Shown here in pieces: positions 1 through 54,490 of a stretch of 54,490 nucleotides of DNA. The DNA lies in the NCBI GenBank assembly GCA_012744475.1, contig JAAYBV010000040.1, positions 1 through 54,490 on the forward strand. The letters run 5' to 3'. Numbering within the stretch: the first letter of the stretch is position 1; every line of letters begins with the position of its first letter. The translations under genes and the position numbers were made by a program. Under the pieces are notes generated by a model. That model ran no database searches, was not told the DNA's origin, and saw nothing but the letters and a program-made list of their open reading frames with translations. Source of the stretch: Phycisphaerae bacterium (GTDB lineage: Bacteria > Planctomycetota > Phycisphaerae > Sedimentisphaerales > Anaerobacaceae).

Positions 1-99
1 CAGCGGTCCCGATGGCCATCGGGAGAGCAAGGCGGAGTCTGCCGATGGCTTCGACGGCACGCGTATCACCATCGGCAAGCCTGCGCTTGCCGCTGCCAC
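1..99. repeat. Facing pair of family A intergenic repeats (left copy cut by window edge)
   Basis: Two inverted copies face each other. The left half (1-49) runs from CAGCGG to TGCCGATGGC and contains the perfect palindrome TCCCGATGGCCATCGGGA at 7-24. The right half (67-99) runs from CACCATCGGCAAGC to GCTTGCCGCTGCCAC. The same paired layout recurs at 18186-18270, and single or variant copies lie at 5062, 10008, 10522, 21262 and 54392. No gene is seen in it. It follows the 3' end of the kelch gene. Confidence 0.7.
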
Positions 100-184
100 A
101 CGGCTGCCAGGATGTTTTCACAGACACCGCGTGAAGGATACCGAAGGTGTACGCCCATCCTCCTGGAGGATGCAGAGGCGCCAA

Positions 185-1243
185 CTACGGCGGGGGAAAG
201 GGGAAGCCCCAGGTCTCCTGGCATTCGCAGACGTCGTCGACCCACTGCCAGAATCCGCCGGCGACGTAGAGCTTGTCCCCGATCACCCCGGCGGCGCCGC
301 AGCAGCGGCCGTTGGGCATCGGCGCGACCTGGCCGAACGTCTCCGTGGCCATGTCGAAATACGTCGCCTTGTCGCTGCGCGATTCGGTGACCTTGCTCCA
401 GCCGCCCAGAATGAACAGCTTCGAGCCGATTGCCACGTGGGTCGAATGCTGCGTCAGGTACCACTTGCGCTGCTCGATCCGCGGGATCGCCAGCTTCGTC
501 CAGGTGTTGGCGGCGACGTCATACTTCAGCACGCCGTCGGCATAGGTCTCCAGATCGGTCTCTCCGTGGACGGCGTAGATGCAGCCTTTGTAGCTGCCGT
601 GCACGATGAACCGGGCCCCTTCGGGCAGGTCGGCCATGCGGGTGTAGGTGTTCCGGCGCGGATCGTAGCGGAAGGTGCTGCGGTCCGCCCGGCCGTCGGA
701 CCGGAGGGTCCTTGCCCCGAAGACGTAAATGTGCCGGCCGACGGGCACCGCGTGACAGTACGACCGCGCGTGCGGCAGCGGCGTGATGGTCTGGTACGTG
801 TCGGTTTTGGGGTCGTAAACCCACGACTCGGTCGTCATGCTTCGATCGATGGCCTTGTTGTCGCCGCCGAAGATGTAGATCCTGTCCTGGTAAACGGCAA
901 TGGCGGGCCAGCCCTTTTTGTCGGGCATCGGCGCGGCCTCCCACCAGCGATCGCTCGCGGGATCGTAGACATGGTGCAGGTCGACGGCCTCGGCCTTGTC
1001 CTGGCCTTCCGGCGTGTGCGGATTCATGTTGACCCCGCCGAACAGGTGCAGGCGGCCGTTCACCACCGCCGCCGCTCCCCCGAAACGCCCCACCGGAACA
1101 TCGGCCAGGATGCGCCACGTGCCGGTCTCCATCGCCCCATCGAGGCAGATCGCCCCGCTCCCGCTCGTTCGACACCCCGCCAACGCGACGGCAGAAAGCA
1201 GAATACCCGATACAACCAACAAGGTCCTTGGCGTACCTGTCAT
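185..1243 (-). CDS. Kelch-repeat lipoprotein
   Basis: Predicted exported kelch beta-propeller of 352 residues. The start at 1243 is chosen because GGAGAAAGGA lies just upstream and the protein then opens with a lipoprotein signal ending in a VALAGC lipobox. Six kelch-like blades can be read from their strand ends: LFGG, IFGG, VFGA, AVHG, ILGG and VAGG, each followed by a YDP/YDV-type segment. Kelch propellers bind proteins or glycans, and some bacterial members are sialate mutarotases (NanM-like). No catalytic residue points to a specific reaction here, so the ligand is unknown. The gene stands alone on the minus strand, downstream of the HepT/MntA pair. Longer upstream readings lack a signal and are rejected. 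Confidence 0.85.
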   Translation of the reverse strand: MTGTPRTLLVVSGILLSAVALAGCRTSGSGAICLDGAMETGTWRILADVPVGRFGGAAAVVNGRLHLFGGVNMNPHTPEGQDKAEAVDLHHVYDPASDRWWEAAPMPDKKGWPAIAVYQDRIYIFGGDNKAIDRSMTTESWVYDPKTDTYQTITPLPHARSYCHAVPVGRHIYVFGARTLRSDGRADRSTFRYDPRRNTYTRMADLPEGARFIVHGSYKGCIYAVHGETDLETYADGVLKYDVAANTWTKLAIPRIEQRKWYLTQHSTHVAIGSKLFILGGWSKVTESRSDKATYFDMATETFGQVAPMPNGRCCGAAGVIGDKLYVAGGFWQWVDDVCECQETWGFPFPPP

Positions 1244-1415
1244 GTGTCCATCCTTTCTCCATCCCTCCGATTGGCACTGTTCTATGATGTGTGATAGATG
1301 GTACACACAGGCTCGAGCCGAATCAACGGGAGGTCGGGTGCGCTCTGAGAGGAGATGACAGGCACAGGCAGCCAAATGCGCAACCTGCCATTCACGCGCA
1401 CCGGTCGGAACCCGG

Positions 1416-1754
1416 TCACGGTTGGTCGGCGAGGACCCTCTGTATGAAGCCCTTGAGTATCGGCAGATTGCTGCGGCAAGTGTCCCATACAACCTTCAGA
1501 ACGACGCCGAAATACTCGTGGATCAGGACGTTTCGCATGGCCTTGATTCGATGCCACGGAACATCCCCATGCTGTGAGACAAAAACATCGGAAAGATGCT
1601 TTGCGGCCTCGCCGATGATTTCCAACTCCCTCACCACGGCGTCGATCATCATGTCGTTGGTGCAGAATGCCTCGTAGTCGGTCTGAGCGATGTAGCGCTC
1701 GATCTTCTCGATCGCGTCGCGGATATGGCACAGATAGGTGAGATCAGAATCCAT
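1416..1754 (-). CDS. hepT: HepT-like HEPN toxin (DUF86)
   Basis: Protein of 112 residues of the HepT/DUF86 family, all-helical HEPN ribonucleases that act as toxins in type VII toxin-antitoxin systems. The RX4HXY active-site motif is intact as R74-N-V-L-I-H79-E-Y81. In characterised pairs the partner nucleotidyltransferase MntA silences HepT by adding AMP units to the tyrosine of this motif, and that tyrosine is present here. The ATG at 1754 lies inside the 3' end of the mntA-like gene (11-bp overlap), so the two are translationally coupled with the antitoxin first. Function is inferred from family, motif and gene order. Confidence 0.9.
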   Translation of the reverse strand: MDSDLTYLCHIRDAIEKIERYIAQTDYEAFCTNDMMIDAVVRELEIIGEAAKHLSDVFVSQHGDVPWHRIKAMRNVLIHEYFGVVLKVVWDTCRSNLPILKGFIQRVLADQP

Positions 1755-2049
1755 AGACGCGTTCCGCTTGCTTCAACACCTCGTCACGAAAGTACTTGCT
1801 GAGGGACTGCGGGGTCAGCAGATCGACCCGGCGACCGAGCGCCTCGGAGAGCTGCTCCTGAATCTCGACGAACTCGAACAGACCGACGGTCGCCTGAGGG
1901 TCGAAATCGATCAGCACATCGATGTCGCTGTCGTCCGTGGCCGTGCCGTGAAGGTATGAACCGAAGAGGGCGACGGAGCGGATGCTGGCCCGGTACGGGC
2001 TGTCTTCGACGGCGCTACGCAATCGTGCTGTAAGCTCTTCCTTCACCAT
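1744..2049 (-). CDS. mntA: MntA-like nucleotidyltransferase antitoxin
   Basis: Minimal nucleotidyltransferase (about 101 residues) with the exact GSX10DXD signature: G30-S31, ten residues, then D42-I-D44. In type VII systems this protein AMPylates and neutralises HepT, and the hepT gene overlaps its 3' end by 11 bp. The start is uncertain. The ATG at 2049 places the motif at the usual distance from the N terminus but has only a GGAG 14 nt upstream. A TTG at 2085 has an AGGGA about 7 nt upstream and would add 12 residues. Both products keep the full domain. The gene is divergent from the methyltransferase gene at 2244. Confidence 0.88.
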   Translation of the reverse strand: MVKEELTARLRSAVEDSPYRASIRSVALFGSYLHGTATDDSDIDVLIDFDPQATVGLFEFVEIQEQLSEALGRRVDLLTPQSLSKYFRDEVLKQAERVYGF

Positions 2050-2150
2050 GGCTTCAGTGTAAGACTCCGCAGGGCGATTCGTCAAATCGAATTCCCTGCC
2101 GGACGAGGCACGGCCTACGAGATACGAGCGACGAGATACGCTTTGCGGTC

Positions 2151-2179
2151 TTGCCGTCGGGGGCAGGCCGCGCTATAAT
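2151..2179 (+). promoter_or_regulatory. Sigma-70 type promoter for the methyltransferase gene
   Basis: TTGCCG at 2151-2156 and a perfect TATAAT at 2174-2179 are separated by 17 bases. Transcription would begin near 2186, leaving a leader of about 58 nt before the ATG at 2244. Confidence 0.55.
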
Positions 2180-2243
2180 CGCGGCGTTTTATTGGACCGA
2201 TCCGGGCGGTGTGGACGCCCGGCTCGACAGGGGATAGTCGGCC

Positions 2244-4073
2244 ATGGATGAAAGCTACAACACGATACGGCTGGGCGACTGCATCGAAGGGATGAACCGG
2301 CTCCCGGCAGGCAGCGTCGATCTGGTCTTTGCGGACCCGCCGTTCAACATCGGCTACCGGTACGACGTGTACGAAGACTCCGTCGAGCATCAGCAGTACA
2401 TCGACTGGTGCGGCCGGTGGATCGCGGAGGTCCATCGCGCGCTGAAGCCCGACGGGACGTTCTGGCTGGCCATCGGCGACGACTACGCCGCCGAGCTGAA
2501 ACTCGAAGGCCAGAAGGCCGGGTTCCACTGCCGCAGTTGGGTGATCTGGTACTACACCTTCGGCGTCAACTGCTTCCACAAATTCACGCGGTCACACACC
2601 CACCTGTTCCATTTCGTCAAGGACCGGGACCACTTCACGTTTCGCGACGACGACCTCGACAATCGCGTGCCCTCGGCGCGCGAGCTGGTCTACAACGACC
2701 AGCGGGCCAACCCGAAGGGCCGGCTGCCCGACGACACGTGGATCATCCGTCCCGCCGGCGTTGCCGGCGAGCTGGTCGGCGACGACGGTACGTGGGCGCC
2801 CGCGTCGATGCCGGCGCCGGCCGACGCCGACCGGACCTATACGCTGCGGCCGCAGGACCTGGAGCACGCGTTCGGCTCGACGGAAGACACGTGGTACTTT
2901 CCGCGCGTGGCCGGCACATTTCGCGAACGCGCCGGTTTCCACGGCTGCCAGATGCCCGAGCAACTGCTCGGCCGCATCATCCGCACCTGCTCGAATCCGG
3001 GCGAATTGGTGCTCGACCCCTTCTCGGGCAGCGCCACGACGCTGGCGGTGGCCAAGAAGCTGGGCCGGCGTTTCCTCGGGTTCGACATCTCGAAAGACTA
3101 TGTGCAGTACGGCCTGGAACGGCTGGCCGCGATCCGCGTGGGCGACCGGCTCGACGGCTCGCCCGAGCCGGTCAAGAGCGCCCCGCGAACGGACCGTGGC
3201 AGGCCCAAGGGCCAAACGAAGAAAGCCCAGGCGACGAAAACCAGGCACGACCGCGTGCGCGAAAGCGAACAGCGCTATGACCGGGCGCAGCTCGAACTGA
3301 CGCTGCAAGGCGTCGCGGAGGCCTTCGCGCGGACGCACGAGGGGTTCAGCGCGGACCGCGTCGTCGCGGACCCCGACCTGGACGAGGCGTTCGTCGCGGC
3401 GTGCGCGAAGCTGGGCCTGGTCGGCGATGCGCGGACGTGGAACACGCTGCTGTTTCGGCTGCGCAAGGCGGGCAAGCTGACCCACGTCCAGACGGCGCAC
3501 TCGACGGACCTGTCGTGGGAGGACTGCGACCGGTACATCTTCGCCAGCGAGATTGCCTGGCAGAGCCTGCTGAACGACAAGGCGGCCGGAAGCCTCGACG
3601 AGATTCTCTGCGATCCGGCCCTGGCTACCGAATTCGACCGGCGCGCCGCGCAATTCGCGCCGGGATACCAACCGCGCGAGTACCGCTGGGCGGCGCTGAA
3701 GTTGCGCAAGGAGGCGAAGACCGCGCGAAGCCGGGCCAGCGTGCTCGAGACGCTACGGCCGATGGGACCGCGATTCGGCGAGGCCTGGCCGATCGACGAT
3801 CTGAAGACGGCGGGCCTGCCGGCCGAGCCCGGCCTGTACGTGCTCAGCCGGACCCGCACGAACAAGCTCTACGTCGGCGAGACGCTCGACCTGCGCCGCC
3901 GGTTAGCACTGGAGCGCTCGCAGATCGAGGCCTGGCGGGAAGTCTGCGATGCGATCTCCGTACAGGCACTGCCAATGGACTGCTCCGCAGCCGGAAAGCT
4001 GGCGTGGCAGAGCTGTTTCGTCAAAAAATACAAACCGCTACTCAACTGCTTCGAGCTTCGCTCCGCCTCGTGA
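2244..4073 (+). CDS. DNA methyltransferase (beta class) fused to a GIY-YIG domain
   Basis: Protein of 609 residues. Residues 1-300 form an N6-adenine/N4-cytosine DNA methyltransferase: the catalytic DPPF (31-34) precedes the SAM-binding DPFSGSATT (258-266), the beta-class order. A basic linker (about 310-345) leads to an unrecognised region (345-510), possibly for target recognition. The C terminus (about 525-605) looks like a GIY-YIG nuclease: G-L-Y at 530-532, L-Y-V-G-E-T at 542-547, arginines 551-553 and P-L-L-N at 598-601. The position nine residues before that proline, where UvrC-type domains carry the metal-binding Glu, is Gln589, so cleavage may be lost. The ATG at 2244 has AGGGGA about 10 nt upstream. 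No separate restriction gene is adjacent. It could be a one-chain restriction-modification enzyme or a solitary methylase. Confidence 0.88.
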   Translation: MDESYNTIRLGDCIEGMNRLPAGSVDLVFADPPFNIGYRYDVYEDSVEHQQYIDWCGRWIAEVHRALKPDGTFWLAIGDDYAAELKLEGQKAGFHCRSWVIWYYTFGVNCFHKFTRSHTHLFHFVKDRDHFTFRDDDLDNRVPSARELVYNDQRANPKGRLPDDTWIIRPAGVAGELVGDDGTWAPASMPAPADADRTYTLRPQDLEHAFGSTEDTWYFPRVAGTFRERAGFHGCQMPEQLLGRIIRTCSNPGELVLDPFSGSATTLAVAKKLGRRFLGFDISKDYVQYGLERLAAIRVGDRLDGSPEPVKSAPRTDRGRPKGQTKKAQATKTRHDRVRESEQRYDRAQLELTLQGVAEAFARTHEGFSADRVVADPDLDEAFVAACAKLGLVGDARTWNTLLFRLRKAGKLTHVQTAHSTDLSWEDCDRYIFASEIAWQSLLNDKAAGSLDEILCDPALATEFDRRAAQFAPGYQPREYRWAALKLRKEAKTARSRASVLETLRPMGPRFGEAWPIDDLKTAGLPAEPGLYVLSRTRTNKLYVGETLDLRRRLALERSQIEAWREVCDAISVQALPMDCSAAGKLAWQSCFVKKYKPLLNCFELRSAS

Positions 4074-4130
4074 TCGGCGCCGCCCTTTCGAAAGCGGCCC
4101 GCGAGAGGCGCCAGCGCAATGAGGTGAACG

Positions 4131-5030
4131 ATGGATCAAGATGCGAGTCTGCCCCGCTGCATCACACGGCGGGATGCCATCCGGATGACGGTGACTGCGG
4201 GTGTGGCGGCAGTCGTCGGGGGGTGCGGAAGTCGGAACGCCAAGACGGACAGCATGGGGGGCGATCCCTATGCCACACCCGCCAAGGAGCGCGCCGTGTT
4301 CGTCTGGCCCAAGGGCAAGCGAGCGGCGCTGAGCCTGACGTTCGACGATGCACGCGTCAGCCAGGCGCAGGTGGGTCTGCCGCTGCTCGACCGCTATGAC
4401 GTCAAGGCGACGTTCTACGTGTCACCCGGTCCGTTCCAGGCCCACCTGCCCGCGTGGAAGCAGGCGCTGGCCAACGGCCACGAGATCGGCAATCACTCAA
4501 TGCGTCACCCCTGCACGGGCAACTTCTCCTTTGCGCGGGACAAGGCGCTGGAGGACTACACGCTGGCGCAGATGGAGCGGGAGTTGGAGGAGGCGAACCG
4601 CGTCATCGAGTCGGCGGTGGGCGTGCGGCCGGCCACCTTCGCCTATCCGTGCGGCCAGAAGTTCGTCGGGCGCGGGACGCACCTGCACAGCTATGTGCCG
4701 CTGGTGGCGCGGATGTTCGAGGCCGGACGCGGCTGGATGGACGAGGCGGCCAACGACCCGGCGCTCTGCGACCCGGCCCAACTGCTCGGCATCGAGCTGG
4801 ACGGACGCGACTTCGCCGCCGCGAAGAAGCTCATCGACACCGCCGTCGAGAACGGCTCGTGGTTGGTCTTCGCCGGCCACGAAATCGGCGAGGGCGGACA
4901 CCAGACCACGCGGATCGACACGCTCGAAGCAATCTGCCAATACTCCCGGGACCCGAACAACGGGATCTGGATCGACACCGTCCAGAACATCGTCCGCTAC
5001 GTCCGCCAGGCGCCAGGTCAGGGTGAATGA
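4131..5030 (+). CDS. Polysaccharide deacetylase (NodB/CE4-like), exported lipoprotein
   Basis: Protein of 299 residues. The N terminus has twin arginines (R13-R14) in a Tat-like context, a hydrophobic stretch and a lipobox ending at C32, so it is probably an exported, lipid-anchored protein. The NodB fold is shown by T70-F-D-D73 (motif 1, with the metal-binding Asp) and H122-S-M-R-H126 (motif 2, the metal-binding histidines), followed by FAYPCGQ in the place of motif 3. CE4 enzymes remove acetyl groups from chitin, peptidoglycan or xylan, and the substrate here is unknown. GAGGTGA sits 5 nt before the ATG. The last codons and the TGA stop lie inside a family B palindromic repeat (5021-5045), so the repeat appears to have shaped the C terminus. 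Confidence 0.88.
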   Translation: MDQDASLPRCITRRDAIRMTVTAGVAAVVGGCGSRNAKTDSMGGDPYATPAKERAVFVWPKGKRAALSLTFDDARVSQAQVGLPLLDRYDVKATFYVSPGPFQAHLPAWKQALANGHEIGNHSMRHPCTGNFSFARDKALEDYTLAQMERELEEANRVIESAVGVRPATFAYPCGQKFVGRGTHLHSYVPLVARMFEAGRGWMDEAANDPALCDPAQLLGIELDGRDFAAAKKLIDTAVENGSWLVFAGHEIGEGGHQTTRIDTLEAICQYSRDPNNGIWIDTVQNIVRYVRQAPGQGE

Positions 5031-5045
5031 TAATTCGCCCCTACG
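5021..5045. repeat. Family B palindromic repeat overlapping a stop codon
   Basis: GGGTGAAT, a GATA loop and ATTCGCCC form an 8-bp hairpin (one G-T pair) followed by CTACG. Read on the other strand it is CGTAG then GGGCGAAT..., matching the copy inside the MetF fusion at 17101-17126 and related to 14511-14534. The deacetylase stop codon (5028-5030) lies in its loop side. Confidence 0.7.
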
Positions 5046-5061
5046 GGGGCGCCCTGCGCTG

Positions 5062-5092
5062 GGTGGCAGCCTCAAGCGAAGCTTGGGGATGG
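5062..5092. repeat. Variant family A repeat
   Basis: The sequence begins GTGGCAGCCTCAAGC and ends GCTTGGGGATGG, with the inner arms AAGC/GCTT. The same variant, with a longer centre, is at 54392-54434. The standard form has GCGGCAAGC in place of GCCTCAAGC. It lies between the deacetylase and the DJ-1 gene. Confidence 0.6.
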
Positions 5093-5161
5093 TGGACTGG
5101 CTTGCCGCACCGATCGCAGAAGGTCGCTGATGCCTGGACCCATCGGATTGGGAGAGGAGAC

Positions 5162-5785
5162 ATGGAACCGCAGGATGTGCATGTGTTTGTGTTCGACGGT
5201 CTGTCCGACTGGGAGGCGGCTTATGCGGTCGCGGGGATCAGCGATCCGCAGTTTCAGCGGCAGCCGGGCCGGTATCGCGTTCGCACCGTCGCGCCGCGAG
5301 AAGGCCCCGTGGTAACGATGGGCGGGATTCGGATCGCGCCCGACCTGACGCTCGACGCACTTCGGCCCGCCGACAGCGCCATGCTCATCCTGCCGGGCGG
5401 CGTCGCCTGGGAGCAGGGCAAGCACGGCGAAGCGGTGGAGATGGCCCGTGCGTTTCTGAAAGCGGGCGTGCCGGTCGCGGCCATCTGCGGCGCGACAGCA
5501 GGACTCGCGCGCGGGGGCCTGCTGGACGACCGCCGGCACACGAGCAACGCGCGGGACTACCTGGCGGCGATGAAATACAGCGGCGCAGCGCTGTACGAGG
5601 AAGCGCCCGCGGTGACGGATCGTGACGTCATCACCGCCTCGGGCCTGGCGCCTCTGGAGTTTGCCCAGCACATCTTCCGCCGCCTCGATCTGTACCGTCC
5701 GGCGGTCCTCGACGCCTGGTACCAGCTCTTCAAGACCGGACGCGTCGAGCACTTCGCCGCAATGATCCGGGCCGCCGGCCCGTAG
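5162..5785 (+). CDS. DJ-1/PfpI family protein (class I glutamine amidotransferase-like)
   Basis: Protein of 207 residues with the DJ-1/PfpI fold. The nucleophile elbow reads A-A-I-C109-G-A-T-A-G-L-A, and downstream lies G-L-L-D-D-R-R-H-T-S-N, both typical of the family. Members include glyoxalases, deglycase-like proteins, proteases and regulators. The sequence alone does not say which this is. It lacks a signal peptide, so it is cytoplasmic. GGGAGAGGAGAC directly precedes the ATG at 5162. A longer in-frame reading from 5027 would run through repeat DNA and is rejected. It is convergent with the histidine kinase gene, 37 bp away. Confidence 0.85.
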   Translation: MEPQDVHVFVFDGLSDWEAAYAVAGISDPQFQRQPGRYRVRTVAPREGPVVTMGGIRIAPDLTLDALRPADSAMLILPGGVAWEQGKHGEAVEMARAFLKAGVPVAAICGATAGLARGGLLDDRRHTSNARDYLAAMKYSGAALYEEAPAVTDRDVITASGLAPLEFAQHIFRRLDLYRPAVLDAWYQLFKTGRVEHFAAMIRAAGP

Positions 5786-5822
5786 GATGGGCTCCTCTGA
5801 AGCAGGCCCGACAGGGCCGCAT

Positions 5823-7247
5823 TCATGCGCGCTCATAGCGAGGCAATTGGACGGTGACGGAAGTGCCAGCCTGCGGATCGGAGGTGATGGCGATCGTCCC
5901 GTGGTGTCGCAGCACGATCCGGCGGGCGATGGCCAGACCCAGACCGGTTCCGCCGGCGGTCTGTGATCGTGAAGAATCCACGCGGTAGAGACGGTCGAAG
6001 ACGTAGGGGAGCTTCTCCGGCGGGATGGCGCCGCCCTCGTCGTGCACGCAGACCGTGACCTGCGGACCGGGGCCGTCGTCCAGCGTGACCCGCACGCGGC
6101 CGGTGCGCGGACCGTGCCGCAGCGCGTTGTCGATCAGATTGCTGAAAAGCTGTCGCAGCTCCGTCTCGTTGCCTTGGACGGAGCGGGCCGGGCCGTCGGT
6201 CCACGTGACGGTCGCGCCCTGCCGGGCGGCCGGATCGCCGAAGGCCTCCGCCAGGGACTTCAACAGAACGTCCAGACGGACTTCAGCCGGATCGGGCAGT
6301 TCATCCGCCGCATCCAGACGCGCCAAGGTCAGGAGCTGTCCGACCAGTTGCTCCATGCGACCGACGTCCAGCAGCGCATCGTCCACCCCCTCTTCGTATT
6401 CGGCCGCCTTGCGAGGCTGCATCCGCAGGGCCTGAAGCGTGCTCTTCATGATCGCCAGAGGCGTCCGCAATTCGTGCGCCACGTCGGCGGTGAGCTGCTC
6501 CTGCTGTTGCAGGGTCTTGTTCAGACGCAGCAGCATCCTCTCCAGAGCGGACTTGAACGGACGCAACTCGGCGGGAACCTCGCCCATCACCTTCGCCTCG
6601 TCACCGAGACTGCGATGCGTGATCTGCTCCAGCCGCCGGCCCGCCGTGGCGACCGGCCGCAACCCCCAGGAGACGATCGTGCGCACGAGCAGAACGGCCA
6701 GCAGCGTCGCCGAGCCGCCCAGCACCAGCAGAAGGCGGAGAAACTCCCCCACCTCGTGATACACGTGCGCGCTGGAGCGAGCCACCAGGATGTTCATGAC
6801 TTCCAGCCCGATGCGGTAGCGCATCCAGATCACGCGGAACGCGCCCAACCTCGTCCCGCTGGCGACGTTGAACAGACTCAACGACCCCACCTCCGGCTGT
6901 TCTTCGGGCGGAAGACGGAGCAACTGCTGCATGAGTGGCTCGTCGGGCGGATCGCTGAAGAACAGGTCCTCGTCGCGGCCCTCCACCCAGACCCGATATC
7001 GGCCGTGACGGTCTGGAGTGTCGCTTCCCGTGATCGCTCGCAGTTCGGTTTCCCGGCGCTCTCCGGTGTCCTCCTCGTCGAGTTCCGCTCGAATCCCCTG
7101 CGCCATGGCTCTCAGCGTGGTATCGATGTTCCTCAGCAGGGACTCCTTGAACTCGATGTATGCCGCCGTGGACAACACGGCGATGATGATCAGGGTCAGC
7201 AGGGACATCATCAGGGACAATTGCAGGCGGATCGACACGGGCTTCAC
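5823..7247 (-). CDS. Two-component sensor histidine kinase
   Basis: Protein of 474 residues. A membrane segment at about 10-30, a periplasmic domain (about 31-168), a second membrane segment (about 170-195) and a HAMP linker lead to a HisKA domain with the H-box V-A-H258-E-L-R-T-P. The ATPase domain follows, with an N box (NLIDNALRHG), a G1-like D-E-G-G and a G2 box TGGTGLGLAIAR. It autophosphorylates on His258 and passes phosphate to the response regulator encoded just upstream. The GTG start at 7247 overlaps the regulator stop by 4 nt (GTGA), so translation is coupled. The ligand is unknown. Architecture resembles the QseC/PmrB/CusS type. Confidence 0.93.
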   Translation of the reverse strand: MKPVSIRLQLSLMMSLLTLIIIAVLSTAAYIEFKESLLRNIDTTLRAMAQGIRAELDEEDTGERRETELRAITGSDTPDRHGRYRVWVEGRDEDLFFSDPPDEPLMQQLLRLPPEEQPEVGSLSLFNVASGTRLGAFRVIWMRYRIGLEVMNILVARSSAHVYHEVGEFLRLLLVLGGSATLLAVLLVRTIVSWGLRPVATAGRRLEQITHRSLGDEAKVMGEVPAELRPFKSALERMLLRLNKTLQQQEQLTADVAHELRTPLAIMKSTLQALRMQPRKAAEYEEGVDDALLDVGRMEQLVGQLLTLARLDAADELPDPAEVRLDVLLKSLAEAFGDPAARQGATVTWTDGPARSVQGNETELRQLFSNLIDNALRHGPRTGRVRVTLDDGPGPQVTVCVHDEGGAIPPEKLPYVFDRLYRVDSSRSQTAGGTGLGLAIARRIVLRHHGTIAITSDPQAGTSVTVQLPRYERA

Positions 7248-7924
7248 GCCGGTCCCTCCCCGATCACGTACCCCTGGCCTCGGACGGTGCGAATCAAGGC
7301 GTACGGAGAGCCAGCCTCCAGCTTCCTCCGCAGGGCGGAGATATGCACCTCGACGACGTTGGAGAAGGTCTCGGCGTTGAAGTCGTAGAGATGTTCGAGG
7401 ATTTCGGTCCGGCTGACCACCTGGCCGGCGCGCAGCGCCAGGTACTCGAGGAGCCGATACTCCATCGCGCGCAGCTCGATGCGCTGTCCGCGGAGGGTGA
7501 CGATGCGGCCGGCCGTGTCGATCGACAGCTCGCCGACGTGGACGACCGGACTGGGACGATCGTAGGTCCGGCGCACCAGTGCCTTGCACCGGGCCAGGAA
7601 CTCGCCCATGTCGAAGGGTTTGGTCAGGTAATCGTCGCTGCCGGCGTCGAGGCCCCGGATGATGTCCTGTGTGGTGTCTCTGGCCGTCAGGATGAGCACG
7701 GGGACGCGGCGGCCCTCGCCGCGCAGACCTCGGAGGATTTCCAGCCCATCTATCTTCGGCAGCATCAGATCGAGCACGATCAGGTCGTACGAGTTCGAAA
7801 GACCCTGGTGCAGACCGTCTTCGCCGTCGGTGGCGATATCGACGGCGTACAGCGTCGTCTCTCGCAGCGCCTTGGCAATGTTGCGGGCGAGTCGAGCCTC
7901 ATCCTCGACGATCAATACTCTCAT
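7244..7924 (-). CDS. OmpR-family response regulator
   Basis: Protein of 226 residues. The receiver domain (1-120) has the acidic pair E7-D8, phospho-acceptor D52 in VLDLMLP and the conserved K102 in TKPF. The C-terminal winged-helix domain (about 130-222) has the VHISALRRKL recognition region and the RTVRGQGYVI end typical of OmpR/PhoB proteins. Its kinase is encoded immediately downstream with a 4-nt overlap. A direct repeat of TTCATGTT with an 11-bp period at 8114-8132, in the leader region, fits the geometry of operators bound by this family and may be autoregulatory. Confidence 0.94.
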   Translation of the reverse strand: MRVLIVEDEARLARNIAKALRETTLYAVDIATDGEDGLHQGLSNSYDLIVLDLMLPKIDGLEILRGLRGEGRRVPVLILTARDTTQDIIRGLDAGSDDYLTKPFDMGEFLARCKALVRRTYDRPSPVVHVGELSIDTAGRIVTLRGQRIELRAMEYRLLEYLALRAGQVVSRTEILEHLYDFNAETFSNVVEVHISALRRKLEAGSPYALIRTVRGQGYVIGEGPA

Positions 7925-8002
7925 TCTCAGCTCACCGATTTCCTGTGGCCCCCGCCGGATTTCATGACTCTGACCTCGCCGCCCAAATGCCCGCGCGGTC
8001 TT

Positions 8003-8030
8003 ATTGTATCGGCCCGGCAGGTCCGTGCAA
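8003..8030 (-). promoter_or_regulatory. Candidate promoter of the two-component operon
   Basis: On the minus strand, TTGCAC (8030-8025) is followed after 16 bases by TACAAT (8008-8003). The match at -35 is weak and the one at -10 good. The leader to the start at 7924 would be about 70 nt. Confidence 0.35.
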
Positions 8031-8113
8031 CCATCTCGGATCGCCAGCCGGCCACGGGGCGGAGCCTGCGACCCACGAAGATTTCGCCGTTTCCTGCGAT
8101 TTGTGGCTTTTTC

Positions 8114-8132
8114 TTCATGTTCTGTTCATGTT
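8114..8132. promoter_or_regulatory. Direct repeat TTCATGTT with 11-bp period, candidate response-regulator operator
   Basis: TTCATGTT occurs at 8114-8121 and again at 8125-8132, exactly one helical turn apart. OmpR/PhoB-type regulators bind such head-to-tail sites. It lies in the 385-bp gap (7925-8309) between the divergent regulator and methyltransferase genes. That gap otherwise shows only the candidate promoter at 8003-8030 and a GC-rich leader. Confidence 0.4.
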
Positions 8133-8309
8133 TGGGCGGTATTCTCTTGCTGGGCTGCGCTTGACGGAGGAGATACTCTGCCGGCCGGCCGGATGACGAT
8201 CCACCAGGCCTCCCTGGCAATGCCCAGACGTGCAAGGGAGTTCGCGTAAGGACCCCGGGCTGCGATTTGTAGTTGACGACACGCCACACAGATGGCGTAA
8301 AGCAAGAGG

Positions 8310-9005
8310 ATGGAACACTCTATGAAGGGCTCGGGCTCACCCAAGGCCATCCACCTGGAGTTCTCGGACAAGTACGATCACGACCACGCCGAACACTACT
8401 TCCGCAAGCACCGGGCGGGTCTGGCCCGGCGATTGACGACGTGGCGGGAGCTGGCGATGGCCCGACGGGCGCTGGCGATGGCGGGCGATCCCGACGTCGT
8501 GCTCGATCTGCCCTGCGGCGCCGGGCGATTCTGGCCACTGCTGGCGGAGAAACCGGGGCGCCGGATTCTGGCCGCCGACAGCAGTGAGGAGATGCTTCAG
8601 GTGGCCCGCCGGATGCAGCCCAAAGAGTTGGTCGATCGCGTGGAGTGCTTTCAGTGCTCCGCCTTCAAGACCGGGCTCGACGACGGCTCGGTGGACAACA
8701 TCTTCTGCATGCGGCTGCTCCATCACATTCTCGAACCGGCCCACCGGCTGGCGATGCTGAGGGAATTCCACCGCGTGACCCGCGATACGGTCTGCATCTC
8801 CCTGTGGGTGGACGGCAACTACAGGGCCTACCGGCGAAGGAAGCTGGAGGCGACCCGATCGAAGGCCGAACTCCAGAATCGCGGCGTGGTGGAACGCGAG
8901 CGCATCGAAGCGGAGTTCCGCCAGGCGGGGTTCCGGATCGTCGGGCACCTCGATTTCCTGAAGTTCTATTCCATGTGGCGAGTCTACGTCCTTCACAAGG
9001 AGTGA
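8310..9005 (+). CDS. Class I SAM-dependent methyltransferase
   Basis: Protein of 231 residues with a Rossmann-type methyltransferase domain. Motif I reads V-V-L-D66-L-P-C-G-A-G-R-F, followed by the acidic strand end A-A-D-S-S, and later motifs match the methyltransferase-11/25 group (SVDNIFCMRLLHHI, then FHRVTR). The substrate is not evident. It sits 3 bp before a kinase gene of the InaA/LPS-kinase type whose ribosome site overlaps its stop. This suggests joint action on a lipid or glycan, which is inference. The ATG at 8310 has only AAGAGG next to it; an ATG at 8322 is an alternative. Confidence 0.85.
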   Translation: MEHSMKGSGSPKAIHLEFSDKYDHDHAEHYFRKHRAGLARRLTTWRELAMARRALAMAGDPDVVLDLPCGAGRFWPLLAEKPGRRILAADSSEEMLQVARRMQPKELVDRVECFQCSAFKTGLDDGSVDNIFCMRLLHHILEPAHRLAMLREFHRVTRDTVCISLWVDGNYRAYRRRKLEATRSKAELQNRGVVERERIEAEFRQAGFRIVGHLDFLKFYSMWRVYVLHKE

Positions 9006-9008
9006 GTC

Positions 9009-9791
9009 TTGAGCAACCAATGCATCGTTTCCGAATCGGATCGCAGACTTCTGGCATACAACGGCCTCGACGGTTTCGAGTCGCTCTGGAACGCCGATCT
9101 GAGTTGGTTCGAGGAACCGAATCGCCGCCGGAATGGCTGGAGCGGTGTCTCGCGCCATATCCTCAAACAGCCGGAGGGAGGCACGCTGGCGGTCTTCATC
9201 AAGCGCCAGCAGAACCACAACTTCCGCACTCTGCTCTATCCGGTCCGAGGCCTTCCCACGGTCTACAGAGAGTACCGGAACATCAGCAGGATGAAGAAGC
9301 ACGGAGTCCCCTGCCCCGATCTGGTCTTCTATGGGCATCGGACTGCCGGCGGCCAGTGGCAGGCGATTCTGGTGACGCGGTCGCTGGAGGGGTACCGGCC
9401 GCTGGAGGACAGCCTGGGCGCGATCGAGCAGGACAACCTCGATGCCCGCCGAGCGCTGCTCGCCTCGGTCGCTCAGACGCTGAGCCGGATGCACGGTCAC
9501 TATCTACAGCATAGCTGCCTGTATGCCAAGCACATCTTCGTCCGGGCGGAGCACGCCGGCGGCTCAAACGGCAACGGGACACGCAGGTTCGATGCGGCGG
9601 TGATCGACCTGGAGAAGATGCGGCCCTGTTTTCCCTTGTCGCGACTGGCGATCCACGACCTCGATCAGTTGTACCGGCACTGGGAGCGCCAGGAGGGGGA
9701 CTGGGAAACCCTCGTGGAGAACTACTCGGCTCACCTCGCGTCCGGCCCGCTGGGCACGAAGATCCGCAACGCCTGGGGCCGGCGTTTGTAG
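9009..9791 (+). CDS. InaA / lipopolysaccharide-kinase family protein
   Basis: Protein of 260 residues resembling the InaA/WaaP/KdkA group of small bacterial kinases that phosphorylate lipopolysaccharide core sugars or related targets. Visible features are an N-terminal ATP-lobe lysine in AVFIKRQ, an E-Y-R-N helix and H-S-C-L-Y-A-K-H in the place of the usual H-x-D-x-x-x-x-N catalytic loop, so the loop Asp is not obvious. V-I-D-L-E-K-M then stands at the DFG-like metal site. It starts with TTG at 9009: AAGGAG lies 6 nt upstream and overlaps the end of the preceding methyltransferase gene. The TAG stop lies inside the GTTTGTAGTG end of a family C repeat. Confidence 0.8.
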   Translation: MSNQCIVSESDRRLLAYNGLDGFESLWNADLSWFEEPNRRRNGWSGVSRHILKQPEGGTLAVFIKRQQNHNFRTLLYPVRGLPTVYREYRNISRMKKHGVPCPDLVFYGHRTAGGQWQAILVTRSLEGYRPLEDSLGAIEQDNLDARRALLASVAQTLSRMHGHYLQHSCLYAKHIFVRAEHAGGSNGNGTRRFDAAVIDLEKMRPCFPLSRLAIHDLDQLYRHWERQEGDWETLVENYSAHLASGPLGTKIRNAWGRRL

Positions 9792-9952
9792 TGTACCCGT
9801 AAGGGCAGGCCCCTTCAACGGCGTTCAGGGCAGGCTGCCCGCCGAAGGGGCATAGGTTTGTAGTGACGCCGTCAGGCGTTACGCATTCTATGGAAGGTAT
9901 GCCCTCACGGGTACACTACAAACGGCTAACGCCTCGCGGCGTCACTACAAAC
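9784..9952. repeat. Interleaved inverted repeats (family C), arms A-B-A'-B'
   Basis: Arm A (9784-9807, GTTTGTAGTGTACCCGT...) is complementary to A' (9900-9923, ...ACGGGTACACTACAAAC). Arm B (9856-9882, GTTTGTAGTGACGCCGTCAG...) is complementary to B' (9927-9952, ...GGCGTCACTACAAAC). All four ends share GTTTGTAGTG or its complement, so A can also pair partly with B'. The kinase stop codon is in arm A. With the family A copy at 10008, this fills most of the 398-bp gap 9792-10189. Confidence 0.75.
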
Positions 9953-10007
9953 AGAATCAAATCCAGTCCGAGCCGCGCTGAGCGCCTCGCACCAAACGGA
10001 GCGTCGG

Positions 10008-10047
10008 GTGGCAGCGGCAAGCGCAGCGAAGCGGAGCTTGCCGATGG
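10008..10047. repeat. Family A repeat
   Basis: Starts GTGGCAGCGGCAAGC and ends GCTTGCCGATGG, with GGCAAGC/GCTTGCC forming the stem. It is a single copy in the gap before the TatC-like gene. Confidence 0.7.
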
Positions 10048-10076
10048 TTCCTTCAAATCGGAGGCAGTACGCTGAC

Positions 10077-10106
10077 TTGCGTCGCGTATGGTAGGCATGC
10101 TATCAT
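10077..10106 (+). promoter_or_regulatory. Candidate promoter before the TatC-like gene
   Basis: TTGCGT (10077-10082) and TATCAT (10101-10106) are separated by 18 bases. The leader to the ATG at 10190 would be about 77 nt. Confidence 0.3.
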
Positions 10107-10189
10107 AGTGGCCGTGTGACAAGAGAGGCGGAGCCGGAAGGCGACCCGGCATCCGCTGCGGAACAAATGAGGAAGGAGTGGAGAAGACC

Positions 10190-10492
10190 ATGAGCAAGAA
10201 GATCATCATCGCAACGGCCGTCGCATTTATCATCGGTAACCTGCTCGGCCCGCCGGACCTCATATCTCAGTTGACATTTGGCGCAATGGCGGCGTTCCTC
10301 TGCGCGGTCCCTCTGCTGGTCCTCGCACGGCTGGCGTTCGTCAAGACCGCCTCCCAACCTATGCACACGCTGGTCTGCGTCCTGGTCTGCATTATCTCCG
10401 CACTGTCGATCTTCTCCCATCTGCTGGCTTTGAGACTCACCCACGCCCACGAAAGGCTCCAGGTCCCACCGACGGCCTCGTCCCAGCCGTAG
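10190..10492 (+). CDS. Small membrane protein resembling the C-terminal hairpin of TatC
   Basis: Protein of 100 residues with three hydrophobic segments. The first 50 residues, K-K-I-I-I-A-T-A-V then G-P-P-D-L-I-S-Q (20-27) and A-V-P-L-L-V-L, read like the last two membrane helices of TatC with their conserved PPD-x-(I/V)-SQ periplasmic loop. Full TatC has about 250 residues and six helices, so four are missing. A third hydrophobic stretch (about 58-82) is unlike TatC. GGAG 6 nt before the ATG at 10190 supports this start over a GTG at 10178. It may be a decayed or repurposed TatC fragment, or an unrelated protein with a chance match. Role unknown. Confidence 0.65.
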   Translation: MSKKIIIATAVAFIIGNLLGPPDLISQLTFGAMAAFLCAVPLLVLARLAFVKTASQPMHTLVCVLVCIISALSIFSHLLALRLTHAHERLQVPPTASSQP

Positions 10493-10521
10493 CCGCCTGG
10501 GTTGCCTCGCAGGGCCCAGGC

Positions 10522-10555
10522 GCCATCGGCAACCGCAAGGTTGCCGCTGCCACCC
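10522..10555. repeat. Family A repeat (inverted orientation)
   Basis: Runs from GCCATCGGCAACC through GGTTGCCGCTGCCAC. It lies just downstream of the TatC-like gene and could form a transcript-end hairpin there. Confidence 0.65.
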
Positions 10556-10688
10556 GCCTTCAACAACCAGCCGCATCCCTTATTTGTTGATCGAATGGGC
10601 CTATTATGTTAGGATCGGGCTGTGTGGACGGCCCGGCTCCGGTCGGGTCGCGACGTAGACTTAGGCGCGAAGCTGAAGGGGCCTGCCG

Positions 10689-13247
10689 ATGAAGTCACGA
10701 TCGCTTTTCACGTCGATGTTCTCCTGGGGAATCTGTGCGTTGCTGGCCTGCGTGACAGCGTCACGCGCCGTGGCGGAGGACCTGCCGAAAAGCTGCCAGG
10801 AGACGACCGAGCGGGTGCTCAAGCCGTTCCTCGACCAGTTGGCGGCGGCCGAGGAGGCGGCCCGGCAGTACGAGAAGCAGAACGCCGACAATATCGCATC
10901 GATCCAGGAGCAGATTCGTTTGCGGCAGGAGTCGAAGAAGGTCTTCGACGACGCCAGGGCGAAAGAGGATGAGGACTTCGGCAACCGCATCCGGTGGGGC
11001 AACGAGGCTATCGCGGAGGCGCAGGCCGATGCGCAGAAGCGGATCGCCGAGCAGCGCCGGTTGGCCGCCGAGGCACGGGCGGCAGGCCGCGAGCGCGACG
11101 CCAAGGCGCACGCGGATGCCGCGGCGCAGATCGCGGCCGAGCTCGCCGCCGGGAAGATCGGTTGGTACAAGAAAGAACTGGGACTGCGCAGCGACATCAA
11201 CGGCTGGAGAGAGTATGTCGCGAAGCAAGCGCAGGACCGCGCCCAACGCATGGCTGCCTACGACGCCGGCGAGGTGGCGCACTACATCCAGACGCTCGGC
11301 TGGCGGGGCACCTGGAAGGATGTTCTCGCCGGCATCGCGAGCAAGCAGGAGGATCTGGCCAAGGCGCAGCGACGCGAATACGCCTACTATCTGCCCGCGA
11401 TCGGCACGCGGCTGACCGGCCAGGGCATCGACGATCACCTGGCCCTGCGTCAGGAAGAGCTGGCCGACGCGCGGGCCCGGATCGCCGCCGGAACGTTCGT
11501 GGTGTACGTCCCGGCGCTGGGCACGCGCCTCGACCGCAATGGCGTGCAGAAGATCGTGGCCGAGGCGCGCGACAAATACCGCAAGACGGTCAACGCCTGG
11601 GCCGAAAAGACGTACAGCAACTACAATCCCCTTGCGGGCTCGCGCCCCGCCAACGGCGACATCGAGAAGGCCATCGAACAACGGCGACAGGAATTGGCGG
11701 ATTTCCAGGCCGCCGGAGACGATGCGCGGGCGTATGCCGCCGGCGCGTACCGAATGGGTCGCGACATCCGCCAGCAGATCGCCGCCGCACAGGGCAGAGG
11801 GGACACCGCGGGCTATAACCAGGGGCATGAGATACTTGCCGCGTGGAAGAAGGCGTGCGCCGAATGGATCGCCAGGAAGCAGGAGGAGATTCGGCATTGG
11901 GAAGCGGTCCTGGCCAAGCACGAGGAGGTCCACAAGGAAGACCTGAAGAACCAGAAGGCCAACATCGATGGTCGATTGCAGGATGCGCTGAACCAGACGC
12001 CCTGCGGCGGCGAGGGCGAGACCGGCGATCCTGATCTCGACATCATCAATCGCCACCGCGACAAGCTCGACGGACTCAGTGAATCGGACGAAGAGAGGCA
12101 GCGGCGGCGTGACTGGTACGACGACAAGATCCACGTCGAGCGTGACGGGACCGTGCACGGCGATCCGTGCGACGCCTGGCGGAGCGCCCTGCGGGACACC
12201 GGCCTGAGCGGGCCGAAGCCGCAGACATTCGGCGAGTGGCTGCTCAGCCTCCAGAGCATTCTCGGCACGAAGGATTTCACCGACTGGCTGTCGGCCTTCC
12301 GCGAGGCCAACCAGATGCGCGAGGCGACGAACACCATCGATGAGTTCATCGAGGCGATGCAAAAGATCGACATCAATAAGATGACGCGCGCCGACTTCTA
12401 TAAGAAGCGGCGCGAGATTCGCCAGATGCTGGTGAAGATGTCGGAAGCCCTCGAGAAGGGCATACTCAGTTCGAGCCGGATTCAGCAGTACATCGAGGCC
12501 CTGGAGAAGTCCGGCAGCGGGACGCGCCAGACGCGCGAGCAGATTCGCGCCCTCAACCGTCTGCGGGATATGTCGAACGACGCCTGGAACATGTGGCGCA
12601 GCAGCAGCGCGATCTGGAACGTCGGCCATGAACTGGGCGACGACGTGGTCCGGTCGTACCGTGCGTTCGTCTCCGGCTCGGCCACTAAGGTCGCCCAGCG
12701 TCTGGACAGCCACTTCGCCAAGATGAGCAAGCTCGACAAGGGACTGCTGTTGCTGAGCGTCGCGGCGGCCACCGCCGAAGCGGTCGAGCGCATGAACCAG
12801 GGCGAGGCCCCCTCCGAGGCGATCGCACGCAGCAGCGTGAACTTCGTCATCGACCTGGCCATCGCGGGCATTCCCGTCACCGCGGCGGCGGAGATGACCA
12901 CCCAGATCCTGTTCAACACCTACGCGTACACCACCGGCGACGAGGTGTTCGCCGAGGCGGTGCTGAGCAATACGTCCAAGTGGGTGGCCCAGCAGGCCCT
13001 GAACCAGGTGGCTGACGGCGCCGCCTATCTGGGCGAGGCCTCGATCGCGCTGGAACGCATCGTGTTCAATGAGCCCAACGTCGGCGAGATCCTCGGCAAC
13101 GTCAGCTCCGAGCGTCTGCGCCAGTCACTCAGTCGGGTCGAAGACCAGCTCGATGCGCTGCCGCCGGGCCATGCCGATGAAGCGCGGCTGATGCGGATGC
13201 GCGAGACCTTCCGCATCCTGATCCGCGCCAAACAGCAGGAAGGCTGA
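10689..13247 (+). CDS. Secreted protein with five 39-residue repeats and long helices
   Basis: Protein of 852 residues; no family recognised. A signal peptide (1-29, ending in ASRAVA) precedes an Ala/Glu/Arg-rich, probably coiled-coil stretch (30-155). Five tandem units follow, aligned on tyrosines 160, 199, 234, 273 and 312 (steps of 39, 35, 39 and 39). The consensus is a Tyr, often Pro, Leu/Ala-Gly-x-Arg, a short loop, then a helix rich in R-x-E-L-A. Residues 350-620 are again charged helices (REIRQMLVKMSEALEK region). The last 200 residues hold two hydrophobic Ala-rich stretches (about 685-760) that could be membrane or core helices. Cysteines 36, 390, 439 and 494 may form disulphides. AAGGGG lies 7 nt before the ATG. 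It may be a surface or structural protein. Confidence 0.8.
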   Translation: MKSRSLFTSMFSWGICALLACVTASRAVAEDLPKSCQETTERVLKPFLDQLAAAEEAARQYEKQNADNIASIQEQIRLRQESKKVFDDARAKEDEDFGNRIRWGNEAIAEAQADAQKRIAEQRRLAAEARAAGRERDAKAHADAAAQIAAELAAGKIGWYKKELGLRSDINGWREYVAKQAQDRAQRMAAYDAGEVAHYIQTLGWRGTWKDVLAGIASKQEDLAKAQRREYAYYLPAIGTRLTGQGIDDHLALRQEELADARARIAAGTFVVYVPALGTRLDRNGVQKIVAEARDKYRKTVNAWAEKTYSNYNPLAGSRPANGDIEKAIEQRRQELADFQAAGDDARAYAAGAYRMGRDIRQQIAAAQGRGDTAGYNQGHEILAAWKKACAEWIARKQEEIRHWEAVLAKHEEVHKEDLKNQKANIDGRLQDALNQTPCGGEGETGDPDLDIINRHRDKLDGLSESDEERQRRRDWYDDKIHVERDGTVHGDPCDAWRSALRDTGLSGPKPQTFGEWLLSLQSILGTKDFTDWLSAFREANQMREATNTIDEFIEAMQKIDINKMTRADFYKKRREIRQMLVKMSEALEKGILSSSRIQQYIEALEKSGSGTRQTREQIRALNRLRDMSNDAWNMWRSSSAIWNVGHELGDDVVRSYRAFVSGSATKVAQRLDSHFAKMSKLDKGLLLLSVAAATAEAVERMNQGEAPSEAIARSSVNFVIDLAIAGIPVTAAAEMTTQILFNTYAYTTGDEVFAEAVLSNTSKWVAQQALNQVADGAAYLGEASIALERIVFNEPNVGEILGNVSSERLRQSLSRVEDQLDALPPGHADEARLMRMRETFRILIRAKQQEG

Positions 13248-13289
13248 TTCGGCGTGGTCGTTTCGCTGCTCACCAGATGCAGGGGATTG

Positions 13290-13440
13290 AAATCCGAAGC
13301 ACGAAATCCGAAATCCGAAACAAATCCAAATCGCGAATTGCGAATGATCGAAACAACTGGCACTGGTCCGATCCTCGTTGGAGTTTCTGATTTCGGGCCG
13401 TCGTGCTTGTTTCGGGTTTCGATATTCGCGCTTCGGACTT
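13290..13440. repeat. ORF-less copy of the S23-element terminal repeats (family E)
   Basis: The left arm (13290-13350) begins AAATCCGAAGCACGAAATCC and continues through CCGAAACAAATCC. The right arm (13382-13440), read in reverse complement, begins AAGTCCGAAGCGCGAATATC and continues through CCCGAAACAAGCAC. The arms resemble those around the S23 gene at 44515-44992, but only about 30 bp separate them and no gene lies between. It is the only clear structure in the 627-bp gap 13248-13874 apart from the palindrome at 13839. Confidence 0.7.
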
Positions 13441-13838
13441 GGCCTGCTGATGCGGACCCGCACGGAAGCGAAGCCGCCCTTGCCGGCTTGGCAGGGACGA
13501 GGGCGCATGAAAAAAGGACGCCTCGGATCATCCGCAGGATAGGACCTCGGTCCACCGCAAGCGCCCCCCAGGTACGGTCCCGGTTGTATGGCTCTACTTA
13601 CTATACGTCCGACCCGGGCGGCATGCCGACGGACAAAGAACTATATCGCACCGGTAAATGGCTCGACGGACCACGCCTCAGGCTGCATTCCCCCGGAGCC
13701 TTCTGCCTACAGACACAGAATCACGCGAGGAACGAGCATCGCCCGGACGCAGGGGCAGGAATTTCCTTGTGGGCTGCACCTTTCCACCGGCCCGGCGTAC
13801 CAAGGACCATCGAGACATGAGGTCTTGCGTATTGGCCT

Positions 13839-13856
13839 GATATCCATCGGGATATC
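13839..13856. promoter_or_regulatory. Palindrome before the VOC gene
   Basis: GATATCC and GGATATC are separated by four bases. The palindrome ends 18 nt before the ATG and overlaps the approach to the AAAGGAG ribosome site, so a bound protein or hairpin could block initiation. It may also be a degenerate relative of the TCCCGATGG...ATCGGGA palindromes nearby. Confidence 0.35.
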
Positions 13857-13874
13857 GATTGAAAGGAGCGAACG

Positions 13875-14369
13875 ATGAAAGGGAAAGTGAAACCCATTCC
13901 GAAGGAATACCGAACGATAACACCGGTGCTGACGGTCAGTGACGCAGCGCGCGCCATCGAGTTCTACAAGAAGGCCTTCGGCGCCGAGGAGCGATTCCGC
14001 ATGCCCACGCCTGACGGTCAGCATGTGATGCATGCGGAACTCAAGATCGGCGATTCGGTGTTCATGGTGGGCGACGAGATGCCCGGGCAGGACTGCCGCT
14101 CGCCGCACGCGTTCGGCGGCACGCCCGTCGGCTTCTATGTGTACTTCGAAGACGTCGATCGCGCGTTCGAACGCGCGGTCAAGGCCGGCGCCGAGGTCAA
14201 GATGCCGGTGGAAGACATGTTCTGGGGCGATCGGATCGGCACGGTGACCGATCCTTCCGGCCATCTCTGGACCCTCGCGACCCACGTCGAAGACGTCAGT
14301 CCTGAAGAGACCGCCAGACGCGGACGCGAATTCTGCGAGAAGATGATGCAAAGCGCCGCGTCGCCGTAG
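13875..14369 (+). CDS. VOC-superfamily (glyoxalase/PhnB-like) protein
   Basis: Protein of 164 residues with two beta-alpha-beta-beta-beta units of the vicinal-oxygen-chelate fold. Typical features are T-P-V-L-T-V-S-D-A-A-R-A-I-E-F-Y-K-K-A-F-G at the start and D-M-F-W-G-D-R near 114-120, followed by D-P-S-G-H-x-W. This is the PhnB/3-demethylubiquinone-methyltransferase-like branch, whose members are mostly of unknown reaction or linked to antibiotic or aldehyde handling. AAAGGAG lies just before the ATG at 13875. It is cytoplasmic and has no obvious operon partner. Confidence 0.88.
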   Translation: MKGKVKPIPKEYRTITPVLTVSDAARAIEFYKKAFGAEERFRMPTPDGQHVMHAELKIGDSVFMVGDEMPGQDCRSPHAFGGTPVGFYVYFEDVDRAFERAVKAGAEVKMPVEDMFWGDRIGTVTDPSGHLWTLATHVEDVSPEETARRGREFCEKMMQSAASP

Positions 14370-14371
14370 CC

Positions 14372-14504
14372 CCCGTTCGTAGCGTGTCCGTAAGAGACTG
14401 CCCCTTCAATTGCGCTAAGGGCAGGCCCTGAGCCTGTCGAAGGGGCACAATTCCCACAGAAGACAACGCCTTATCCCGATGGTCATCGGGATCACTACGA
14501 ACGG
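14372..14504. repeat. Family C repeat enclosing other repeat modules
   Basis: CCCGTTCGTAG (14372-14382) is complementary to CTACGAACGGG (14494-14504). Inside are CCCTGAGCCTGTCGAAGGGG (14426-14445), a module common in many bacterial genomes, and the palindrome TCCCGATGGTCATCGGGA (14474-14491), which differs by one base from 7-24. It begins 3 bp after the VOC stop codon. Confidence 0.65.
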
Positions 14505-14510
14505 GCTCTG

Positions 14511-14534
14511 GTAGGGGCGAGGCATGCCTCGCCC
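14511..14534. repeat. Family B palindromic repeat
   Basis: GTAG followed by the perfect inverted repeat GGGCGAGGC-AT-GCCTCGCCC. It is the most regular of the three family B copies in the window. Confidence 0.75.
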
Positions 14535-14588
14535 TATCCTTGCCGACGGAGGATGGAGTCGGCGTGCGGTGCACGCCCTGCGTGGAGA

Positions 14589-14771
14589 CTATCGCTGCCT
14601 GGCCTTGCGAGGGTGCCTTCTCGTCAGGTCAACGATTCGGCCTTTGTCGAGCACGTACACCGGTGTTCCGGTTTGGAGCCCGATCTGCAAGGCCCGCCTG
14701 GCCGCCCGACGCAGCGCCGCGTAAGACCCCACGATGTCCGGGTCATCGGAATCCAGCAGTCTCTTACTCAT
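14589..14771 (-). CDS. 60-residue partner of the zeta-type toxin, possible antitoxin
   Basis: Protein of 60 residues, beginning MSKRLLDSDDPDIVGSYAAL and ending in a basic tail. An Ala/Arg helix (L-R-R-A-A-R-R-A-L) precedes G-T-P-V-Y-V-L-D-K-G-R-I-V-D-L, which looks like a beta hairpin. AGGAGG lies 6 nt before the ATG, and the ATG overlaps the stop codon of the toxin-like frame (ATGA), so the two were co-translated. Small proteins in this position often act as antitoxins, but no epsilon-antitoxin similarity is visible and the order (toxin first) is unusual. The function is inferred from position only. Confidence 0.7.
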   Translation of the reverse strand: MSKRLLDSDDPDIVGSYAALRRAARRALQIGLQTGTPVYVLDKGRIVDLTRRHPRKARQR

Positions 14772-15291
14772 CGGTTGCCTCCTGTCGCAGTAGGTATCGG
14801 CGCCGGTCCTGAGTTGTCGTAGATGATCCACGTATTCACCAGTCTCTGGTAGACGTTCTGGAAATTCCTCAGTCCGGCGTCGAAGCGACGCCGGATGACA
14901 TCTTCGGACACATCGTGCCCACCCTGAGCCACGCGTGCCGAAACTCTGCGCACAGCCAAATCGGCTGTGGGCAAGCGGAGGAAGATCAGTTTCACACAGT
15001 ATCCCGCCGCACGCCAGCGCGGGATGAGCCTCGCGTAGTTGCGCCCCGCCAGCGTTGTTTCGAAAGCGAAACTCTCCCCCACACGCACCCGGGGCTGATC
15101 TCCTGGAGCATCAGCCGACCCGCGCGCAGTGCCACACGATCGGGATTGAAGGGCGACAGGCCGGCCGCAATCAGGTCCACGTTGATGAAGTCCGGACAAC
15201 CAGCCTCTCGTGGCAAGAACTCGCGTGCGAAAGTTGTCTTTCCCGCGCCGTTCGGTCCGGCAATGATGACTATCTTCTTTCGTCCCTTCAT
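14768..15291 (-). pseudogene. Zeta-toxin-like P-loop kinase, frameshifted
   Basis: Two overlapping frames together make one zeta/AAA-33 type kinase of about 174 residues. The first frame (from ATG 15291) gives the Walker [10 protein letters not shown] and [12 protein letters not shown], ending naturally at L-Q-E-I-S. The next frame continues with [16 protein letters not shown], then V-K-L-I-F-L-R-L and R-R-x-x-R-F-x-x-G-L-R-N-F, which are conserved in this family. The join is near 15085-15095, at a CCCCGGG run. Loss of one base there explains it. Zeta proteins phosphorylate UDP-GlcNAc precursors or other small molecules. It may be a real decay event or a sequence error. Confidence 0.8.
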
Positions 15292-15310
15292 GTGCTCCGA
15301 TGTGTGGGCT

Positions 15311-17791
15311 CTATGACGGCTTTCGGTTTTCCTGGCAGAACTTGCCCATCAGCTCCATGGCCTTGCCGGTCTTGTCGAGAGAGCCGTCGAGGTGGGCGAA
15401 GGCATCGACCAGTTCGAGCAGGGCCGGGTCGGGCTCGACGGTGCCGTACTTGTGGGCGGTGTTGACGATTCCGGCGTCGAGGCCGTACTCCATCGCCTTG
15501 GCGACGTAGGCCCGGCAGACGCCGATCTTGCGGCCGGGCAGATCGCGCACCGAATTGCTCACGCCCAGCGAGAAATGCGCGCCCTTGAACTTCGGGTCGT
15601 TCTTGATCTTCCTGATGGTCTCGAACGTGCGGTAGGTATAGCCCGGCACGCCCGGCTCCATCGGCATGTCGATCGCCAGCGGAAAGACGGTCGAGTCGAA
15701 GAAGATCTGCTCCGGCTTGAATCTGTACCGGCCCACCGCCTCATCGAAGATACGATGCGCCAGGGCGCAGAGTTCGTCAACCGAGTGCGACCCGCCGGGA
15801 CCGGTGGGTCTGTCCTCGCTGACCAGCAGCGCGATGACGGAGAAGTCGTACTGCCTCTTGAGAGGCAGGATGCGGTCCATCGTGTAAACCTTGACCGAGT
15901 TGATCAGCGGAGGCCTGACCGATTCGGACGTGTCATACCATTCCTTCAGGCCCGCTTCGAGCACGTCGTCGTTGCTGCTGTCGATGCAGATGGGCACACC
16001 GTCGCCCCAACGGCGCACGAGCTTCGTGTACTCGACCATCATCTTCACCGCCAGTTTCGGATCGTCCTCGCCGAAGGCATCGAGATTGACCGCAATGTAG
16101 TCGGCGCCGTCGGCCGCCTGCGACTCGATCAGCGCGCGGATGTAGTCAAGCTCCGGGCTCGGCTTCGTGTAGGCGTCAGGCCCGAGGTCCTGCAACCGGC
16201 GCATGATCTGGCCGGTCTTGGGGATCGAGGCGTGAACGGCTTCGCCGATCGAGATCAGTGCGTTCTTCATCGTGTGGTCCCTGCCGAACAGATAGTTAAG
16301 AATCGAGGAGGAGTGCTGGAGCGCCGGATTGCGGCGCGGGTTGATCGTCGTCCGCAGCCGCTGGCGTCCGCCCTTCTCGGAGGCGGCGGCCTCGTAGACG
16401 CGATTGCCCACGCATGCCTGCCTGAGGTTGTTACCGCAGCAGCCGTCCACGGTGGCGTCGCCGCACGGGGCGTTGTCGATGCCCTTCTCGCAACTGCCCA
16501 TGGTGCAGACGCCGAAGTTCTCGGGCAGGAAACAATCGCCGCACTCCTCGCAATCGAACAGTGTGTACTTGAACGCCTTCTCGTTGGCGTTGAACAGTTT
16601 GTAGACGAGGCCTTCGCCCTTATCGGCGCCGAGGAAGCCCATCGTCTTGCGGAAGGCGTGAAAACCCACACCCTCGGGATCGAGGAACGCGTGGTGCGAG
16701 AAATCGAAGAACCGCTTGCCCGCCGTCGGTCGCGGCTGCGACAGCGTGCGGGGCTTGCCGTTGTCGTCGTAGAGATAGAACGCGTCTCTGGCGGGCCAGC
16801 AGAGGTTGTCCTTGAACCGCTCCCAGCCGGATCCGATCTCGGCGGCGCGCTCGACGATGCGGGTGAACGTCGCGAAATCCTGGACGCCTCCGATGTCCAC
16901 GCCGGCGGCGCCCATCGCCTTGTACATGGCCACCTGCTGGGCGGCCCGCTCGATGTGGTCGTCGAGCTTCTCGCTGTAGACTTTGGCGAGCAGCTCGTCG
17001 CTGACGAAGCAGCCGGGCAGCTTGATATCGTGCATCAGACGCGGCGCGGGCGTGATCGTACTGAGCAGGTACACGTTGCCGATCACCGGGACATCCAACA
17101 TGGGCGAATGATTATTCGCCCCTACGCGCAGGTACGTGAACAGCTCCAGGCTCTTGCGCCAGTCCCAGCCGACCTGGGTGATCAGAAACGCGGCGCCGCA
17201 GCGGACCTTCTTTTCCATCTTGTAGTACTGCTGCATCTGCGTCGCTTCGGTGTACTTGAAGGGCGAGACCGCCGCACCGGGCACAAACTGATGCACGCTC
17301 GCCAGGGCGTCCGGCTTGGCGCTGAGATAGGCGTCGTGGTTCATCTTGCGAATCAGGCGCAGCAGGCCGAGCGATTCGAGCTCGAAGACACCCTTGGCCG
17401 CGACCGGCTTGTCACCCGTCAGCGCCAGCACGCTGGTGACGCCCGCCTTGCGGAAGCCGACGAGCGAACTGACGATGGCGTCGGCGTTGGCGTCCTTGCA
17501 ACTGATGTGCGGCACGACGTCGAGGCTGTCGAGCAGGTGGTTCGCTTCGAGGACGCTGACAATGGCGGCCGGCTCGAGGTTGGCGACGCCGCCGGGGTTC
17601 TGCGGTAGCGTGATCGCGGCGAAGTCAAACCCTTCCGGCAGGATCGCCCTGCCACCCTCGGCCGCCTCCTGATACGCCCGGCCGAACCGCTCGATGGGCG
17701 CGAAGCTGAACCCCGGCCCGCCGACCAGTTCCGCCAGCACCAGCAGGCCCGATCGCTGCCGGAGTTTCCGTCCCAGACTGTTCTGCTCCAT
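15311..17791 (-). CDS. MetF-MetV-methyltransferase fusion (one-carbon metabolism)
   Basis: Protein of 826 residues with three modules. Residues 1-320 resemble methylenetetrahydrofolate reductase ([34 protein letters not shown]). Residues about 325-470 are a Cys-rich MTHFR-C/MetV-like domain with C414-E-E-C417-G-D-C420, C429, C434, C443, C451, C452 and C460. Residues about 505-826 are a pterin-binding (DHPS-like) methyltransferase ([33 protein letters not shown]), as in AcsE/MeTr. It could reduce methylene-THF and pass the methyl group to a corrinoid protein. Residues 223-230 come from an inserted palindromic repeat. The ATG at 17791 has GGAG 6 nt upstream; the ATGs at 17803 and 17812 are alternatives. 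Confidence 0.85.
17101..17126. repeat. Family B palindrome inside a coding sequence
   Basis: GGGCGAAT-GATT-ATTCGCCC followed by CTACG. It lies in frame in the MetF fusion and encodes V-G-A-N-N-H-S-P between Y-L-R and M-L-D-V-P. The other two family B copies are outside or at the edge of genes. Confidence 0.75.
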
Positions 17792-17984
17792 CGTTGTCTC
17801 CATCGGGTCCATGCATCCGTTCCCGGGTCTCATACGATCTGCAAACACCGCAGGATACCAAATCCCGGCATCCTCCGCCATCCCCTTGCCGGTGGGCGCT
17901 CCTGTGCGGGTGCACTGCGTGTTTGTAGGTGGGTTCCTGCCGAGGCCAGCAAGGGGGTCTGTCATCTCGGAGAGCGTGGCGGAT

Positions 17985-18119
17985 GTCATTTCGACTAAGA
18001 GCTTGCCCTGAGCGAAGTCGAATGGGGCGAAGCCCGCACGGAGAAATCTGGCCGAGGATAAGGCAATGGCCCCTTCGCAGCCAGATTCCTCCACTACGCT
18101 GCGCTCCGGTCGGAATGAC
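17985..18119. repeat. Family D inverted pair
   Basis: The left arm runs GTCATTTCGAC...GAGAAATCTGG (17985-18051). The right arm, read in reverse complement, runs GTCATTCCGACC...GAGGAATCTGG (18119-18081). The left arm also contains GCCCTGAGCGAAGTCGAA. A more divergent pair is at 21081-21173. Repeats of this style are widespread in environmental bacterial genomes. Confidence 0.65.
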
Positions 18120-18185
18120 AAAGTCGATTGCAGTCGCCCCGTGAAGATCTACCCACAAACTTGAAGTGCACCCCTCCTGTGCCGG

Positions 18186-18270
18186 GTGGCAGCGGCAAAC
18201 TCCGTTTGCCGATGGCTTTCAGGGGCTTCAGGGATATCACCATCGGCAAGCTGGCGCTTGCCGCTGCCAC
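18186..18270. repeat. Facing pair of family A repeats
   Basis: The left copy starts GTGGCAGCGGCAAAC and ends TTTGCCGATGGC. The right copy starts ATCACCATCGGCAAGC and ends GCTTGCCGCTGCCAC. The layout is the same as at 1-99. Confidence 0.7.
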
Positions 18271-18372
18271 ACTTGGGCGCTTCACGCGGTTCGCGTTATG
18301 GCTGGTCTGTGCGCCGAATACGTCGCACTGTCCGGATCTGGCGCATCGTCTTCATGCCGAAAAGGACACGGA

Positions 18373-18507
18373 TTTTCGTCCCAAACACGCAACGGTCAAA
18401 CGACAAAATGCGCGTGACATGCAAAAAGTTTTTAGTCCTTTCTTCGCCTGGACTTACACGAATCAACTACGTGAAAAACGCCGTTTTTTTCGTCCCAAAC
18501 GTGCAAC
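18373..18507. repeat. Two 21-bp direct repeats before the HNH gene
   Basis: TTTTCGTCCCAAAC followed by ACGCAAC occurs at 18373-18393, and TTTTCGTCCCAAAC followed by GTGCAAC at 18487-18507, 19 of 21 bases identical. The pair is 114 bp apart and upstream of the HNH-AP2 gene. It could be an operator or a recognition site of that protein. Confidence 0.5.
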
Positions 18508-18576
18508 ACCGTCCAAGGGTAGAGGGCCGCATCGTTTTGCGGCCGGCAAGGAAACCTGAAAGATGGAGGACGAGGA

Positions 18577-19335
18577 ATGGCCGCGAAACGCAAACGGGCG
18601 AGACGGTGTTCAAAGGGCGGAGCGGGCGCGTGCGATCCATCGGAGCGGAGGTGCTCGAATTGCCTGTTCGCCATCCCGCCGTCGAAGGAGCAGTGGGTGG
18701 TGTGGATGGTGACCCGCTGGCCGCCTCCGATGAGCTGTTTCAACCACCCGGACAGCCCCGGCGAGCGCCGCGACGTACGCGGGACGGGCACCTGCCGGAA
18801 CTGGCGGCCGCGCCGGCAGGTATCGCCGCGTCAGCCGCCGCCGGAGCCGCCGAACGACGAGATTCGCTACATCCCCTTGACGCGCGGCAAATTCGCGATC
18901 GTCGATGCGGCGGATTACGAGCGGATCAACCGCTACCGCTGGACCGCCTGTCCCTGTGCAGACGGCGGCTTCTATGCGCGCCGATCCGTGCACGGCGGGA
19001 CGGTCCTGATGCATCGCGAGATCATGAACGCGCCCAAGGGCATGGTGGTCGACCACATCGACTGCAACCGGCTGGACAACCGCCAGGCAAACCTGCGCGT
19101 TTGCACGCCGCAACAGAACGAGTTCAACAAGCGTCCTCGCAGCGGACGCTCCCGCTTCAAGGGCGTCTACCCGCACCGGGACAAGTGGCAGGCCGCGATC
19201 AAACACAACGGCAAGACACACCATCTGGGCATCTTCGACGACGACGTCGAGGCCGCCAAGGCCCGCGACCGCAAGGCCTTCGAGCTCCAGGGCGAGTTCG
19301 CCTACCTGAACTTCCCCGACGAAATCGACAGATGA
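18577..19335 (+). CDS. HNH endonuclease with AP2-type DNA-binding domain
   Basis: Protein of 252 residues. The N-terminal 80 residues are basic and Cys-rich (C11, C19, C26, C29, C54, C73), perhaps a zinc-binding module. An HNH domain follows with M-H-R-E-I-M-N, V-V-D-H-I-D-C-N, L-D-N-R-x-x-N-L-R and C-T-x-x-x-N at about 145-185. The C-terminal 60 residues are an AP2/ERF-like domain (S-R-F-K-G-V, W-x-A-A-I, L-G-I-F-x-x-x-x-E-A-A-x-A-R-D). HNH-AP2 proteins are usually free-standing homing endonucleases of phages and mobile DNA. GGAGG lies 8 nt before the ATG. It is flanked by repeats and a lone S23-element arm, consistent with a mobile origin. Confidence 0.88.
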   Translation: MAAKRKRARRCSKGGAGACDPSERRCSNCLFAIPPSKEQWVVWMVTRWPPPMSCFNHPDSPGERRDVRGTGTCRNWRPRRQVSPRQPPPEPPNDEIRYIPLTRGKFAIVDAADYERINRYRWTACPCADGGFYARRSVHGGTVLMHREIMNAPKGMVVDHIDCNRLDNRQANLRVCTPQQNEFNKRPRSGRSRFKGVYPHRDKWQAAIKHNGKTHHLGIFDDDVEAAKARDRKAFELQGEFAYLNFPDEIDR

Positions 19336-19379
19336 CCGGTGATTCAGGATGAGCGAGATTCGGCTTAGCGTGTGTCACC

Positions 19380-19420
19380 AAATCCGAATTCCGAATGTCG
19401 AGACCCGAAACAAGCGCGAA
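19380..19420. repeat. Lone arm of the S23-element repeat (family E)
   Basis: Runs AAATCCGAATTCCGAATGTC then GAGACCCGAAACAAGCGCGAA, matching the arms at 13290-13440 and 44515-44992. No partner arm is seen nearby. Confidence 0.55.
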
Positions 19421-19535
19421 AGACGAAACAACAAATTTGCAACAGGGGCGCGCGGACATCGTGACTTGGGCCAGTGAGCCTCTGAACCTCCAAGAGTGTG
19501 AAGACCTTCCTCCTGCGCGTGCGGGCCCCTTCATG

Positions 19536-20129
19536 TCACGGGGGCAACTGATAGAGCGGCGTTCGCCCGTCGGCGTCGGGTTTCAGAAGGTCGCGCAGGA
19601 TCGCCTGCCCCTGGGGGCTGGTGGCGGCGACCCATTGGTCGTCTTTTTCTCGCTTGATCAGTCGGCCCTGGGCCCAGGCCTGGAAATCCGTCATATCCTG
19701 CGCGGTTGCCTTTGCCCCGGTGGAAGGGTCGGGCCGTTCGAGAAAACCGATGAAGAGCTCCGATTCGCCCGGTTCGAGCACGTAGCTGTACACGTGCGCC
19801 CGAAAGCCGGCGTGTCCCCCGTCGCTCAGAGGCCCGGACGGCGCCGGGATCGGGCCAGCCTTCCTGAAACTGTCCGCGAACAGCCGGCCGGTGTTGGCGT
19901 CGTAGAACCAGGCCTGACGACTCTGCAAGACCGGCGCCGGGCGAGCCGGCCACAGGACCCGAATCAGCATGAAGCCGAGCAGCGCCGCGCTCAGGCACGC
20001 CACGACGATCACCGCACCGGCATGCCGGTCGATCCACTCCCGCAGGCCCCAACGCTCCAGTGCCCCGCGCCACCGCTCCAGGCGATGGCGGAGCTCATAT
20101 TGCAGCAGGTCGGGAACTTTCAACGCCAT
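19536..20129 (-). CDS. Single-pass membrane protein next to a prepilin
   Basis: Protein of 197 residues; no family recognised. It has a basic N-terminal part (1-35), one membrane helix (about 37-60, A-V-I-V-V-A-C-L-S-A-A-L-L-G-F) and an exported domain with W-F-Y-D-A-N-T-G-x-L-F near 75-85. The C terminus reads P-D-A-D-G-R-T-P-L-Y. It starts 6 bp after the prepilin gene, so both are probably one transcript, and it may take part in a pilus or secretion-like assembly. The FYDxNTGxLF segment recurs in planctomycete proteins, which is recollection rather than a search result. Confidence 0.75.
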   Translation of the reverse strand: MALKVPDLLQYELRHRLERWRGALERWGLREWIDRHAGAVIVVACLSAALLGFMLIRVLWPARPAPVLQSRQAWFYDANTGRLFADSFRKAGPIPAPSGPLSDGGHAGFRAHVYSYVLEPGESELFIGFLERPDPSTGAKATAQDMTDFQAWAQGRLIKREKDDQWVAATSPQGQAILRDLLKPDADGRTPLYQLPP

Positions 20130-20135
20130 GCGGTC

Positions 20136-20900
20136 TCAATCTCCACTCTCGGGTCTGGAGGCGCGACGATCTTCCAACGCATTGGGATCGGGGGCGCGAT
20201 GCACCGTCAGTGACTCGATCATGTATTCGAGGTCAGGGTTGTTGTCCGAACCCTGTTTGGGGTCGGCGATCCGGCCCTGGATCAGCTTGCGCGTGCGATC
20301 GTCCTTCCAGTGAATCCACTCGCCGTGTGCGTCGGCGAACGACACGTTGCACCCGTTGCGGTGCCGGTTCGTCAGGCCCTGCAATCCGGGCGGCCAGGAC
20401 CACGGGCGCCACAACCACCGGTCGTCGTCCAACACCAGCGGCCAGAAGCAATCCGAGCCCCGGCGTTCCTTGTCGATGAAGACCATCTTCGCACCGGCGC
20501 CGGAGACCCGGTGCAGCCGTGCGAAGGGGACCACCCCGTCGCGCTTCTGCCCCCCCATCGTATTCGACAGGCCGTACGAATTGCGATGTTCGCCGTCATC
20601 GTCGGTCTTGCAGAGCAGAACGTCCTGCGACTGGAGATAGGGTTTGAGGTCCGCTGTCCAGGACTCCGGCGGGCAGAGTCGGTCGTCGTGGTCCGGTGCA
20701 TACAGCAGCCAGGCCAGCGTCAGTTGGCGCTGGTTCGCCAGACAGTGCACTTGTTCGGCCTGGCGGTGCGCCTGGGTCAGGGCAGGCAGCGACAGCGACA
20801 CCAGCAGACAGATGATCGAGACGACGACCAGCAGCTCCACCAGGGTGAACCCCCTGCGTCGAAGTTCGCCTCTCTCTTGCCTGTCGCACAGCGTCCGCAT
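20136..20900 (-). CDS. Type IV prepilin-like protein (H-x9-DG-like group)
   Basis: Protein of 254 residues. After a short basic leader comes R-R-R-G-F-T-L-V-E-L-L-V-V, the prepilin peptidase site (cleavage between G and F) and N-methylation segment, followed by a long hydrophobic helix. The rest is a globular exported domain. Near the C terminus G-C-N-V-S-F-A-D-A-H-G-E-W resembles the conserved end motif of the large planctomycete prepilin-like family. The ATG at 20900 is used because an upstream TTG at 20969 would put 23 extra residues before the leader. The paired membrane protein gene follows after 6 bp. Confidence 0.87.
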   Translation of the reverse strand: MRTLCDRQERGELRRRGFTLVELLVVVSIICLLVSLSLPALTQAHRQAEQVHCLANQRQLTLAWLLYAPDHDDRLCPPESWTADLKPYLQSQDVLLCKTDDDGEHRNSYGLSNTMGGQKRDGVVPFARLHRVSGAGAKMVFIDKERRGSDCFWPLVLDDDRWLWRPWSWPPGLQGLTNRHRNGCNVSFADAHGEWIHWKDDRTRKLIQGRIADPKQGSDNNPDLEYMIESLTVHRAPDPNALEDRRASRPESGD

Positions 20901-21080
20901 ATCCAACCGACTCCGCTCATCGGTTTCCGACAGAAGGTCCGGACTGGCTCGTCCGGCCTCACGCCGCAACGCATCGCCATCGATCCGATCATAGCCGCCC
21001 CGCCCGCCATGTCAACCTACAAACAGCCGGCCATCCGGACTGTGGTGGGAAGACCTCTGCTGGCAGGAACAGGAGGTTCT

Positions 21081-21173
21081 GTCACCCCGAGCGCAGTCGA
21101 GGGGTCTGGCCGAGATTGGAGGAGGCGCCGTATACGATGCCAGATGCCGCGACTGCGCTACGCTCGGTGAGAC
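21081..21173. repeat. Family D inverted pair
   Basis: The left arm runs GTCACCCCGAGCGCAGTCGA then GGGGTCTGG. The right arm, in reverse complement, runs GTCTCACCGAGCG...GCATCTGG. Confidence 0.6.
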
Positions 21174-21261
21174 AAGGCAGGGACGCCAGGACGATCAGTC
21201 ACACCCTCAGACTGTGTCCGGCAGATTTCACGCCAAGCCCCTTTCAAGCGTGGAACGCCGT

Positions 21262-21345
21262 GTGGCAGCGGCAAGCGTCCCGATGTACGTCGGGACCGAT
21301 GGAAGACGCGAAAGGGCAGAAGCCATCGGCAAACTCCGCTTCGCT
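21262..21345. repeat. Family A repeat pair with TCCCGATG palindrome
   Basis: The sequence opens GTGGCAGCGGCAAGC, includes the palindrome TCCCGATGTACGTCGGGA (21278-21295) and later has GCCATCGGCAAACTCCG. It combines the modules seen at 1-99. Confidence 0.6.
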
Positions 21346-21483
21346 CTCCGCCCGCGCCGGACCGCGGCCACATAGTCCCGACGCGGAATTGGACGTGGTG
21401 TTTCGATTCGGCTGTGCGGTACAATGGGAATGGGTGAAGACGACTGCACGTGGAATGAACGCCTCGCAAAGAAGGAGATGGTC

Positions 21484-22890
21484 ATGCGTATGAGATTGAC
21501 AATGGGAATGGCGGTTCTGCTCGCGATCGCCGGCAGCGCTGCGGCGACGGAGATCAACGTCACCGTCGATGGGTCGGTGCGGTATCAGACGATCGAGGGG
21601 TTCGGGACGTGCTTGATCGCGTGGGTCGGTCGCTTTCGCGATCTCTATCGTACCGAGGACTTCCAGCGGATCTACGTCGAGGGCGTCGGCTGCAACATGC
21701 TGCGCGTCAACATGTGGGGCCCGACGTTCGAGAAGCCGACCGAGGACTGGACGCAGATTCGCGGCGAGGATTTCGACATGGGCGCCGACGGGGGCCGGCC
21801 GCAGATCTTCGTCGACTTCGGGCAGGCCATCCGCAAGCTCAATCCTGACGTCAAGATCATCGGCACGGTCTGGAGCCCGCCCGCCTGGATGAAGGTCAAT
21901 CGATCCATCACCGACAAGAAGTCCGGCGCGATTCGCGCCGGCGGATACGGTGACATCGACAATCGCGTCGAGCCGAAATACTTCAAGCACTTCTGCAAGT
22001 GGATGGTCGAGTACGTCAAGCTGCACGAGGCGCATGGAGTACCCTTCTACGCCGTCAGTCCGGGCAACGAGGTGCAGTTCACGCAGTCGTTCGAGAGCTG
22101 CGTCTGGGACGGCCAGGACTTCGTCACGATCGTCGCCATGCTGCGCGAGATGCTGAACGCCGAAGGCTACGGTCACGTGAAGATCTTCGGGCCCGAGACG
22201 ATGACCAGCCACCTGTACGAAGGCGGGACCGGCTCCTACGTGAAGGCGATTCTGAACGATCCGAAGGCGTTGGCGGCGCTGGACGTGTTCGCGACGCACG
22301 GCTACGAGGACGGCGTCAAGGGCGAGATGTCGGCGACCTCGTCGCGGCGGTTCTGGGACTTGATCGCGCAGACGGGCAAACCGTTCTGGATCACCGAGGG
22401 CGGCACCGGCGATCACGACTGGCCCGCGCCCATTCAGAAAGGAATCGGCAACGCGCTGCACAACGCGCTGGTGGCGGGCCACTGCTCGGCCTTCGTTCCG
22501 TGGCAGATCACGGAGGGGCGCAAGAGCATTCACGCGCTGATGGTGATGAGCACGTACACGCCGAAGACGCACACCGCAATGCACTACACGCGGTTCATCC
22601 GGCCCGGCGCCGTCCGCATCGACGCGACGCCCGGCTTCGGCGCCGTCCAGGTCGGCGCGTTCCTGCACGAGAAGGCCGGCGAGCTGACCGTCGTCGCGCT
22701 CAACCCCACCGAGCAGACACATGCCCTGAATTTGAGTTTCCGCCATCTCGGGCCGCTCAGTTCGTTGAAGGTCCGCCGCACCAGCGCCGCCGAAGAATTC
22801 AAAGAGCTGCCCGACGTGCCCGTCCACGACGACGAGGCCCGTTTCGACATGACCGCGCAGAGCATCGCCACCTTCCGGGCCGCTCTGTAG
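21484..22890 (+). CDS. GH30-family glycoside hydrolase, secreted
   Basis: Protein of 468 residues. A signal peptide (1-21, ending GSAAA) precedes a family 30 (beta/alpha)8 barrel. The opening Y-Q-T-I-E-G-F-G is typical, the acid/base is E196 in V-S-P-G-N-E-V-Q and the nucleophile E305 in W-I-T-E-G-G-T-G. The C-terminal 90 residues form the usual side beta-domain. GH30 enzymes include glucosylceramidases, xylanases, fucosidases and beta-1,6-glucanases; the substrate cannot be read here. AAGGAG 6 nt before ATG 21484 decides the start. The last 50 bp of the gene recur in imperfect form at 23701-23753, beyond the MNT/HEPN pair. Confidence 0.88.
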   Translation: MRMRLTMGMAVLLAIAGSAAATEINVTVDGSVRYQTIEGFGTCLIAWVGRFRDLYRTEDFQRIYVEGVGCNMLRVNMWGPTFEKPTEDWTQIRGEDFDMGADGGRPQIFVDFGQAIRKLNPDVKIIGTVWSPPAWMKVNRSITDKKSGAIRAGGYGDIDNRVEPKYFKHFCKWMVEYVKLHEAHGVPFYAVSPGNEVQFTQSFESCVWDGQDFVTIVAMLREMLNAEGYGHVKIFGPETMTSHLYEGGTGSYVKAILNDPKALAALDVFATHGYEDGVKGEMSATSSRRFWDLIAQTGKPFWITEGGTGDHDWPAPIQKGIGNALHNALVAGHCSAFVPWQITEGRKSIHALMVMSTYTPKTHTAMHYTRFIRPGAVRIDATPGFGAVQVGAFLHEKAGELTVVALNPTEQTHALNLSFRHLGPLSSLKVRRTSAAEEFKELPDVPVHDDEARFDMTAQSIATFRAAL

Positions 22891-22893
22891 GGC
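22841..22893 (+). repeat. Direct repeat copy 1: 3' end of the GH30 gene
   Basis: GTTTCGACATGACCGCGCAG and the following 33 bases, including the GH30 stop codon. 48 of 53 bases match copy 2 at 23701-23753. The two copies bracket the MNT/HEPN genes. Confidence 0.85.
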
Positions 22894-22970
22894 GCACGCG
22901 TGATCTCGCCGCGCGGCACCGGCATGCACCAGGCCGACTTTGCTGGTGCTGCTGTAGAACATGTTGATCG

Positions 22971-22999
22971 ATGACATCGACGTCGCCAGGAGGTATAAT
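22971..22999 (+). promoter_or_regulatory. Promoter of the MNT/HEPN pair, near-leaderless
   Basis: ATGACA (22971-22976), 17 bases, then perfect TATAAT (22994-22999). Only 8 nt separate the -10 box from the ATG at 23008, so the transcript should start at or within a few bases of the start codon. Confidence 0.6.
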
Positions 23000-23007
23000 C
23001 CCTTCAT

Positions 23008-23316
23008 ATGGTCGCGACTGAACAACAAAAGGAGAAGATACTACACGAGTTGGCCGCCTGTCTGGCCCGAGAGGCAGAGGTCTGCAAGGTGGTTGTCTTC
23101 GGATCGTTCCTGACCAGCGCAATGCCGAACGACCTGGACGTAGCCATCTTTCAGGACAGCGACGAGTCTTATCTCCCTTTGGCACTGAAATACCGCCGCC
23201 TGCTGCGCCGGATCGCTGATCAGGTTCCGATTGATGTGATTCCCGTTCGATCCAGCTCCGCTGCCGGTCCGTTCCTGGCGGAGATACAAAAGGGAGAGGT
23301 CGTCTATGAGCGGTGA
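23008..23316 (+). CDS. MNT-domain nucleotidyltransferase
   Basis: Protein of 102 residues of the minimal nucleotidyltransferase family. The signature reads V-V-V-F-G-S-F-L-T-S-A-M-P-N-D-L-D-V-A, a G-S...D-L-D motif one residue shorter than the usual GSX10DXD spacing. The gene overlaps the following HEPN gene by 11 bp, as in the pair at 1416-2049, so it is the probable antitoxin or modifier of that protein. It is not a close copy of the first pair. No good ribosome site is seen, and the promoter position suggests a leaderless message. Confidence 0.85.
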   Translation: MVATEQQKEKILHELAACLAREAEVCKVVVFGSFLTSAMPNDLDVAIFQDSDESYLPLALKYRRLLRRIADQVPIDVIPVRSSSAAGPFLAEIQKGEVVYER

Positions 23317-23695
23317 ATCGGGAGCATGGCTGCAATATGCCCGTGAGAACCTGAAGGTGGCCGAGATGACCTTGCAGGCGGGGCTCCTGAATCCCTGCCT
23401 GCAGAATGCGCAACAGGCCGTCGAGAAAGCACTCAAGGCAATTCGCGGGCGGCGAGGCCTGGCGCTAAAGCGAACCCATAGCATACGGGACCTGAATCGC
23501 GATCTCGTCGCATCCGGAGTGACGACAGGCCTTGGCGAAGACGACTGTGATCTGTTCGATTCGATCTACGTCCGTTCGAAGTATCCGCTGGACTCCGTGC
23601 TGCCCGATTCGCCGCCCGACGTCTCAACTTGCGAACACTGTGTCAAACGCGCAGCCCAGGTACTCGCCATGGCCGAGGGTCTCTTGGAGGGATGA
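23306..23695 (+). CDS. HEPN-domain protein, probable toxin partner
   Basis: Protein of 129 residues of the HEPN family. It has W-L-Q-Y-A-R-E-N-L-K-V-A-E near the start, then Q-N-A-Q-Q-A-V-E-K-A-L-K-A and R-S-K-Y-P near residue 93, typical of the HEPN/DnaK-like branch. The RX4HXY motif of HepT is absent; R-T-H-S-I-R-D at about 54-60 may be a variant. It starts inside the MNT gene (11-bp overlap). Such pairs act as toxin-antitoxin modules, but the reaction of this HEPN branch is less well defined. Confidence 0.85.
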   Translation: MSGESGAWLQYARENLKVAEMTLQAGLLNPCLQNAQQAVEKALKAIRGRRGLALKRTHSIRDLNRDLVASGVTTGLGEDDCDLFDSIYVRSKYPLDSVLPDSPPDVSTCEHCVKRAAQVLAMAEGLLEG

Positions 23696-23700
23696 GCTCC

Positions 23701-23753
23701 GTTTCGACATGACCGCGCAGAGCATCGTCACCTTCTGTACTGCTCTGTAGGGC
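23701..23753 (+). repeat. Direct repeat copy 2: duplicate of the GH30 3' end
   Basis: GTTTCGACATGACCGCGCAG and the following 33 bases match 22841-22893 at 48 of 53 positions. It begins 5 bp after the HEPN stop. No GH30 sequence upstream of the repeat is kept here. Confidence 0.85.
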
Positions 23754-23827
23754 CGGTTCGACCTCATCAGAATCGACGATATCCACGGAAATCACTATAT
23801 ATTTCGGCGTTTGCGGCGCTTTCTTGC

Positions 23828-23856
23828 TTGACAATCGCGTCAAAACGACATATCTC
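23828..23856 (+). promoter_or_regulatory. Candidate promoter of the HU gene
   Basis: Perfect TTGACA (23828-23833), 17 bases, then TATCTC (23851-23856). The -10 is weak. The leader to the ATG at 23940 is about 77 nt. Confidence 0.45.
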
Positions 23857-23939
23857 TGCCCAAGCTTCCACGGTAGAGGCCGTGGATTGGCGTATGGAGT
23901 GTTCACTCTGTCTTTGTCCGTGTAAGGAGACCCTGTGTT

Positions 23940-24260
23940 ATGGCAACAACAGCATCGGAAAAACCCATGAGCAAGACGGAAATCGTGTCCGGGATCGCCA
24001 GCGCGACCGGTCTGACGAAGAAGCAGGTCAGCGGCGTTTTCGAGGCCATGGCCGATCAGATCAAGAAGAGTCTCGGTCGTCGCGGCCCCGGCGCGTACAC
24101 CGTCCCCGGTCTGATGAAGCTCATGGTCGTGCGGAAGCCTGCCACCAAGGCGCGCAAGGGCATCAACCCCTTCACGGGCGAGGAGACCATGTTCAAGGCC
24201 AAGCCGGCGCGGAACATTGTGAAGATTCGCCCGCTGAAGAACCTCAAGGACATGGTCTGA
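23940..24260 (+). CDS. HU-family DNA-binding protein
   Basis: Protein of 106 residues with the HU/IHF fold. K-T-E-I-V-S-G-I-A-x-x-T-G-L-T-K-K-Q-V and F-E-A-M form the helical dimer core. G-A-Y-T-V-P-G-L-M-K-L replaces the usual G-F-G-x-F form. The DNA-binding arm reads G-I-N-P-F-T-G-E, and K-P-A-R-N-I-V-K follows. The PGL-KL form is typical of planctomycete HU proteins as recalled from the family. It bends and compacts DNA. AAGGAG is 10 nt before the ATG, and a TTGACA promoter lies about 110 bp upstream. Confidence 0.93.
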   Translation: MATTASEKPMSKTEIVSGIASATGLTKKQVSGVFEAMADQIKKSLGRRGPGAYTVPGLMKLMVVRKPATKARKGINPFTGEETMFKAKPARNIVKIRPLKNLKDMV

Positions 24261-24351
24261 CCTCCGGAAGGGTCATGACGAATTGCACGGGCGGCACCAC
24301 ATGACTTGTCATTACGCTCTCGACAGCCGGTGGGGCGTTCGGCCAACGTAT

Positions 24352-24421
24352 AGGGTGGGTTCCTGTCCCACGCGAGGTCTTTCTCGAAGGGCCCGTCGTG
24401 CGTGGGTGGAGAACCCACCCT
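24352..24421. repeat. Inverted repeat overlapping the 5' end of the propeller gene
   Basis: AGGGTGGGTTC (24352-24362) is perfectly complementary to GAACCCACCCT (24411-24421), with CCCACGC and GCGTGGG as inner partners. A similar GGTGGGTTCCTG occurs near 17930. The likely start codon of the next gene (24406) lies within it. Confidence 0.65.
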
Positions 24422-25647
24422 CTTTTATTGGCCTGCTTGCGGGCCTGGTGCTCTGCACGGCCTCGGTTGCGCGAGCGGAATTCTGGCCCGGCTGGCGCGG
24501 CCCGCGCGGCGACGGTACCTGCGCCGAGCAGAACGTTCCGGCCCGATGGGACCCGGCAACGGCGATCTGGAAGACCGCGCTTCCCGGCGTGGGGCACGCC
24601 TCCCCCATCGTCTGGGCCGATCGCGTCCTGACCGTGACCGCCCTGTCGGCGACACAGCAGCGCATGCTCCTCTGCCTGGATCGCCACACCGGCGCGATCC
24701 TCTGGCAACAGACCGTCGTGCAGGGACCGTTGGAGAAGATCCACAGAGAGAACAGCTACGCCTCGGGCACACCGGCCACCGATGGGCAGCGCGTATACGC
24801 CGCCTTCCGCGTCGGCGATGACATCGTTGTTGCGGCGCACGACGTCGACAGCGGCCGACAGCTCTGGCGGGTCCAGGTGGGAACGCACGCGGGCGAATGG
24901 GGCTTCAGCAACGAGCCGGTGTTGTTCGACGACAAGGTCATCGTCGACGGGGACAGCAAAGGCGACTCCTTCCTGATCGCTCTGCGTCGCGAGGACGGCA
25001 AGACGCTCTGGTGGATCCGCCGCGAGAACAAAGGAATCAGCTACAGCGCCCCACTGATCCGCAAGATCGCCGGACGCCACCAACTGATCCAGTGCGGCGA
25101 CCGGTGCGTTACCAGTTTCGATCCCGACACCGGCCAGGTGATCTGGAAAGTGGATGGTCCTTCGCAGGAATTCGTGGCCACGCCGGTCTACAGCGAGACG
25201 GCCGGACTGGTCTTCGTCAGCAGCAGTTGGCCCAAACAGGTGCTTCTGGCGATCCGACCCGACGGCGACGGAGACGTCACAGAGACCCACGTCGCCTGGA
25301 GCGACACGAAGGGGGCCCCTTACGTTCCCTCCATGATCGTCGCGGGCGATTTCCTGCTGACCATCAACAACTCCGGCGTGGCGTTCTGTTACGAGGCCGC
25401 CACCGGCCAGGCGCTCTGGCAGGAGAAGCTCGGGCGGCATCACGCATCCCCCGTGCTGATAGAAGGACTGGTCTTCTTCATCAACGACGACGGCCAAGTG
25501 AACGTGATCAGACCGGCTGCGCAGTTCGAACGCGTCGCACAATACGAGCTGGGCGAATCGTGCTATGCTTCGCCTGCGATCAGCGATGGCCAGGTCTTCC
25601 TGCGCGGCTTCCAACACCTCTTCTGCTTCGGTCGAAAGTTCGATTAG
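24406..25647 (+). CDS. PQQ-binding-like beta-propeller protein, exported
   Basis: Protein of about 413 residues. The GTG at 24406 gives a compact signal peptide (F-I-G-L-L-A-G-L-V-L-C-T-A-S-V-A-R-A) followed by W-P-G-W-R-G-P-R-G-D-G, the usual beginning of planctomycete PQQ-like propellers. Several blades carry the D-x-x-T-G-x-x-L/I-W motif (for example DRHTGAILWQ and DPDTGQVIWK). It probably acts as a periplasmic scaffold; no dehydrogenase residues are evident. An ATG at 24301 would add 35 residues through an inverted repeat, with no ribosome site for either start. The repeat appears to have replaced the original 5' end. Its stop overlaps that of the antiporter gene by 4 bp. Confidence 0.8.
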   Translation: MENPPSFIGLLAGLVLCTASVARAEFWPGWRGPRGDGTCAEQNVPARWDPATAIWKTALPGVGHASPIVWADRVLTVTALSATQQRMLLCLDRHTGAILWQQTVVQGPLEKIHRENSYASGTPATDGQRVYAAFRVGDDIVVAAHDVDSGRQLWRVQVGTHAGEWGFSNEPVLFDDKVIVDGDSKGDSFLIALRREDGKTLWWIRRENKGISYSAPLIRKIAGRHQLIQCGDRCVTSFDPDTGQVIWKVDGPSQEFVATPVYSETAGLVFVSSSWPKQVLLAIRPDGDGDVTETHVAWSDTKGAPYVPSMIVAGDFLLTINNSGVAFCYEAATGQALWQEKLGRHHASPVLIEGLVFFINDDGQVNVIRPAAQFERVAQYELGESCYASPAISDGQVFLRGFQHLFCFGRKFD

Positions 25648-27830
25648 GCCGGTTGCAGCATCTCATGGTGTCTGAGCGGAGCAATCCTGTCGGCGGTGCC
25701 GATGACGATGAGCCGGTCCTGCTCCAGCAGTTGCTCGTTGGGACCGGGTGAGGTGAGACGCTCGTCGCCCCGATGGATGCCGACCACCGTGACTCCGTAG
25801 CGCTGGCGAAATTGCAGCTCCGCGAGCGTCTTGCCCGTCCAGTCGGGCCTGCCGTCCAGGGGGATTTCAGCGACCTCGAAGCGTTCGCGCCGGTTCACCG
25901 ACTCGACGGTCTCCATCTGGTTGATGAGTCCCTCCGCCTGCTTGAGCACTCCGGGCGAGCCCATGAGGATGATGCGGTCGCCCGGATAGACTCGGAAATC
26001 CGGCGCCGGTTCGTAGTGAGCGTGTCCGGCCCGGCTGACCGCCAGGACCGAGACGCCCGTCAGCGAGCGCAGCGGGATGTCCCGCAGGCTCTGCCCGGCG
26101 AAGGCGGAGCCCGATCGCAGGCGCACCTCCTGAAAGGCCACGGGCCAGTCCACATCCTGCGGCAGCAGATGCATCGCGTCGGTCAGCGCATCGGCCGCCT
26201 GCTCGGCGGCGTCGCTGAACGGACGCAGAATCGCGTGGACGCCCGCACGTTCGTACAGCGTCGCTTCCGCCTGGTCGGCCGCCGTCAGCGCCACCTTGCC
26301 CTGGTAGCCGCGCTGCTTGAGCACCGCCAGCAGGGCGAAGCTCACGTCCTTCGAGCGAACGGTGCTGACGACCCAGCGTGCGTTGCGCATCGGCAGTTGC
26401 TCGAACACCTCCGGGTCGGCCATGTCCCCATAGAGCACGGAGACGCCTCGGGCGCGCCACCGCTCGAGGGCCTGCGGATCGAAGTCGACGCCGACGATAT
26501 GCATGCGCCGCTCCAGCAGTCGCTCGGCCAGGCCGCTGCCATAGTTGCCCAGTCCGACGAGGATGACGTCCACCGCCGCGTCCATCGGGCCAGCCGGGCC
26601 GGCGGTGTCGCCGGTGGTTTCGCGATACGGATTCTTGCGCTCGAAGATTCTCAGCACCGGCGAAAGGAACTGGTACAACGGCTGCGAGTAAAGAATCATG
26701 TACGTCGAAGCGAAGATCGTGACCACCCCCACCAGCGTGATCAGGCCCATCGTCTCCCGCGAAATATGGCCCAGTGAAACGCCGAGAGCGCCGACGATCA
26801 GCGAGAACTCGCTGATCTGGGCCACCGTCAGACCGGCCAGGAAGCTCGTGCGGCGCCGATAGCCCATCGCGCCCATGATGATCAGGACGATCAGGGGATT
26901 GCCGAGGAGCACGAACAGCGACAGCCACAGCGAGGCCCCGAGCTGGGCCCCCACGGTCGACCAGTCCAGGCGGGCACCGAGGTCGATGAAGAAGAACAAC
27001 AGCAGGAAGTCCCGCAGGCTCACCAGCTTGGCGCTGATCGCATCGCGGAACTCGGTCGTCGCCAGGGAGATGCCGGCCAGAAACGCGCCGATCTCCTTGC
27101 TGAATCCCAGACTTTCACTGGCGGCTCCGACCAGCACCGCCCAGGCGATCGCGAAGAGCACGAGCATCTCCTGCGACTGGGCGAGCTTTGCCAGCAGCCG
27201 AGGCAGAACGTATCGCATGAGCAGGCCGATGCCGACCAGAAGACCCGCCCCCTTGAGGGCCATGAGCAGCGACGTCGTCACGGGCGACTGGCCACGAGAC
27301 AAGCCCGAGCCGAAGGTCGTCAGGGCTACGAGGGCCAGGACGGCCGCGATGTCCTGCACGATCAGGAACCCCACGGCGATGCGCCCGTGCAACGCGTCGA
27401 TCTCCCTCTTGTCCGACAGGAGCTTGACGATGATGATCGTGCTGGAGAACGTCAGCGCCACCGCAACGTAGACCGCGCCGACCACGGGCAGCCCCAGGGC
27501 CAGCGCGATGACGAACCCGATGACGGAAGTGAAGACGATCTGGCCCAGACCGGTGGCCAGGGCCACCGGGCCGGTGGTGCGGATCAGGTTCAGGTCCAGC
27601 CGCAACCCGACGATGAACAGCAGCAGGGCGATCCCGATGGACGCCAGCAGCTCGATCTGCTCGTAGTTGCGAATCACGCCCAGACAGGCCGGGCCCGCCA
27701 GGATCCCGGTTGCCAGGAACATGATGACCAGGGGCTGGCGCAGACGCTGGCCGAGGATGCCAAGCACCGCCGCCAGACTTAGAATAATCGCGGTTTCGTA
27801 AAAGGTGTTTCCATGAACCATCGAAAGCAT
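25644..27830 (-). CDS. Monovalent cation:proton antiporter (CPA2/KefB type) with TrkA domains
   Basis: Protein of 728 residues. The first 390 form a Na+/H+ exchanger domain with about 12 membrane helices, including L-L-L-F-I-V-G-L-R-L-D and V-Q-D-I-A-A-V. A cytoplasmic TrkA-N/RCK domain follows (D-V-I-L-V-G-L-G-N-Y-G-S-G-L-A at about 425, then G-V-D-F-D), and two TrkA-C domains end the protein, at about 555-640 and 650-725. This is the architecture of KefB/KefC-like potassium efflux systems gated by nucleotides. AGGTGG just before the ATG at 27830 sets the start over a TTG at 27845. The gene is divergent from the ECF sigma gene. Confidence 0.92.
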   Translation of the reverse strand: MLSMVHGNTFYETAIILSLAAVLGILGQRLRQPLVIMFLATGILAGPACLGVIRNYEQIELLASIGIALLLFIVGLRLDLNLIRTTGPVALATGLGQIVFTSVIGFVIALALGLPVVGAVYVAVALTFSSTIIIVKLLSDKREIDALHGRIAVGFLIVQDIAAVLALVALTTFGSGLSRGQSPVTTSLLMALKGAGLLVGIGLLMRYVLPRLLAKLAQSQEMLVLFAIAWAVLVGAASESLGFSKEIGAFLAGISLATTEFRDAISAKLVSLRDFLLLFFFIDLGARLDWSTVGAQLGASLWLSLFVLLGNPLIVLIIMGAMGYRRRTSFLAGLTVAQISEFSLIVGALGVSLGHISRETMGLITLVGVVTIFASTYMILYSQPLYQFLSPVLRIFERKNPYRETTGDTAGPAGPMDAAVDVILVGLGNYGSGLAERLLERRMHIVGVDFDPQALERWRARGVSVLYGDMADPEVFEQLPMRNARWVVSTVRSKDVSFALLAVLKQRGYQGKVALTAADQAEATLYERAGVHAILRPFSDAAEQAADALTDAMHLLPQDVDWPVAFQEVRLRSGSAFAGQSLRDIPLRSLTGVSVLAVSRAGHAHYEPAPDFRVYPGDRIILMGSPGVLKQAEGLINQMETVESVNRRERFEVAEIPLDGRPDWTGKTLAELQFRQRYGVTVVGIHRGDERLTSPGPNEQLLEQDRLIVIGTADRIAPLRHHEMLQPA

Positions 27831-28080
27831 CGTCCACCTGTCCAATCACGTCAGCAGCACGCGAGCGGCGCCCCCTGGGACAGTCGCGTTCGGAGCCATA
27901 GTACCCAGGGGCGACCGCACTGGGAAGAGTCTGCCCAACCGGTCGTGCCGTGCGACCCGAATCCGGGGGCGCATTTTCCAACATTTTTTTTGAAGAAAAA
28001 GACCCCTTGTCAGGTCAATATAAGCAGCGACCAGGATCAGGGTCGGACGTGAACGTCGGGGGGCCGGGAGTGGCCGTACA
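27831..28080. other. Divergent intergenic region before the sigma-factor operon
   Basis: 250 bp. It contains a run of eight T (27984-27991) and a TATAAG (28019-28024), but no -35 box at a workable distance. No repeat of the families above is seen. An ECF-type autoregulated promoter may lie here and cannot be recognised without relatives. Confidence 0.4.
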
Positions 28081-28707
28081 GTGGAAAGCCTATGCGAACA
28101 GAACACCGCTGTGGCATGGAGCTCATGCCGGAGCCCGCGCGAGGCGTTCGAGGTGGTCGTCAAGACGCACATGAAAGACGCCTACTTCATCGCGCTGGGT
28201 CTGGTGGGCAATCGCGAAGACGCGCTGGAGCTTTCGCAGGAGGCGTTTTATCGGGCGTACAAGCACTTCGACCAACTCAACAGTCAGGAGAAGTTTTTCC
28301 CATGGTTCTACCAGATTCTGAGGAACCTGTGTTTCAGTCACCTTCGCAAGCGACGACTGCGGCGGGCCGAGAGTCTCGACGAAATGGGTGGCGAGCCGAT
28401 GCCGAGCGGTCCGGCCGATGTCTTCGATCCGGAAATGGTGGCCGAGAGAAACGAATCCAAGGACCGCGTCTGGCGTGCCATCAGCCGGCTGGATGAAAAG
28501 CACCGCGAAGTGATCGTCCTGAGACACTTTCGCTGCCTCTCATACGACGAGATGGCCAGGGTGCTCTTCTGCAACCGGGGGACGGTGACCAGTCGTCTGT
28601 ACTACGCACGCAAACGCTTGAAAGAGATATTAGAGGGCTCACCCGACATGGACGCCGGGCCCGATGACGATCGGACCGAGCCCTGGAAAGGAGGTCAGAG
28701 ACCATGA
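28081..28707 (+). CDS. ECF-type RNA polymerase sigma factor
   Basis: Protein of 208 residues with sigma-70 region 2 (about 22-95: F-E-V-V-V-K-T-H, N-R-E-D-A-L-E-L-S-Q-E-A-F, F-F-P-W-F-Y-Q-I-L-R-N) and region 4 (about 125-185: R-L-D-E-K-H-R-E-V-I-V-L-R-H, L-S-Y-D-E-M-A, G-T-V-T-S-R-L-Y-Y-A-R-K-R-L). It lacks region 3, as ECF factors do. The zinc-type anti-sigma gene overlaps its stop (ATGA). The GTG at 28081 is the only start that keeps the whole of region 2, and GGGAG lies 10 nt upstream. It probably controls its own six-gene operon. Confidence 0.92.
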   Translation: MESLCEQNTAVAWSSCRSPREAFEVVVKTHMKDAYFIALGLVGNREDALELSQEAFYRAYKHFDQLNSQEKFFPWFYQILRNLCFSHLRKRRLRRAESLDEMGGEPMPSGPADVFDPEMVAERNESKDRVWRAISRLDEKHREVIVLRHFRCLSYDEMARVLFCNRGTVTSRLYYARKRLKEILEGSPDMDAGPDDDRTEPWKGGQRP

Positions 28708-29150
28708 CCTGCCGGGATTACAAGGACTTCATGATGGGCTATCTTGACAACGAACTCGACGACGCGCAGAGACGGGCGTTCGAGGCACACCTGGCCTCCT
28801 GTTCCGATTGCCGCAAAGAGATCGAGGAGTTCACGAAGCTCAAACAGATCACCGACAACGTGACGTTGGTGGAGCCGGAAGACCGTCTCTGGCAGCAGTA
28901 CTGGGGCGGCCTGTACAATCGCATCGAGCGCGGGATCGGATGGATGGTGTTCTCTGTGGCCGGCATCCTGCTGCTGATCTATGGCGGATTCACGGCCATA
29001 GAGACCGTCATCAGGGACCCGACCGTCAGCACCCTGCTGAAAGTGGGCCTGCTGGCGCTGCTGGCGGGACTGGCGATTCTGTTCGTCTCCGTGGTCCGGG
29101 AGCGAATCTATTTCTGGAGCAGAGACCGCTATAAAGAGGTAAGGAGATAG
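28704..29150 (+). CDS. Zinc-finger (ZAS) anti-sigma factor, membrane-bound
   Basis: Protein of 148 residues. The N terminus has the zf-HC2 anti-sigma fold: C3, then L-D-x-E-L, then H29-L-A-S-C33-S-D-C36. Two membrane helices follow (about 78-98 and 112-132). Such proteins hold the cognate ECF factor inactive at the membrane until stress. The start overlaps the sigma stop by 4 nt and GGAGG lies upstream. The pairing of sigma and anti-sigma is clear; the signal is not. Confidence 0.92.
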   Translation: MTCRDYKDFMMGYLDNELDDAQRRAFEAHLASCSDCRKEIEEFTKLKQITDNVTLVEPEDRLWQQYWGGLYNRIERGIGWMVFSVAGILLLIYGGFTAIETVIRDPTVSTLLKVGLLALLAGLAILFVSVVRERIYFWSRDRYKEVRR

Positions 29151-29154
29151 ACCC

Positions 29155-29469
29155 ATGCTTCTGTCGACGACGGATACGATAGAGGGAAAGACGATCACCA
29201 AACACCTCGGTCTGGTGCGCGGCAACACGATTCGCGCCCGCCACCTCGGCAAGGACATCCTGGCGGGCCTGCGTAATCTCGTCGGCGGGGAGATCGCCGA
29301 GTACACCAAGCTGCTGGGCGAATCGCGCGAGCAGGCGATCGACCGGATGATCGAGGACGCCCAGAAGCTCGGGGCCAACGCCATCGTGGGGGTTCGGTTC
29401 TCGACGTCGGAGGTGATGACGCACGCCGCGGAGATCCTGGCCTACGGCACGGCGGTGGTCGTGGCGTAG
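29155..29469 (+). CDS. YbjQ/UPF0145 family protein
   Basis: Protein of 104 residues matching the YbjQ/UPF0145 group: M-L-L-S-T-T-D-T-I-E-G, then G-L-V-R-G-N-T-I-R-A-R-H, R-E-Q-A-I-D-R-M and A-Q-K-L-G-A-N-A-I-V-G-V-R-F. Members form pentameric rings, and some are called heavy-metal-binding, but the function is unsettled. It starts 4 bp after the anti-sigma gene with AAGGAG upstream. It is cytoplasmic, with no membrane helix. Its place between an anti-sigma factor and NfeD/SPFH genes suggests a link to membrane stress. Confidence 0.9.
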   Translation: MLLSTTDTIEGKTITKHLGLVRGNTIRARHLGKDILAGLRNLVGGEIAEYTKLLGESREQAIDRMIEDAQKLGANAIVGVRFSTSEVMTHAAEILAYGTAVVVA

Positions 29470-29517
29470 AAACCGGCCTGTGACATCGACACCCGTGCGT
29501 TCTGGAAAGGACGAGAT

Positions 29518-29976
29518 ATGGACTGGCTCAACGATTTCGCGAAGCCGGAGCTGATCTGGTTCGTGGTGGGTCTCGTGCTGCTGGTGGCGGAATTCATCCT
29601 CCCCGGTCTGATCGTCGCGTTCTTCGCGGTCGGCGCGTGGATTGTCGCGGGGGTGTGCCTGGCGACGCCGATCTCGCTGAACGCCCAACTGGGTCTGTTC
29701 ATCGTCTCCTCCGTCGTACTGCTCGCGGGGGCGCGGCGCTGGGTCAAGGGCATGTTCGGCGGGTTCACCACCGACAAGCAGGATGCGAACGTCGATCTGA
29801 ACGAGTACGTCGGACAGCGCGCCATCGTGACGAGCCCGATCACGCCCAAGCTGGCCGGGCGGGTGGAATTCCACGGAACCCACTGGACCGCGCAGGCGGA
29901 CGAGGAGATTGCCGCCGGTGCGGTCGTCCAGATCACGCAGAAGAGCAGTGCAACGCTGACGGTCAAGCCGCTATAG
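29518..29976 (+). CDS. NfeD-like membrane protein
   Basis: Protein of 152 residues. Membrane helices at about 12-35, 33-52 and 55-72 are followed by a C-terminal OB-fold (about 88-152: Y-V-G-Q-R-A-I-V-T-S-P, G-R-V-E-F-H-G-T-H-W-T-A, I-A-A-G-A-V-V). This is the short NfeD form without the protease domain, which is normally encoded next to an SPFH protein and helps organise lipid microdomains. The SPFH gene follows after 52 bp. GGAAAGGA precedes the ATG. Confidence 0.92.
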   Translation: MDWLNDFAKPELIWFVVGLVLLVAEFILPGLIVAFFAVGAWIVAGVCLATPISLNAQLGLFIVSSVVLLAGARRWVKGMFGGFTTDKQDANVDLNEYVGQRAIVTSPITPKLAGRVEFHGTHWTAQADEEIAAGAVVQITQKSSATLTVKPL

Positions 29977-30028
29977 GCCGTCTTCGTCCGGACAGAACAC
30001 AAAACGCCCTTTTGAGAGGAAACCAACC

Positions 30029-30976
30029 ATGCTGGCGCAATCTACCTTCAGTGCCTGGACTGTGATCCTGATCGGCCTGCTGGTCTTTGCGGTCATCGTC
30101 TTTGTCAAGACGATCCGCATCGTGCCGCAGAAGCAGGCCTTCATCGTCGAACGCCTCGGAAAGTATGCCGCGACGCTCGAGGCGGGCTTTCACGTCCTGA
30201 TGCCCTTCGTGGACAAGGTGGCCTACCGCCACACGCTCAAGGAGCAGGCCATCGACGTCCCGTCGCAGTCCTGCATCACCAAGGACAACATCGCGGTCGA
30301 GGTCGACGGCATCCTCTACATGCAGGTCGTCGATCCCAAGAAGGCGTCCTATGGGATCGACAATTATCGGTTCGCGTCCATCCAGTTGGCCCAGACGACC
30401 ATGCGCAGCGTCATGGGCAAGCTCGACCTCGACAGGACGTTCGAGGAGCGGGAGAACATCAACAGCGTGATCGTCGGCGCGGTGGACAAGGCGTCCGAGC
30501 CGTGGGGGATCAAGGTCACGCGGTACGAGGTGAAGAACATCCTGCCGCCGCAGAGCATCAAGGACGCCATGGAAAAGCAGATGCGCGCCGAGCGCGAGAA
30601 GCGCGCCGAGATCGCGGTCTCCGAGGGCGACCGGCAGGCCAAGATCAACCGCGCCGAGGGCGACCGGCAGGAGATGATCGCCCGCTCCGAGGGCGAGAAG
30701 CAGAAGCGCATCAACGAGGCCGAAGGCCGCGCGGTCGAGATCCAGCGCGTCGCCGAAGCGACCGCCGAGGGCATCCGCAAGATCGCCGCCGCCATCAGTG
30801 ACAAGGGCGGCGCCGCAGCGGTCAACCTGCGGATCGCCGAGCAGTATCTCGGCGAGTTCGGCAAGCTGGCCAAGACCAACAACACGATGATCATCCCGTC
30901 GAACCTGGCCGACATCGCCGGCGTGATCAAGGCCGCCGCGTCGGTGATCCAGCCGGCGACCACCACGACGAGCTGA
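30029..30976 (+). CDS. SPFH/stomatin-like protein (slipin, QmcA type)
   Basis: Protein of 315 residues. An N-terminal membrane helix (about 10-28) leads into a band-7 domain: I-V-P-Q-K-Q-A-F-I-V-E-R-L-G-K-Y, G-F-H-V-L-M-P, A-I-D-V-P-S-Q and V-D-G-I-L-Y-M-Q-V-V-D-P. The C-terminal third is a coiled coil of E/R/A/K repeats (about 185-255), including the E-G-D-R-Q-A-K-I-N-R-A-E-G-D-R-Q-E duplication. This is the paraslipin/QmcA form that assembles cages in membrane microdomains with NfeD. It is in the same operon as the ECF sigma factor. Confidence 0.93.
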   Translation: MLAQSTFSAWTVILIGLLVFAVIVFVKTIRIVPQKQAFIVERLGKYAATLEAGFHVLMPFVDKVAYRHTLKEQAIDVPSQSCITKDNIAVEVDGILYMQVVDPKKASYGIDNYRFASIQLAQTTMRSVMGKLDLDRTFEERENINSVIVGAVDKASEPWGIKVTRYEVKNILPPQSIKDAMEKQMRAEREKRAEIAVSEGDRQAKINRAEGDRQEMIARSEGEKQKRINEAEGRAVEIQRVAEATAEGIRKIAAAISDKGGAAAVNLRIAEQYLGEFGKLAKTNNTMIIPSNLADIAGVIKAAASVIQPATTTTS

Positions 30977-31007
30977 ATCACGGACCAGAGAGAGGAGCGG
31001 CAGACAC

Positions 31008-31550
31008 ATGGATGAGAGGCAAATCGATCCCGGCCATTCGAGCACACGAAACGTGCTGCGCAGCGTCGGGCCGTTGCTGGCGCTACTCGGCCTGGGGCTC
31101 ACCGCAGTTGGTTTCGTGGACTTCTTCCGCGCCTTCGGCGGAGGCGGACCGCCCGAATATTTCTGGTGCGCGCTTGTCGGGCTGGCACTGCTGGGTGTTG
31201 GCCTCATGCTGACGAAGCTCGGCTATCTGGGCAAATTCATACGGTACATGGCCCAGGAGGCAGCGCCGCCCGCCAAGGACACGTTCAACTATATGGCCGA
31301 CGGCACGCGTGAGGGAATCAAGACGGTGGCGGGTGCCATCGGGCAGGGGCTCAAGGATGGTGGACTCGGTCCCGGCGGCGCGGCAACGAAGATCCGCTGC
31401 CACAAGTGCAACGCACTCAATGACGCCGGCGCCAGATTCTGCAACCAGTGCGGCCAAGCGATGGCCAAGAGCAAGCCCTGCCCGCAATGCCGCGAACTGA
31501 ACGACGCAGACGCGAAATTCTGCGACAACTGCGGACATGCGTACGCGTAG
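31008..31550 (+). CDS. Membrane protein with double zinc ribbon
   Basis: Protein of 180 residues. Two membrane helices (about 19-40 and 51-72) are followed by an amphipathic linker and two C-terminal zinc ribbons: C-H-K-C...F-C-N-Q-C-G and C-P-Q-C...F-C-D-N-C-G, eight cysteines in all. The DZANK-type ribbon pair is common in proteins that sense or recruit others. It is the last gene of the operon, 31 bp after the SPFH gene, with GAGGAG upstream. Its role with the SPFH/NfeD pair is unknown. Confidence 0.87.
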   Translation: MDERQIDPGHSSTRNVLRSVGPLLALLGLGLTAVGFVDFFRAFGGGGPPEYFWCALVGLALLGVGLMLTKLGYLGKFIRYMAQEAAPPAKDTFNYMADGTREGIKTVAGAIGQGLKDGGLGPGGAATKIRCHKCNALNDAGARFCNQCGQAMAKSKPCPQCRELNDADAKFCDNCGHAYA

Positions 31551-31608
31551 CTCGCGCAACTCGACACCATAGGACCCCTGGGACGGATAGGACCTATACC
31601 CTCGGCGT

Positions 31609-32388
31609 TCAGAGCATCAGCAGGCTCAGGGCCATGACCAGCATACCGAAGACGATCCCGCCGATGACGAGGTGGCCGTGGCCGTAGCGGTGGGCAGTCG
31701 GCAGCAGCTCGTCGAGCGCGATGTAGATCATCACTCCCGCCACAAAGGCCAGTGTGCCGGCCAGCACCGTCGGCGTCAGGAAGGGCATGAGCACGACCAC
31801 GCCCAGCAGCGCGCCGACCGGCTCGGAGACGCCGGAGAGAAACGAGTAGAGGAACGCCTTTTTCCGGCTGCCGGTTGCGTAAAAGACCGGGACCGACACC
31901 GCGATCCCTTCGGGGATGTTATGGATCGCGATCGCAAGGGCGATGAACGCGCCCAGCTTCACGTCGCTCAGCGCCGCCGCGAACGTCGCCAGTCCCTCCG
32001 GGAAATTGTGCACCCCGATCGCCAGCGCGGTGAACACGCCGGTGCGCATGAGCTTGTGACTGCCGTGAGCGACCCTCGGCTCGTCCATGTCCTCGAAGTT
32101 GTGGGGATTCTCCGGTTCGGGGATCACCAGATCGACCAGGGCCATGACGCCGATGCCGAGGAAGAACACCAGCAGCGCCCAGGCCTCGCCCATCGTCTCC
32201 ATCGCATCGGGGAGCAACTCCATGAACGAGATGTAGATCATCACGCCGCCCGACAGACCCAGCGCAAAGGCAAGGTAGACGATCTTGGGGCGCTTGATGA
32301 AATAGGCGATGGCGCTGCCGATCCCGGTCGAAAGGCCGGCCAGCAGCGTCAGACCCAGAGCGATGCCAATGTTCCCGGAAGCCGACAT
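31609..32388 (-). CDS. ZIP-family metal transporter
   Basis: Protein of 259 residues with eight membrane helices. The metal-site helices carry H-N-F-P-E-G and H-N-I-P-E-G, and a cytoplasmic His/Asp/Glu-rich loop (P-E-P-E-N-P-H-N-F-E-D-M-D-E-P) lies between helices 3 and 4. This is the ZupT-like branch that imports zinc, iron and other divalent metals. The ATG at 32388 has no ribosome site, but a -10 box ends 6 nt upstream, so the message should be leaderless. The longer reading from 32514 would start upstream of that promoter and is rejected. Confidence 0.92.
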   Translation of the reverse strand: MSASGNIGIALGLTLLAGLSTGIGSAIAYFIKRPKIVYLAFALGLSGGVMIYISFMELLPDAMETMGEAWALLVFFLGIGVMALVDLVIPEPENPHNFEDMDEPRVAHGSHKLMRTGVFTALAIGVHNFPEGLATFAAALSDVKLGAFIALAIAIHNIPEGIAVSVPVFYATGSRKKAFLYSFLSGVSEPVGALLGVVVLMPFLTPTVLAGTLAFVAGVMIYIALDELLPTAHRYGHGHLVIGGIVFGMLVMALSLLML

Positions 32389-32394
32389 GGCTAC

Positions 32395-32424
32395 ACTATA
32401 GACGCGCGACCACCCGTTTGGCAA
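32395..32424 (-). promoter_or_regulatory. Promoter of the ZIP transporter gene, leaderless
   Basis: On the minus strand TTGCCA (32424-32419, 5 of 6 matches) is followed after 18 bases by TATAGT (32400-32395). The ATG (32388) comes 6 nt later, so transcription should begin at about the start codon. Confidence 0.6.
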
Positions 32425-32549
32425 ACGTCTTTCGACGGCAAGCCCGCAATCGTGAGCGAGGCGTTTCACCGGACCGTCGAGTAGGTTAGAATGACCGGAC
32501 ACAGCGACCGGCATAGAATCGGTGATTCGATCTCAGAGGAGTGATAGAG

Positions 32550-34481
32550 ATGAGCAGAACCCTTGTGACCCTGACAGCCGTCTTGGTGTTGACCGCCCTT
32601 GTGACCGGTCGAACTTGTGGCGCTGAAGCCGCGACGTTGTACGTGGCGCCGAACGGCAACGACGCCTGGTCGGGCCGGGCGACGCGGCCCAACACGGATC
32701 GCACGGACGGACCGTTGGCGACGCTGGGCGCCGCGTGCCGGGCGGCTCGCACGCTGGGGACCGAGGCGCCGCGGCGGATTGTCGTCCAGGCGGGCGAGTA
32801 CTACATCGATGAACCCATCGTTCTGACCGACAGGAACAACGGGCTGACAATCGAGGCCACGGCCAGCACCGATGTAACGCTGTACGGCGGCCGCATGGTC
32901 ACCGGATGGCAGAAAGACGGCCCGGACTTCTACGCCGCAACACTGCCCGGCGTCAAAGAGGGCCAATGGGACTTCCGCGCGCTGATCGTCAACGGTCGCT
33001 ACTGCCCCCGGGCTAGGCTGCCAAAGGAAGGCCGTTTCGAGCATCGCAGCGTCTTCGACGTGCCGTGGATGAGCACCACCGGGGGCGGCTGGAAGCGCAA
33101 GCCCACCGGGATCGAGCTGACTACGATGAAGTACCGACCCGAGGACCTGGGCCCGTGGCTCGATATCCGGAACGCCGAGATCACCGTCTACCACATGTGG
33201 GACGACTCGATGGTGGGCATCGCAGCGATCGATACCGCCACGCATACGCTGACGTTCTCCAGCCCGACGGGGCACCCGGCCGGCGCGTTCGGCGTCAAGA
33301 CCTACGTCGTCTGGAACGTCCGCGAGGGCTTGACCGAGCCCGGACAGTGGTATCTTGACCGCACCGCGGGCAAGGTGGTCTACTGGCCCCTGCCCGGCGA
33401 GGACATGAGCCAGGCGAAGGTCTTAGCGCCGGCCGTCGAGTCGATCCTCCGGATTCAGGGCCGCCGGGACCGGCCCGTTCGGGACATCACCCTGAAAGGA
33501 CTGACGCTCTCGGCGACCACCACCCCGCTCAAGGCCGGCGGCTTCGGCGCGGGCCTCTTCGACGGCGCGCTGTCGGTCAGCGGAGCGGAGAATTGTGCCT
33601 TCCGCGACCTCGAGATTGTCAACGTCGGCGGACAGGGCATCAAGACGACGGGCACGAACCTGAGAATCCAACGATGTCACGTCCACCACGTCGGGGCCTG
33701 CGGCATCCGCTTCGGCGGCACCGAGCTGGAGATATCTGACAACCACATCCACGACGTGGGCCTGACGTACCCCAGCGCGATCGCCCTGACCGGCGGAGGC
33801 AAGGACTCGCTGCTCGCCCATAACCACGTGCACCATGCTCCGTACTCGGCGGTTACCTGCGGCGGCGAAAACAACGTGATCGAGGCCAACCGGATCCACG
33901 ACGCCATGCTCGAACTCCACGACGGCGGCGGCATCTACTGCTTCGGCGGCAAGAACCTCATCCTGCGCGGCAACTACATCCACGACATCATCGACACGGG
34001 CGGCTACGGCGCCTCGGCCTACTACCTCGACGAACAGTCGGAGGGCTGCGTCGTCGAGGGCAACCTGTCCGTCAACGTCGTGCGTCCCTCCCACAACCAC
34101 ATGGCCAGGGGCAACACGATCCGCAACAATGTCTTCGTCAACGACGGTGACCTGCGCCTGACCTGGCCCAAGTCGTCCGACTACCGCTTCGAGAAGAACA
34201 TCCTCTGGGCCAAGGGCAAAATCGTGTTCGACAACCGCGAGGGCATCACCACCCTGGCGGGCAACGTCCTCTACAGCGCTGCGGGCCAGGTCGAGTGCAA
34301 GAAGCTCGATCAGTACACACAGACAGGTGCGTACGAGATGCAGCCCGAGGCGGCCAACGTCCTGGCGGACCCGAAGCTGACCGCCTTTCGCCACGGCAAG
34401 GTGGAGTTCGCAGCCGATTCACCCGCACGGGTCCTGGGCATCGAGCCGATTGACGTCAGCGGCGCCGGCCCTCGGCCGTAG
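32550..34481 (+). CDS. Right-handed parallel beta-helix protein, secreted
   Basis: Protein of 643 residues. A signal peptide (about 1-25) is followed by A-T-L-Y-V-A-P-N-G-N-D-A-W-S-G, the usual opening of exported parallel beta-helix glycosidases and lyases (GH120/GH141-like). Residues 280-560 contain many PbH1-type coils with N-H-I-H-D, N-H-V-H-H, N-R-I-H-D and N-Y-I-H-D turns, and D-G-G-G-I-Y-C-F-G-G may be near the active groove. Substrate and catalytic acids cannot be fixed from sequence. GAGGAG 8 nt before the ATG at 32550 decides the start. Confidence 0.85.
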   Translation: MSRTLVTLTAVLVLTALVTGRTCGAEAATLYVAPNGNDAWSGRATRPNTDRTDGPLATLGAACRAARTLGTEAPRRIVVQAGEYYIDEPIVLTDRNNGLTIEATASTDVTLYGGRMVTGWQKDGPDFYAATLPGVKEGQWDFRALIVNGRYCPRARLPKEGRFEHRSVFDVPWMSTTGGGWKRKPTGIELTTMKYRPEDLGPWLDIRNAEITVYHMWDDSMVGIAAIDTATHTLTFSSPTGHPAGAFGVKTYVVWNVREGLTEPGQWYLDRTAGKVVYWPLPGEDMSQAKVLAPAVESILRIQGRRDRPVRDITLKGLTLSATTTPLKAGGFGAGLFDGALSVSGAENCAFRDLEIVNVGGQGIKTTGTNLRIQRCHVHHVGACGIRFGGTELEISDNHIHDVGLTYPSAIALTGGGKDSLLAHNHVHHAPYSAVTCGGENNVIEANRIHDAMLELHDGGGIYCFGGKNLILRGNYIHDIIDTGGYGASAYYLDEQSEGCVVEGNLSVNVVRPSHNHMARGNTIRNNVFVNDGDLRLTWPKSSDYRFEKNILWAKGKIVFDNREGITTLAGNVLYSAAGQVECKKLDQYTQTGAYEMQPEAANVLADPKLTAFRHGKVEFAADSPARVLGIEPIDVSGAGPRP

Positions 34482-34582
34482 GACCACGCTGCCGGCCTTG
34501 CGCATTTCCGTCTTGACCGAGCGTAAGGCCTTTGCTATAAAGCCGTAACGGTTTTCACGGCGTGCAGAGCAGGAGTCGAATC

Positions 34583-34981
34583 ATGGCAGAAGAAAGCGGT
34601 TCCCGATGGTCGCAGGCAACGTCCTCTTCCGGCTACGACGCAGACACAGGGCAGCAGACGGAGACCTCTCAGGACGCGCGGAATATGGCGATGCTGTGCC
34701 ACATCCTCGGTGCAGTCGGCTTCTTCGGCCCGCTGGTCATCTGGCTGATCGAAAGGGACAAGCACCGGTTCGTGGATGAGCACGGACGCGAGGCCATGAA
34801 CTACCAGATCTCGCTGCTGATCTACAGTGCGGTTTCGGCGGCGCTATGCGTGCTCAGGATCGGGTTCATCCTGCTGTGGTTGCTGAGCCTGGCTCACCTC
34901 GTTCTGATCCTCGTGGGGACGCTGAGGGCCAATCGGGGCCGGACCTGGCGCTACCCGATCGCCCTGCCGCTCCTGAAGTGA
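34583..34981 (+). CDS. DUF4870 membrane protein
   Basis: Protein of 132 residues. A polar N terminus (1-30) is followed by A-M-L-C-H-I-L-G-A-V-G-F-F-G-P-L-V-I-W-L, the acidic-basic turn D-K-H-R-F-V-D-E-H-G-R-E-A-M-N-Y-Q-I-S and two further helices. This is the DUF4870 (Tic20-like) pattern of small three- to four-helix membrane proteins of unknown role. AGGAG lies 8 nt before the ATG. It is convergent with the transglutaminase gene, 14 bp away. Confidence 0.9.
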   Translation: MAEESGSRWSQATSSSGYDADTGQQTETSQDARNMAMLCHILGAVGFFGPLVIWLIERDKHRFVDEHGREAMNYQISLLIYSAVSAALCVLRIGFILLWLLSLAHLVLILVGTLRANRGRTWRYPIALPLLK

Positions 34982-34995
34982 TGGCTCCGGTACGA

Positions 34996-37107
34996 TTAGA
35001 GGGACTTCTGCAATCCCCTGGCGCGCTGCCGGAGCGATTCGACGTGTTCGGAGCGGACCGCCCCGCCGTACCGCAGGTTGGCGTACTCGACGTACCAATC
35101 CGACACCCGCGCCCAGTCCCGATGGCTTTCGGCCCTGCCTGAATCCTGGATGCGCAGCCGGCCGGCGAAGGCGTGCAGCGTCTCCGTCAGCGGGCGCCGG
35201 ACGCCGAGGGCCCCGAGCCTGCGATCCATTCGGGCCAGCATCCGGTGCAGCGCGGCAACCGAAGGGTCGCCACCATATCGTGACGCACTCGGTCCCGCCG
35301 TCCTTCGACAGCGTCGCGACAGACCCCACCACAGCGCCACCACCGAAAGCACCGCCAGCGCCAGCAGCGAGATCGATCCACCGTGGTACGTGAACAACCA
35401 GCTCAACGCGCCGAGGAGGCCGTACTCGTACAAGGCATGAAGGAACTGCCCCAGCCATACGCTCGTCGCGTCGCCGGAAGCATCCGCTCGTTCTTCGGCG
35501 GCCGCGGCGGCGTCGCTGCTCTGCGCCGTCGCTTCGACCGTTACCCATCGATTCTCCTGTTCGTCCCACGCCTCGACCCAGGCATGCGCGTCCATGTTCC
35601 GCGCGATCCAGGCACGGGTGCGGCTGTCCCGTTCTGTGACGAGGAACCCGACGACGTACCGCGTGGGCACGCCCGCCAGGCGCAGCAGGATGGCGGCACC
35701 GGAGGCGAAGTACTCGCAGTAGCCTTGGGAGCCCTCAAGCAGAAAACTCGTCAACCTGTCGCGGCCGGCGGAAATCTGCGGGTCGTACGCATAGGTGTAG
35801 TTCTTCTGGAAGTGTCGAACGACGGCCGCGATCTTCTCGGCGGTGCTGTCGCAGCCGGAGAAGATCCGATTCGCAAGCTGCTCGACACGCGGATCGAGCG
35901 AGGCGGGCACATCCAGGGACCGGCTCCGTTGCATCCCTTGCGGCGGAACGGGCCTCGGCGTCGAAAGGCAGGCGACCCGATACCGCTTGCCCCGCGCCAG
36001 TTTCGGAGTGTAGATGATGTCATCGTCATCGCGCAGCAACAGTTTGAACGGTGCTTCGACATACGACAGGTCCAGAGGCGCGAACGCCGCATCGTCGAAC
36101 TGAAGCGCGTGCCGAATCATCATCGTCTCGACGCCCGAGGCGTCCTCCTCGTGCAGCCGGAAGATGTTCGTGCGGCTCGAAATATACAGGTTGCCCGGCT
36201 GGGGAAAGACGGCTTCCTGATATGACAGATCGTGCCACTGAGACTGACGGTACACCTCGAACGCGCGGCCGCGCAGATAGCCGGGCGACTGTTCGCTCTC
36301 GATCTCCAGGACCACCGTCGTATCCTGCTCTTCGAGGACCGACGCCAGGCTCGACAGGCGGCCCGTGGTCGAAAACGCGATGCGCGCCGCGTCGGCCGTC
36401 GTCGAGTCCATGTTGATCACCTGCTTTCCGAACCAGGCGGGCAGGTACTCGAGCAGCTCGACGTGCCGATAGAGAATCGAGCTGATGATCCATCCGGCGT
36501 TGGCGGCCACCACGAGGATCAGCGCGCTGGCGGCCCATCTCGGCATCCTGCGACGGCATGCGACGATGAGCCTGGCATCCTCACGGGGCCGCAGCGCATC
36601 CGGCCGGAGTTCCAGGGGGGCCGGGCCGCACGTAGTGGCGGCGTAGAGCACCACGAGGACTGCCGAGAACAGCTCCAGCAGACGAAAGGCGATGAATCGG
36701 TCGTTCAGCAGCAGGACCTGGCCGGCGCAGATCGTGCTGGCCAGGTGAAAGAGCCCCAACGAGGCCGGAAGCTGGCGCGGCGATCCGAGAAAGAGCATCA
36801 GGATCATGCCGGCCAGAAAGTACCGGGCGACCGTCTGCCAGGCCAGACTCATGGCCAATTCGTGCGCCACCCAACTGTGCGGACGCGTATAGCTGTAGTG
36901 AAGGGCGAAGAAGATCGCCAGAACCAGCATGAGCAGCGACGTGATGATCCGCCGCTCGGGCTTGAAGTTCCACGTGAACCTTCGCGACAGGCCCAGCAGA
37001 CCCAGCATGCAGAGAATCGCCGGGTACGCGATATCCACCGAGGCCCAGGCGGTGACCGCCGAGCTGGCCAGAACCATGATGACGGCAATGATCTTCTGCG
37101 GCTTCAT
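34996..37107 (-). CDS. TgpA-like transmembrane transglutaminase
   Basis: Protein of 703 residues. Six or so N-terminal membrane helices (1-210) lead to an exported part with a transglutaminase core at about 400-530: nucleophile C464 in G-Y-C-E-Y-F-A-S-G, then H508 in D-A-H-A-W-V-E-A-W. At the third triad position, usually Asp, it has E525 in V-T-V-E-A-T. A last membrane helix (about 568-590) precedes a DUF4129-like tail. Such proteins are encoded with MoxR ATPases and DUF58 proteins and act on envelope proteins or peptides. The ATG overlaps the DUF58 stop by 4 nt. Last gene of a three-gene operon. Confidence 0.88.
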   Translation of the reverse strand: MKPQKIIAVIMVLASSAVTAWASVDIAYPAILCMLGLLGLSRRFTWNFKPERRIITSLLMLVLAIFFALHYSYTRPHSWVAHELAMSLAWQTVARYFLAGMILMLFLGSPRQLPASLGLFHLASTICAGQVLLLNDRFIAFRLLELFSAVLVVLYAATTCGPAPLELRPDALRPREDARLIVACRRRMPRWAASALILVVAANAGWIISSILYRHVELLEYLPAWFGKQVINMDSTTADAARIAFSTTGRLSSLASVLEEQDTTVVLEIESEQSPGYLRGRAFEVYRQSQWHDLSYQEAVFPQPGNLYISSRTNIFRLHEEDASGVETMMIRHALQFDDAAFAPLDLSYVEAPFKLLLRDDDDIIYTPKLARGKRYRVACLSTPRPVPPQGMQRSRSLDVPASLDPRVEQLANRIFSGCDSTAEKIAAVVRHFQKNYTYAYDPQISAGRDRLTSFLLEGSQGYCEYFASGAAILLRLAGVPTRYVVGFLVTERDSRTRAWIARNMDAHAWVEAWDEQENRWVTVEATAQSSDAAAAAEERADASGDATSVWLGQFLHALYEYGLLGALSWLFTYHGGSISLLALAVLSVVALWWGLSRRCRRTAGPSASRYGGDPSVAALHRMLARMDRRLGALGVRRPLTETLHAFAGRLRIQDSGRAESHRDWARVSDWYVEYANLRYGGAVRSEHVESLRQRARGLQKSL

Positions 37108-38354
37108 AAGGGCCCCAGGCGGCCGGTCAGGATATCCTCGGGCGACAGCAGCGTTACCGAATCGCCCGGCAGCGCGTCGCTCTCGGAGCTCCGGGCGTCG
37201 GCCTCGGCCACCCGATACACGCTGCAATGGCAACGGGATGCGGCGGCCAATCCCAACAGGTCCAGATACGCCCGGTCCGGTCGCAACAGAATGAAGACGA
37301 CCTCAGAAATACGATGGAAATGGCTTGTCAGTGCGGCCGCGGTCCGGTCCAGGTCGTAGTTTTCCGCCGGTGCCACGGTCGCCAGGATCTCGTGGATCGC
37401 CTCGACACGCGCCCCCTGCCGCGCGCGTCCTGCCCGCGCGCCAAGGGCCGGCCGGCCTCGCGACACCGTGAAATCGTGCAGTTCGGGCCCGGCCAGGAAC
37501 CACTCGACGAGGCAGTCCCGCTGGATGCTGAAGGCGATGGAGGCGCAAAGAGACACTGCGGCTTCGAGTTCCGGGATCTCCTCGTCGCCCGTTCTCTTCC
37601 TGTCGGGACGGATTCGCGTGTCCAGCACCAGCGCCGCACAGCGGTCGGCGTCGTTGTGGTACTCCTTGGTCGCCGGAACGGACAGGCGCGCCCAGGCGCG
37701 GGTGTCGATCCGTCGCGGCGAATCGCCCGGCAGGAACGGACGGTTGCCCGCATACTCGGGGGAGACCTCCGCCCTTCCGGCGAATCCGGCCACGCCACTG
37801 CGCCCCTGACCGCTCAGACGCGCCAGACGCATCTGGAGCTGGTAGAACACCGGCAGAACCGTGAGCGTCCCTTTGTCTTTGCGATGCGAGCCGAAGACAA
37901 GCAGGTTGAACGGGAAGCTCGACTGGCACATCGGCAACGGGATCAGATGGTTGCCCCGTCGTCGGGCCCGCATCGTGACGGCCACCTCCGTCGACTCGCC
38001 CGGCCCCAGACGTGCAACCATCTGGGCGCCGCCCACCTGTTCGATCGTCTGGGGCAACCCGACGAAACGGACGTGCAGATCGTAGGCCGGAACGCGCGCC
38101 ACATTCTTGAGTGTGTAGCGAAACTGGGCGTCCTGCCCTGCCACGACGTAATCGGGAAGGTGGGCGGTCACCTCGATCCGGGGCCGCAGAACGAAGCCGA
38201 CGGCCAGGACCGTCAGCAGGACCACGATCAGCGCCGAGAGAACGCCGAAAGCCGGAACGAGCTGCGCCGCCAGGCCGAAGAACACCGTCCCCATCAGAAG
38301 CATCCGTCCCGCTTCGGTCACGCCAAGACGCATTCTCGTACGGGTGGCGGCCAT
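37104..38354 (-). CDS. DUF58 protein
   Basis: Protein of 416 residues. Two membrane helices near the N terminus (about 14-55) are followed by a beta domain and the DUF58 signature at about 215-240: F-L-P-G-D-S-P-R-R-I-D-T-R-A-W-A-R, then a vWA-like strand V-L-D-T-R. DUF58 proteins work with MoxR ATPases as assembly or stress factors at the envelope. The gene starts 14 bp after moxR and overlaps the transglutaminase gene by 4 nt. No strong ribosome site is seen, and translation coupling is likely. Confidence 0.88.
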   Translation of the reverse strand: MAATRTRMRLGVTEAGRMLLMGTVFFGLAAQLVPAFGVLSALIVVLLTVLAVGFVLRPRIEVTAHLPDYVVAGQDAQFRYTLKNVARVPAYDLHVRFVGLPQTIEQVGGAQMVARLGPGESTEVAVTMRARRRGNHLIPLPMCQSSFPFNLLVFGSHRKDKGTLTVLPVFYQLQMRLARLSGQGRSGVAGFAGRAEVSPEYAGNRPFLPGDSPRRIDTRAWARLSVPATKEYHNDADRCAALVLDTRIRPDRKRTGDEEIPELEAAVSLCASIAFSIQRDCLVEWFLAGPELHDFTVSRGRPALGARAGRARQGARVEAIHEILATVAPAENYDLDRTAAALTSHFHRISEVVFILLRPDRAYLDLLGLAAASRCHCSVYRVAEADARSSESDALPGDSVTLLSPEDILTGRLGPL

Positions 38355-38368
38355 ATCGAGTGCCTGTC

Positions 38369-39313
38369 CTACACCGGAACCTTGATCCGCCCCAGGATCT
38401 CCGCAACGATCTGCTGGGCGGTCGCGCCGCCGTGCTGCGCCTTGGCGGTCAGCAGCAGGCGATGCGGCAGCACGTGCGGAAGGCTCCACGACACGTCGTC
38501 GGGAATCACGAACGCGCGATTCAGCGCGTAGGCTCTGGCCCGGGCGGCGAGAGAGAGCATCAGGGTCCCGCGCGTGCTGACGCCCAACTGGAGCCGGCTG
38601 TCGTTCCGCGTCGCGTGGACGATCTCGACGATGTACTCGAGGATCGCATCGTCGACGTGCACGTTCGCCACCTCTTCCTGAATCCCGCGGACCTGGTCCA
38701 GACCCATCACCGGCTCGATGGAATCCAGCGGCTCGCGGTTCGCGTGCGACTTGAGGATGTCGACCTCGACCTCCGCCGTCGGATACCCGATCGCCAGCCG
38801 GACCAGGAAGCGGTCCAGTTGCGCCTCCGGCAGCGGGTAGGTCCCGTGGAACTCGATAGGGTTCTCCGTCGCGATGACCATGAACGGCCGGGCCAGCGGG
38901 CGGCACTGGCCCTCGATGGTCGTCTGGTTCTCGTTCATCGCTTCGAGCAGAGCCGACTGCGTTCGAGGCGAGGCGCGGTTGATCTCGTCGGCCAGCAGGA
39001 TGTTGCAGAAGATCGGGCCCGGATCGAAGCGGAAATCGCCACTGACGGGGTTGTAGATGGACGAGCCGAGGATATCAGCCGGCAGCAGGTCGGGGGTAAA
39101 TTGAATCCGCCGATACTTGGCATCGATGCTCCGCGCCAGCGCCTTGGCCAGCGTGGTCTTGCCTACCCCCGGCACATCTTCGATCAGGACGGAGCCGCCT
39201 GCCAGCAGCGCAACGACCATCACGTCGATGCTGTCGCTCTTGCCGAAGATGACGTTCTGGAGGTTCCGCTTGAGCGGCGTCACTTGCGGGTTTTCCATTC
39301 GCTCGGTCGTCAA
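38369..39313 (-). CDS. MoxR-family AAA+ ATPase
   Basis: Protein of 314 residues. Walker A G-V-G-K-T-T in E-D-V-P-G-V-G-K-T-T-L-A, Walker B L-L-A-D-E-I-N-R-A, sensor 1 V-I-A-T-E-N-P, and R-F-L-V-R at the arginine-finger region are all intact. MoxR ATPases act as chaperone-like factors for partner vWA/DUF58 proteins, encoded next here. The TTG at 39313 is preferred because AGGGAG lies 7 nt upstream; an ATG at 39298 has only a weak site. First gene of the moxR-DUF58-transglutaminase operon. Confidence 0.92.
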   Translation of the reverse strand: MTTERMENPQVTPLKRNLQNVIFGKSDSIDVMVVALLAGGSVLIEDVPGVGKTTLAKALARSIDAKYRRIQFTPDLLPADILGSSIYNPVSGDFRFDPGPIFCNILLADEINRASPRTQSALLEAMNENQTTIEGQCRPLARPFMVIATENPIEFHGTYPLPEAQLDRFLVRLAIGYPTAEVEVDILKSHANREPLDSIEPVMGLDQVRGIQEEVANVHVDDAILEYIVEIVHATRNDSRLQLGVSTRGTLMLSLAARARAYALNRAFVIPDDVSWSLPHVLPHRLLLTAKAQHGGATAQQIVAEILGRIKVPV

Positions 39314-39363
39314 ATCACATCTCCCTGAGTGCGGCTGGATTCATACGTTCATTCCTGCGCGCC

Positions 39364-39392
39364 ATTATACGCGCCGAACCGATGCAGAACAA
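39364..39392 (-). promoter_or_regulatory. Promoter of the moxR operon
   Basis: On the minus strand TTGTTC (39392-39387), 17 bases, then perfect TATAAT (39369-39364). The leader to the TTG at 39313 is about 45 nt. Confidence 0.5.
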
Positions 39393-39500
39393 GTCTGCCA
39401 CAGATTGCCGCCAACACGACAAAGGCTGGATCGGGATGACGAAGCGACGTATCATAGGGCCGTGGCCAATCACTCGGATACGACAGAAGGAGGCTCCTGC

Positions 39501-41372
39501 ATGATACGCCGACAGATTGGGTGGATCGGACTGATCGTGGCAGCGCACCTGGCTTCGTGCCTTGGCGCCGATTTCTTCCCGACGTCGGCGCGCCGCGAGG
39601 GCTTTCTCAAGGCCCTGGCGGCGCAGGATCAAAGCTACGACGGGACCGCGAGGATGCTGGCGGGGCCGTTCTCGTCGCCGGGCTACCACACGACGCTCGA
39701 ATCCGGTACGGTCCACCGCACCCGCGATTCGCTGGTCTACGCGGTGGCTCTGCTCGATGCGGGCGACCCCAACCGTCTGGAGCGGGCCGAGCAGATTCTC
39801 GACCGCGTGACCGATCTTCAGGACCAGGACCCCGACAGCCGCACCTACGGCATCTGGTCGTGGTTCCTCGAAGAGCCGCTCGATCAGATGTCGCCGCCCG
39901 ACTGGAACTGGGCCGACTTCTGCGGCACGCAACTGCTCCAGGTGGCGATCGACCACATGGACCGCCTGCCCGGACCGTTGCAGGAGAAGGTGCGAGAGTC
40001 GATCCTGCACGCCGCCCGTTCCATCCAGCGGCGCAACGTCGGGCCCGGCTACACCAACATCGCGATCATGGGGACGTATGTCACACTCGTCGCCGGCGAG
40101 CGATTCAAAGACAGCGCCCTGTTCGACTACGGCAGGCAGCGCCTCCAGCGATTCCACAACTACACCGAGCAGAAAGGTTCGTTCAGCGAGTACAACAGCC
40201 CCACGTACACCGTCGTGGTGATCAGCGAGCTGACCCGCATCCTGGCCCACGTCAAAGACCCTGAGTGCAGGCGTCTGACCGAGGACCTTCACGGTTTCGC
40301 CTGGTACCATCTGGCCCGGCGTTTTCACGCGCCGACGAAGCAGTGGGCCGGACCGCACAGCCGATCCTATGCAACGTTGCTGCGCCCGAGCGTCCTGGCC
40401 TTCATCCAGCAAGGAACCAGAGGAAGAGTGAGTTACATGTCCGAGGCCCAGGCGTATGAATCCATCGACGCCCACCGCATCCCTCTGGCATGTCCCGAGG
40501 ACCTGCTGCCCTACTTCACATCACTGGCCGAGGCCCGCGAAGAGATCGAGACGTTCGTTCTGAATCCGCAGGGCGAGCACGACGTGATCGGGCGGACGTA
40601 CCTGCATCCGGATTTCACGATCAGCTCGGTCAACTGCGGCGATCTCTGGAACCAGCGAAGGCCGCTCGTGGCGTATTGGAACACCGCCTCCGGCCCGGCG
40701 GCGATGCGCATCCGCTTTCTGCACGATGGCTACGACTACGCCTCCGCGAGCATCTTCACGATCCAGGACGGCGCCGAACTGCTCAGCGCGGTTCTCTTCG
40801 CCACCGACCGGGGTGACACCCACATCTCGCTCGACCGCATCGCCAACGGCACGATCCAGGCCCGCGACCTTCGGATGCGGCTGCAATTCGAAGGAGCGAT
40901 CGGCAGCCTGAAGCTGCCCGCTCAGGTGCAAGTCGGCGATCCGGTCAACGTCGAGTCCGGCACGATGGAGGCGCGATTCTGCGTCCACGGCGCCCAGATT
41001 GACGAACTGCCGGTCCGCATGGAGACGGGGCGCGACGACGAGGGCGCCTGGATCGACGTGGTCCTCTACAACGGCGTGACGCGCGAGTTCAACTTCAACA
41101 AGATCGCCGCCGCCGGCGTTGTCTTCACGCTGTCGGTGGCGAGATCGACCGCTCCGATCCGCGTGGCCGATCCGAGCGTCTACAAGACGATGGCTGGAAC
41201 CATGATCGTCGAAGGCGTGGTGGTCCCACCCCGTGACAAGTGGCAGTGGCGCCGGCCGGGCAAGACCTCGCTGATCCTGACAGTGCCGATGACTCCCCTG
41301 CCCACGCAGCGCCAGATCACCGCGACCGCCGCACAAGTCGACGTCGAAGACCCCTGGAAATCCCTCCAGTGA
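39501..41372 (+). CDS. Secreted toroid-type protein, possibly polysaccharide lyase-like
   Basis: Protein of 623 residues with a signal peptide (about 1-22). Residues 30-330 look like an alpha/alpha-toroid (N-W-A-D-F-C-G-T-Q-L-L-Q-V-A-I, I-L-H-A-A-R-S-I, Y-T-N-I-A-I-M-G-T-Y, S-E-Y-N-S-P-T-Y). The rest is beta-rich, like the sandwich domains of heparinase II/III or alginate-lyase type enzymes. The N-S-P-T-Y and G-P-H-S-R-S-Y segments could be active-site parts. No exact family is recognised and lyase activity is only an inference from the fold. AAGGAGG lies 7 nt before the ATG at 39501. Confidence 0.75.
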   Translation: MIRRQIGWIGLIVAAHLASCLGADFFPTSARREGFLKALAAQDQSYDGTARMLAGPFSSPGYHTTLESGTVHRTRDSLVYAVALLDAGDPNRLERAEQILDRVTDLQDQDPDSRTYGIWSWFLEEPLDQMSPPDWNWADFCGTQLLQVAIDHMDRLPGPLQEKVRESILHAARSIQRRNVGPGYTNIAIMGTYVTLVAGERFKDSALFDYGRQRLQRFHNYTEQKGSFSEYNSPTYTVVVISELTRILAHVKDPECRRLTEDLHGFAWYHLARRFHAPTKQWAGPHSRSYATLLRPSVLAFIQQGTRGRVSYMSEAQAYESIDAHRIPLACPEDLLPYFTSLAEAREEIETFVLNPQGEHDVIGRTYLHPDFTISSVNCGDLWNQRRPLVAYWNTASGPAAMRIRFLHDGYDYASASIFTIQDGAELLSAVLFATDRGDTHISLDRIANGTIQARDLRMRLQFEGAIGSLKLPAQVQVGDPVNVESGTMEARFCVHGAQIDELPVRMETGRDDEGAWIDVVLYNGVTREFNFNKIAAAGVVFTLSVARSTAPIRVADPSVYKTMAGTMIVEGVVVPPRDKWQWRRPGKTSLILTVPMTPLPTQRQITATAAQVDVEDPWKSLQ

Positions 41373-41424
41373 CGCGCCGCCGGGACCAATCTGGAGATAA
41401 TTGCAGGATTCTTCTGGAAAAGTC

Positions 41425-41452
41425 TTGCATCCGGGCGGCCGATATGTATACT
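41425..41452 (+). promoter_or_regulatory. Candidate promoter of the leu operon
   Basis: TTGCAT (41425-41430), 16 bases, TATACT (41447-41452). The ATG of the candidate leader peptide follows 10 nt after the -10 box, so the leader would be nearly leaderless. Confidence 0.45.
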
Positions 41453-41462
41453 TGAATGATCT

Positions 41463-41540
41463 ATGGGTACCACGAAGGGCACAATTCGTTCCATCCTCAA
41501 CGGCCGCATCGGCCTGATCGCCCTGATCCTGCGCCGCTAA
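41463..41540 (+). CDS. Candidate leucine/BCAA leader peptide before leuA
   Basis: A 25-codon reading frame in the 289-bp gap between the toroid-type gene and leuA. It reads M-G-T-T-K-G-T-I-R-S, I-L-N-G-R, I-G-L-I-A-L-I-L-R-R, stop. Four Leu and five Ile codons fall in the last 18 positions, as in attenuation leaders of branched-chain amino acid operons. A -10 box ends 10 nt upstream and no ribosome site is present. Downstream (41601-41643) a stem CATTTCG/CGAAATG encloses a GCCGC/GCGGC hairpin just before the leuA ribosome site. No clear T-run terminator is seen, so control may be on translation. The overlapping 62-codon frame from 41456 lacks such codon bias. Confidence 0.5.
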   Translation: MGTTKGTIRSILNGRIGLIALILRR

Positions 41541-41600
41541 GGCGCATACAACAGAACCACCACAACTCGTTGCAGTCCCCAATCTTACGCAAAACCGTAG

Positions 41601-41643
41601 CATTTCGGCCGCTGTTGCGGCATAATGCCGGCGGCTCGAAATG
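41601..41643 (+). promoter_or_regulatory. Stem-loop between leader peptide and leuA
   Basis: CATTTCG (41601-41607) pairs with CGAAATG (41637-41643), and GCCGC-TGTT-GCGGC (41608-41621) forms an inner hairpin. The outer stem ends about 7 nt before the leuA GGAG, so its formation could affect initiation. Confidence 0.4.
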
Positions 41644-41661
41644 ATTTTCCGGAGAACTACT

Positions 41662-43221
41662 ATGCCTGACGACAAAGTCTTCATCTTCGACACGACGTTA
41701 CGTGACGGCGAACAATCGCCCGGTGCCTCGCTCTCGATCCCGCAGAAGCTCGAGATCGCCCAGCAACTGGCCGCCCTCGGGGTCGACATCATCGAGGCGG
41801 GCTTCCCGGTCTCCTCGCCGGCACAGTTCGAGGCGACGCGGCTCGTGGCAGAACAGGTGCAAGGTCCTGTCATTGCAGGACTTGCGCGAGCAAAGGACGT
41901 GGACATCGAAGCCGCGGGCAAGGCCGTCGCACCGGCCAAGAGGAGGCGCATCCACACCTTCATCGCGACTTCGCCGATCCACATGAAGCACAAGCTCAAC
42001 AAGAAGCCCGACGAGGTGGTGAAGATGGCGGTGGCTGCGATCCAGTGCGCCCGGCAGTTCGTCGATGACGTGGAATTCTCGCCGGAGGACGCTGGACGCA
42101 GCGAAGTCCCCTTCCTCATCGAGATCCTGGCCGCCGTGATCGAAGCCGGCGCCACCACGTTGAACATCCCGGACACCGTCGGCTACATGCTGCCGTACGA
42201 ATACGGCCAGCTCATCGCCCAGCTCAAGAGCAAGGTCCCGGGCATCGACAAGTGCGTCATCAGCACGCACTGTCACAACGACCTCGGTCTGGCGGTCGCC
42301 AATTCGCTGGCGGGCGTGCGCAGCGGGGCCCGGCAGGTCGAGGTCGCCGTCAACGGGCTCGGCGAGCGGGCCGGAAACGCCGCGCTCGAAGAAATCGTCA
42401 TGGCGATCCACACCCGCGCCAACTTCTTCGCCGACGGCAGTGCCAACGGGCTGAACACAAACATCAACACGAAGGAAATCTATCGCACCAGCCAGTTGGT
42501 GTCCCAATTGACCGGATTCGTGATCCAGCCCAACAAGGCCATCGTCGGCGCCAACGCGTTCGCGCACGAGTCGGGCATCCACGTGGACGGGATCCTCAAG
42601 GAGCGCAGCACCTATGAGATCATGACGCCGGAGACGATCGGGCTGGGCGGGTCGCGCATGGTGCTCGGACGTCACACCGGCCGGCACGGATTTGCCGACC
42701 GCTGTCGACAGCTTGGTTATAAGCTCACCAAGGAGGAGGTCGAACAGGCCTACGCGCGGTTCCTCGAAATCGCCGACAAGAAGAAGGAAGTGTTCGACGA
42801 GGACGTCGCCGCGATCATCAACGATGAGGTCCGCGTGGTGTCGCAGGTGTACGAGCTGAAATACCTGCACGTCGCGTGCGGCACCGGCACGTTGCCGACC
42901 GCCAGCGTGCGGATGAAGATCGCGGACCAGGAACGGCTGGCGGCCGCCTGCGGCGACGGCCCGGTCGATGCGGCGTACGAGGCGATCCGCGAGGCTACCG
43001 GCCTGTCGCCCAAGCTGGAGAACTATTCCATCCGCGCCGTCACGGGAGGCAAGGACGCGCTGGGCGAAGCGACGGTTCGGATCGTCGAGGCCGGACGGAC
43101 GTTCATCGGCCGCGGCGTCTCCACCGACATCATCGAAGCCAGCGCCAAGGCCTACGTCGACGCCATCAACCGGATGACCGCCGTCCAGCAGGCCAACGGC
43201 CAGGCGACGACAAACGCATAG
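41662..43221 (+). CDS. leuA: 2-isopropylmalate synthase
   Basis: Protein of 519 residues, the first committed enzyme of leucine synthesis: it joins acetyl-CoA and 2-oxoisovalerate. Signatures include F-D-T-T-L-R-D-G-E-Q-S-P-G at 9-21, H-C-H-N-D-L-G-L-A metal-binding histidines and N-G-L-G-E-R-A-G-N. The C-terminal LeuA regulatory domain (about 390-505) is present, so leucine feedback is expected. The length fits the family. GGAG lies 7 nt before the ATG at 41662. A leader peptide and stem-loop precede it. It is followed by leuC after 30 bp. Confidence 0.96.
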   Translation: MPDDKVFIFDTTLRDGEQSPGASLSIPQKLEIAQQLAALGVDIIEAGFPVSSPAQFEATRLVAEQVQGPVIAGLARAKDVDIEAAGKAVAPAKRRRIHTFIATSPIHMKHKLNKKPDEVVKMAVAAIQCARQFVDDVEFSPEDAGRSEVPFLIEILAAVIEAGATTLNIPDTVGYMLPYEYGQLIAQLKSKVPGIDKCVISTHCHNDLGLAVANSLAGVRSGARQVEVAVNGLGERAGNAALEEIVMAIHTRANFFADGSANGLNTNINTKEIYRTSQLVSQLTGFVIQPNKAIVGANAFAHESGIHVDGILKERSTYEIMTPETIGLGGSRMVLGRHTGRHGFADRCRQLGYKLTKEEVEQAYARFLEIADKKKEVFDEDVAAIINDEVRVVSQVYELKYLHVACGTGTLPTASVRMKIADQERLAAACGDGPVDAAYEAIREATGLSPKLENYSIRAVTGGKDALGEATVRIVEAGRTFIGRGVSTDIIEASAKAYVDAINRMTAVQQANGQATTNA

Positions 43222-43251
43222 CTTCAGCCGAAAGAAAAAGGAATCTACATC

Positions 43252-44514
43252 ATGGGAATGACGATAACGGAGAAGATCTTCGCGCGGGCCAGCGGACACA
43301 GGAAAGTGACGCCCGGGCAACTGGTGGATGCGAACATCGACGTGGTGATGTGTCACGATGTAACGACGCCTCCGGCGATCTCGATGCTGGTCGAGCGCGG
43401 CATCGACCGCGTGTTCGATCCGGAGAAGATCGTCGTGACGCCGGACCACTTCCAGCCGCCCAAGGACGTCAAGAGCGCCGAACTGCACAAGCGTCTGGAC
43501 GCGTGGGCGAAGCAGCACAAGATCAAGTACTACTACAAGCTGGGCCGGGCGGGCGTCTGCCACGCACTGCTGCCCGAGCAGGGACACATCCGCCCGGGCG
43601 AGGTGATTGTGGGCGGCGATTCGCACACGTGCACCTACGGCGCCCTGGCCGCCTTCAGCACCGGGATCGGCTCGACCGACCTGGCGGCCTCGATCGCAAC
43701 GGGCCGGCTCTGGTTCCGCGTGCCCGCGTCGATGAAATTCGTTTTGAACGGCTCGCTGCGGTCCGGCGTGTACAGCAAGGACGTGATCCTGACGGTGATC
43801 GCGCGGATCGGCACGGACGGCGCGCTCTACAAGGCGATGGAGTTCGTCGGGCCGGCGCTGGCCAAGATGTCGATGGAAGCGCGCATGACGATCACGAACA
43901 TGGCCATCGAGGCCGGGGCCAAGAACGGCATCATCGGGTTCGACGATGTCACGAAGGCCTATCTCGACGGGCGGTTGAAGGGCAAACAGGACTACACCGC
44001 CGTTGCCTCCGACGACGACGCGGACTATGCGGCGGTCGAGGAATTCGACTGCTCGGCGATCGAACCGATGGTGGCTCTGCCGCACCTACCCAGCGGCGGG
44101 GTTGCCATCGGGAACTGCGCCGGCATGGCCATGGACCAGGCGTACATCGGCAGTTGCACGAACGGTCGCATCGAAGACCTTCGGATCGCCGCCGGCGTCC
44201 TCAAGGGCAAGGAGGTGAAGATTCGGACGCTGGTCGTGCCGGCCACGCCGGTGATCTGGAAGCAGGCGGCGGACGAGGGGTTGTTCGACGTGTTCTACGA
44301 CGCCGGCTGTGTGATCTCGGCGCCGACCTGCGGCGCGTGTCTGGGCGGGTTCATGGGCGTACTGGCCGCCGGAGAGAAGTGCATCAGCACGACGAACCGC
44401 AACTTTGTCGGCCGGATGGGCAGTCCCAAGAGCGAGGTCTACCTCGCCAGCCCCGCCACCGTCGCCGCCAGCGCCGTCGAAGGCCGGCTCGCCGACCCAA
44501 GGAAGCACCTGTAG
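43252..44514 (+). CDS. leuC: 3-isopropylmalate dehydratase large subunit
   Basis: Protein of 420 residues of the aconitase superfamily, in the shorter form also found in archaea (LeuC/HacA type). It binds a 4Fe-4S cluster through cysteines in G-S-C-T-N-G-R and P-T-C-G-A-C-L-G-G. G-G-D-S-H-T-C-T-Y-G and the C-terminal T-T-N-R-N-F-V-G-R-M-G are also conserved. With LeuD it isomerises 2- to 3-isopropylmalate. AAGGA lies about 9 nt before the ATG. The S23 element begins at the base after its stop codon and separates it from leuD by 556 bp. Confidence 0.95.
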   Translation: MGMTITEKIFARASGHRKVTPGQLVDANIDVVMCHDVTTPPAISMLVERGIDRVFDPEKIVVTPDHFQPPKDVKSAELHKRLDAWAKQHKIKYYYKLGRAGVCHALLPEQGHIRPGEVIVGGDSHTCTYGALAAFSTGIGSTDLAASIATGRLWFRVPASMKFVLNGSLRSGVYSKDVILTVIARIGTDGALYKAMEFVGPALAKMSMEARMTITNMAIEAGAKNGIIGFDDVTKAYLDGRLKGKQDYTAVASDDDADYAAVEEFDCSAIEPMVALPHLPSGGVAIGNCAGMAMDQAYIGSCTNGRIEDLRIAAGVLKGKEVKIRTLVVPATPVIWKQAADEGLFDVFYDAGCVISAPTCGACLGGFMGVLAAGEKCISTTNRNFVGRMGSPKSEVYLASPATVAASAVEGRLADPRKHL

Positions 44515-44992
44515 CAAAATACGAATATCGAAAACCGAAATCCGAGACAAGCTCGAATGACCAAGGCTCAAAACCCCAAACAGTACGATTTGGAAGACCG
44601 GACGCTTGCCTTTGCGCGCGCCGTCCGTGAATTCGTCAAGAGCCTGAAGCCAACGACCGCCAACATCGAGGACGGCAAACAGCTCGTCAGGGCGTCAGGT
44701 TCCGTCGGGGCGAACTATATTGAGGCGAACGAGGCTCTGGGTAAGAAGGATTTCCTGATGCGAATCAGGATCTGCAAGAAGGAATCCAAGGAGAGCCGGT
44801 ATTGGCTCAGACTCGTCGATACCTGCGATGACCGGAAACTGGATGCCCGAAGGGAAGACTTGATACAAGAGGCCACAGAGTTGATGAATATCTTCGGCTC
44901 AATCATCCGGAAGAGCGAATAGCGTTTGCGGATTCGATATTTGAGAATTCTGATTTGTCTCGGATTTCGATATTCGGATTTCGGATTTTGCG
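44515..44992. mobile_element. S23 (23S intervening-sequence type) element with inverted arms
   Basis: The left arm (44515-44560) and right arm (44941-44992, in reverse complement) share CAAAATxCGAA, TATCGAAA and CCGAGACAA, then GAAT. They enclose the S23 four-helix gene (44557-44922), whose start codon is at the end of the left arm. The element begins directly after the leuC stop and splits leuC from leuD. An ORF-less copy of the arms is at 13290-13440 and a lone arm at 19380-19420. Confidence 0.65.
44557..44922 (+). CDS. S23 / four-helix bundle protein
   Basis: Protein of 121 residues of the S23 family, first seen as the open reading frame of 23S rRNA intervening sequences. Features are D-L-E-D-R-T-L-A-F-A-R-A-V-R, V-R-A-S-G-S-V-G-A-N-Y-I-E-A-N-E-A, K-K-D-F-L-M-R-I-R-I-C-K-K-E-S-K-E-S and Y-W-L-R-L. 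Members form pentameric four-helix bundles; their function is unknown, with nucleic-acid binding suspected. It lies between leuC and leuD, flanked by inverted A/T-rich arms, and has no good ribosome site apart from the arm sequence. It has no evident link to leucine synthesis. Confidence 0.9.
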   Translation: MTKAQNPKQYDLEDRTLAFARAVREFVKSLKPTTANIEDGKQLVRASGSVGANYIEANEALGKKDFLMRIRICKKESKESRYWLRLVDTCDDRKLDARREDLIQEATELMNIFGSIIRKSE

Positions 44993-45070
44993 GACGCGTG
45001 ATTTTGATGTTTGCGATTTGATCTTTGATATCCATGCCATGGTGACTCGATCAGAAGTGAGGATAGAGGA

Positions 45071-45559
45071 ATGAGCAAGGCACATGTATACAAGCGGGAT
45101 CATATCAATACGGATGAGATCATTCCGGCGCGGTACCTGAATACGGACGCGGAGGCAGAGTTGGCGACACACTGTCTGGAGGATCTCGACGTGAACTTCG
45201 TCAAGAAGGTCCGGCCGGGTGACGTGGTGGTGGCTGGCGATGACTTCGGCTGCGGCTCCAGCCGCGAACACGCCGTCTGGGCGATTCGCGGCGCGAAGGT
45301 CCAGACGGTGATCGCGCGGTCGTTCGCGCGGATCTTCTACCGCAACGCGATCGACTGCGGATTCTACCTGATCGAATCGGCGGAGGCGGTAAACAAGATC
45401 ACCGACGGCGACGAGGTCGAGATCGACTACGACGCCGGCGTGATCCACGACAAGACCAACGGCCGCAAGATCAAGTTCCAGCCGCTGCCTGACTTCGCAC
45501 TGGAGATCATCGCCGCCGGCGGCCTGCTGAACAAGATCGCCGCTGAATTGAAAGGCTGA
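45071..45559 (+). CDS. leuD: 3-isopropylmalate dehydratase small subunit
   Basis: Protein of 162 residues, the swivel domain that completes the LeuCD isomerase. It has [29 protein letters not shown] and [10 protein letters not shown], all family signatures. The length fits the short archaeal-type LeuD that pairs with a 420-residue LeuC. The ATG at 45071 is preceded by a purine-rich GAGGATAGAGGA. A polygalacturonase gene follows after 5 bp. Confidence 0.95.
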
Positions 45560-45564
45560 GATCG

Positions 45565-47034
45565 ATGCCTTCGAGACTTGGACGATCCATGCGATGGACC
45601 GCGCTCGTCTTCGCAGCGCTGGCGCTGGGTCTTTGGGCCCCTGCGCGCGCCGCCGTGGTGACCTACCCAACGCCGGAAGGTGCGCCGCAGGCCTCGGATT
45701 TCCAGGTGAAGGTCGACGGCCAGGCGCAGTTCGTCCACGACTCGGCGATTGCGGCCTTCTGCACTTTCTCGTTCAGAGGAAAGGTGCGCGTTTCGGTGAC
45801 GCCTCAGAAGGAGTTCGCGAGGGTGGACATCCGGCCCAAAAGCCGCAACGTGAGCTTCACCGTCGAGGATGGAACGATCCATTTCGACCTGGAACGTCCG
45901 TGCCAACTGAGCATCGAGCTGGATGGGGACATCGAGCGGCCGCTGTTTCTGTTCGCCAATCCGCCCGAGAAGAAGACCCCGAAGCCGGACCACGAGCGGA
46001 TGCACTACTTCGGGCCGGGCAAGGTTTACGATGTCGGCGAGATCATCCTGACCAGCGGCGAAATGCTCTACATTGCCGGCGGCGCCGTGGTGCGCGGCCG
46101 CGTGCGGGCCGAGAACGCCAGGAATGTGCGTGTGGCCGGGTATGGTGTTCTGGACGGCACGCATCGCGACACCAAGACGCAGATGCTCAAGTTCTCCAGG
46201 TGCACCGGCGTCGAAGTGAGCGGCATCGTGATCCTCGGCAGTTACGGCTGGACCGTGGTGCCGATCCGGTCGGACAACGTAAAGATCGACAACGTCAAGA
46301 TCGTCGGCTGGCGTGATAACGACGACGGCGTCGATATCGTCGGTTGTCACAACCTGACGGTCTCCGATTCGTTCCTGCGAACGAAGGACGACTGTATTGC
46401 GGTCAAGGCCTCGCCGGCGTATTTCGAGGGCGGCGAGAGCGGCCTGCGCGACGTCCGGAAGGTCGCGGTCGTCAATTCCGTGCTGTGGAACGCCGAATGG
46501 GGCAACGCTATGGAGATCGGCTTCGAGCTCCAGACCGAGTCCGTTCGCGACATCGTGTTCAAGGATTGCGACATCATCCACGTCGAGCGCGGCGGCACCT
46601 TTACGATCCACAACGGGGACTGGGCCACCGTTGAGAACATCCGCTTCGAGGACATCCGCGTGGAGGACTCGCGCGATAAGCTGATCGAGTTTCGCATCGG
46701 CCTGTCGATCTACAGCGGAGATTGTCCCCAGGAATATCATCGGCAGAACCCGGATCGCAAGCGCAGCCCGCTCGGGCAGTGGATGTTCGTAACGGACGAC
46801 GAACTGAGCACGTACGCGGCCAGGCGAGGACGCATCCGCAACGTGCACTTCAAAGACATCGACGTGACCGCAGATAAGCCGCCCGTCTCGTTCCTGGTCG
46901 GCTACGACAACGACGAGCACAGCGTGCAGAACGTCACGATCGAGAACCTGCGCATCAACGGCGCGCTCGTCCGCAGTCCGAATGAAGGCCATTTCACCAT
47001 CGAACGCGCAAAGGGAATCCGCTTCGCCCCGTAA
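45565..47034 (+). CDS. GH28-like polygalacturonase / beta-helix glycosidase, secreted
   Basis: Protein of 489 residues. A signal peptide (about 1-29, ending A-P-A-R-A) precedes a beta domain (30-125) like that of GH49 or GH28-associated modules. A parallel beta-helix follows with the GH28 acid pair region D-N-D-D-G-V-D-I and S-F-L-R-T-K-D-D-C-I-A-V-K at about 252-277, where the catalytic aspartates lie. G-D-W-A-T-V-E-N-I-R-F-E shows typical helix coils. GH28 enzymes cut polygalacturonan or related pectic chains; GH49 acts on dextran-type glucans. It starts 5 bp after leuD, inside the leu gene run. Confidence 0.87.
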   Translation: MPSRLGRSMRWTALVFAALALGLWAPARAAVVTYPTPEGAPQASDFQVKVDGQAQFVHDSAIAAFCTFSFRGKVRVSVTPQKEFARVDIRPKSRNVSFTVEDGTIHFDLERPCQLSIELDGDIERPLFLFANPPEKKTPKPDHERMHYFGPGKVYDVGEIILTSGEMLYIAGGAVVRGRVRAENARNVRVAGYGVLDGTHRDTKTQMLKFSRCTGVEVSGIVILGSYGWTVVPIRSDNVKIDNVKIVGWRDNDDGVDIVGCHNLTVSDSFLRTKDDCIAVKASPAYFEGGESGLRDVRKVAVVNSVLWNAEWGNAMEIGFELQTESVRDIVFKDCDIIHVERGGTFTIHNGDWATVENIRFEDIRVEDSRDKLIEFRIGLSIYSGDCPQEYHRQNPDRKRSPLGQWMFVTDDELSTYAARRGRIRNVHFKDIDVTADKPPVSFLVGYDNDEHSVQNVTIENLRINGALVRSPNEGHFTIERAKGIRFAP

Positions 47035-47049
47035 GAGCGACAGGTGCCT

Positions 47050-48525
47050 ATGAACCGACGCGATTTTCTGAGAGCTCTGGGAACGGCCGCACTGTTGCCG
47101 GCCTGCGGCGTATCGCGCGCGCTGGCAGACAGCAGCGGGCCGCGAAGGCCGAACTTCGTGTTCCTTCTCGTCGACGATCTGGGCTGGACGGATTTGGGCT
47201 GCTATGGCAGCAAGTTCTACGAAACGCCAAACGTGGATCGGCTGGCGGCAACGGGGATACGCTTCACCAACGCCTACGCCGCCTGCCCGGTGTGTTCGCC
47301 GACGCGGGCCAGCATCATGACGGGCAAATATCCGGCCCGGCTTCGGACGACCGACTATTTCGGCGCGCCGCAGCCGGACACCGTACAGAAGCACTGGACG
47401 CGGAACAAGCCGCTCCTGCCCGCGCGCTATCGCGACCGGGTGCCGCTGGAGGAAGTGACTGTCGCCGAGGCCTTGAGGCAGCATGGGTATGCAACGTTGT
47501 TCGCGGGCAAGTGGCACCTGGGGCCGGAGGGATTCTGGCCGGAAGACCAGGGCTTCGACGTGAACAAGGGCGGACATGACCGGGGCGGACCTTACGGCGG
47601 CAAGCGATACTTCTCGCCGTACGGCAACCCGCGACTGCCCGATGGGCCCGACGGCGAGCACTTGCCCGACCGGCTGGCGACGGAGACGTGCAAGTTCATC
47701 GAGGAACATCGGGATGGGCCTTTCCTGGCGTACCTGGCGTTCTATTCGGTGCACACGCCCCTGATGGCCAGAGAGGACCTCAAGGCCAAGTACGAAGCGA
47801 AGGCCAGGACCGTGACGCACGATGGCCCGGCCTGGGGCAAGGAAGGCGACCGAGAGGTCCGGCTCGTGCAGGATCACGCGGTCTACGCGGGCATGGTCGA
47901 GGCGATGGACCAGGCCGTGGGCAAGGTGCTCGACGCGCTGGACCGGCTCGATCTGACGCAGAACACCGTCGTTTTCTTCATGTCTGACAACGGCGGGCTG
48001 GCGACCTCGGAGGGCCATCCAACGTGCAATCTGCCGCTGCGGGCGGGCAAAGGATGGCTATATGAGGGCGGGATTCGCGAACCGATGATCGTTCGCTGGC
48101 CCGCACAGGTCCGGGCGGGCAGCGTGTGCGAAGAGCCGGTGATCAGCACGGACTTCTATCCGACCATGCTGGAAATAGCGGGTCTGCCTGCGGCGCCGCA
48201 GCAGCACCTGGATGGTCGCAGCATGGTCGCCCTGCTGCGGCAGCAGGGCCCGCAGAAGGACCGCGCGTTGTACTGGCATTATCCACACTACGGCAACCAG
48301 GGCGGCTCGCCCGGCGGAGCAATCCGGCTGGGCGACTATAAGTTGATCGAGTTCTATGAGGATCATCGCGTGGAACTGTATAATCTGCGCGACGATCTCG
48401 GCGAAAAGAAGGACCTGTCCGGGGCAATGCCCGAGAAGGCCGCTGAGCTTCGCCGGATGCTGCACGAATGGCGCAACAAGGTCGGGGCGGCCATGCCCAC
48501 GCCAAACCCGAATCATGGAGTCTGA
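47050..48525 (+). CDS. Type I sulfatase, Tat-exported
   Basis: Protein of 491 residues. M-N-R-R-D-F-L-R is a twin-arginine signal. The catalytic motif C82-S-P-T-R86 is the site where Cys is converted to formylglycine. Metal ligands N-F-V-F-L-L-V-D-D-L-G, K-W-H-L-G and M-S-D-N-G-G are present. Sulfatases of this group strip sulfate from polysaccharides or glycans; the substrate is unknown, but the neighbouring GH28 gene suggests a sulfated pectin-like or algal glycan. AGGTG just before the ATG at 47050 decides the start over a GTG at 47044. leuB follows after 47 bp. Confidence 0.93.
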   Translation: MNRRDFLRALGTAALLPACGVSRALADSSGPRRPNFVFLLVDDLGWTDLGCYGSKFYETPNVDRLAATGIRFTNAYAACPVCSPTRASIMTGKYPARLRTTDYFGAPQPDTVQKHWTRNKPLLPARYRDRVPLEEVTVAEALRQHGYATLFAGKWHLGPEGFWPEDQGFDVNKGGHDRGGPYGGKRYFSPYGNPRLPDGPDGEHLPDRLATETCKFIEEHRDGPFLAYLAFYSVHTPLMAREDLKAKYEAKARTVTHDGPAWGKEGDREVRLVQDHAVYAGMVEAMDQAVGKVLDALDRLDLTQNTVVFFMSDNGGLATSEGHPTCNLPLRAGKGWLYEGGIREPMIVRWPAQVRAGSVCEEPVISTDFYPTMLEIAGLPAAPQQHLDGRSMVALLRQQGPQKDRALYWHYPHYGNQGGSPGGAIRLGDYKLIEFYEDHRVELYNLRDDLGEKKDLSGAMPEKAAELRRMLHEWRNKVGAAMPTPNPNHGV

Positions 48526-48572
48526 AATCCCATCGAAGTACGTTTGACATTGTGAAAGAAGGAGAACCGAAG

Positions 48573-49652
48573 GTGTACAAGATTGCAGTGATGCCCGGAG
48601 ACGGGACGGGGCCGGAAGTGACGGCCGAGGCCGTGAAGGTGCTGAAGACCGCCGCGACGAAGTTCGGCTTCCAGGTCGATCTGACCGAATTCGATTTCGG
48701 CGGCGAACGATACAAGCGAACGGGCGAGACGCTGCCCGACAGCGCCGTCGAGGAGTTGCGGAAGTTCGATGCGATCTTGCTGGGGGCCATCGGCCACCCG
48801 GACGTCGCGCCGGGCATCCTGGAGAAGGGCATTCTGCTGAAGGCCCGTTTCGCGTTGGACCAGTACATCAACCTGCGTCCGGTCCGGCTTTATCCGGGCG
48901 TGGAGTGCCCGCTGAAGAACAAGGGCCCCAACGAGATCGACTACGTGGTAGTCCGCGAGAACACCGGCGACGCGTACACGGGCACCGGCGGCTTCACGAT
49001 GAAGGGCACACCGCACGAGGTGGCCGTGCAGACGGCCGTCTACTCGCGTCATCAGGTCGATCGCTGCCTGCGGTACGCCTTCGAATATGCCCGCAAGCAC
49101 GGCAAGAAGGCCCGGGGCAAAGGCGACAAGAACACGCTGGCGCTGTGCGGCAAGACCAACGTGCTGACGTACATCTACGACCTGTGGGAGCGGGCCTTCC
49201 ATGAGATCGGCAAGGCCGAGTATCCTGACATCACGCGCGAGTACTATCACGTCGACGCGACGTGCATGTGGATGGTGAAGAACCCCGAGTGGTTCGACGT
49301 GATCGTCACGGGCAACCTGTTCGGCGACATCATCACCGACCTCGGCGCCATCACGCAGGGCGGCATGGGCATCGCTGCCGGCGGCAATATCAACCCGGAG
49401 GGCGTCAGCATGTTCGAGCCTATCGGCGGCAGCGCCCCGAAGTACACCGGCAAGGGCGTGATCAACCCGCTGGCCGCCATCTGCTCGGCGCAGATGATGC
49501 TGGCGACGCTGGGCCAAGAGAAGGCCGCCGACACCATCGAGAAGGCGGTGATGTACGTGACCGCGAACAAGCTCAAGAGCCTGGCCGCCGGGAAGATGGG
49601 CTACTCCACCAGCCAGGTCGGCGACCTCGTCGCCGAAAAGGTCGCCGGGTAG
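48573..49652 (+). CDS. leuB: 3-isopropylmalate dehydrogenase
   Basis: Protein of 359 residues of the isopropylmalate/isocitrate dehydrogenase family. V-M-P-G-D-G-T-G-P-E opens the fold, R-E-N-T-G-D-A-Y-T-G-T-G-G-F binds substrate, and D-V-I-V-T-G-N-L-F-G-D-I-I-T-D-L holds the metal-binding aspartates. It oxidises 3-isopropylmalate to 2-oxoisocaproate with NAD+. Since leuA, leuC and leuD are upstream, LeuB is the most likely role. The GTG at 48573 has AAGGAG 8 nt upstream. It is the last gene of the leu run; a large hairpin (49673-49752) follows the stop. Confidence 0.94.
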   Translation: MYKIAVMPGDGTGPEVTAEAVKVLKTAATKFGFQVDLTEFDFGGERYKRTGETLPDSAVEELRKFDAILLGAIGHPDVAPGILEKGILLKARFALDQYINLRPVRLYPGVECPLKNKGPNEIDYVVVRENTGDAYTGTGGFTMKGTPHEVAVQTAVYSRHQVDRCLRYAFEYARKHGKKARGKGDKNTLALCGKTNVLTYIYDLWERAFHEIGKAEYPDITREYYHVDATCMWMVKNPEWFDVIVTGNLFGDIITDLGAITQGGMGIAAGGNINPEGVSMFEPIGGSAPKYTGKGVINPLAAICSAQMMLATLGQEKAADTIEKAVMYVTANKLKSLAAGKMGYSTSQVGDLVAEKVAG

Positions 49653-49672
49653 CGACGCGAAAGGACTTGTTG

Positions 49673-49752
49673 CGGGCGGCAGTGTGTTTGCGGTCACGCC
49701 GGAAGGTGTGTCTCATGCCCTGAGGGACACCTCGCAAACAGGCTGCCGCCCG
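49673..49752 (+). terminator. Large stem-loop after leuB
   Basis: CGGGCGGCA (49673-49681) and TGTTTGCG (49685-49692) pair with TGCCGCCCG (49744-49752) and CGCAAACA (49733-49740), with an inner hairpin AGGTGT/ACACCT (49704-49732). There is no T-run after it, so it may slow polymerase, protect RNA 3' ends or be one more repeat module. Confidence 0.4.
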
Positions 49753-49807
49753 ATTGTTTGAAGGCCAACGGAACCTCACGGACGATCCGGTTCAAACGAG
49801 ACGAGCA

Positions 49808-51562
49808 ATGAAACAGGCCATCCGATTCTGCGTTGCACTATGCTTGATGAGCGTGTCGACGAGCGCCGCCGATGAACTCCAATGGAACATTCGAAATGTG
49901 CCGCGAGAGTCGGTCACGGTGATCGCGCATCGCGGCGCGGGGTATCTGGCGCCGGAGAACACCATGGAGGCGCTCGAATTGACCTGGCGCATGGGCGGGA
50001 TCCCGGAGGTGGACGTCCGAACCACCAAAGACGGCGTCATCATGATGTTCCACGACAACAACTTCGCCCGGATTCTCCCCGATGCCTCCGAAGAGGCCAA
50101 GAAGAAGGGACTGGAAGACCTTACCTATGACGAAGCGCGACGGCTCGACATCGGCGCGTTTCGCGGTGCCGCGTTCGCCGGGCAGAGAATTGTCAGTCTG
50201 GAGGAGATCTGTGAGGCGCTGCGTCAGGATCGCTGGCGCCGCGTGTATATCGACGTCAAGAATGTCGATTTCCGTCTCTTGGCCAGAGCAACCGAGGGAC
50301 TTCACGAACAGATCGTGCTGGCAACGGGCAAGGATGACGAAGCCCGGCGATGGCGCAAGATGGCGCCGCTCTCCGGGGCGCTGCTGTGGATGGGACTGGG
50401 AAAGGCGACGGACGAGGACATTGAAGAGCGGTTCGCGGCGCTTCGGGCATCGGATTTCGAAGGTGTCACGCATCTTCAGATTCATGTCCGGTTCAACGAG
50501 GATGGGACAACGATGCCCTCCGAATCTTGCCTGAGAAAAGCGGGCAGCGAATTGCGTCGTCGGCGCATCGAGTTCCAGACGATGCCCTGGGGCGTCGGCG
50601 AACATGGCGACAGGGTCGATTATTACAGACGTCTTCTGGACCTCGGAACGGCAGGCCTCAGCACCGACCGACCGGATGTCGCGATGCAGGCGTTGGATGA
50701 GTACTATGCGCAGCCGCTGGCGGGCGTCTGGAACGTGCGGGATCACATTCCGTTCGAGGAGGTCATCGTGCAGGCGCATCGCGGCTACGGAAACGCCGCT
50801 CCGGAAGGGTCGCTGGAATCCTTCGAGATGGCCTGGAGACTCCACATGGTTCCGGAGGCGGATCTCCGCATGACCAGGGATGGAGTCATCGTCTCGTTCC
50901 ACGACACCAACTTTGCCCGCATTCTCCCGGATGCGCCGGAGGAATTGAAGAAGAAGGGAATCGAAGACCTGACCTTCGCGGAAACGCAACAGCTTGACAT
51001 CGGTGCGTTCCGGGGCGAATCGTTCGCCGGCCAGCGGATCATCAGCCTGGCCCGGATGCTCGAGGCTCTCGGCGGGCATCCCGATCGGATGCTCTATATC
51101 GATATCAAACAGATTGACTTCGACGTCCTGGCACGGCAGACCCTGGGGTATCATCCCCGGCTGATTGTGGCCTCGACGAAGTACGCTGAACTCACAGAGT
51201 GGAAGCGGGTAGCGCCCCGTTCCAGGACACTGCACTGGATCGGCGGCAAGGAGGACGATCTGGCCCGGCGACTGGCCGCGTTGCGTGACGTGAAGTTCGC
51301 CCATATCGATCAGCTTCAGATTCACGTCTCGATTGCCGAGAACGGCGTCTTTTCGCCCAGCGAGACATTTCTGAGAAGGACCGGCGAAGAACTACGTCGC
51401 TATGGGATTCTCTTTCAGACGCTCTCCTGGACGCAGGGCGACCGGCCTGAGACCTATCAACGACTCCTCGATCTGGGCTGCGCCAGTTTCGCCACGGATT
51501 ATCCCCAGGAGACGATGGATGCGATCAAAGCGTATTACGCCGGGAAGGAGCAATCCCGATAA
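49808..51562 (+). CDS. Tandem glycerophosphodiester phosphodiesterase (two GDPD domains), secreted
   Basis: Protein of 584 residues. A signal peptide (about 1-21) is followed by two copies of a GDPD domain of about 280 residues. Copy 1 has H41-R-G, E67-x-D69 and H82-D. Copy 2 has H324-R-G, E350-x-D352 and H365-D, so both active sites look complete. The copies keep the segments F-A-R-I-L-P-D-A and L-D-I-G-A-F-R-G almost unchanged and must come from an internal duplication. GDPDs cleave glycerophosphodiesters. The ATG at 49808 is chosen for the signal; its ribosome site is weak. Confidence 0.88.
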   Translation: MKQAIRFCVALCLMSVSTSAADELQWNIRNVPRESVTVIAHRGAGYLAPENTMEALELTWRMGGIPEVDVRTTKDGVIMMFHDNNFARILPDASEEAKKKGLEDLTYDEARRLDIGAFRGAAFAGQRIVSLEEICEALRQDRWRRVYIDVKNVDFRLLARATEGLHEQIVLATGKDDEARRWRKMAPLSGALLWMGLGKATDEDIEERFAALRASDFEGVTHLQIHVRFNEDGTTMPSESCLRKAGSELRRRRIEFQTMPWGVGEHGDRVDYYRRLLDLGTAGLSTDRPDVAMQALDEYYAQPLAGVWNVRDHIPFEEVIVQAHRGYGNAAPEGSLESFEMAWRLHMVPEADLRMTRDGVIVSFHDTNFARILPDAPEELKKKGIEDLTFAETQQLDIGAFRGESFAGQRIISLARMLEALGGHPDRMLYIDIKQIDFDVLARQTLGYHPRLIVASTKYAELTEWKRVAPRSRTLHWIGGKEDDLARRLAALRDVKFAHIDQLQIHVSIAENGVFSPSETFLRRTGEELRRYGILFQTLSWTQGDRPETYQRLLDLGCASFATDYPQETMDAIKAYYAGKEQSR

Positions 51563-51605
51563 GCCTGCGTGAAGATCGCCGCAGTCGAGTCGTGGCGATG
51601 GGGGG

Positions 51606-51633
51606 TTCTCATCGGGGGCCGATCCTGTATAAT
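51606..51633 (+). promoter_or_regulatory. Promoter of the TGS GTPase gene
   Basis: TTCTCA (51606-51611, 4 of 6 matches), 16 bases, then perfect TATAAT (51628-51633). The leader to ATG 51682 is about 42 nt. Confidence 0.45.
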
Positions 51634-51681
51634 GGGGCAAGCGTAGCCCAGAGAAAAGCATAGCGGCTGAGTGTGGTTCCT

Positions 51682-52668
51682 ATGCCGGCGAACCTGACAC
51701 CAGACTACTTCAAAGCGGAGCAGTGGTACCGCAGCGCCTCGACGAACGAGGAGAAGATGCTCGCGCTGGAGCAGATGCTGGCGGTGATGCCCAAGCACAA
51801 GGGGACCGAGCATCTCCAGGCGGATCTGAAGCGCAAACTCAGCCAGCTCAAGGACGCCAGCGCGCAGCAGAAGAAGGCGGGCAAGCACGTGGACATCTTC
51901 CACGTCCCGCGTTCGGGGGCCGGGCAGGTGGTCCTGCTGGGGACTCCGAACTCCGGCAAGAGCGCCATCCTCGCGGCCCTGACCCACGCCAAGGTCACTG
52001 TGGCGGAATTCCCGTTCGCCACGCACGCGCCGGTGCCCGGCATGGTGCGGTACGAAGACGTCCAGATTCAGCTCGTGGACATGCCGCCGATCACCGCCGA
52101 CTACGCGGCGCCGGGCCAGGTGGGCACGTATCGCAACGGCGACCTGATCGCGATCGTCGTCGACCTGTCACAGGACGTGGAGGAGCAACTGCTGATCCTG
52201 CTGGACTTCCTCGAATCGCGGAACCTGCTGCTGGACGAGAAAACGCCCGCGACGGACGGACATGGCAACGCACTCGGCCGCAAGGCCTTCTGCCTGTGCA
52301 CCAAGGCCGACATCGCGGCCGACGGCGCGTTCGAACTGGCTGAGAAGTCCTGCGAAAGGCCGCTGGAGTTCGTGAAGATCTCCGCGCAGACCGGCGAGGG
52401 CCTGGACGCCTTCGCGAAGTTCCTGTTCGAGACGCTGGCGATCATTCGCGTCTATGCCAAGCCGCCGGGCAAGCCCCCCGACATGAACGATCCGTTCACG
52501 CTGCCGGCCGGCTCGACCGTTCACGACCTGGCCCGCACGATCCATCGCGAGCTGGCCGAGAAGCTCAAGAGCGCCAAGTGCTGGGGAACTGGCGTCCACG
52601 ACGGCCAGAACGTCCACCTCACCCACGTCCTGCACGACAAGGACATCGTCGAACTCCACTTCGGCTAG
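51682..52668 (+). CDS. DRG/Obg-like GTPase with TGS domain
   Basis: Protein of 328 residues. G1 is G-T-P-N-S-G-K-S (88-95). G3 is D-M-P-P (133-136) in place of the common D-x-P-G. G4 is T-K-A-D in place of N-K-x-D, and G5 is S-A-Q-T-G. A C-terminal TGS domain (about 265-328: D-P-F-T-L-P-A-G-S-T-V-H-D-L-A) binds RNA or nucleotide signals. Length and order match the DRG branch of GTPases. Such proteins act in ribosome or RNA processes; none of this is shown for this one. The start at 51682 (ATG) is taken over a GTG at 51673; both lack a clear ribosome site. Confidence 0.88.
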   Translation: MPANLTPDYFKAEQWYRSASTNEEKMLALEQMLAVMPKHKGTEHLQADLKRKLSQLKDASAQQKKAGKHVDIFHVPRSGAGQVVLLGTPNSGKSAILAALTHAKVTVAEFPFATHAPVPGMVRYEDVQIQLVDMPPITADYAAPGQVGTYRNGDLIAIVVDLSQDVEEQLLILLDFLESRNLLLDEKTPATDGHGNALGRKAFCLCTKADIAADGAFELAEKSCERPLEFVKISAQTGEGLDAFAKFLFETLAIIRVYAKPPGKPPDMNDPFTLPAGSTVHDLARTIHRELAEKLKSAKCWGTGVHDGQNVHLTHVLHDKDIVELHFG

Positions 52669-52696
52669 GCCTGGCCCTGCGATCGGAGAATGGGGC

Positions 52697-53041
52697 TTAG
52701 CTGCCGGCGGGGTGGACGCGAGGCAGATAGTCCTCGCGGACCGGCGAGAAGACCTCGATGGCGACGCTGTCCTCGAGCACCTCGGCGCCGTGGATCACGT
52801 CGGGCGGAATGCACCAACTGTCGCCGGGGCGGGTGTCGTGCTGCTCCTGTCCCACGGTCAGGCGCAGCCTTCCGCGCACGAGATAGCCGGTCTTCTCGTA
52901 GGGATGCTGGTGCAGGGGCAGAACGCGTCCGCCCTCCAGCCGGAACTCCGTCATCAACGTCCTGGCTCCATAGGCCAGAGTCTTCTGCCGAATGCCCTCG
53001 ATGGGCGTCGAGTAACCGTCGTCGTTGCCCTGCACAAACAT
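52697..53041 (-). CDS. Cupin-domain protein
   Basis: Protein of 114 residues with one cupin fold. Motif 1 reads L-H-Q-H-P-Y-E-K...G and motif 2 P-P-D-V-I-H, giving the usual three-histidine (two in motif 1, one in motif 2) and Glu metal site. Small cupins are metal-dependent enzymes or sensors with many substrates. AAAGGGG is 7 nt before the ATG. It stands 73 bp downstream of the HAD gene on the same strand and may be co-transcribed. Confidence 0.88.
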   Translation of the reverse strand: MFVQGNDDGYSTPIEGIRQKTLAYGARTLMTEFRLEGGRVLPLHQHPYEKTGYLVRGRLRLTVGQEQHDTRPGDSWCIPPDVIHGAEVLEDSVAIEVFSPVREDYLPRVHPAGS

Positions 53042-53114
53042 GCGCTCGCCCCTTTCATGCTCACGGATATCGAATGTGTCACCCGGGCCTTCTTAGCACA
53101 AACGAAGGACCCCG

Positions 53115-53807
53115 TCAATGCCCCGCCTGCGTCCCGCCACGCAAACCGCCGAGTGCGTCACGAATATCCGCGGGGCTGTGACAGGTGCGGTCGGGCTTCG
53201 CGGCGGCGAGCTCCTCCATGCTGCCGAAGCCGTAGGTCACCGCGATGGTGCGCGTGCCGTTGACCTTGCCGGCCAGAATATCGCTGGCCCGGTCGCCGAC
53301 CATGATCGCTCGCTCCGGCCTGATGGCTCGCTCGCGCAGGATATGGGCGACGAGTTCGCCTTTGTCGTCGAACCGGCCGTCCAGGTCCGGTCCGAACACA
53401 TCTTCGATATACTCCGCCAGATCAAAGTGATCGATAATCCGCTCGGCGTAGACCACCGGCTTCGACGTGACGACGAAGAGCCGGAACCCGTCGTCGCGCA
53501 GCGACCGAAGCGATTCGGGAATGCCGGTGTAGAGTTCGTTCTCGAAGAGGCCCACGTCCGCGTAGCGTCGCCGATAGTGTTCGATCGCGGCATCGACCAT
53601 GGCCTTGTCATCGGTCGCCAGCAGGCGAGGGAACGTCCATCGCAAGGGCGGGCCGATGTACTGCACCAGTTCGGCCTGCGGCGGAACCGGACGACCGAGC
53701 TGCGCCAGAGCGTATTGAAGACACCGCGTGATCCCTTCCCTCGGGTCGGTCAGCGTCCCGTCCAGGTCGAAGAAGACCGTCGTACCATGCCCTGCCCGGT
53801 CACCCAT
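53115..53807 (-). CDS. HAD-family phosphatase (phosphoglycolate phosphatase-like)
   Basis: Protein of 230 residues. Motif I F-F-D14-L-D16-G-T-L-T holds the nucleophile and acid, motif II is V-V-T-S-K and motif IV is M-V-G-D-R-x-S-D. A helical cap of about 75 residues lies between motifs I and II (C1 type). This is the Gph/PpaX-like group of small-molecule phosphatases. The substrate is not certain. The ATG at 53807 has GGAG 10 nt upstream; the longer frame from 54293 has no domain before it. Confidence 0.88.
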   Translation of the reverse strand: MGDRAGHGTTVFFDLDGTLTDPREGITRCLQYALAQLGRPVPPQAELVQYIGPPLRWTFPRLLATDDKAMVDAAIEHYRRRYADVGLFENELYTGIPESLRSLRDDGFRLFVVTSKPVVYAERIIDHFDLAEYIEDVFGPDLDGRFDDKGELVAHILRERAIRPERAIMVGDRASDILAGKVNGTRTIAVTYGFGSMEELAAAKPDRTCHSPADIRDALGGLRGGTQAGH

Positions 53808-53875
53808 TCGAGAATTGCTCCGCCAGAAGACTATCGTCAGTTTGATCCTTTCCGTCGCTGGGCACCAAGACGACG

Positions 53876-54229
53876 TCAGGGACCCGTCGGCCTGCCCGGC
53901 GATTCGCGGCAGGCGGCGCAGCGCTCGGCGATGATCTGGCAGTAGCCACAGACTTCCACGGTGTCGCCGAGGGCGGCCCCGGCATAGGTCTCCACCGCGG
54001 TTCGTGTCGAGGCGTTCAGGGTGGTCACGTTCCTGCACACGGGACACACGCATGTCGTATGAGTCAGTCTCGCAACCGGCAAAGCCCGGGTCTGTCTCTT
54101 GCAGACCGGACAGGGCCGGCCGGTCCGGGTGGCCTTTTGCAGGCCGTGACAGCCGGACAGCAAGAGCCACAGGACCAGGACAACGGTCAGCGAGACAGTC
54201 AAAAACCTCCTTCGTGAAACCATCTTCAT
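53876..54229 (-). CDS. Lipoprotein with four CxxC pairs
   Basis: Protein of 117 residues; no family recognised. A signal with S-R-R-R-F-L and a lipobox L-L-S-G-C make it an exported lipoprotein, perhaps via Tat. The mature part has four CxxC pairs: C-P-V-C, C-P-V-C, C-G-Y-C and C-A-A-C, enough for two zinc ribbons or redox sites. AAAGGAG 7 nt before the ATG at 54229 sets the start. It lies 68 bp upstream of the HAD gene on the same strand. An exported zinc-ribbon lipoprotein is unusual. Function unknown. Confidence 0.75.
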   Translation of the reverse strand: MKMVSRRRFLTVSLTVVLVLWLLLSGCHGLQKATRTGRPCPVCKRQTRALPVARLTHTTCVCPVCRNVTTLNASTRTAVETYAGAALGDTVEVCGYCQIIAERCAACRESPGRPTGP

Positions 54230-54391
54230 CGAATCTCTCCTTTGCTGGCGCCGGACTACGGCATACGGCGGACAAGAGAGATTGTCCAGCCATGCCGCCG
54301 GTTCGTCAAGACGGCAACCCGCAGGGGCGAGTAATCCTTTGCCCCTGCTCGATTCTCCGTCAGCGTGTGTGTGAAAATATCGTGGCATGTG

Positions 54392-54434
54392 GGTGGCAGC
54401 CTCAAAGCGTAGTGCAACGGAGCTTTGGGGATGG
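54392..54434. repeat. Variant family A repeat
   Basis: Starts GTGGCAGCCTCAAAGC and ends GCTTTGGGGATGG. It matches the variant at 5062-5092. The remaining sequence at the right edge (54230-54490) shows nothing else identifiable. Confidence 0.6.
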
Positions 54435-54490
54435 CGAATGGGAGTGGCGCATCCGTACGGAAAGGCCTCTGCGAGGCGATCCATCCCCAA

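Follow-up and report, generated by a model that had tools for sequence, protein, structure and literature searches.

REPIN/RAYT systems consist of many short ORF-less inverted doublets and of a few helper genes that are framed by the same repeat, with pairing between helper and repeat, and RAYTs are thought to serve REPINs. Tandem heptamers form another kind of dispersed repeat, and the first work on one of them, the STRR, is said to be that of Mazel in 1990. In the relevant passages of PMC4692102, PMC4679880, PMC2700814 and PMC2670836, the cyanobacterial STRR, Xanthomonas GGGAATC, Beggiatoa TAACTGA and Geobacter heptanucleotide families are described as 7-bp tandem, mostly intergenic repeats, which occur as inverted pairs or hairpins in several cases. 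The intervening sequences (IVS) of 23S rRNA are a third related system, and their functionality and origin are called unclear in the part of Warrier et al. (PMC4990558) that deals with them. The same part cites Ralph and McClelland (1993) for the suggestion that the IVS ORF is needed for mobility, and it gives results suggesting that Coxiella does not produce its S23 protein in vivo. Therefore, the rRNA form may not need S23.

The locus described here lies between leuC (43252-44514, plus strand) and leuD (45071-45559, plus strand) in the window, that is, the whole analysed stretch of 54,490 nucleotides. It is probably one copy of a mobile unit that is widespread in bacteria and in which an S23 gene is framed by inverted arrays of a family-specific heptamer, S23-less pairs of arrays being non-autonomous and S23 being the cognate helper. 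The leuC stop codon TAG ends at 44514, and the left arm (44515-44556, plus strand) begins at the next base, as had been stated in the earlier note. The S23 (23S_rRNA_IVP) gene of 121 aa follows (44557-44922, plus strand) and matched PF05635 in a Pfam profile search with an E-value of 5e-11, over the gathering score. It is followed by the right arm (44924-44991, minus strand). The inverted-repeat search paired 44514-44581 with 44924-44991 as inverted copies of 68 nt that have 72% complementarity and contain sub-blocks of 22 nt (left arm 91% complementary to the right) and 15 nt (93%). The earlier note had correctly described inverted arms around the gene, and the words that it quoted from them (CAAAATxCGAA, TATCGAAA and CCGAGACAA) are present; it had missed that each arm is built from a short, tandemly repeated unit that usually measures 7 bp. 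In the window element, this unit is the degenerate CGAANNN, and the two arrays are mutually inverted. Like an IVS, the element encodes an S23/IVP protein and has complementary ends that form a stem, which was present in the MFE fold. When the complete element was folded as RNA, the result was unremarkable (z -1.34) and gave no support to an exceptional RNA hairpin. The element does not lie inside a 23S rRNA gene but between leuC and leuD, and no Rfam match at the gathering threshold was found in 43000-46500.

The distribution of the arms was studied in the window's own genome (G000; 5.75 Mb, 118 contigs). In the window, the arm 15-mer with at most 3 mismatches was found 10 times against 1.3 expected, and none of 100 shuffles reached 10. 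The search of the full genome with GAAATCCGARACAA (at most 1 mismatch) gave 67 matches, compared with 0 for the reversed pattern; hence, the arms do recur elsewhere in the genome. Among the 21 close pairs (at most 200 bp apart), 20 were convergent, 0 divergent and 1 same-direction, so that the arm family forms dispersed inverted doublets, as REPINs do. The convergent pairs were spaced 79-139 bp apart, and 40 of the 67 matches sat in such close pairs without an S23 gene. The orientation of these ORF-less pairs is that of the arms framing S23. Both an ORF-less pair near 13.3 kb and a lone arm near 19.4 kb, which had been reported previously, proved real: the former, a convergent MITE/REPIN-like derivative, occupies 13289-13441 (no strand assigned), and the latter 19379-19433 (plus strand).

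From the loci around the 67 matches, 30 ORF-less pairs were extracted with 2 mismatches allowed, although two of them (L010 and L033) look like one place on overlapping contig ends. The word AATGA just inside the arm, at the position of the S23 start codon, was found on one side only in 15 of the 30 pairs, on both sides in none and on neither side in 15. This distribution would fit an origin of the ORF-less pairs by internal deletion of the full S23 element, and it is no more than suggestive, because CGAATG-like words abound in the arm repeat itself. Two GAAATCC pairs, L023 (C29) and L041 (C91), were seen by eye to enclose inner ATCAAA-like arrays, as if one repeat family had landed inside another.

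PF05635 finds seven places in this genome. When the flanks were inspected by eye, each of the 7 S23 genes was found to be flanked by oppositely oriented copies of a repeat of its own. The arms were of the AACTGAG-like, CGTGAAG, CGACGAG, CACTTCA and AATAGTA-like types, of an octamer type (GGAATACT-like) and, in the window, of the CGAANNN type; thus, the repeat unit was 7 bp in 6 of the 7 loci. The earlier note had recognised the arm copies in the window and had missed both that each S23 gene has its own arrays and that this pattern extends across bacteria. One S23 gene, L006 (C86), contains an internal TAG, and its arms are still there.

To describe the pattern across bacteria, the genome_contigs collection, in which each of 84,980 species is represented by one genome, was scanned with an S23 alignment. 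At least 588 stretches matched, 509 were confirmed, and the best 80 loci of those were kept. The titles of these best 80 loci name Acidobacteria, Proteobacteria, Bacteroidetes, Chloroflexi, Clostridia, cyanobacteria, a Treponema, Planctomycetes, CPR, an archaeon and others. After 8 loci were dropped (contig end, N run or unrecovered ORF), 72 remained, and 150 bp upstream of each gene was locally aligned with the reverse complement of 150 bp downstream. The median of this inverted-flank score was 19, compared with 8 for permuted partners (n=2559), 9 for neighbour ORFs (n=343) and 9 for the direct orientation. Thirty-five of the 72 loci scored above the 99th percentile of neighbour ORFs, and 18 were at or under the 95th. 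In the matched segments of loci scoring at least 15, autocorrelation was 0.53 at lag 7, 0.49 at lag 14 and 0.25-0.32 at other lags; the best lag was 7 or 14 in 86 of 104 segments and 8 or 16 in 15. The lag-7 autocorrelation indicates that these intergenic arrays are built of degenerate units repeated in tandem every 7 bp, as in STRR and other heptamer families.

The second set of loci comprised the fetched part of 145 S23 matches in 31 genomes (the own genome and 30 relatives), together with plasmids, and it included 113 distinct genes, 110 of them with full flanks. Their median flank score was 17, compared with 8 for permuted partners, and a score of at least 14 was reached by 76 of the 110 loci but by only 94 of 2727 permuted pairs. 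The remaining 34 loci were within about the 95th percentile of the controls; among them was L003 of the own genome, whose S23 ORF continues through the right arm. A quarter to a third of S23 loci therefore fail the flank-score test, and several printed low-scoring loci still have an array on one side or on both. The low scores are partly technical, because start codons were guessed and some ORFs run through the arm. In phages, no tblastn match was found with one S23 query. The S23 inserts of L145 (Desulfobacteraceae) and L192 (Balneolales), around position 5000, seem by eye to share both the gene and the codon at which they are located (..FGEPDI / ..GVDVF).

Protein identity was compared with arm similarity over the 130 of 182 S23 loci that had recognised arms, a score of at least 12 being taken as an arm match. 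Among pairs at different sites (no detectable flanking gene in common), the arms matched in 14 of 14 pairs at protein identities of at least 70%, in 21 of 45 at 60-70%, in 67 of 411 at 50-60% and in 386 of 7787 below 50%; these pairs are not mutually independent. Eight of the 14 high-identity pairs that share arms came from one A/T-rich group (L082, L251, L254, L255 and L256), in which low complexity helps, and examples with arms of higher complexity are L149/L162, L151/L200, L196/L198 and L007/L283. Therefore, it may be concluded that the arms follow the S23 protein sequence at unrelated sites. Among the 31 genomes, the arm count by hand had a median of 18 in the 7 genomes with an S23 protein at least 55% identical and of 4.5 in the other 24. 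Three genomes without a close S23 gene were rich in arms (G004, 25 matches; G012, 40; G020, 47; reversed-pattern controls gave 0-5 per genome), and strict co-occurrence of arm and S23 among relatives was rejected for this reason. A 24-residue S23 fragment at 75% identity was found in G012.

The relation of S23 to a known heptamer was studied in Xanthomonadaceae. The Xanthomonas study reports, in the relevant passages, about 180 GGGAATC heptamers in each of two Xanthomonas genomes, in 70-75 cases as convergent pairs, and in general no association with mobile elements was found by its authors (PMC4692102). The family to which L174 (a Lysobacteraceae bacterium) belongs was represented by 198 genomes; PF05635 was found in 84 of them, and the GGGAATC dimer GGGAATCGGGAATC in 61, compared with 2 for the reversed-pattern control. 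At least 3 dimer matches, which overlap, so that one long array is counted several times, were present in 42 of the 84 genomes with S23 and in 11 of the 114 without it (Fisher p 4e-10, phylogeny ignored). When S23 loci were read in 50 of the 84 genomes, one per genome, accC was the neighbour in 25 and carB in 16. At least 3 dimer matches were present in 20 of the 23 genomes with GGGA[AT]TC in the upstream arm of S23, as against 8 of the 27 with other arms. Thus, in Xanthomonadaceae the known GGGAATC repeats accompany an S23 gene with such arms. The protein of one locus beside accC (L391) had one PDB match, 2gsc, which is XCC0516 of Xanthomonas campestris (E 7e-36). The idea of a G-quadruplex, raised in a passage of PMC4692102, was rejected as the general reason for heptamers, since many S23 arms, like GAAATCC and TTCAAAA, are not G-rich.

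Filled and empty sites were then compared, starting with the leuC-leuD gap. The leuD gene was matched with E <= 0.001 in all 31 genomes, the match being merely distant in G001, G017 and G022; 28 loci were examined, and leuC, which is recognisable by its sequence, was found by alignment of its C-terminal part in 23. As judged by eye, the gap contained a GAAATCC-type S23 element in 4 of the 23 loci (including those of G000 and G005), a different S23 gene with ATCAAA-type arms in 3 (two in the same genus as G000), an ORF-less GAAATCC pair in 1, another short pair in 1, a GxxExxY (PF13366) gene with its own arms in 3 and something else in 3. In the other 8 loci, the gap was at most 62 bp without a gene, and one of them (L078) may retain a remnant array. 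The same S23 gene and arms are thus not present at this site in all relatives. Local alignment of 44998-45031 (minus strand), past the right arm of the window element, scored 32.5, 26 and 17.5 with ATCAAA-type loci L068, L066 and L082, and 23.5 with the equivalent stretch in G005 (L065), in alignments that have no control and take in shared outer flank. Because this stretch aligns with ATCAAA-type right arms, it is probably the right-arm remnant of a different S23 element, and the present element probably displaced this older one. In L238 (G024, C20), S23 matches flank leuD on both sides (43862-44146 and 46502-46801; leuD at 45669-46139).

Related cyanobacterial plasmids, with about 86-95% identity in the flanks, provided three further sites. 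The first, between a TraM-like gene and a hypothetical gene, is filled in Nostoc C052 and N. edaphicum, empty in two Nostoc C057 plasmids (~95% identity) and occupied by an array pair without S23 in ATCC 53789 (88%). The second, between an integrase and a hypothetical gene, is filled in two Calothrix brevissima plasmids and empty in Tolypothrix, Aulosira and N. carneum (~91%). At the third, between two adjacent genes, Aulosira plasmid 2 carries a counter-oriented element (S23 Pfam E 7.6e-22), and a Calothrix record (86% to this plasmid) is empty, as are the other three. No second plasmid was found for Nostoc nrdB-nrdA as a further case. Each of the three sites involved a small replacement of target bases with fuzzy ends, and no clear target duplication, the trait of classical IS and MITE (DDE) elements, was seen at them, the target being partly replaced and the flanks diverged. 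The earlier proposal of a mobile element with defined ends and MITE-like derivatives therefore agrees with the dispersed arms, the ORF-less derivatives and the filled and empty sites, but not, at the plasmid sites, in the sharpness of the ends.

The recurrent sites leuC-leuD, beside accC and beside carB are operon gaps, and relative to same-strand neighbours the S23 gene was co-oriented in 41 of 48 loci and counter-oriented in 7 (crude ORF calls). Both observations would be expected if S23 were an RNA-binding regulator whose targets were the hairpins of heptamers within operon gaps, and if these hairpins had spread through selection and recombination without transposition; a passage of PMC2670836, in which effects of STRR hairpins on transcript stability or translational coupling are suggested, points the same way. 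This explanation is quite improbable, since related plasmids have filled and empty sites, one gap (leuC-leuD) is occupied by different families, and counter-oriented genes exist, including the annotated cases of Nostoc nrdB-nrdA and Aulosira plasmid 2. The co-orientation bias itself fits selection against operon disruption as well as an RNA step.

Candidate enzymes for the movement of the arms were sought in the own genome. The only Y1_Tnp match is on C22 (Y1 transposase gene, L063 1255-2010). This gene is framed by a GGCAAGCNNNGCTTGCC-like REP, which by eye differs from the S23 arms; the gene framed by the S23-type repeat is S23 and not a Y1 HUH transposase. A RAYT was thus rejected as the driver of the window repeat, yet one copy of the S23-family arm is located at a distance of about 1.6 kb from this Y1 gene. 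A reverse transcriptase was rejected as well, no RVT_1 (PF00078) match being found in this genome, which thus does not show the reverse transcriptase of diversity-generating retroelements (DGRs). In S23, no transposase or nuclease domain was found with Pfam or PADLOC, and no PADLOC defence model matched the three S23 proteins tried.

GxxExxY (PF13366, PDDEXK_3) genes were also found inside inverted short-repeat arms (L311-L340, and leuC-leuD gaps L072, L075 and L079). This family is unrelated to S23, has the same architecture and is nuclease-like by its name. In the 25 of 30 loci that were usable, the median inverted score was 19, compared with 9 for permuted partners, whose 95th percentile was high (18) because the loci share arm types. 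The GxxExxY arms had no period-7 peak, and by eye their unit is about 9-10 bp.

These observations bear on whether the arrays could be mobilised by another enzyme (a RAYT, an integrase, or replication slippage or template switching), S23 being cargo or a binding protein recruited later. The absence of a transposase or nuclease domain, the similarly framed GxxExxY genes, the arm copy near the Y1 gene and the persistence of arms in genomes without a close S23 gene, such as the 11 S23-less Xanthomonadaceae genomes with dimer matches, would agree with this. It nevertheless appears unlikely, because the sole Y1_Tnp match is surrounded by a different repeat, RVT_1 is not matched, and, at unrelated sites, the arms vary with the S23 sequence, which is not expected of cargo.

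The window S23 protein was predicted to be a four-helix bundle (AlphaFold mean pLDDT 91.7). Among solved structures, its fold is closest to those of 2rld and 2gsc, two S23-family entries that each contain five chains in the crystal; although these structures are solved, the proteins are named uncharacterised in the entries. In an alignment of 40 S23 sequences (A2), P32, Q42, S49, N53 and E56 were invariant. Foldseek also matched the model to Avd of DGRs (8ub7 and 4dwl) with a probability of 1.00 and E-values of 0.085-0.28, and the S23 proteins of L267 and L263 had sub-threshold bAvd Pfam matches. Together with the co-orientation bias, this likeness could point to spread at the RNA level, the unit being a stand-alone relative of the rRNA IVS whose RNA hairpin is moved by reverse transcription with an Avd-like S23. 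Such spread is highly improbable: pectin methylesterase inhibitors, which are unrelated four-helix proteins, rank over Avd in the same search (E 0.048), the own genome has no RVT_1 match, and counter-oriented insertions exist.

The best reading of the anatomy of these units, their generality, the pairing of protein and arm, the dispersed derivatives and the filled and empty sites is that S23 units and S23-less derivatives would work like REPIN/RAYT systems, with S23 as the cognate helper. The S23 four-helix bundle would recognise its own heptamer arrays, probably as a hairpin in single-stranded DNA or RNA. S23 may be needed for movement or spread, and it may help copies to land in intergenic operon gaps, where copies are tolerated. 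One S23 gene would serve many derivatives; in the own genome, there are one close S23 gene and about 30 pairs. More tentatively, and with slightly less than even odds, the mobility factors that have long been missing for STRR, GGGAATC and other heptamer repeats of bacteria may be the S23 proteins. The repeats and S23 would then form a phylum-spanning class of mobile elements that end in tandem heptamers and have a four-helix-bundle protein instead of any known transposase, and the rRNA IVS would be one specialised landing site.

The heptamer repeats of cyanobacteria, Xanthomonas, Beggiatoa and Geobacter have been known separately from S23 and so far have no established origin. The link provides a candidate helper gene for these repeats and a testable job for S23, the binding of its own heptamer, and it makes the known structure 2gsc directly usable in binding tests. 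Such a link was not found in the accessible parts of the open-access PMC literature, including PMC11270868 (most subscription papers and all of bioRxiv lie outside this scope), and the texts of PMC4692102 and PMC4679880 had 0 matches to "S23" or "four helix".

Among known systems, the Avd protein of DGRs is a four-helix bundle like S23, with weak E-values; unlike in DGRs, no RVT_1 reverse transcriptase was matched in the own genome. The window element resembles 23S rRNA IVSs in having an S23-family ORF within complementary ends, a patchy distribution and an earlier proposal of mobility, but it is located between protein-coding genes, ends in heptamer arrays and has dispersed ORF-less copies. 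With the STRR and other heptamers, as far as the passages describing them go, S23 loci share mostly intergenic 7-bp tandem arrays and inverted pairs, whereas those passages name no S23 partner. With REPIN/RAYT systems, the S23 system shares ORF-less inverted doublets, few repeat-framed helper genes and pairing of gene and repeat. The two differ in that S23 is a four-helix bundle and RAYT a Y1 HUH transposase, and in that the S23 repeats are 7-bp tandem arrays, whereas the REPIN repeat is a single palindrome.
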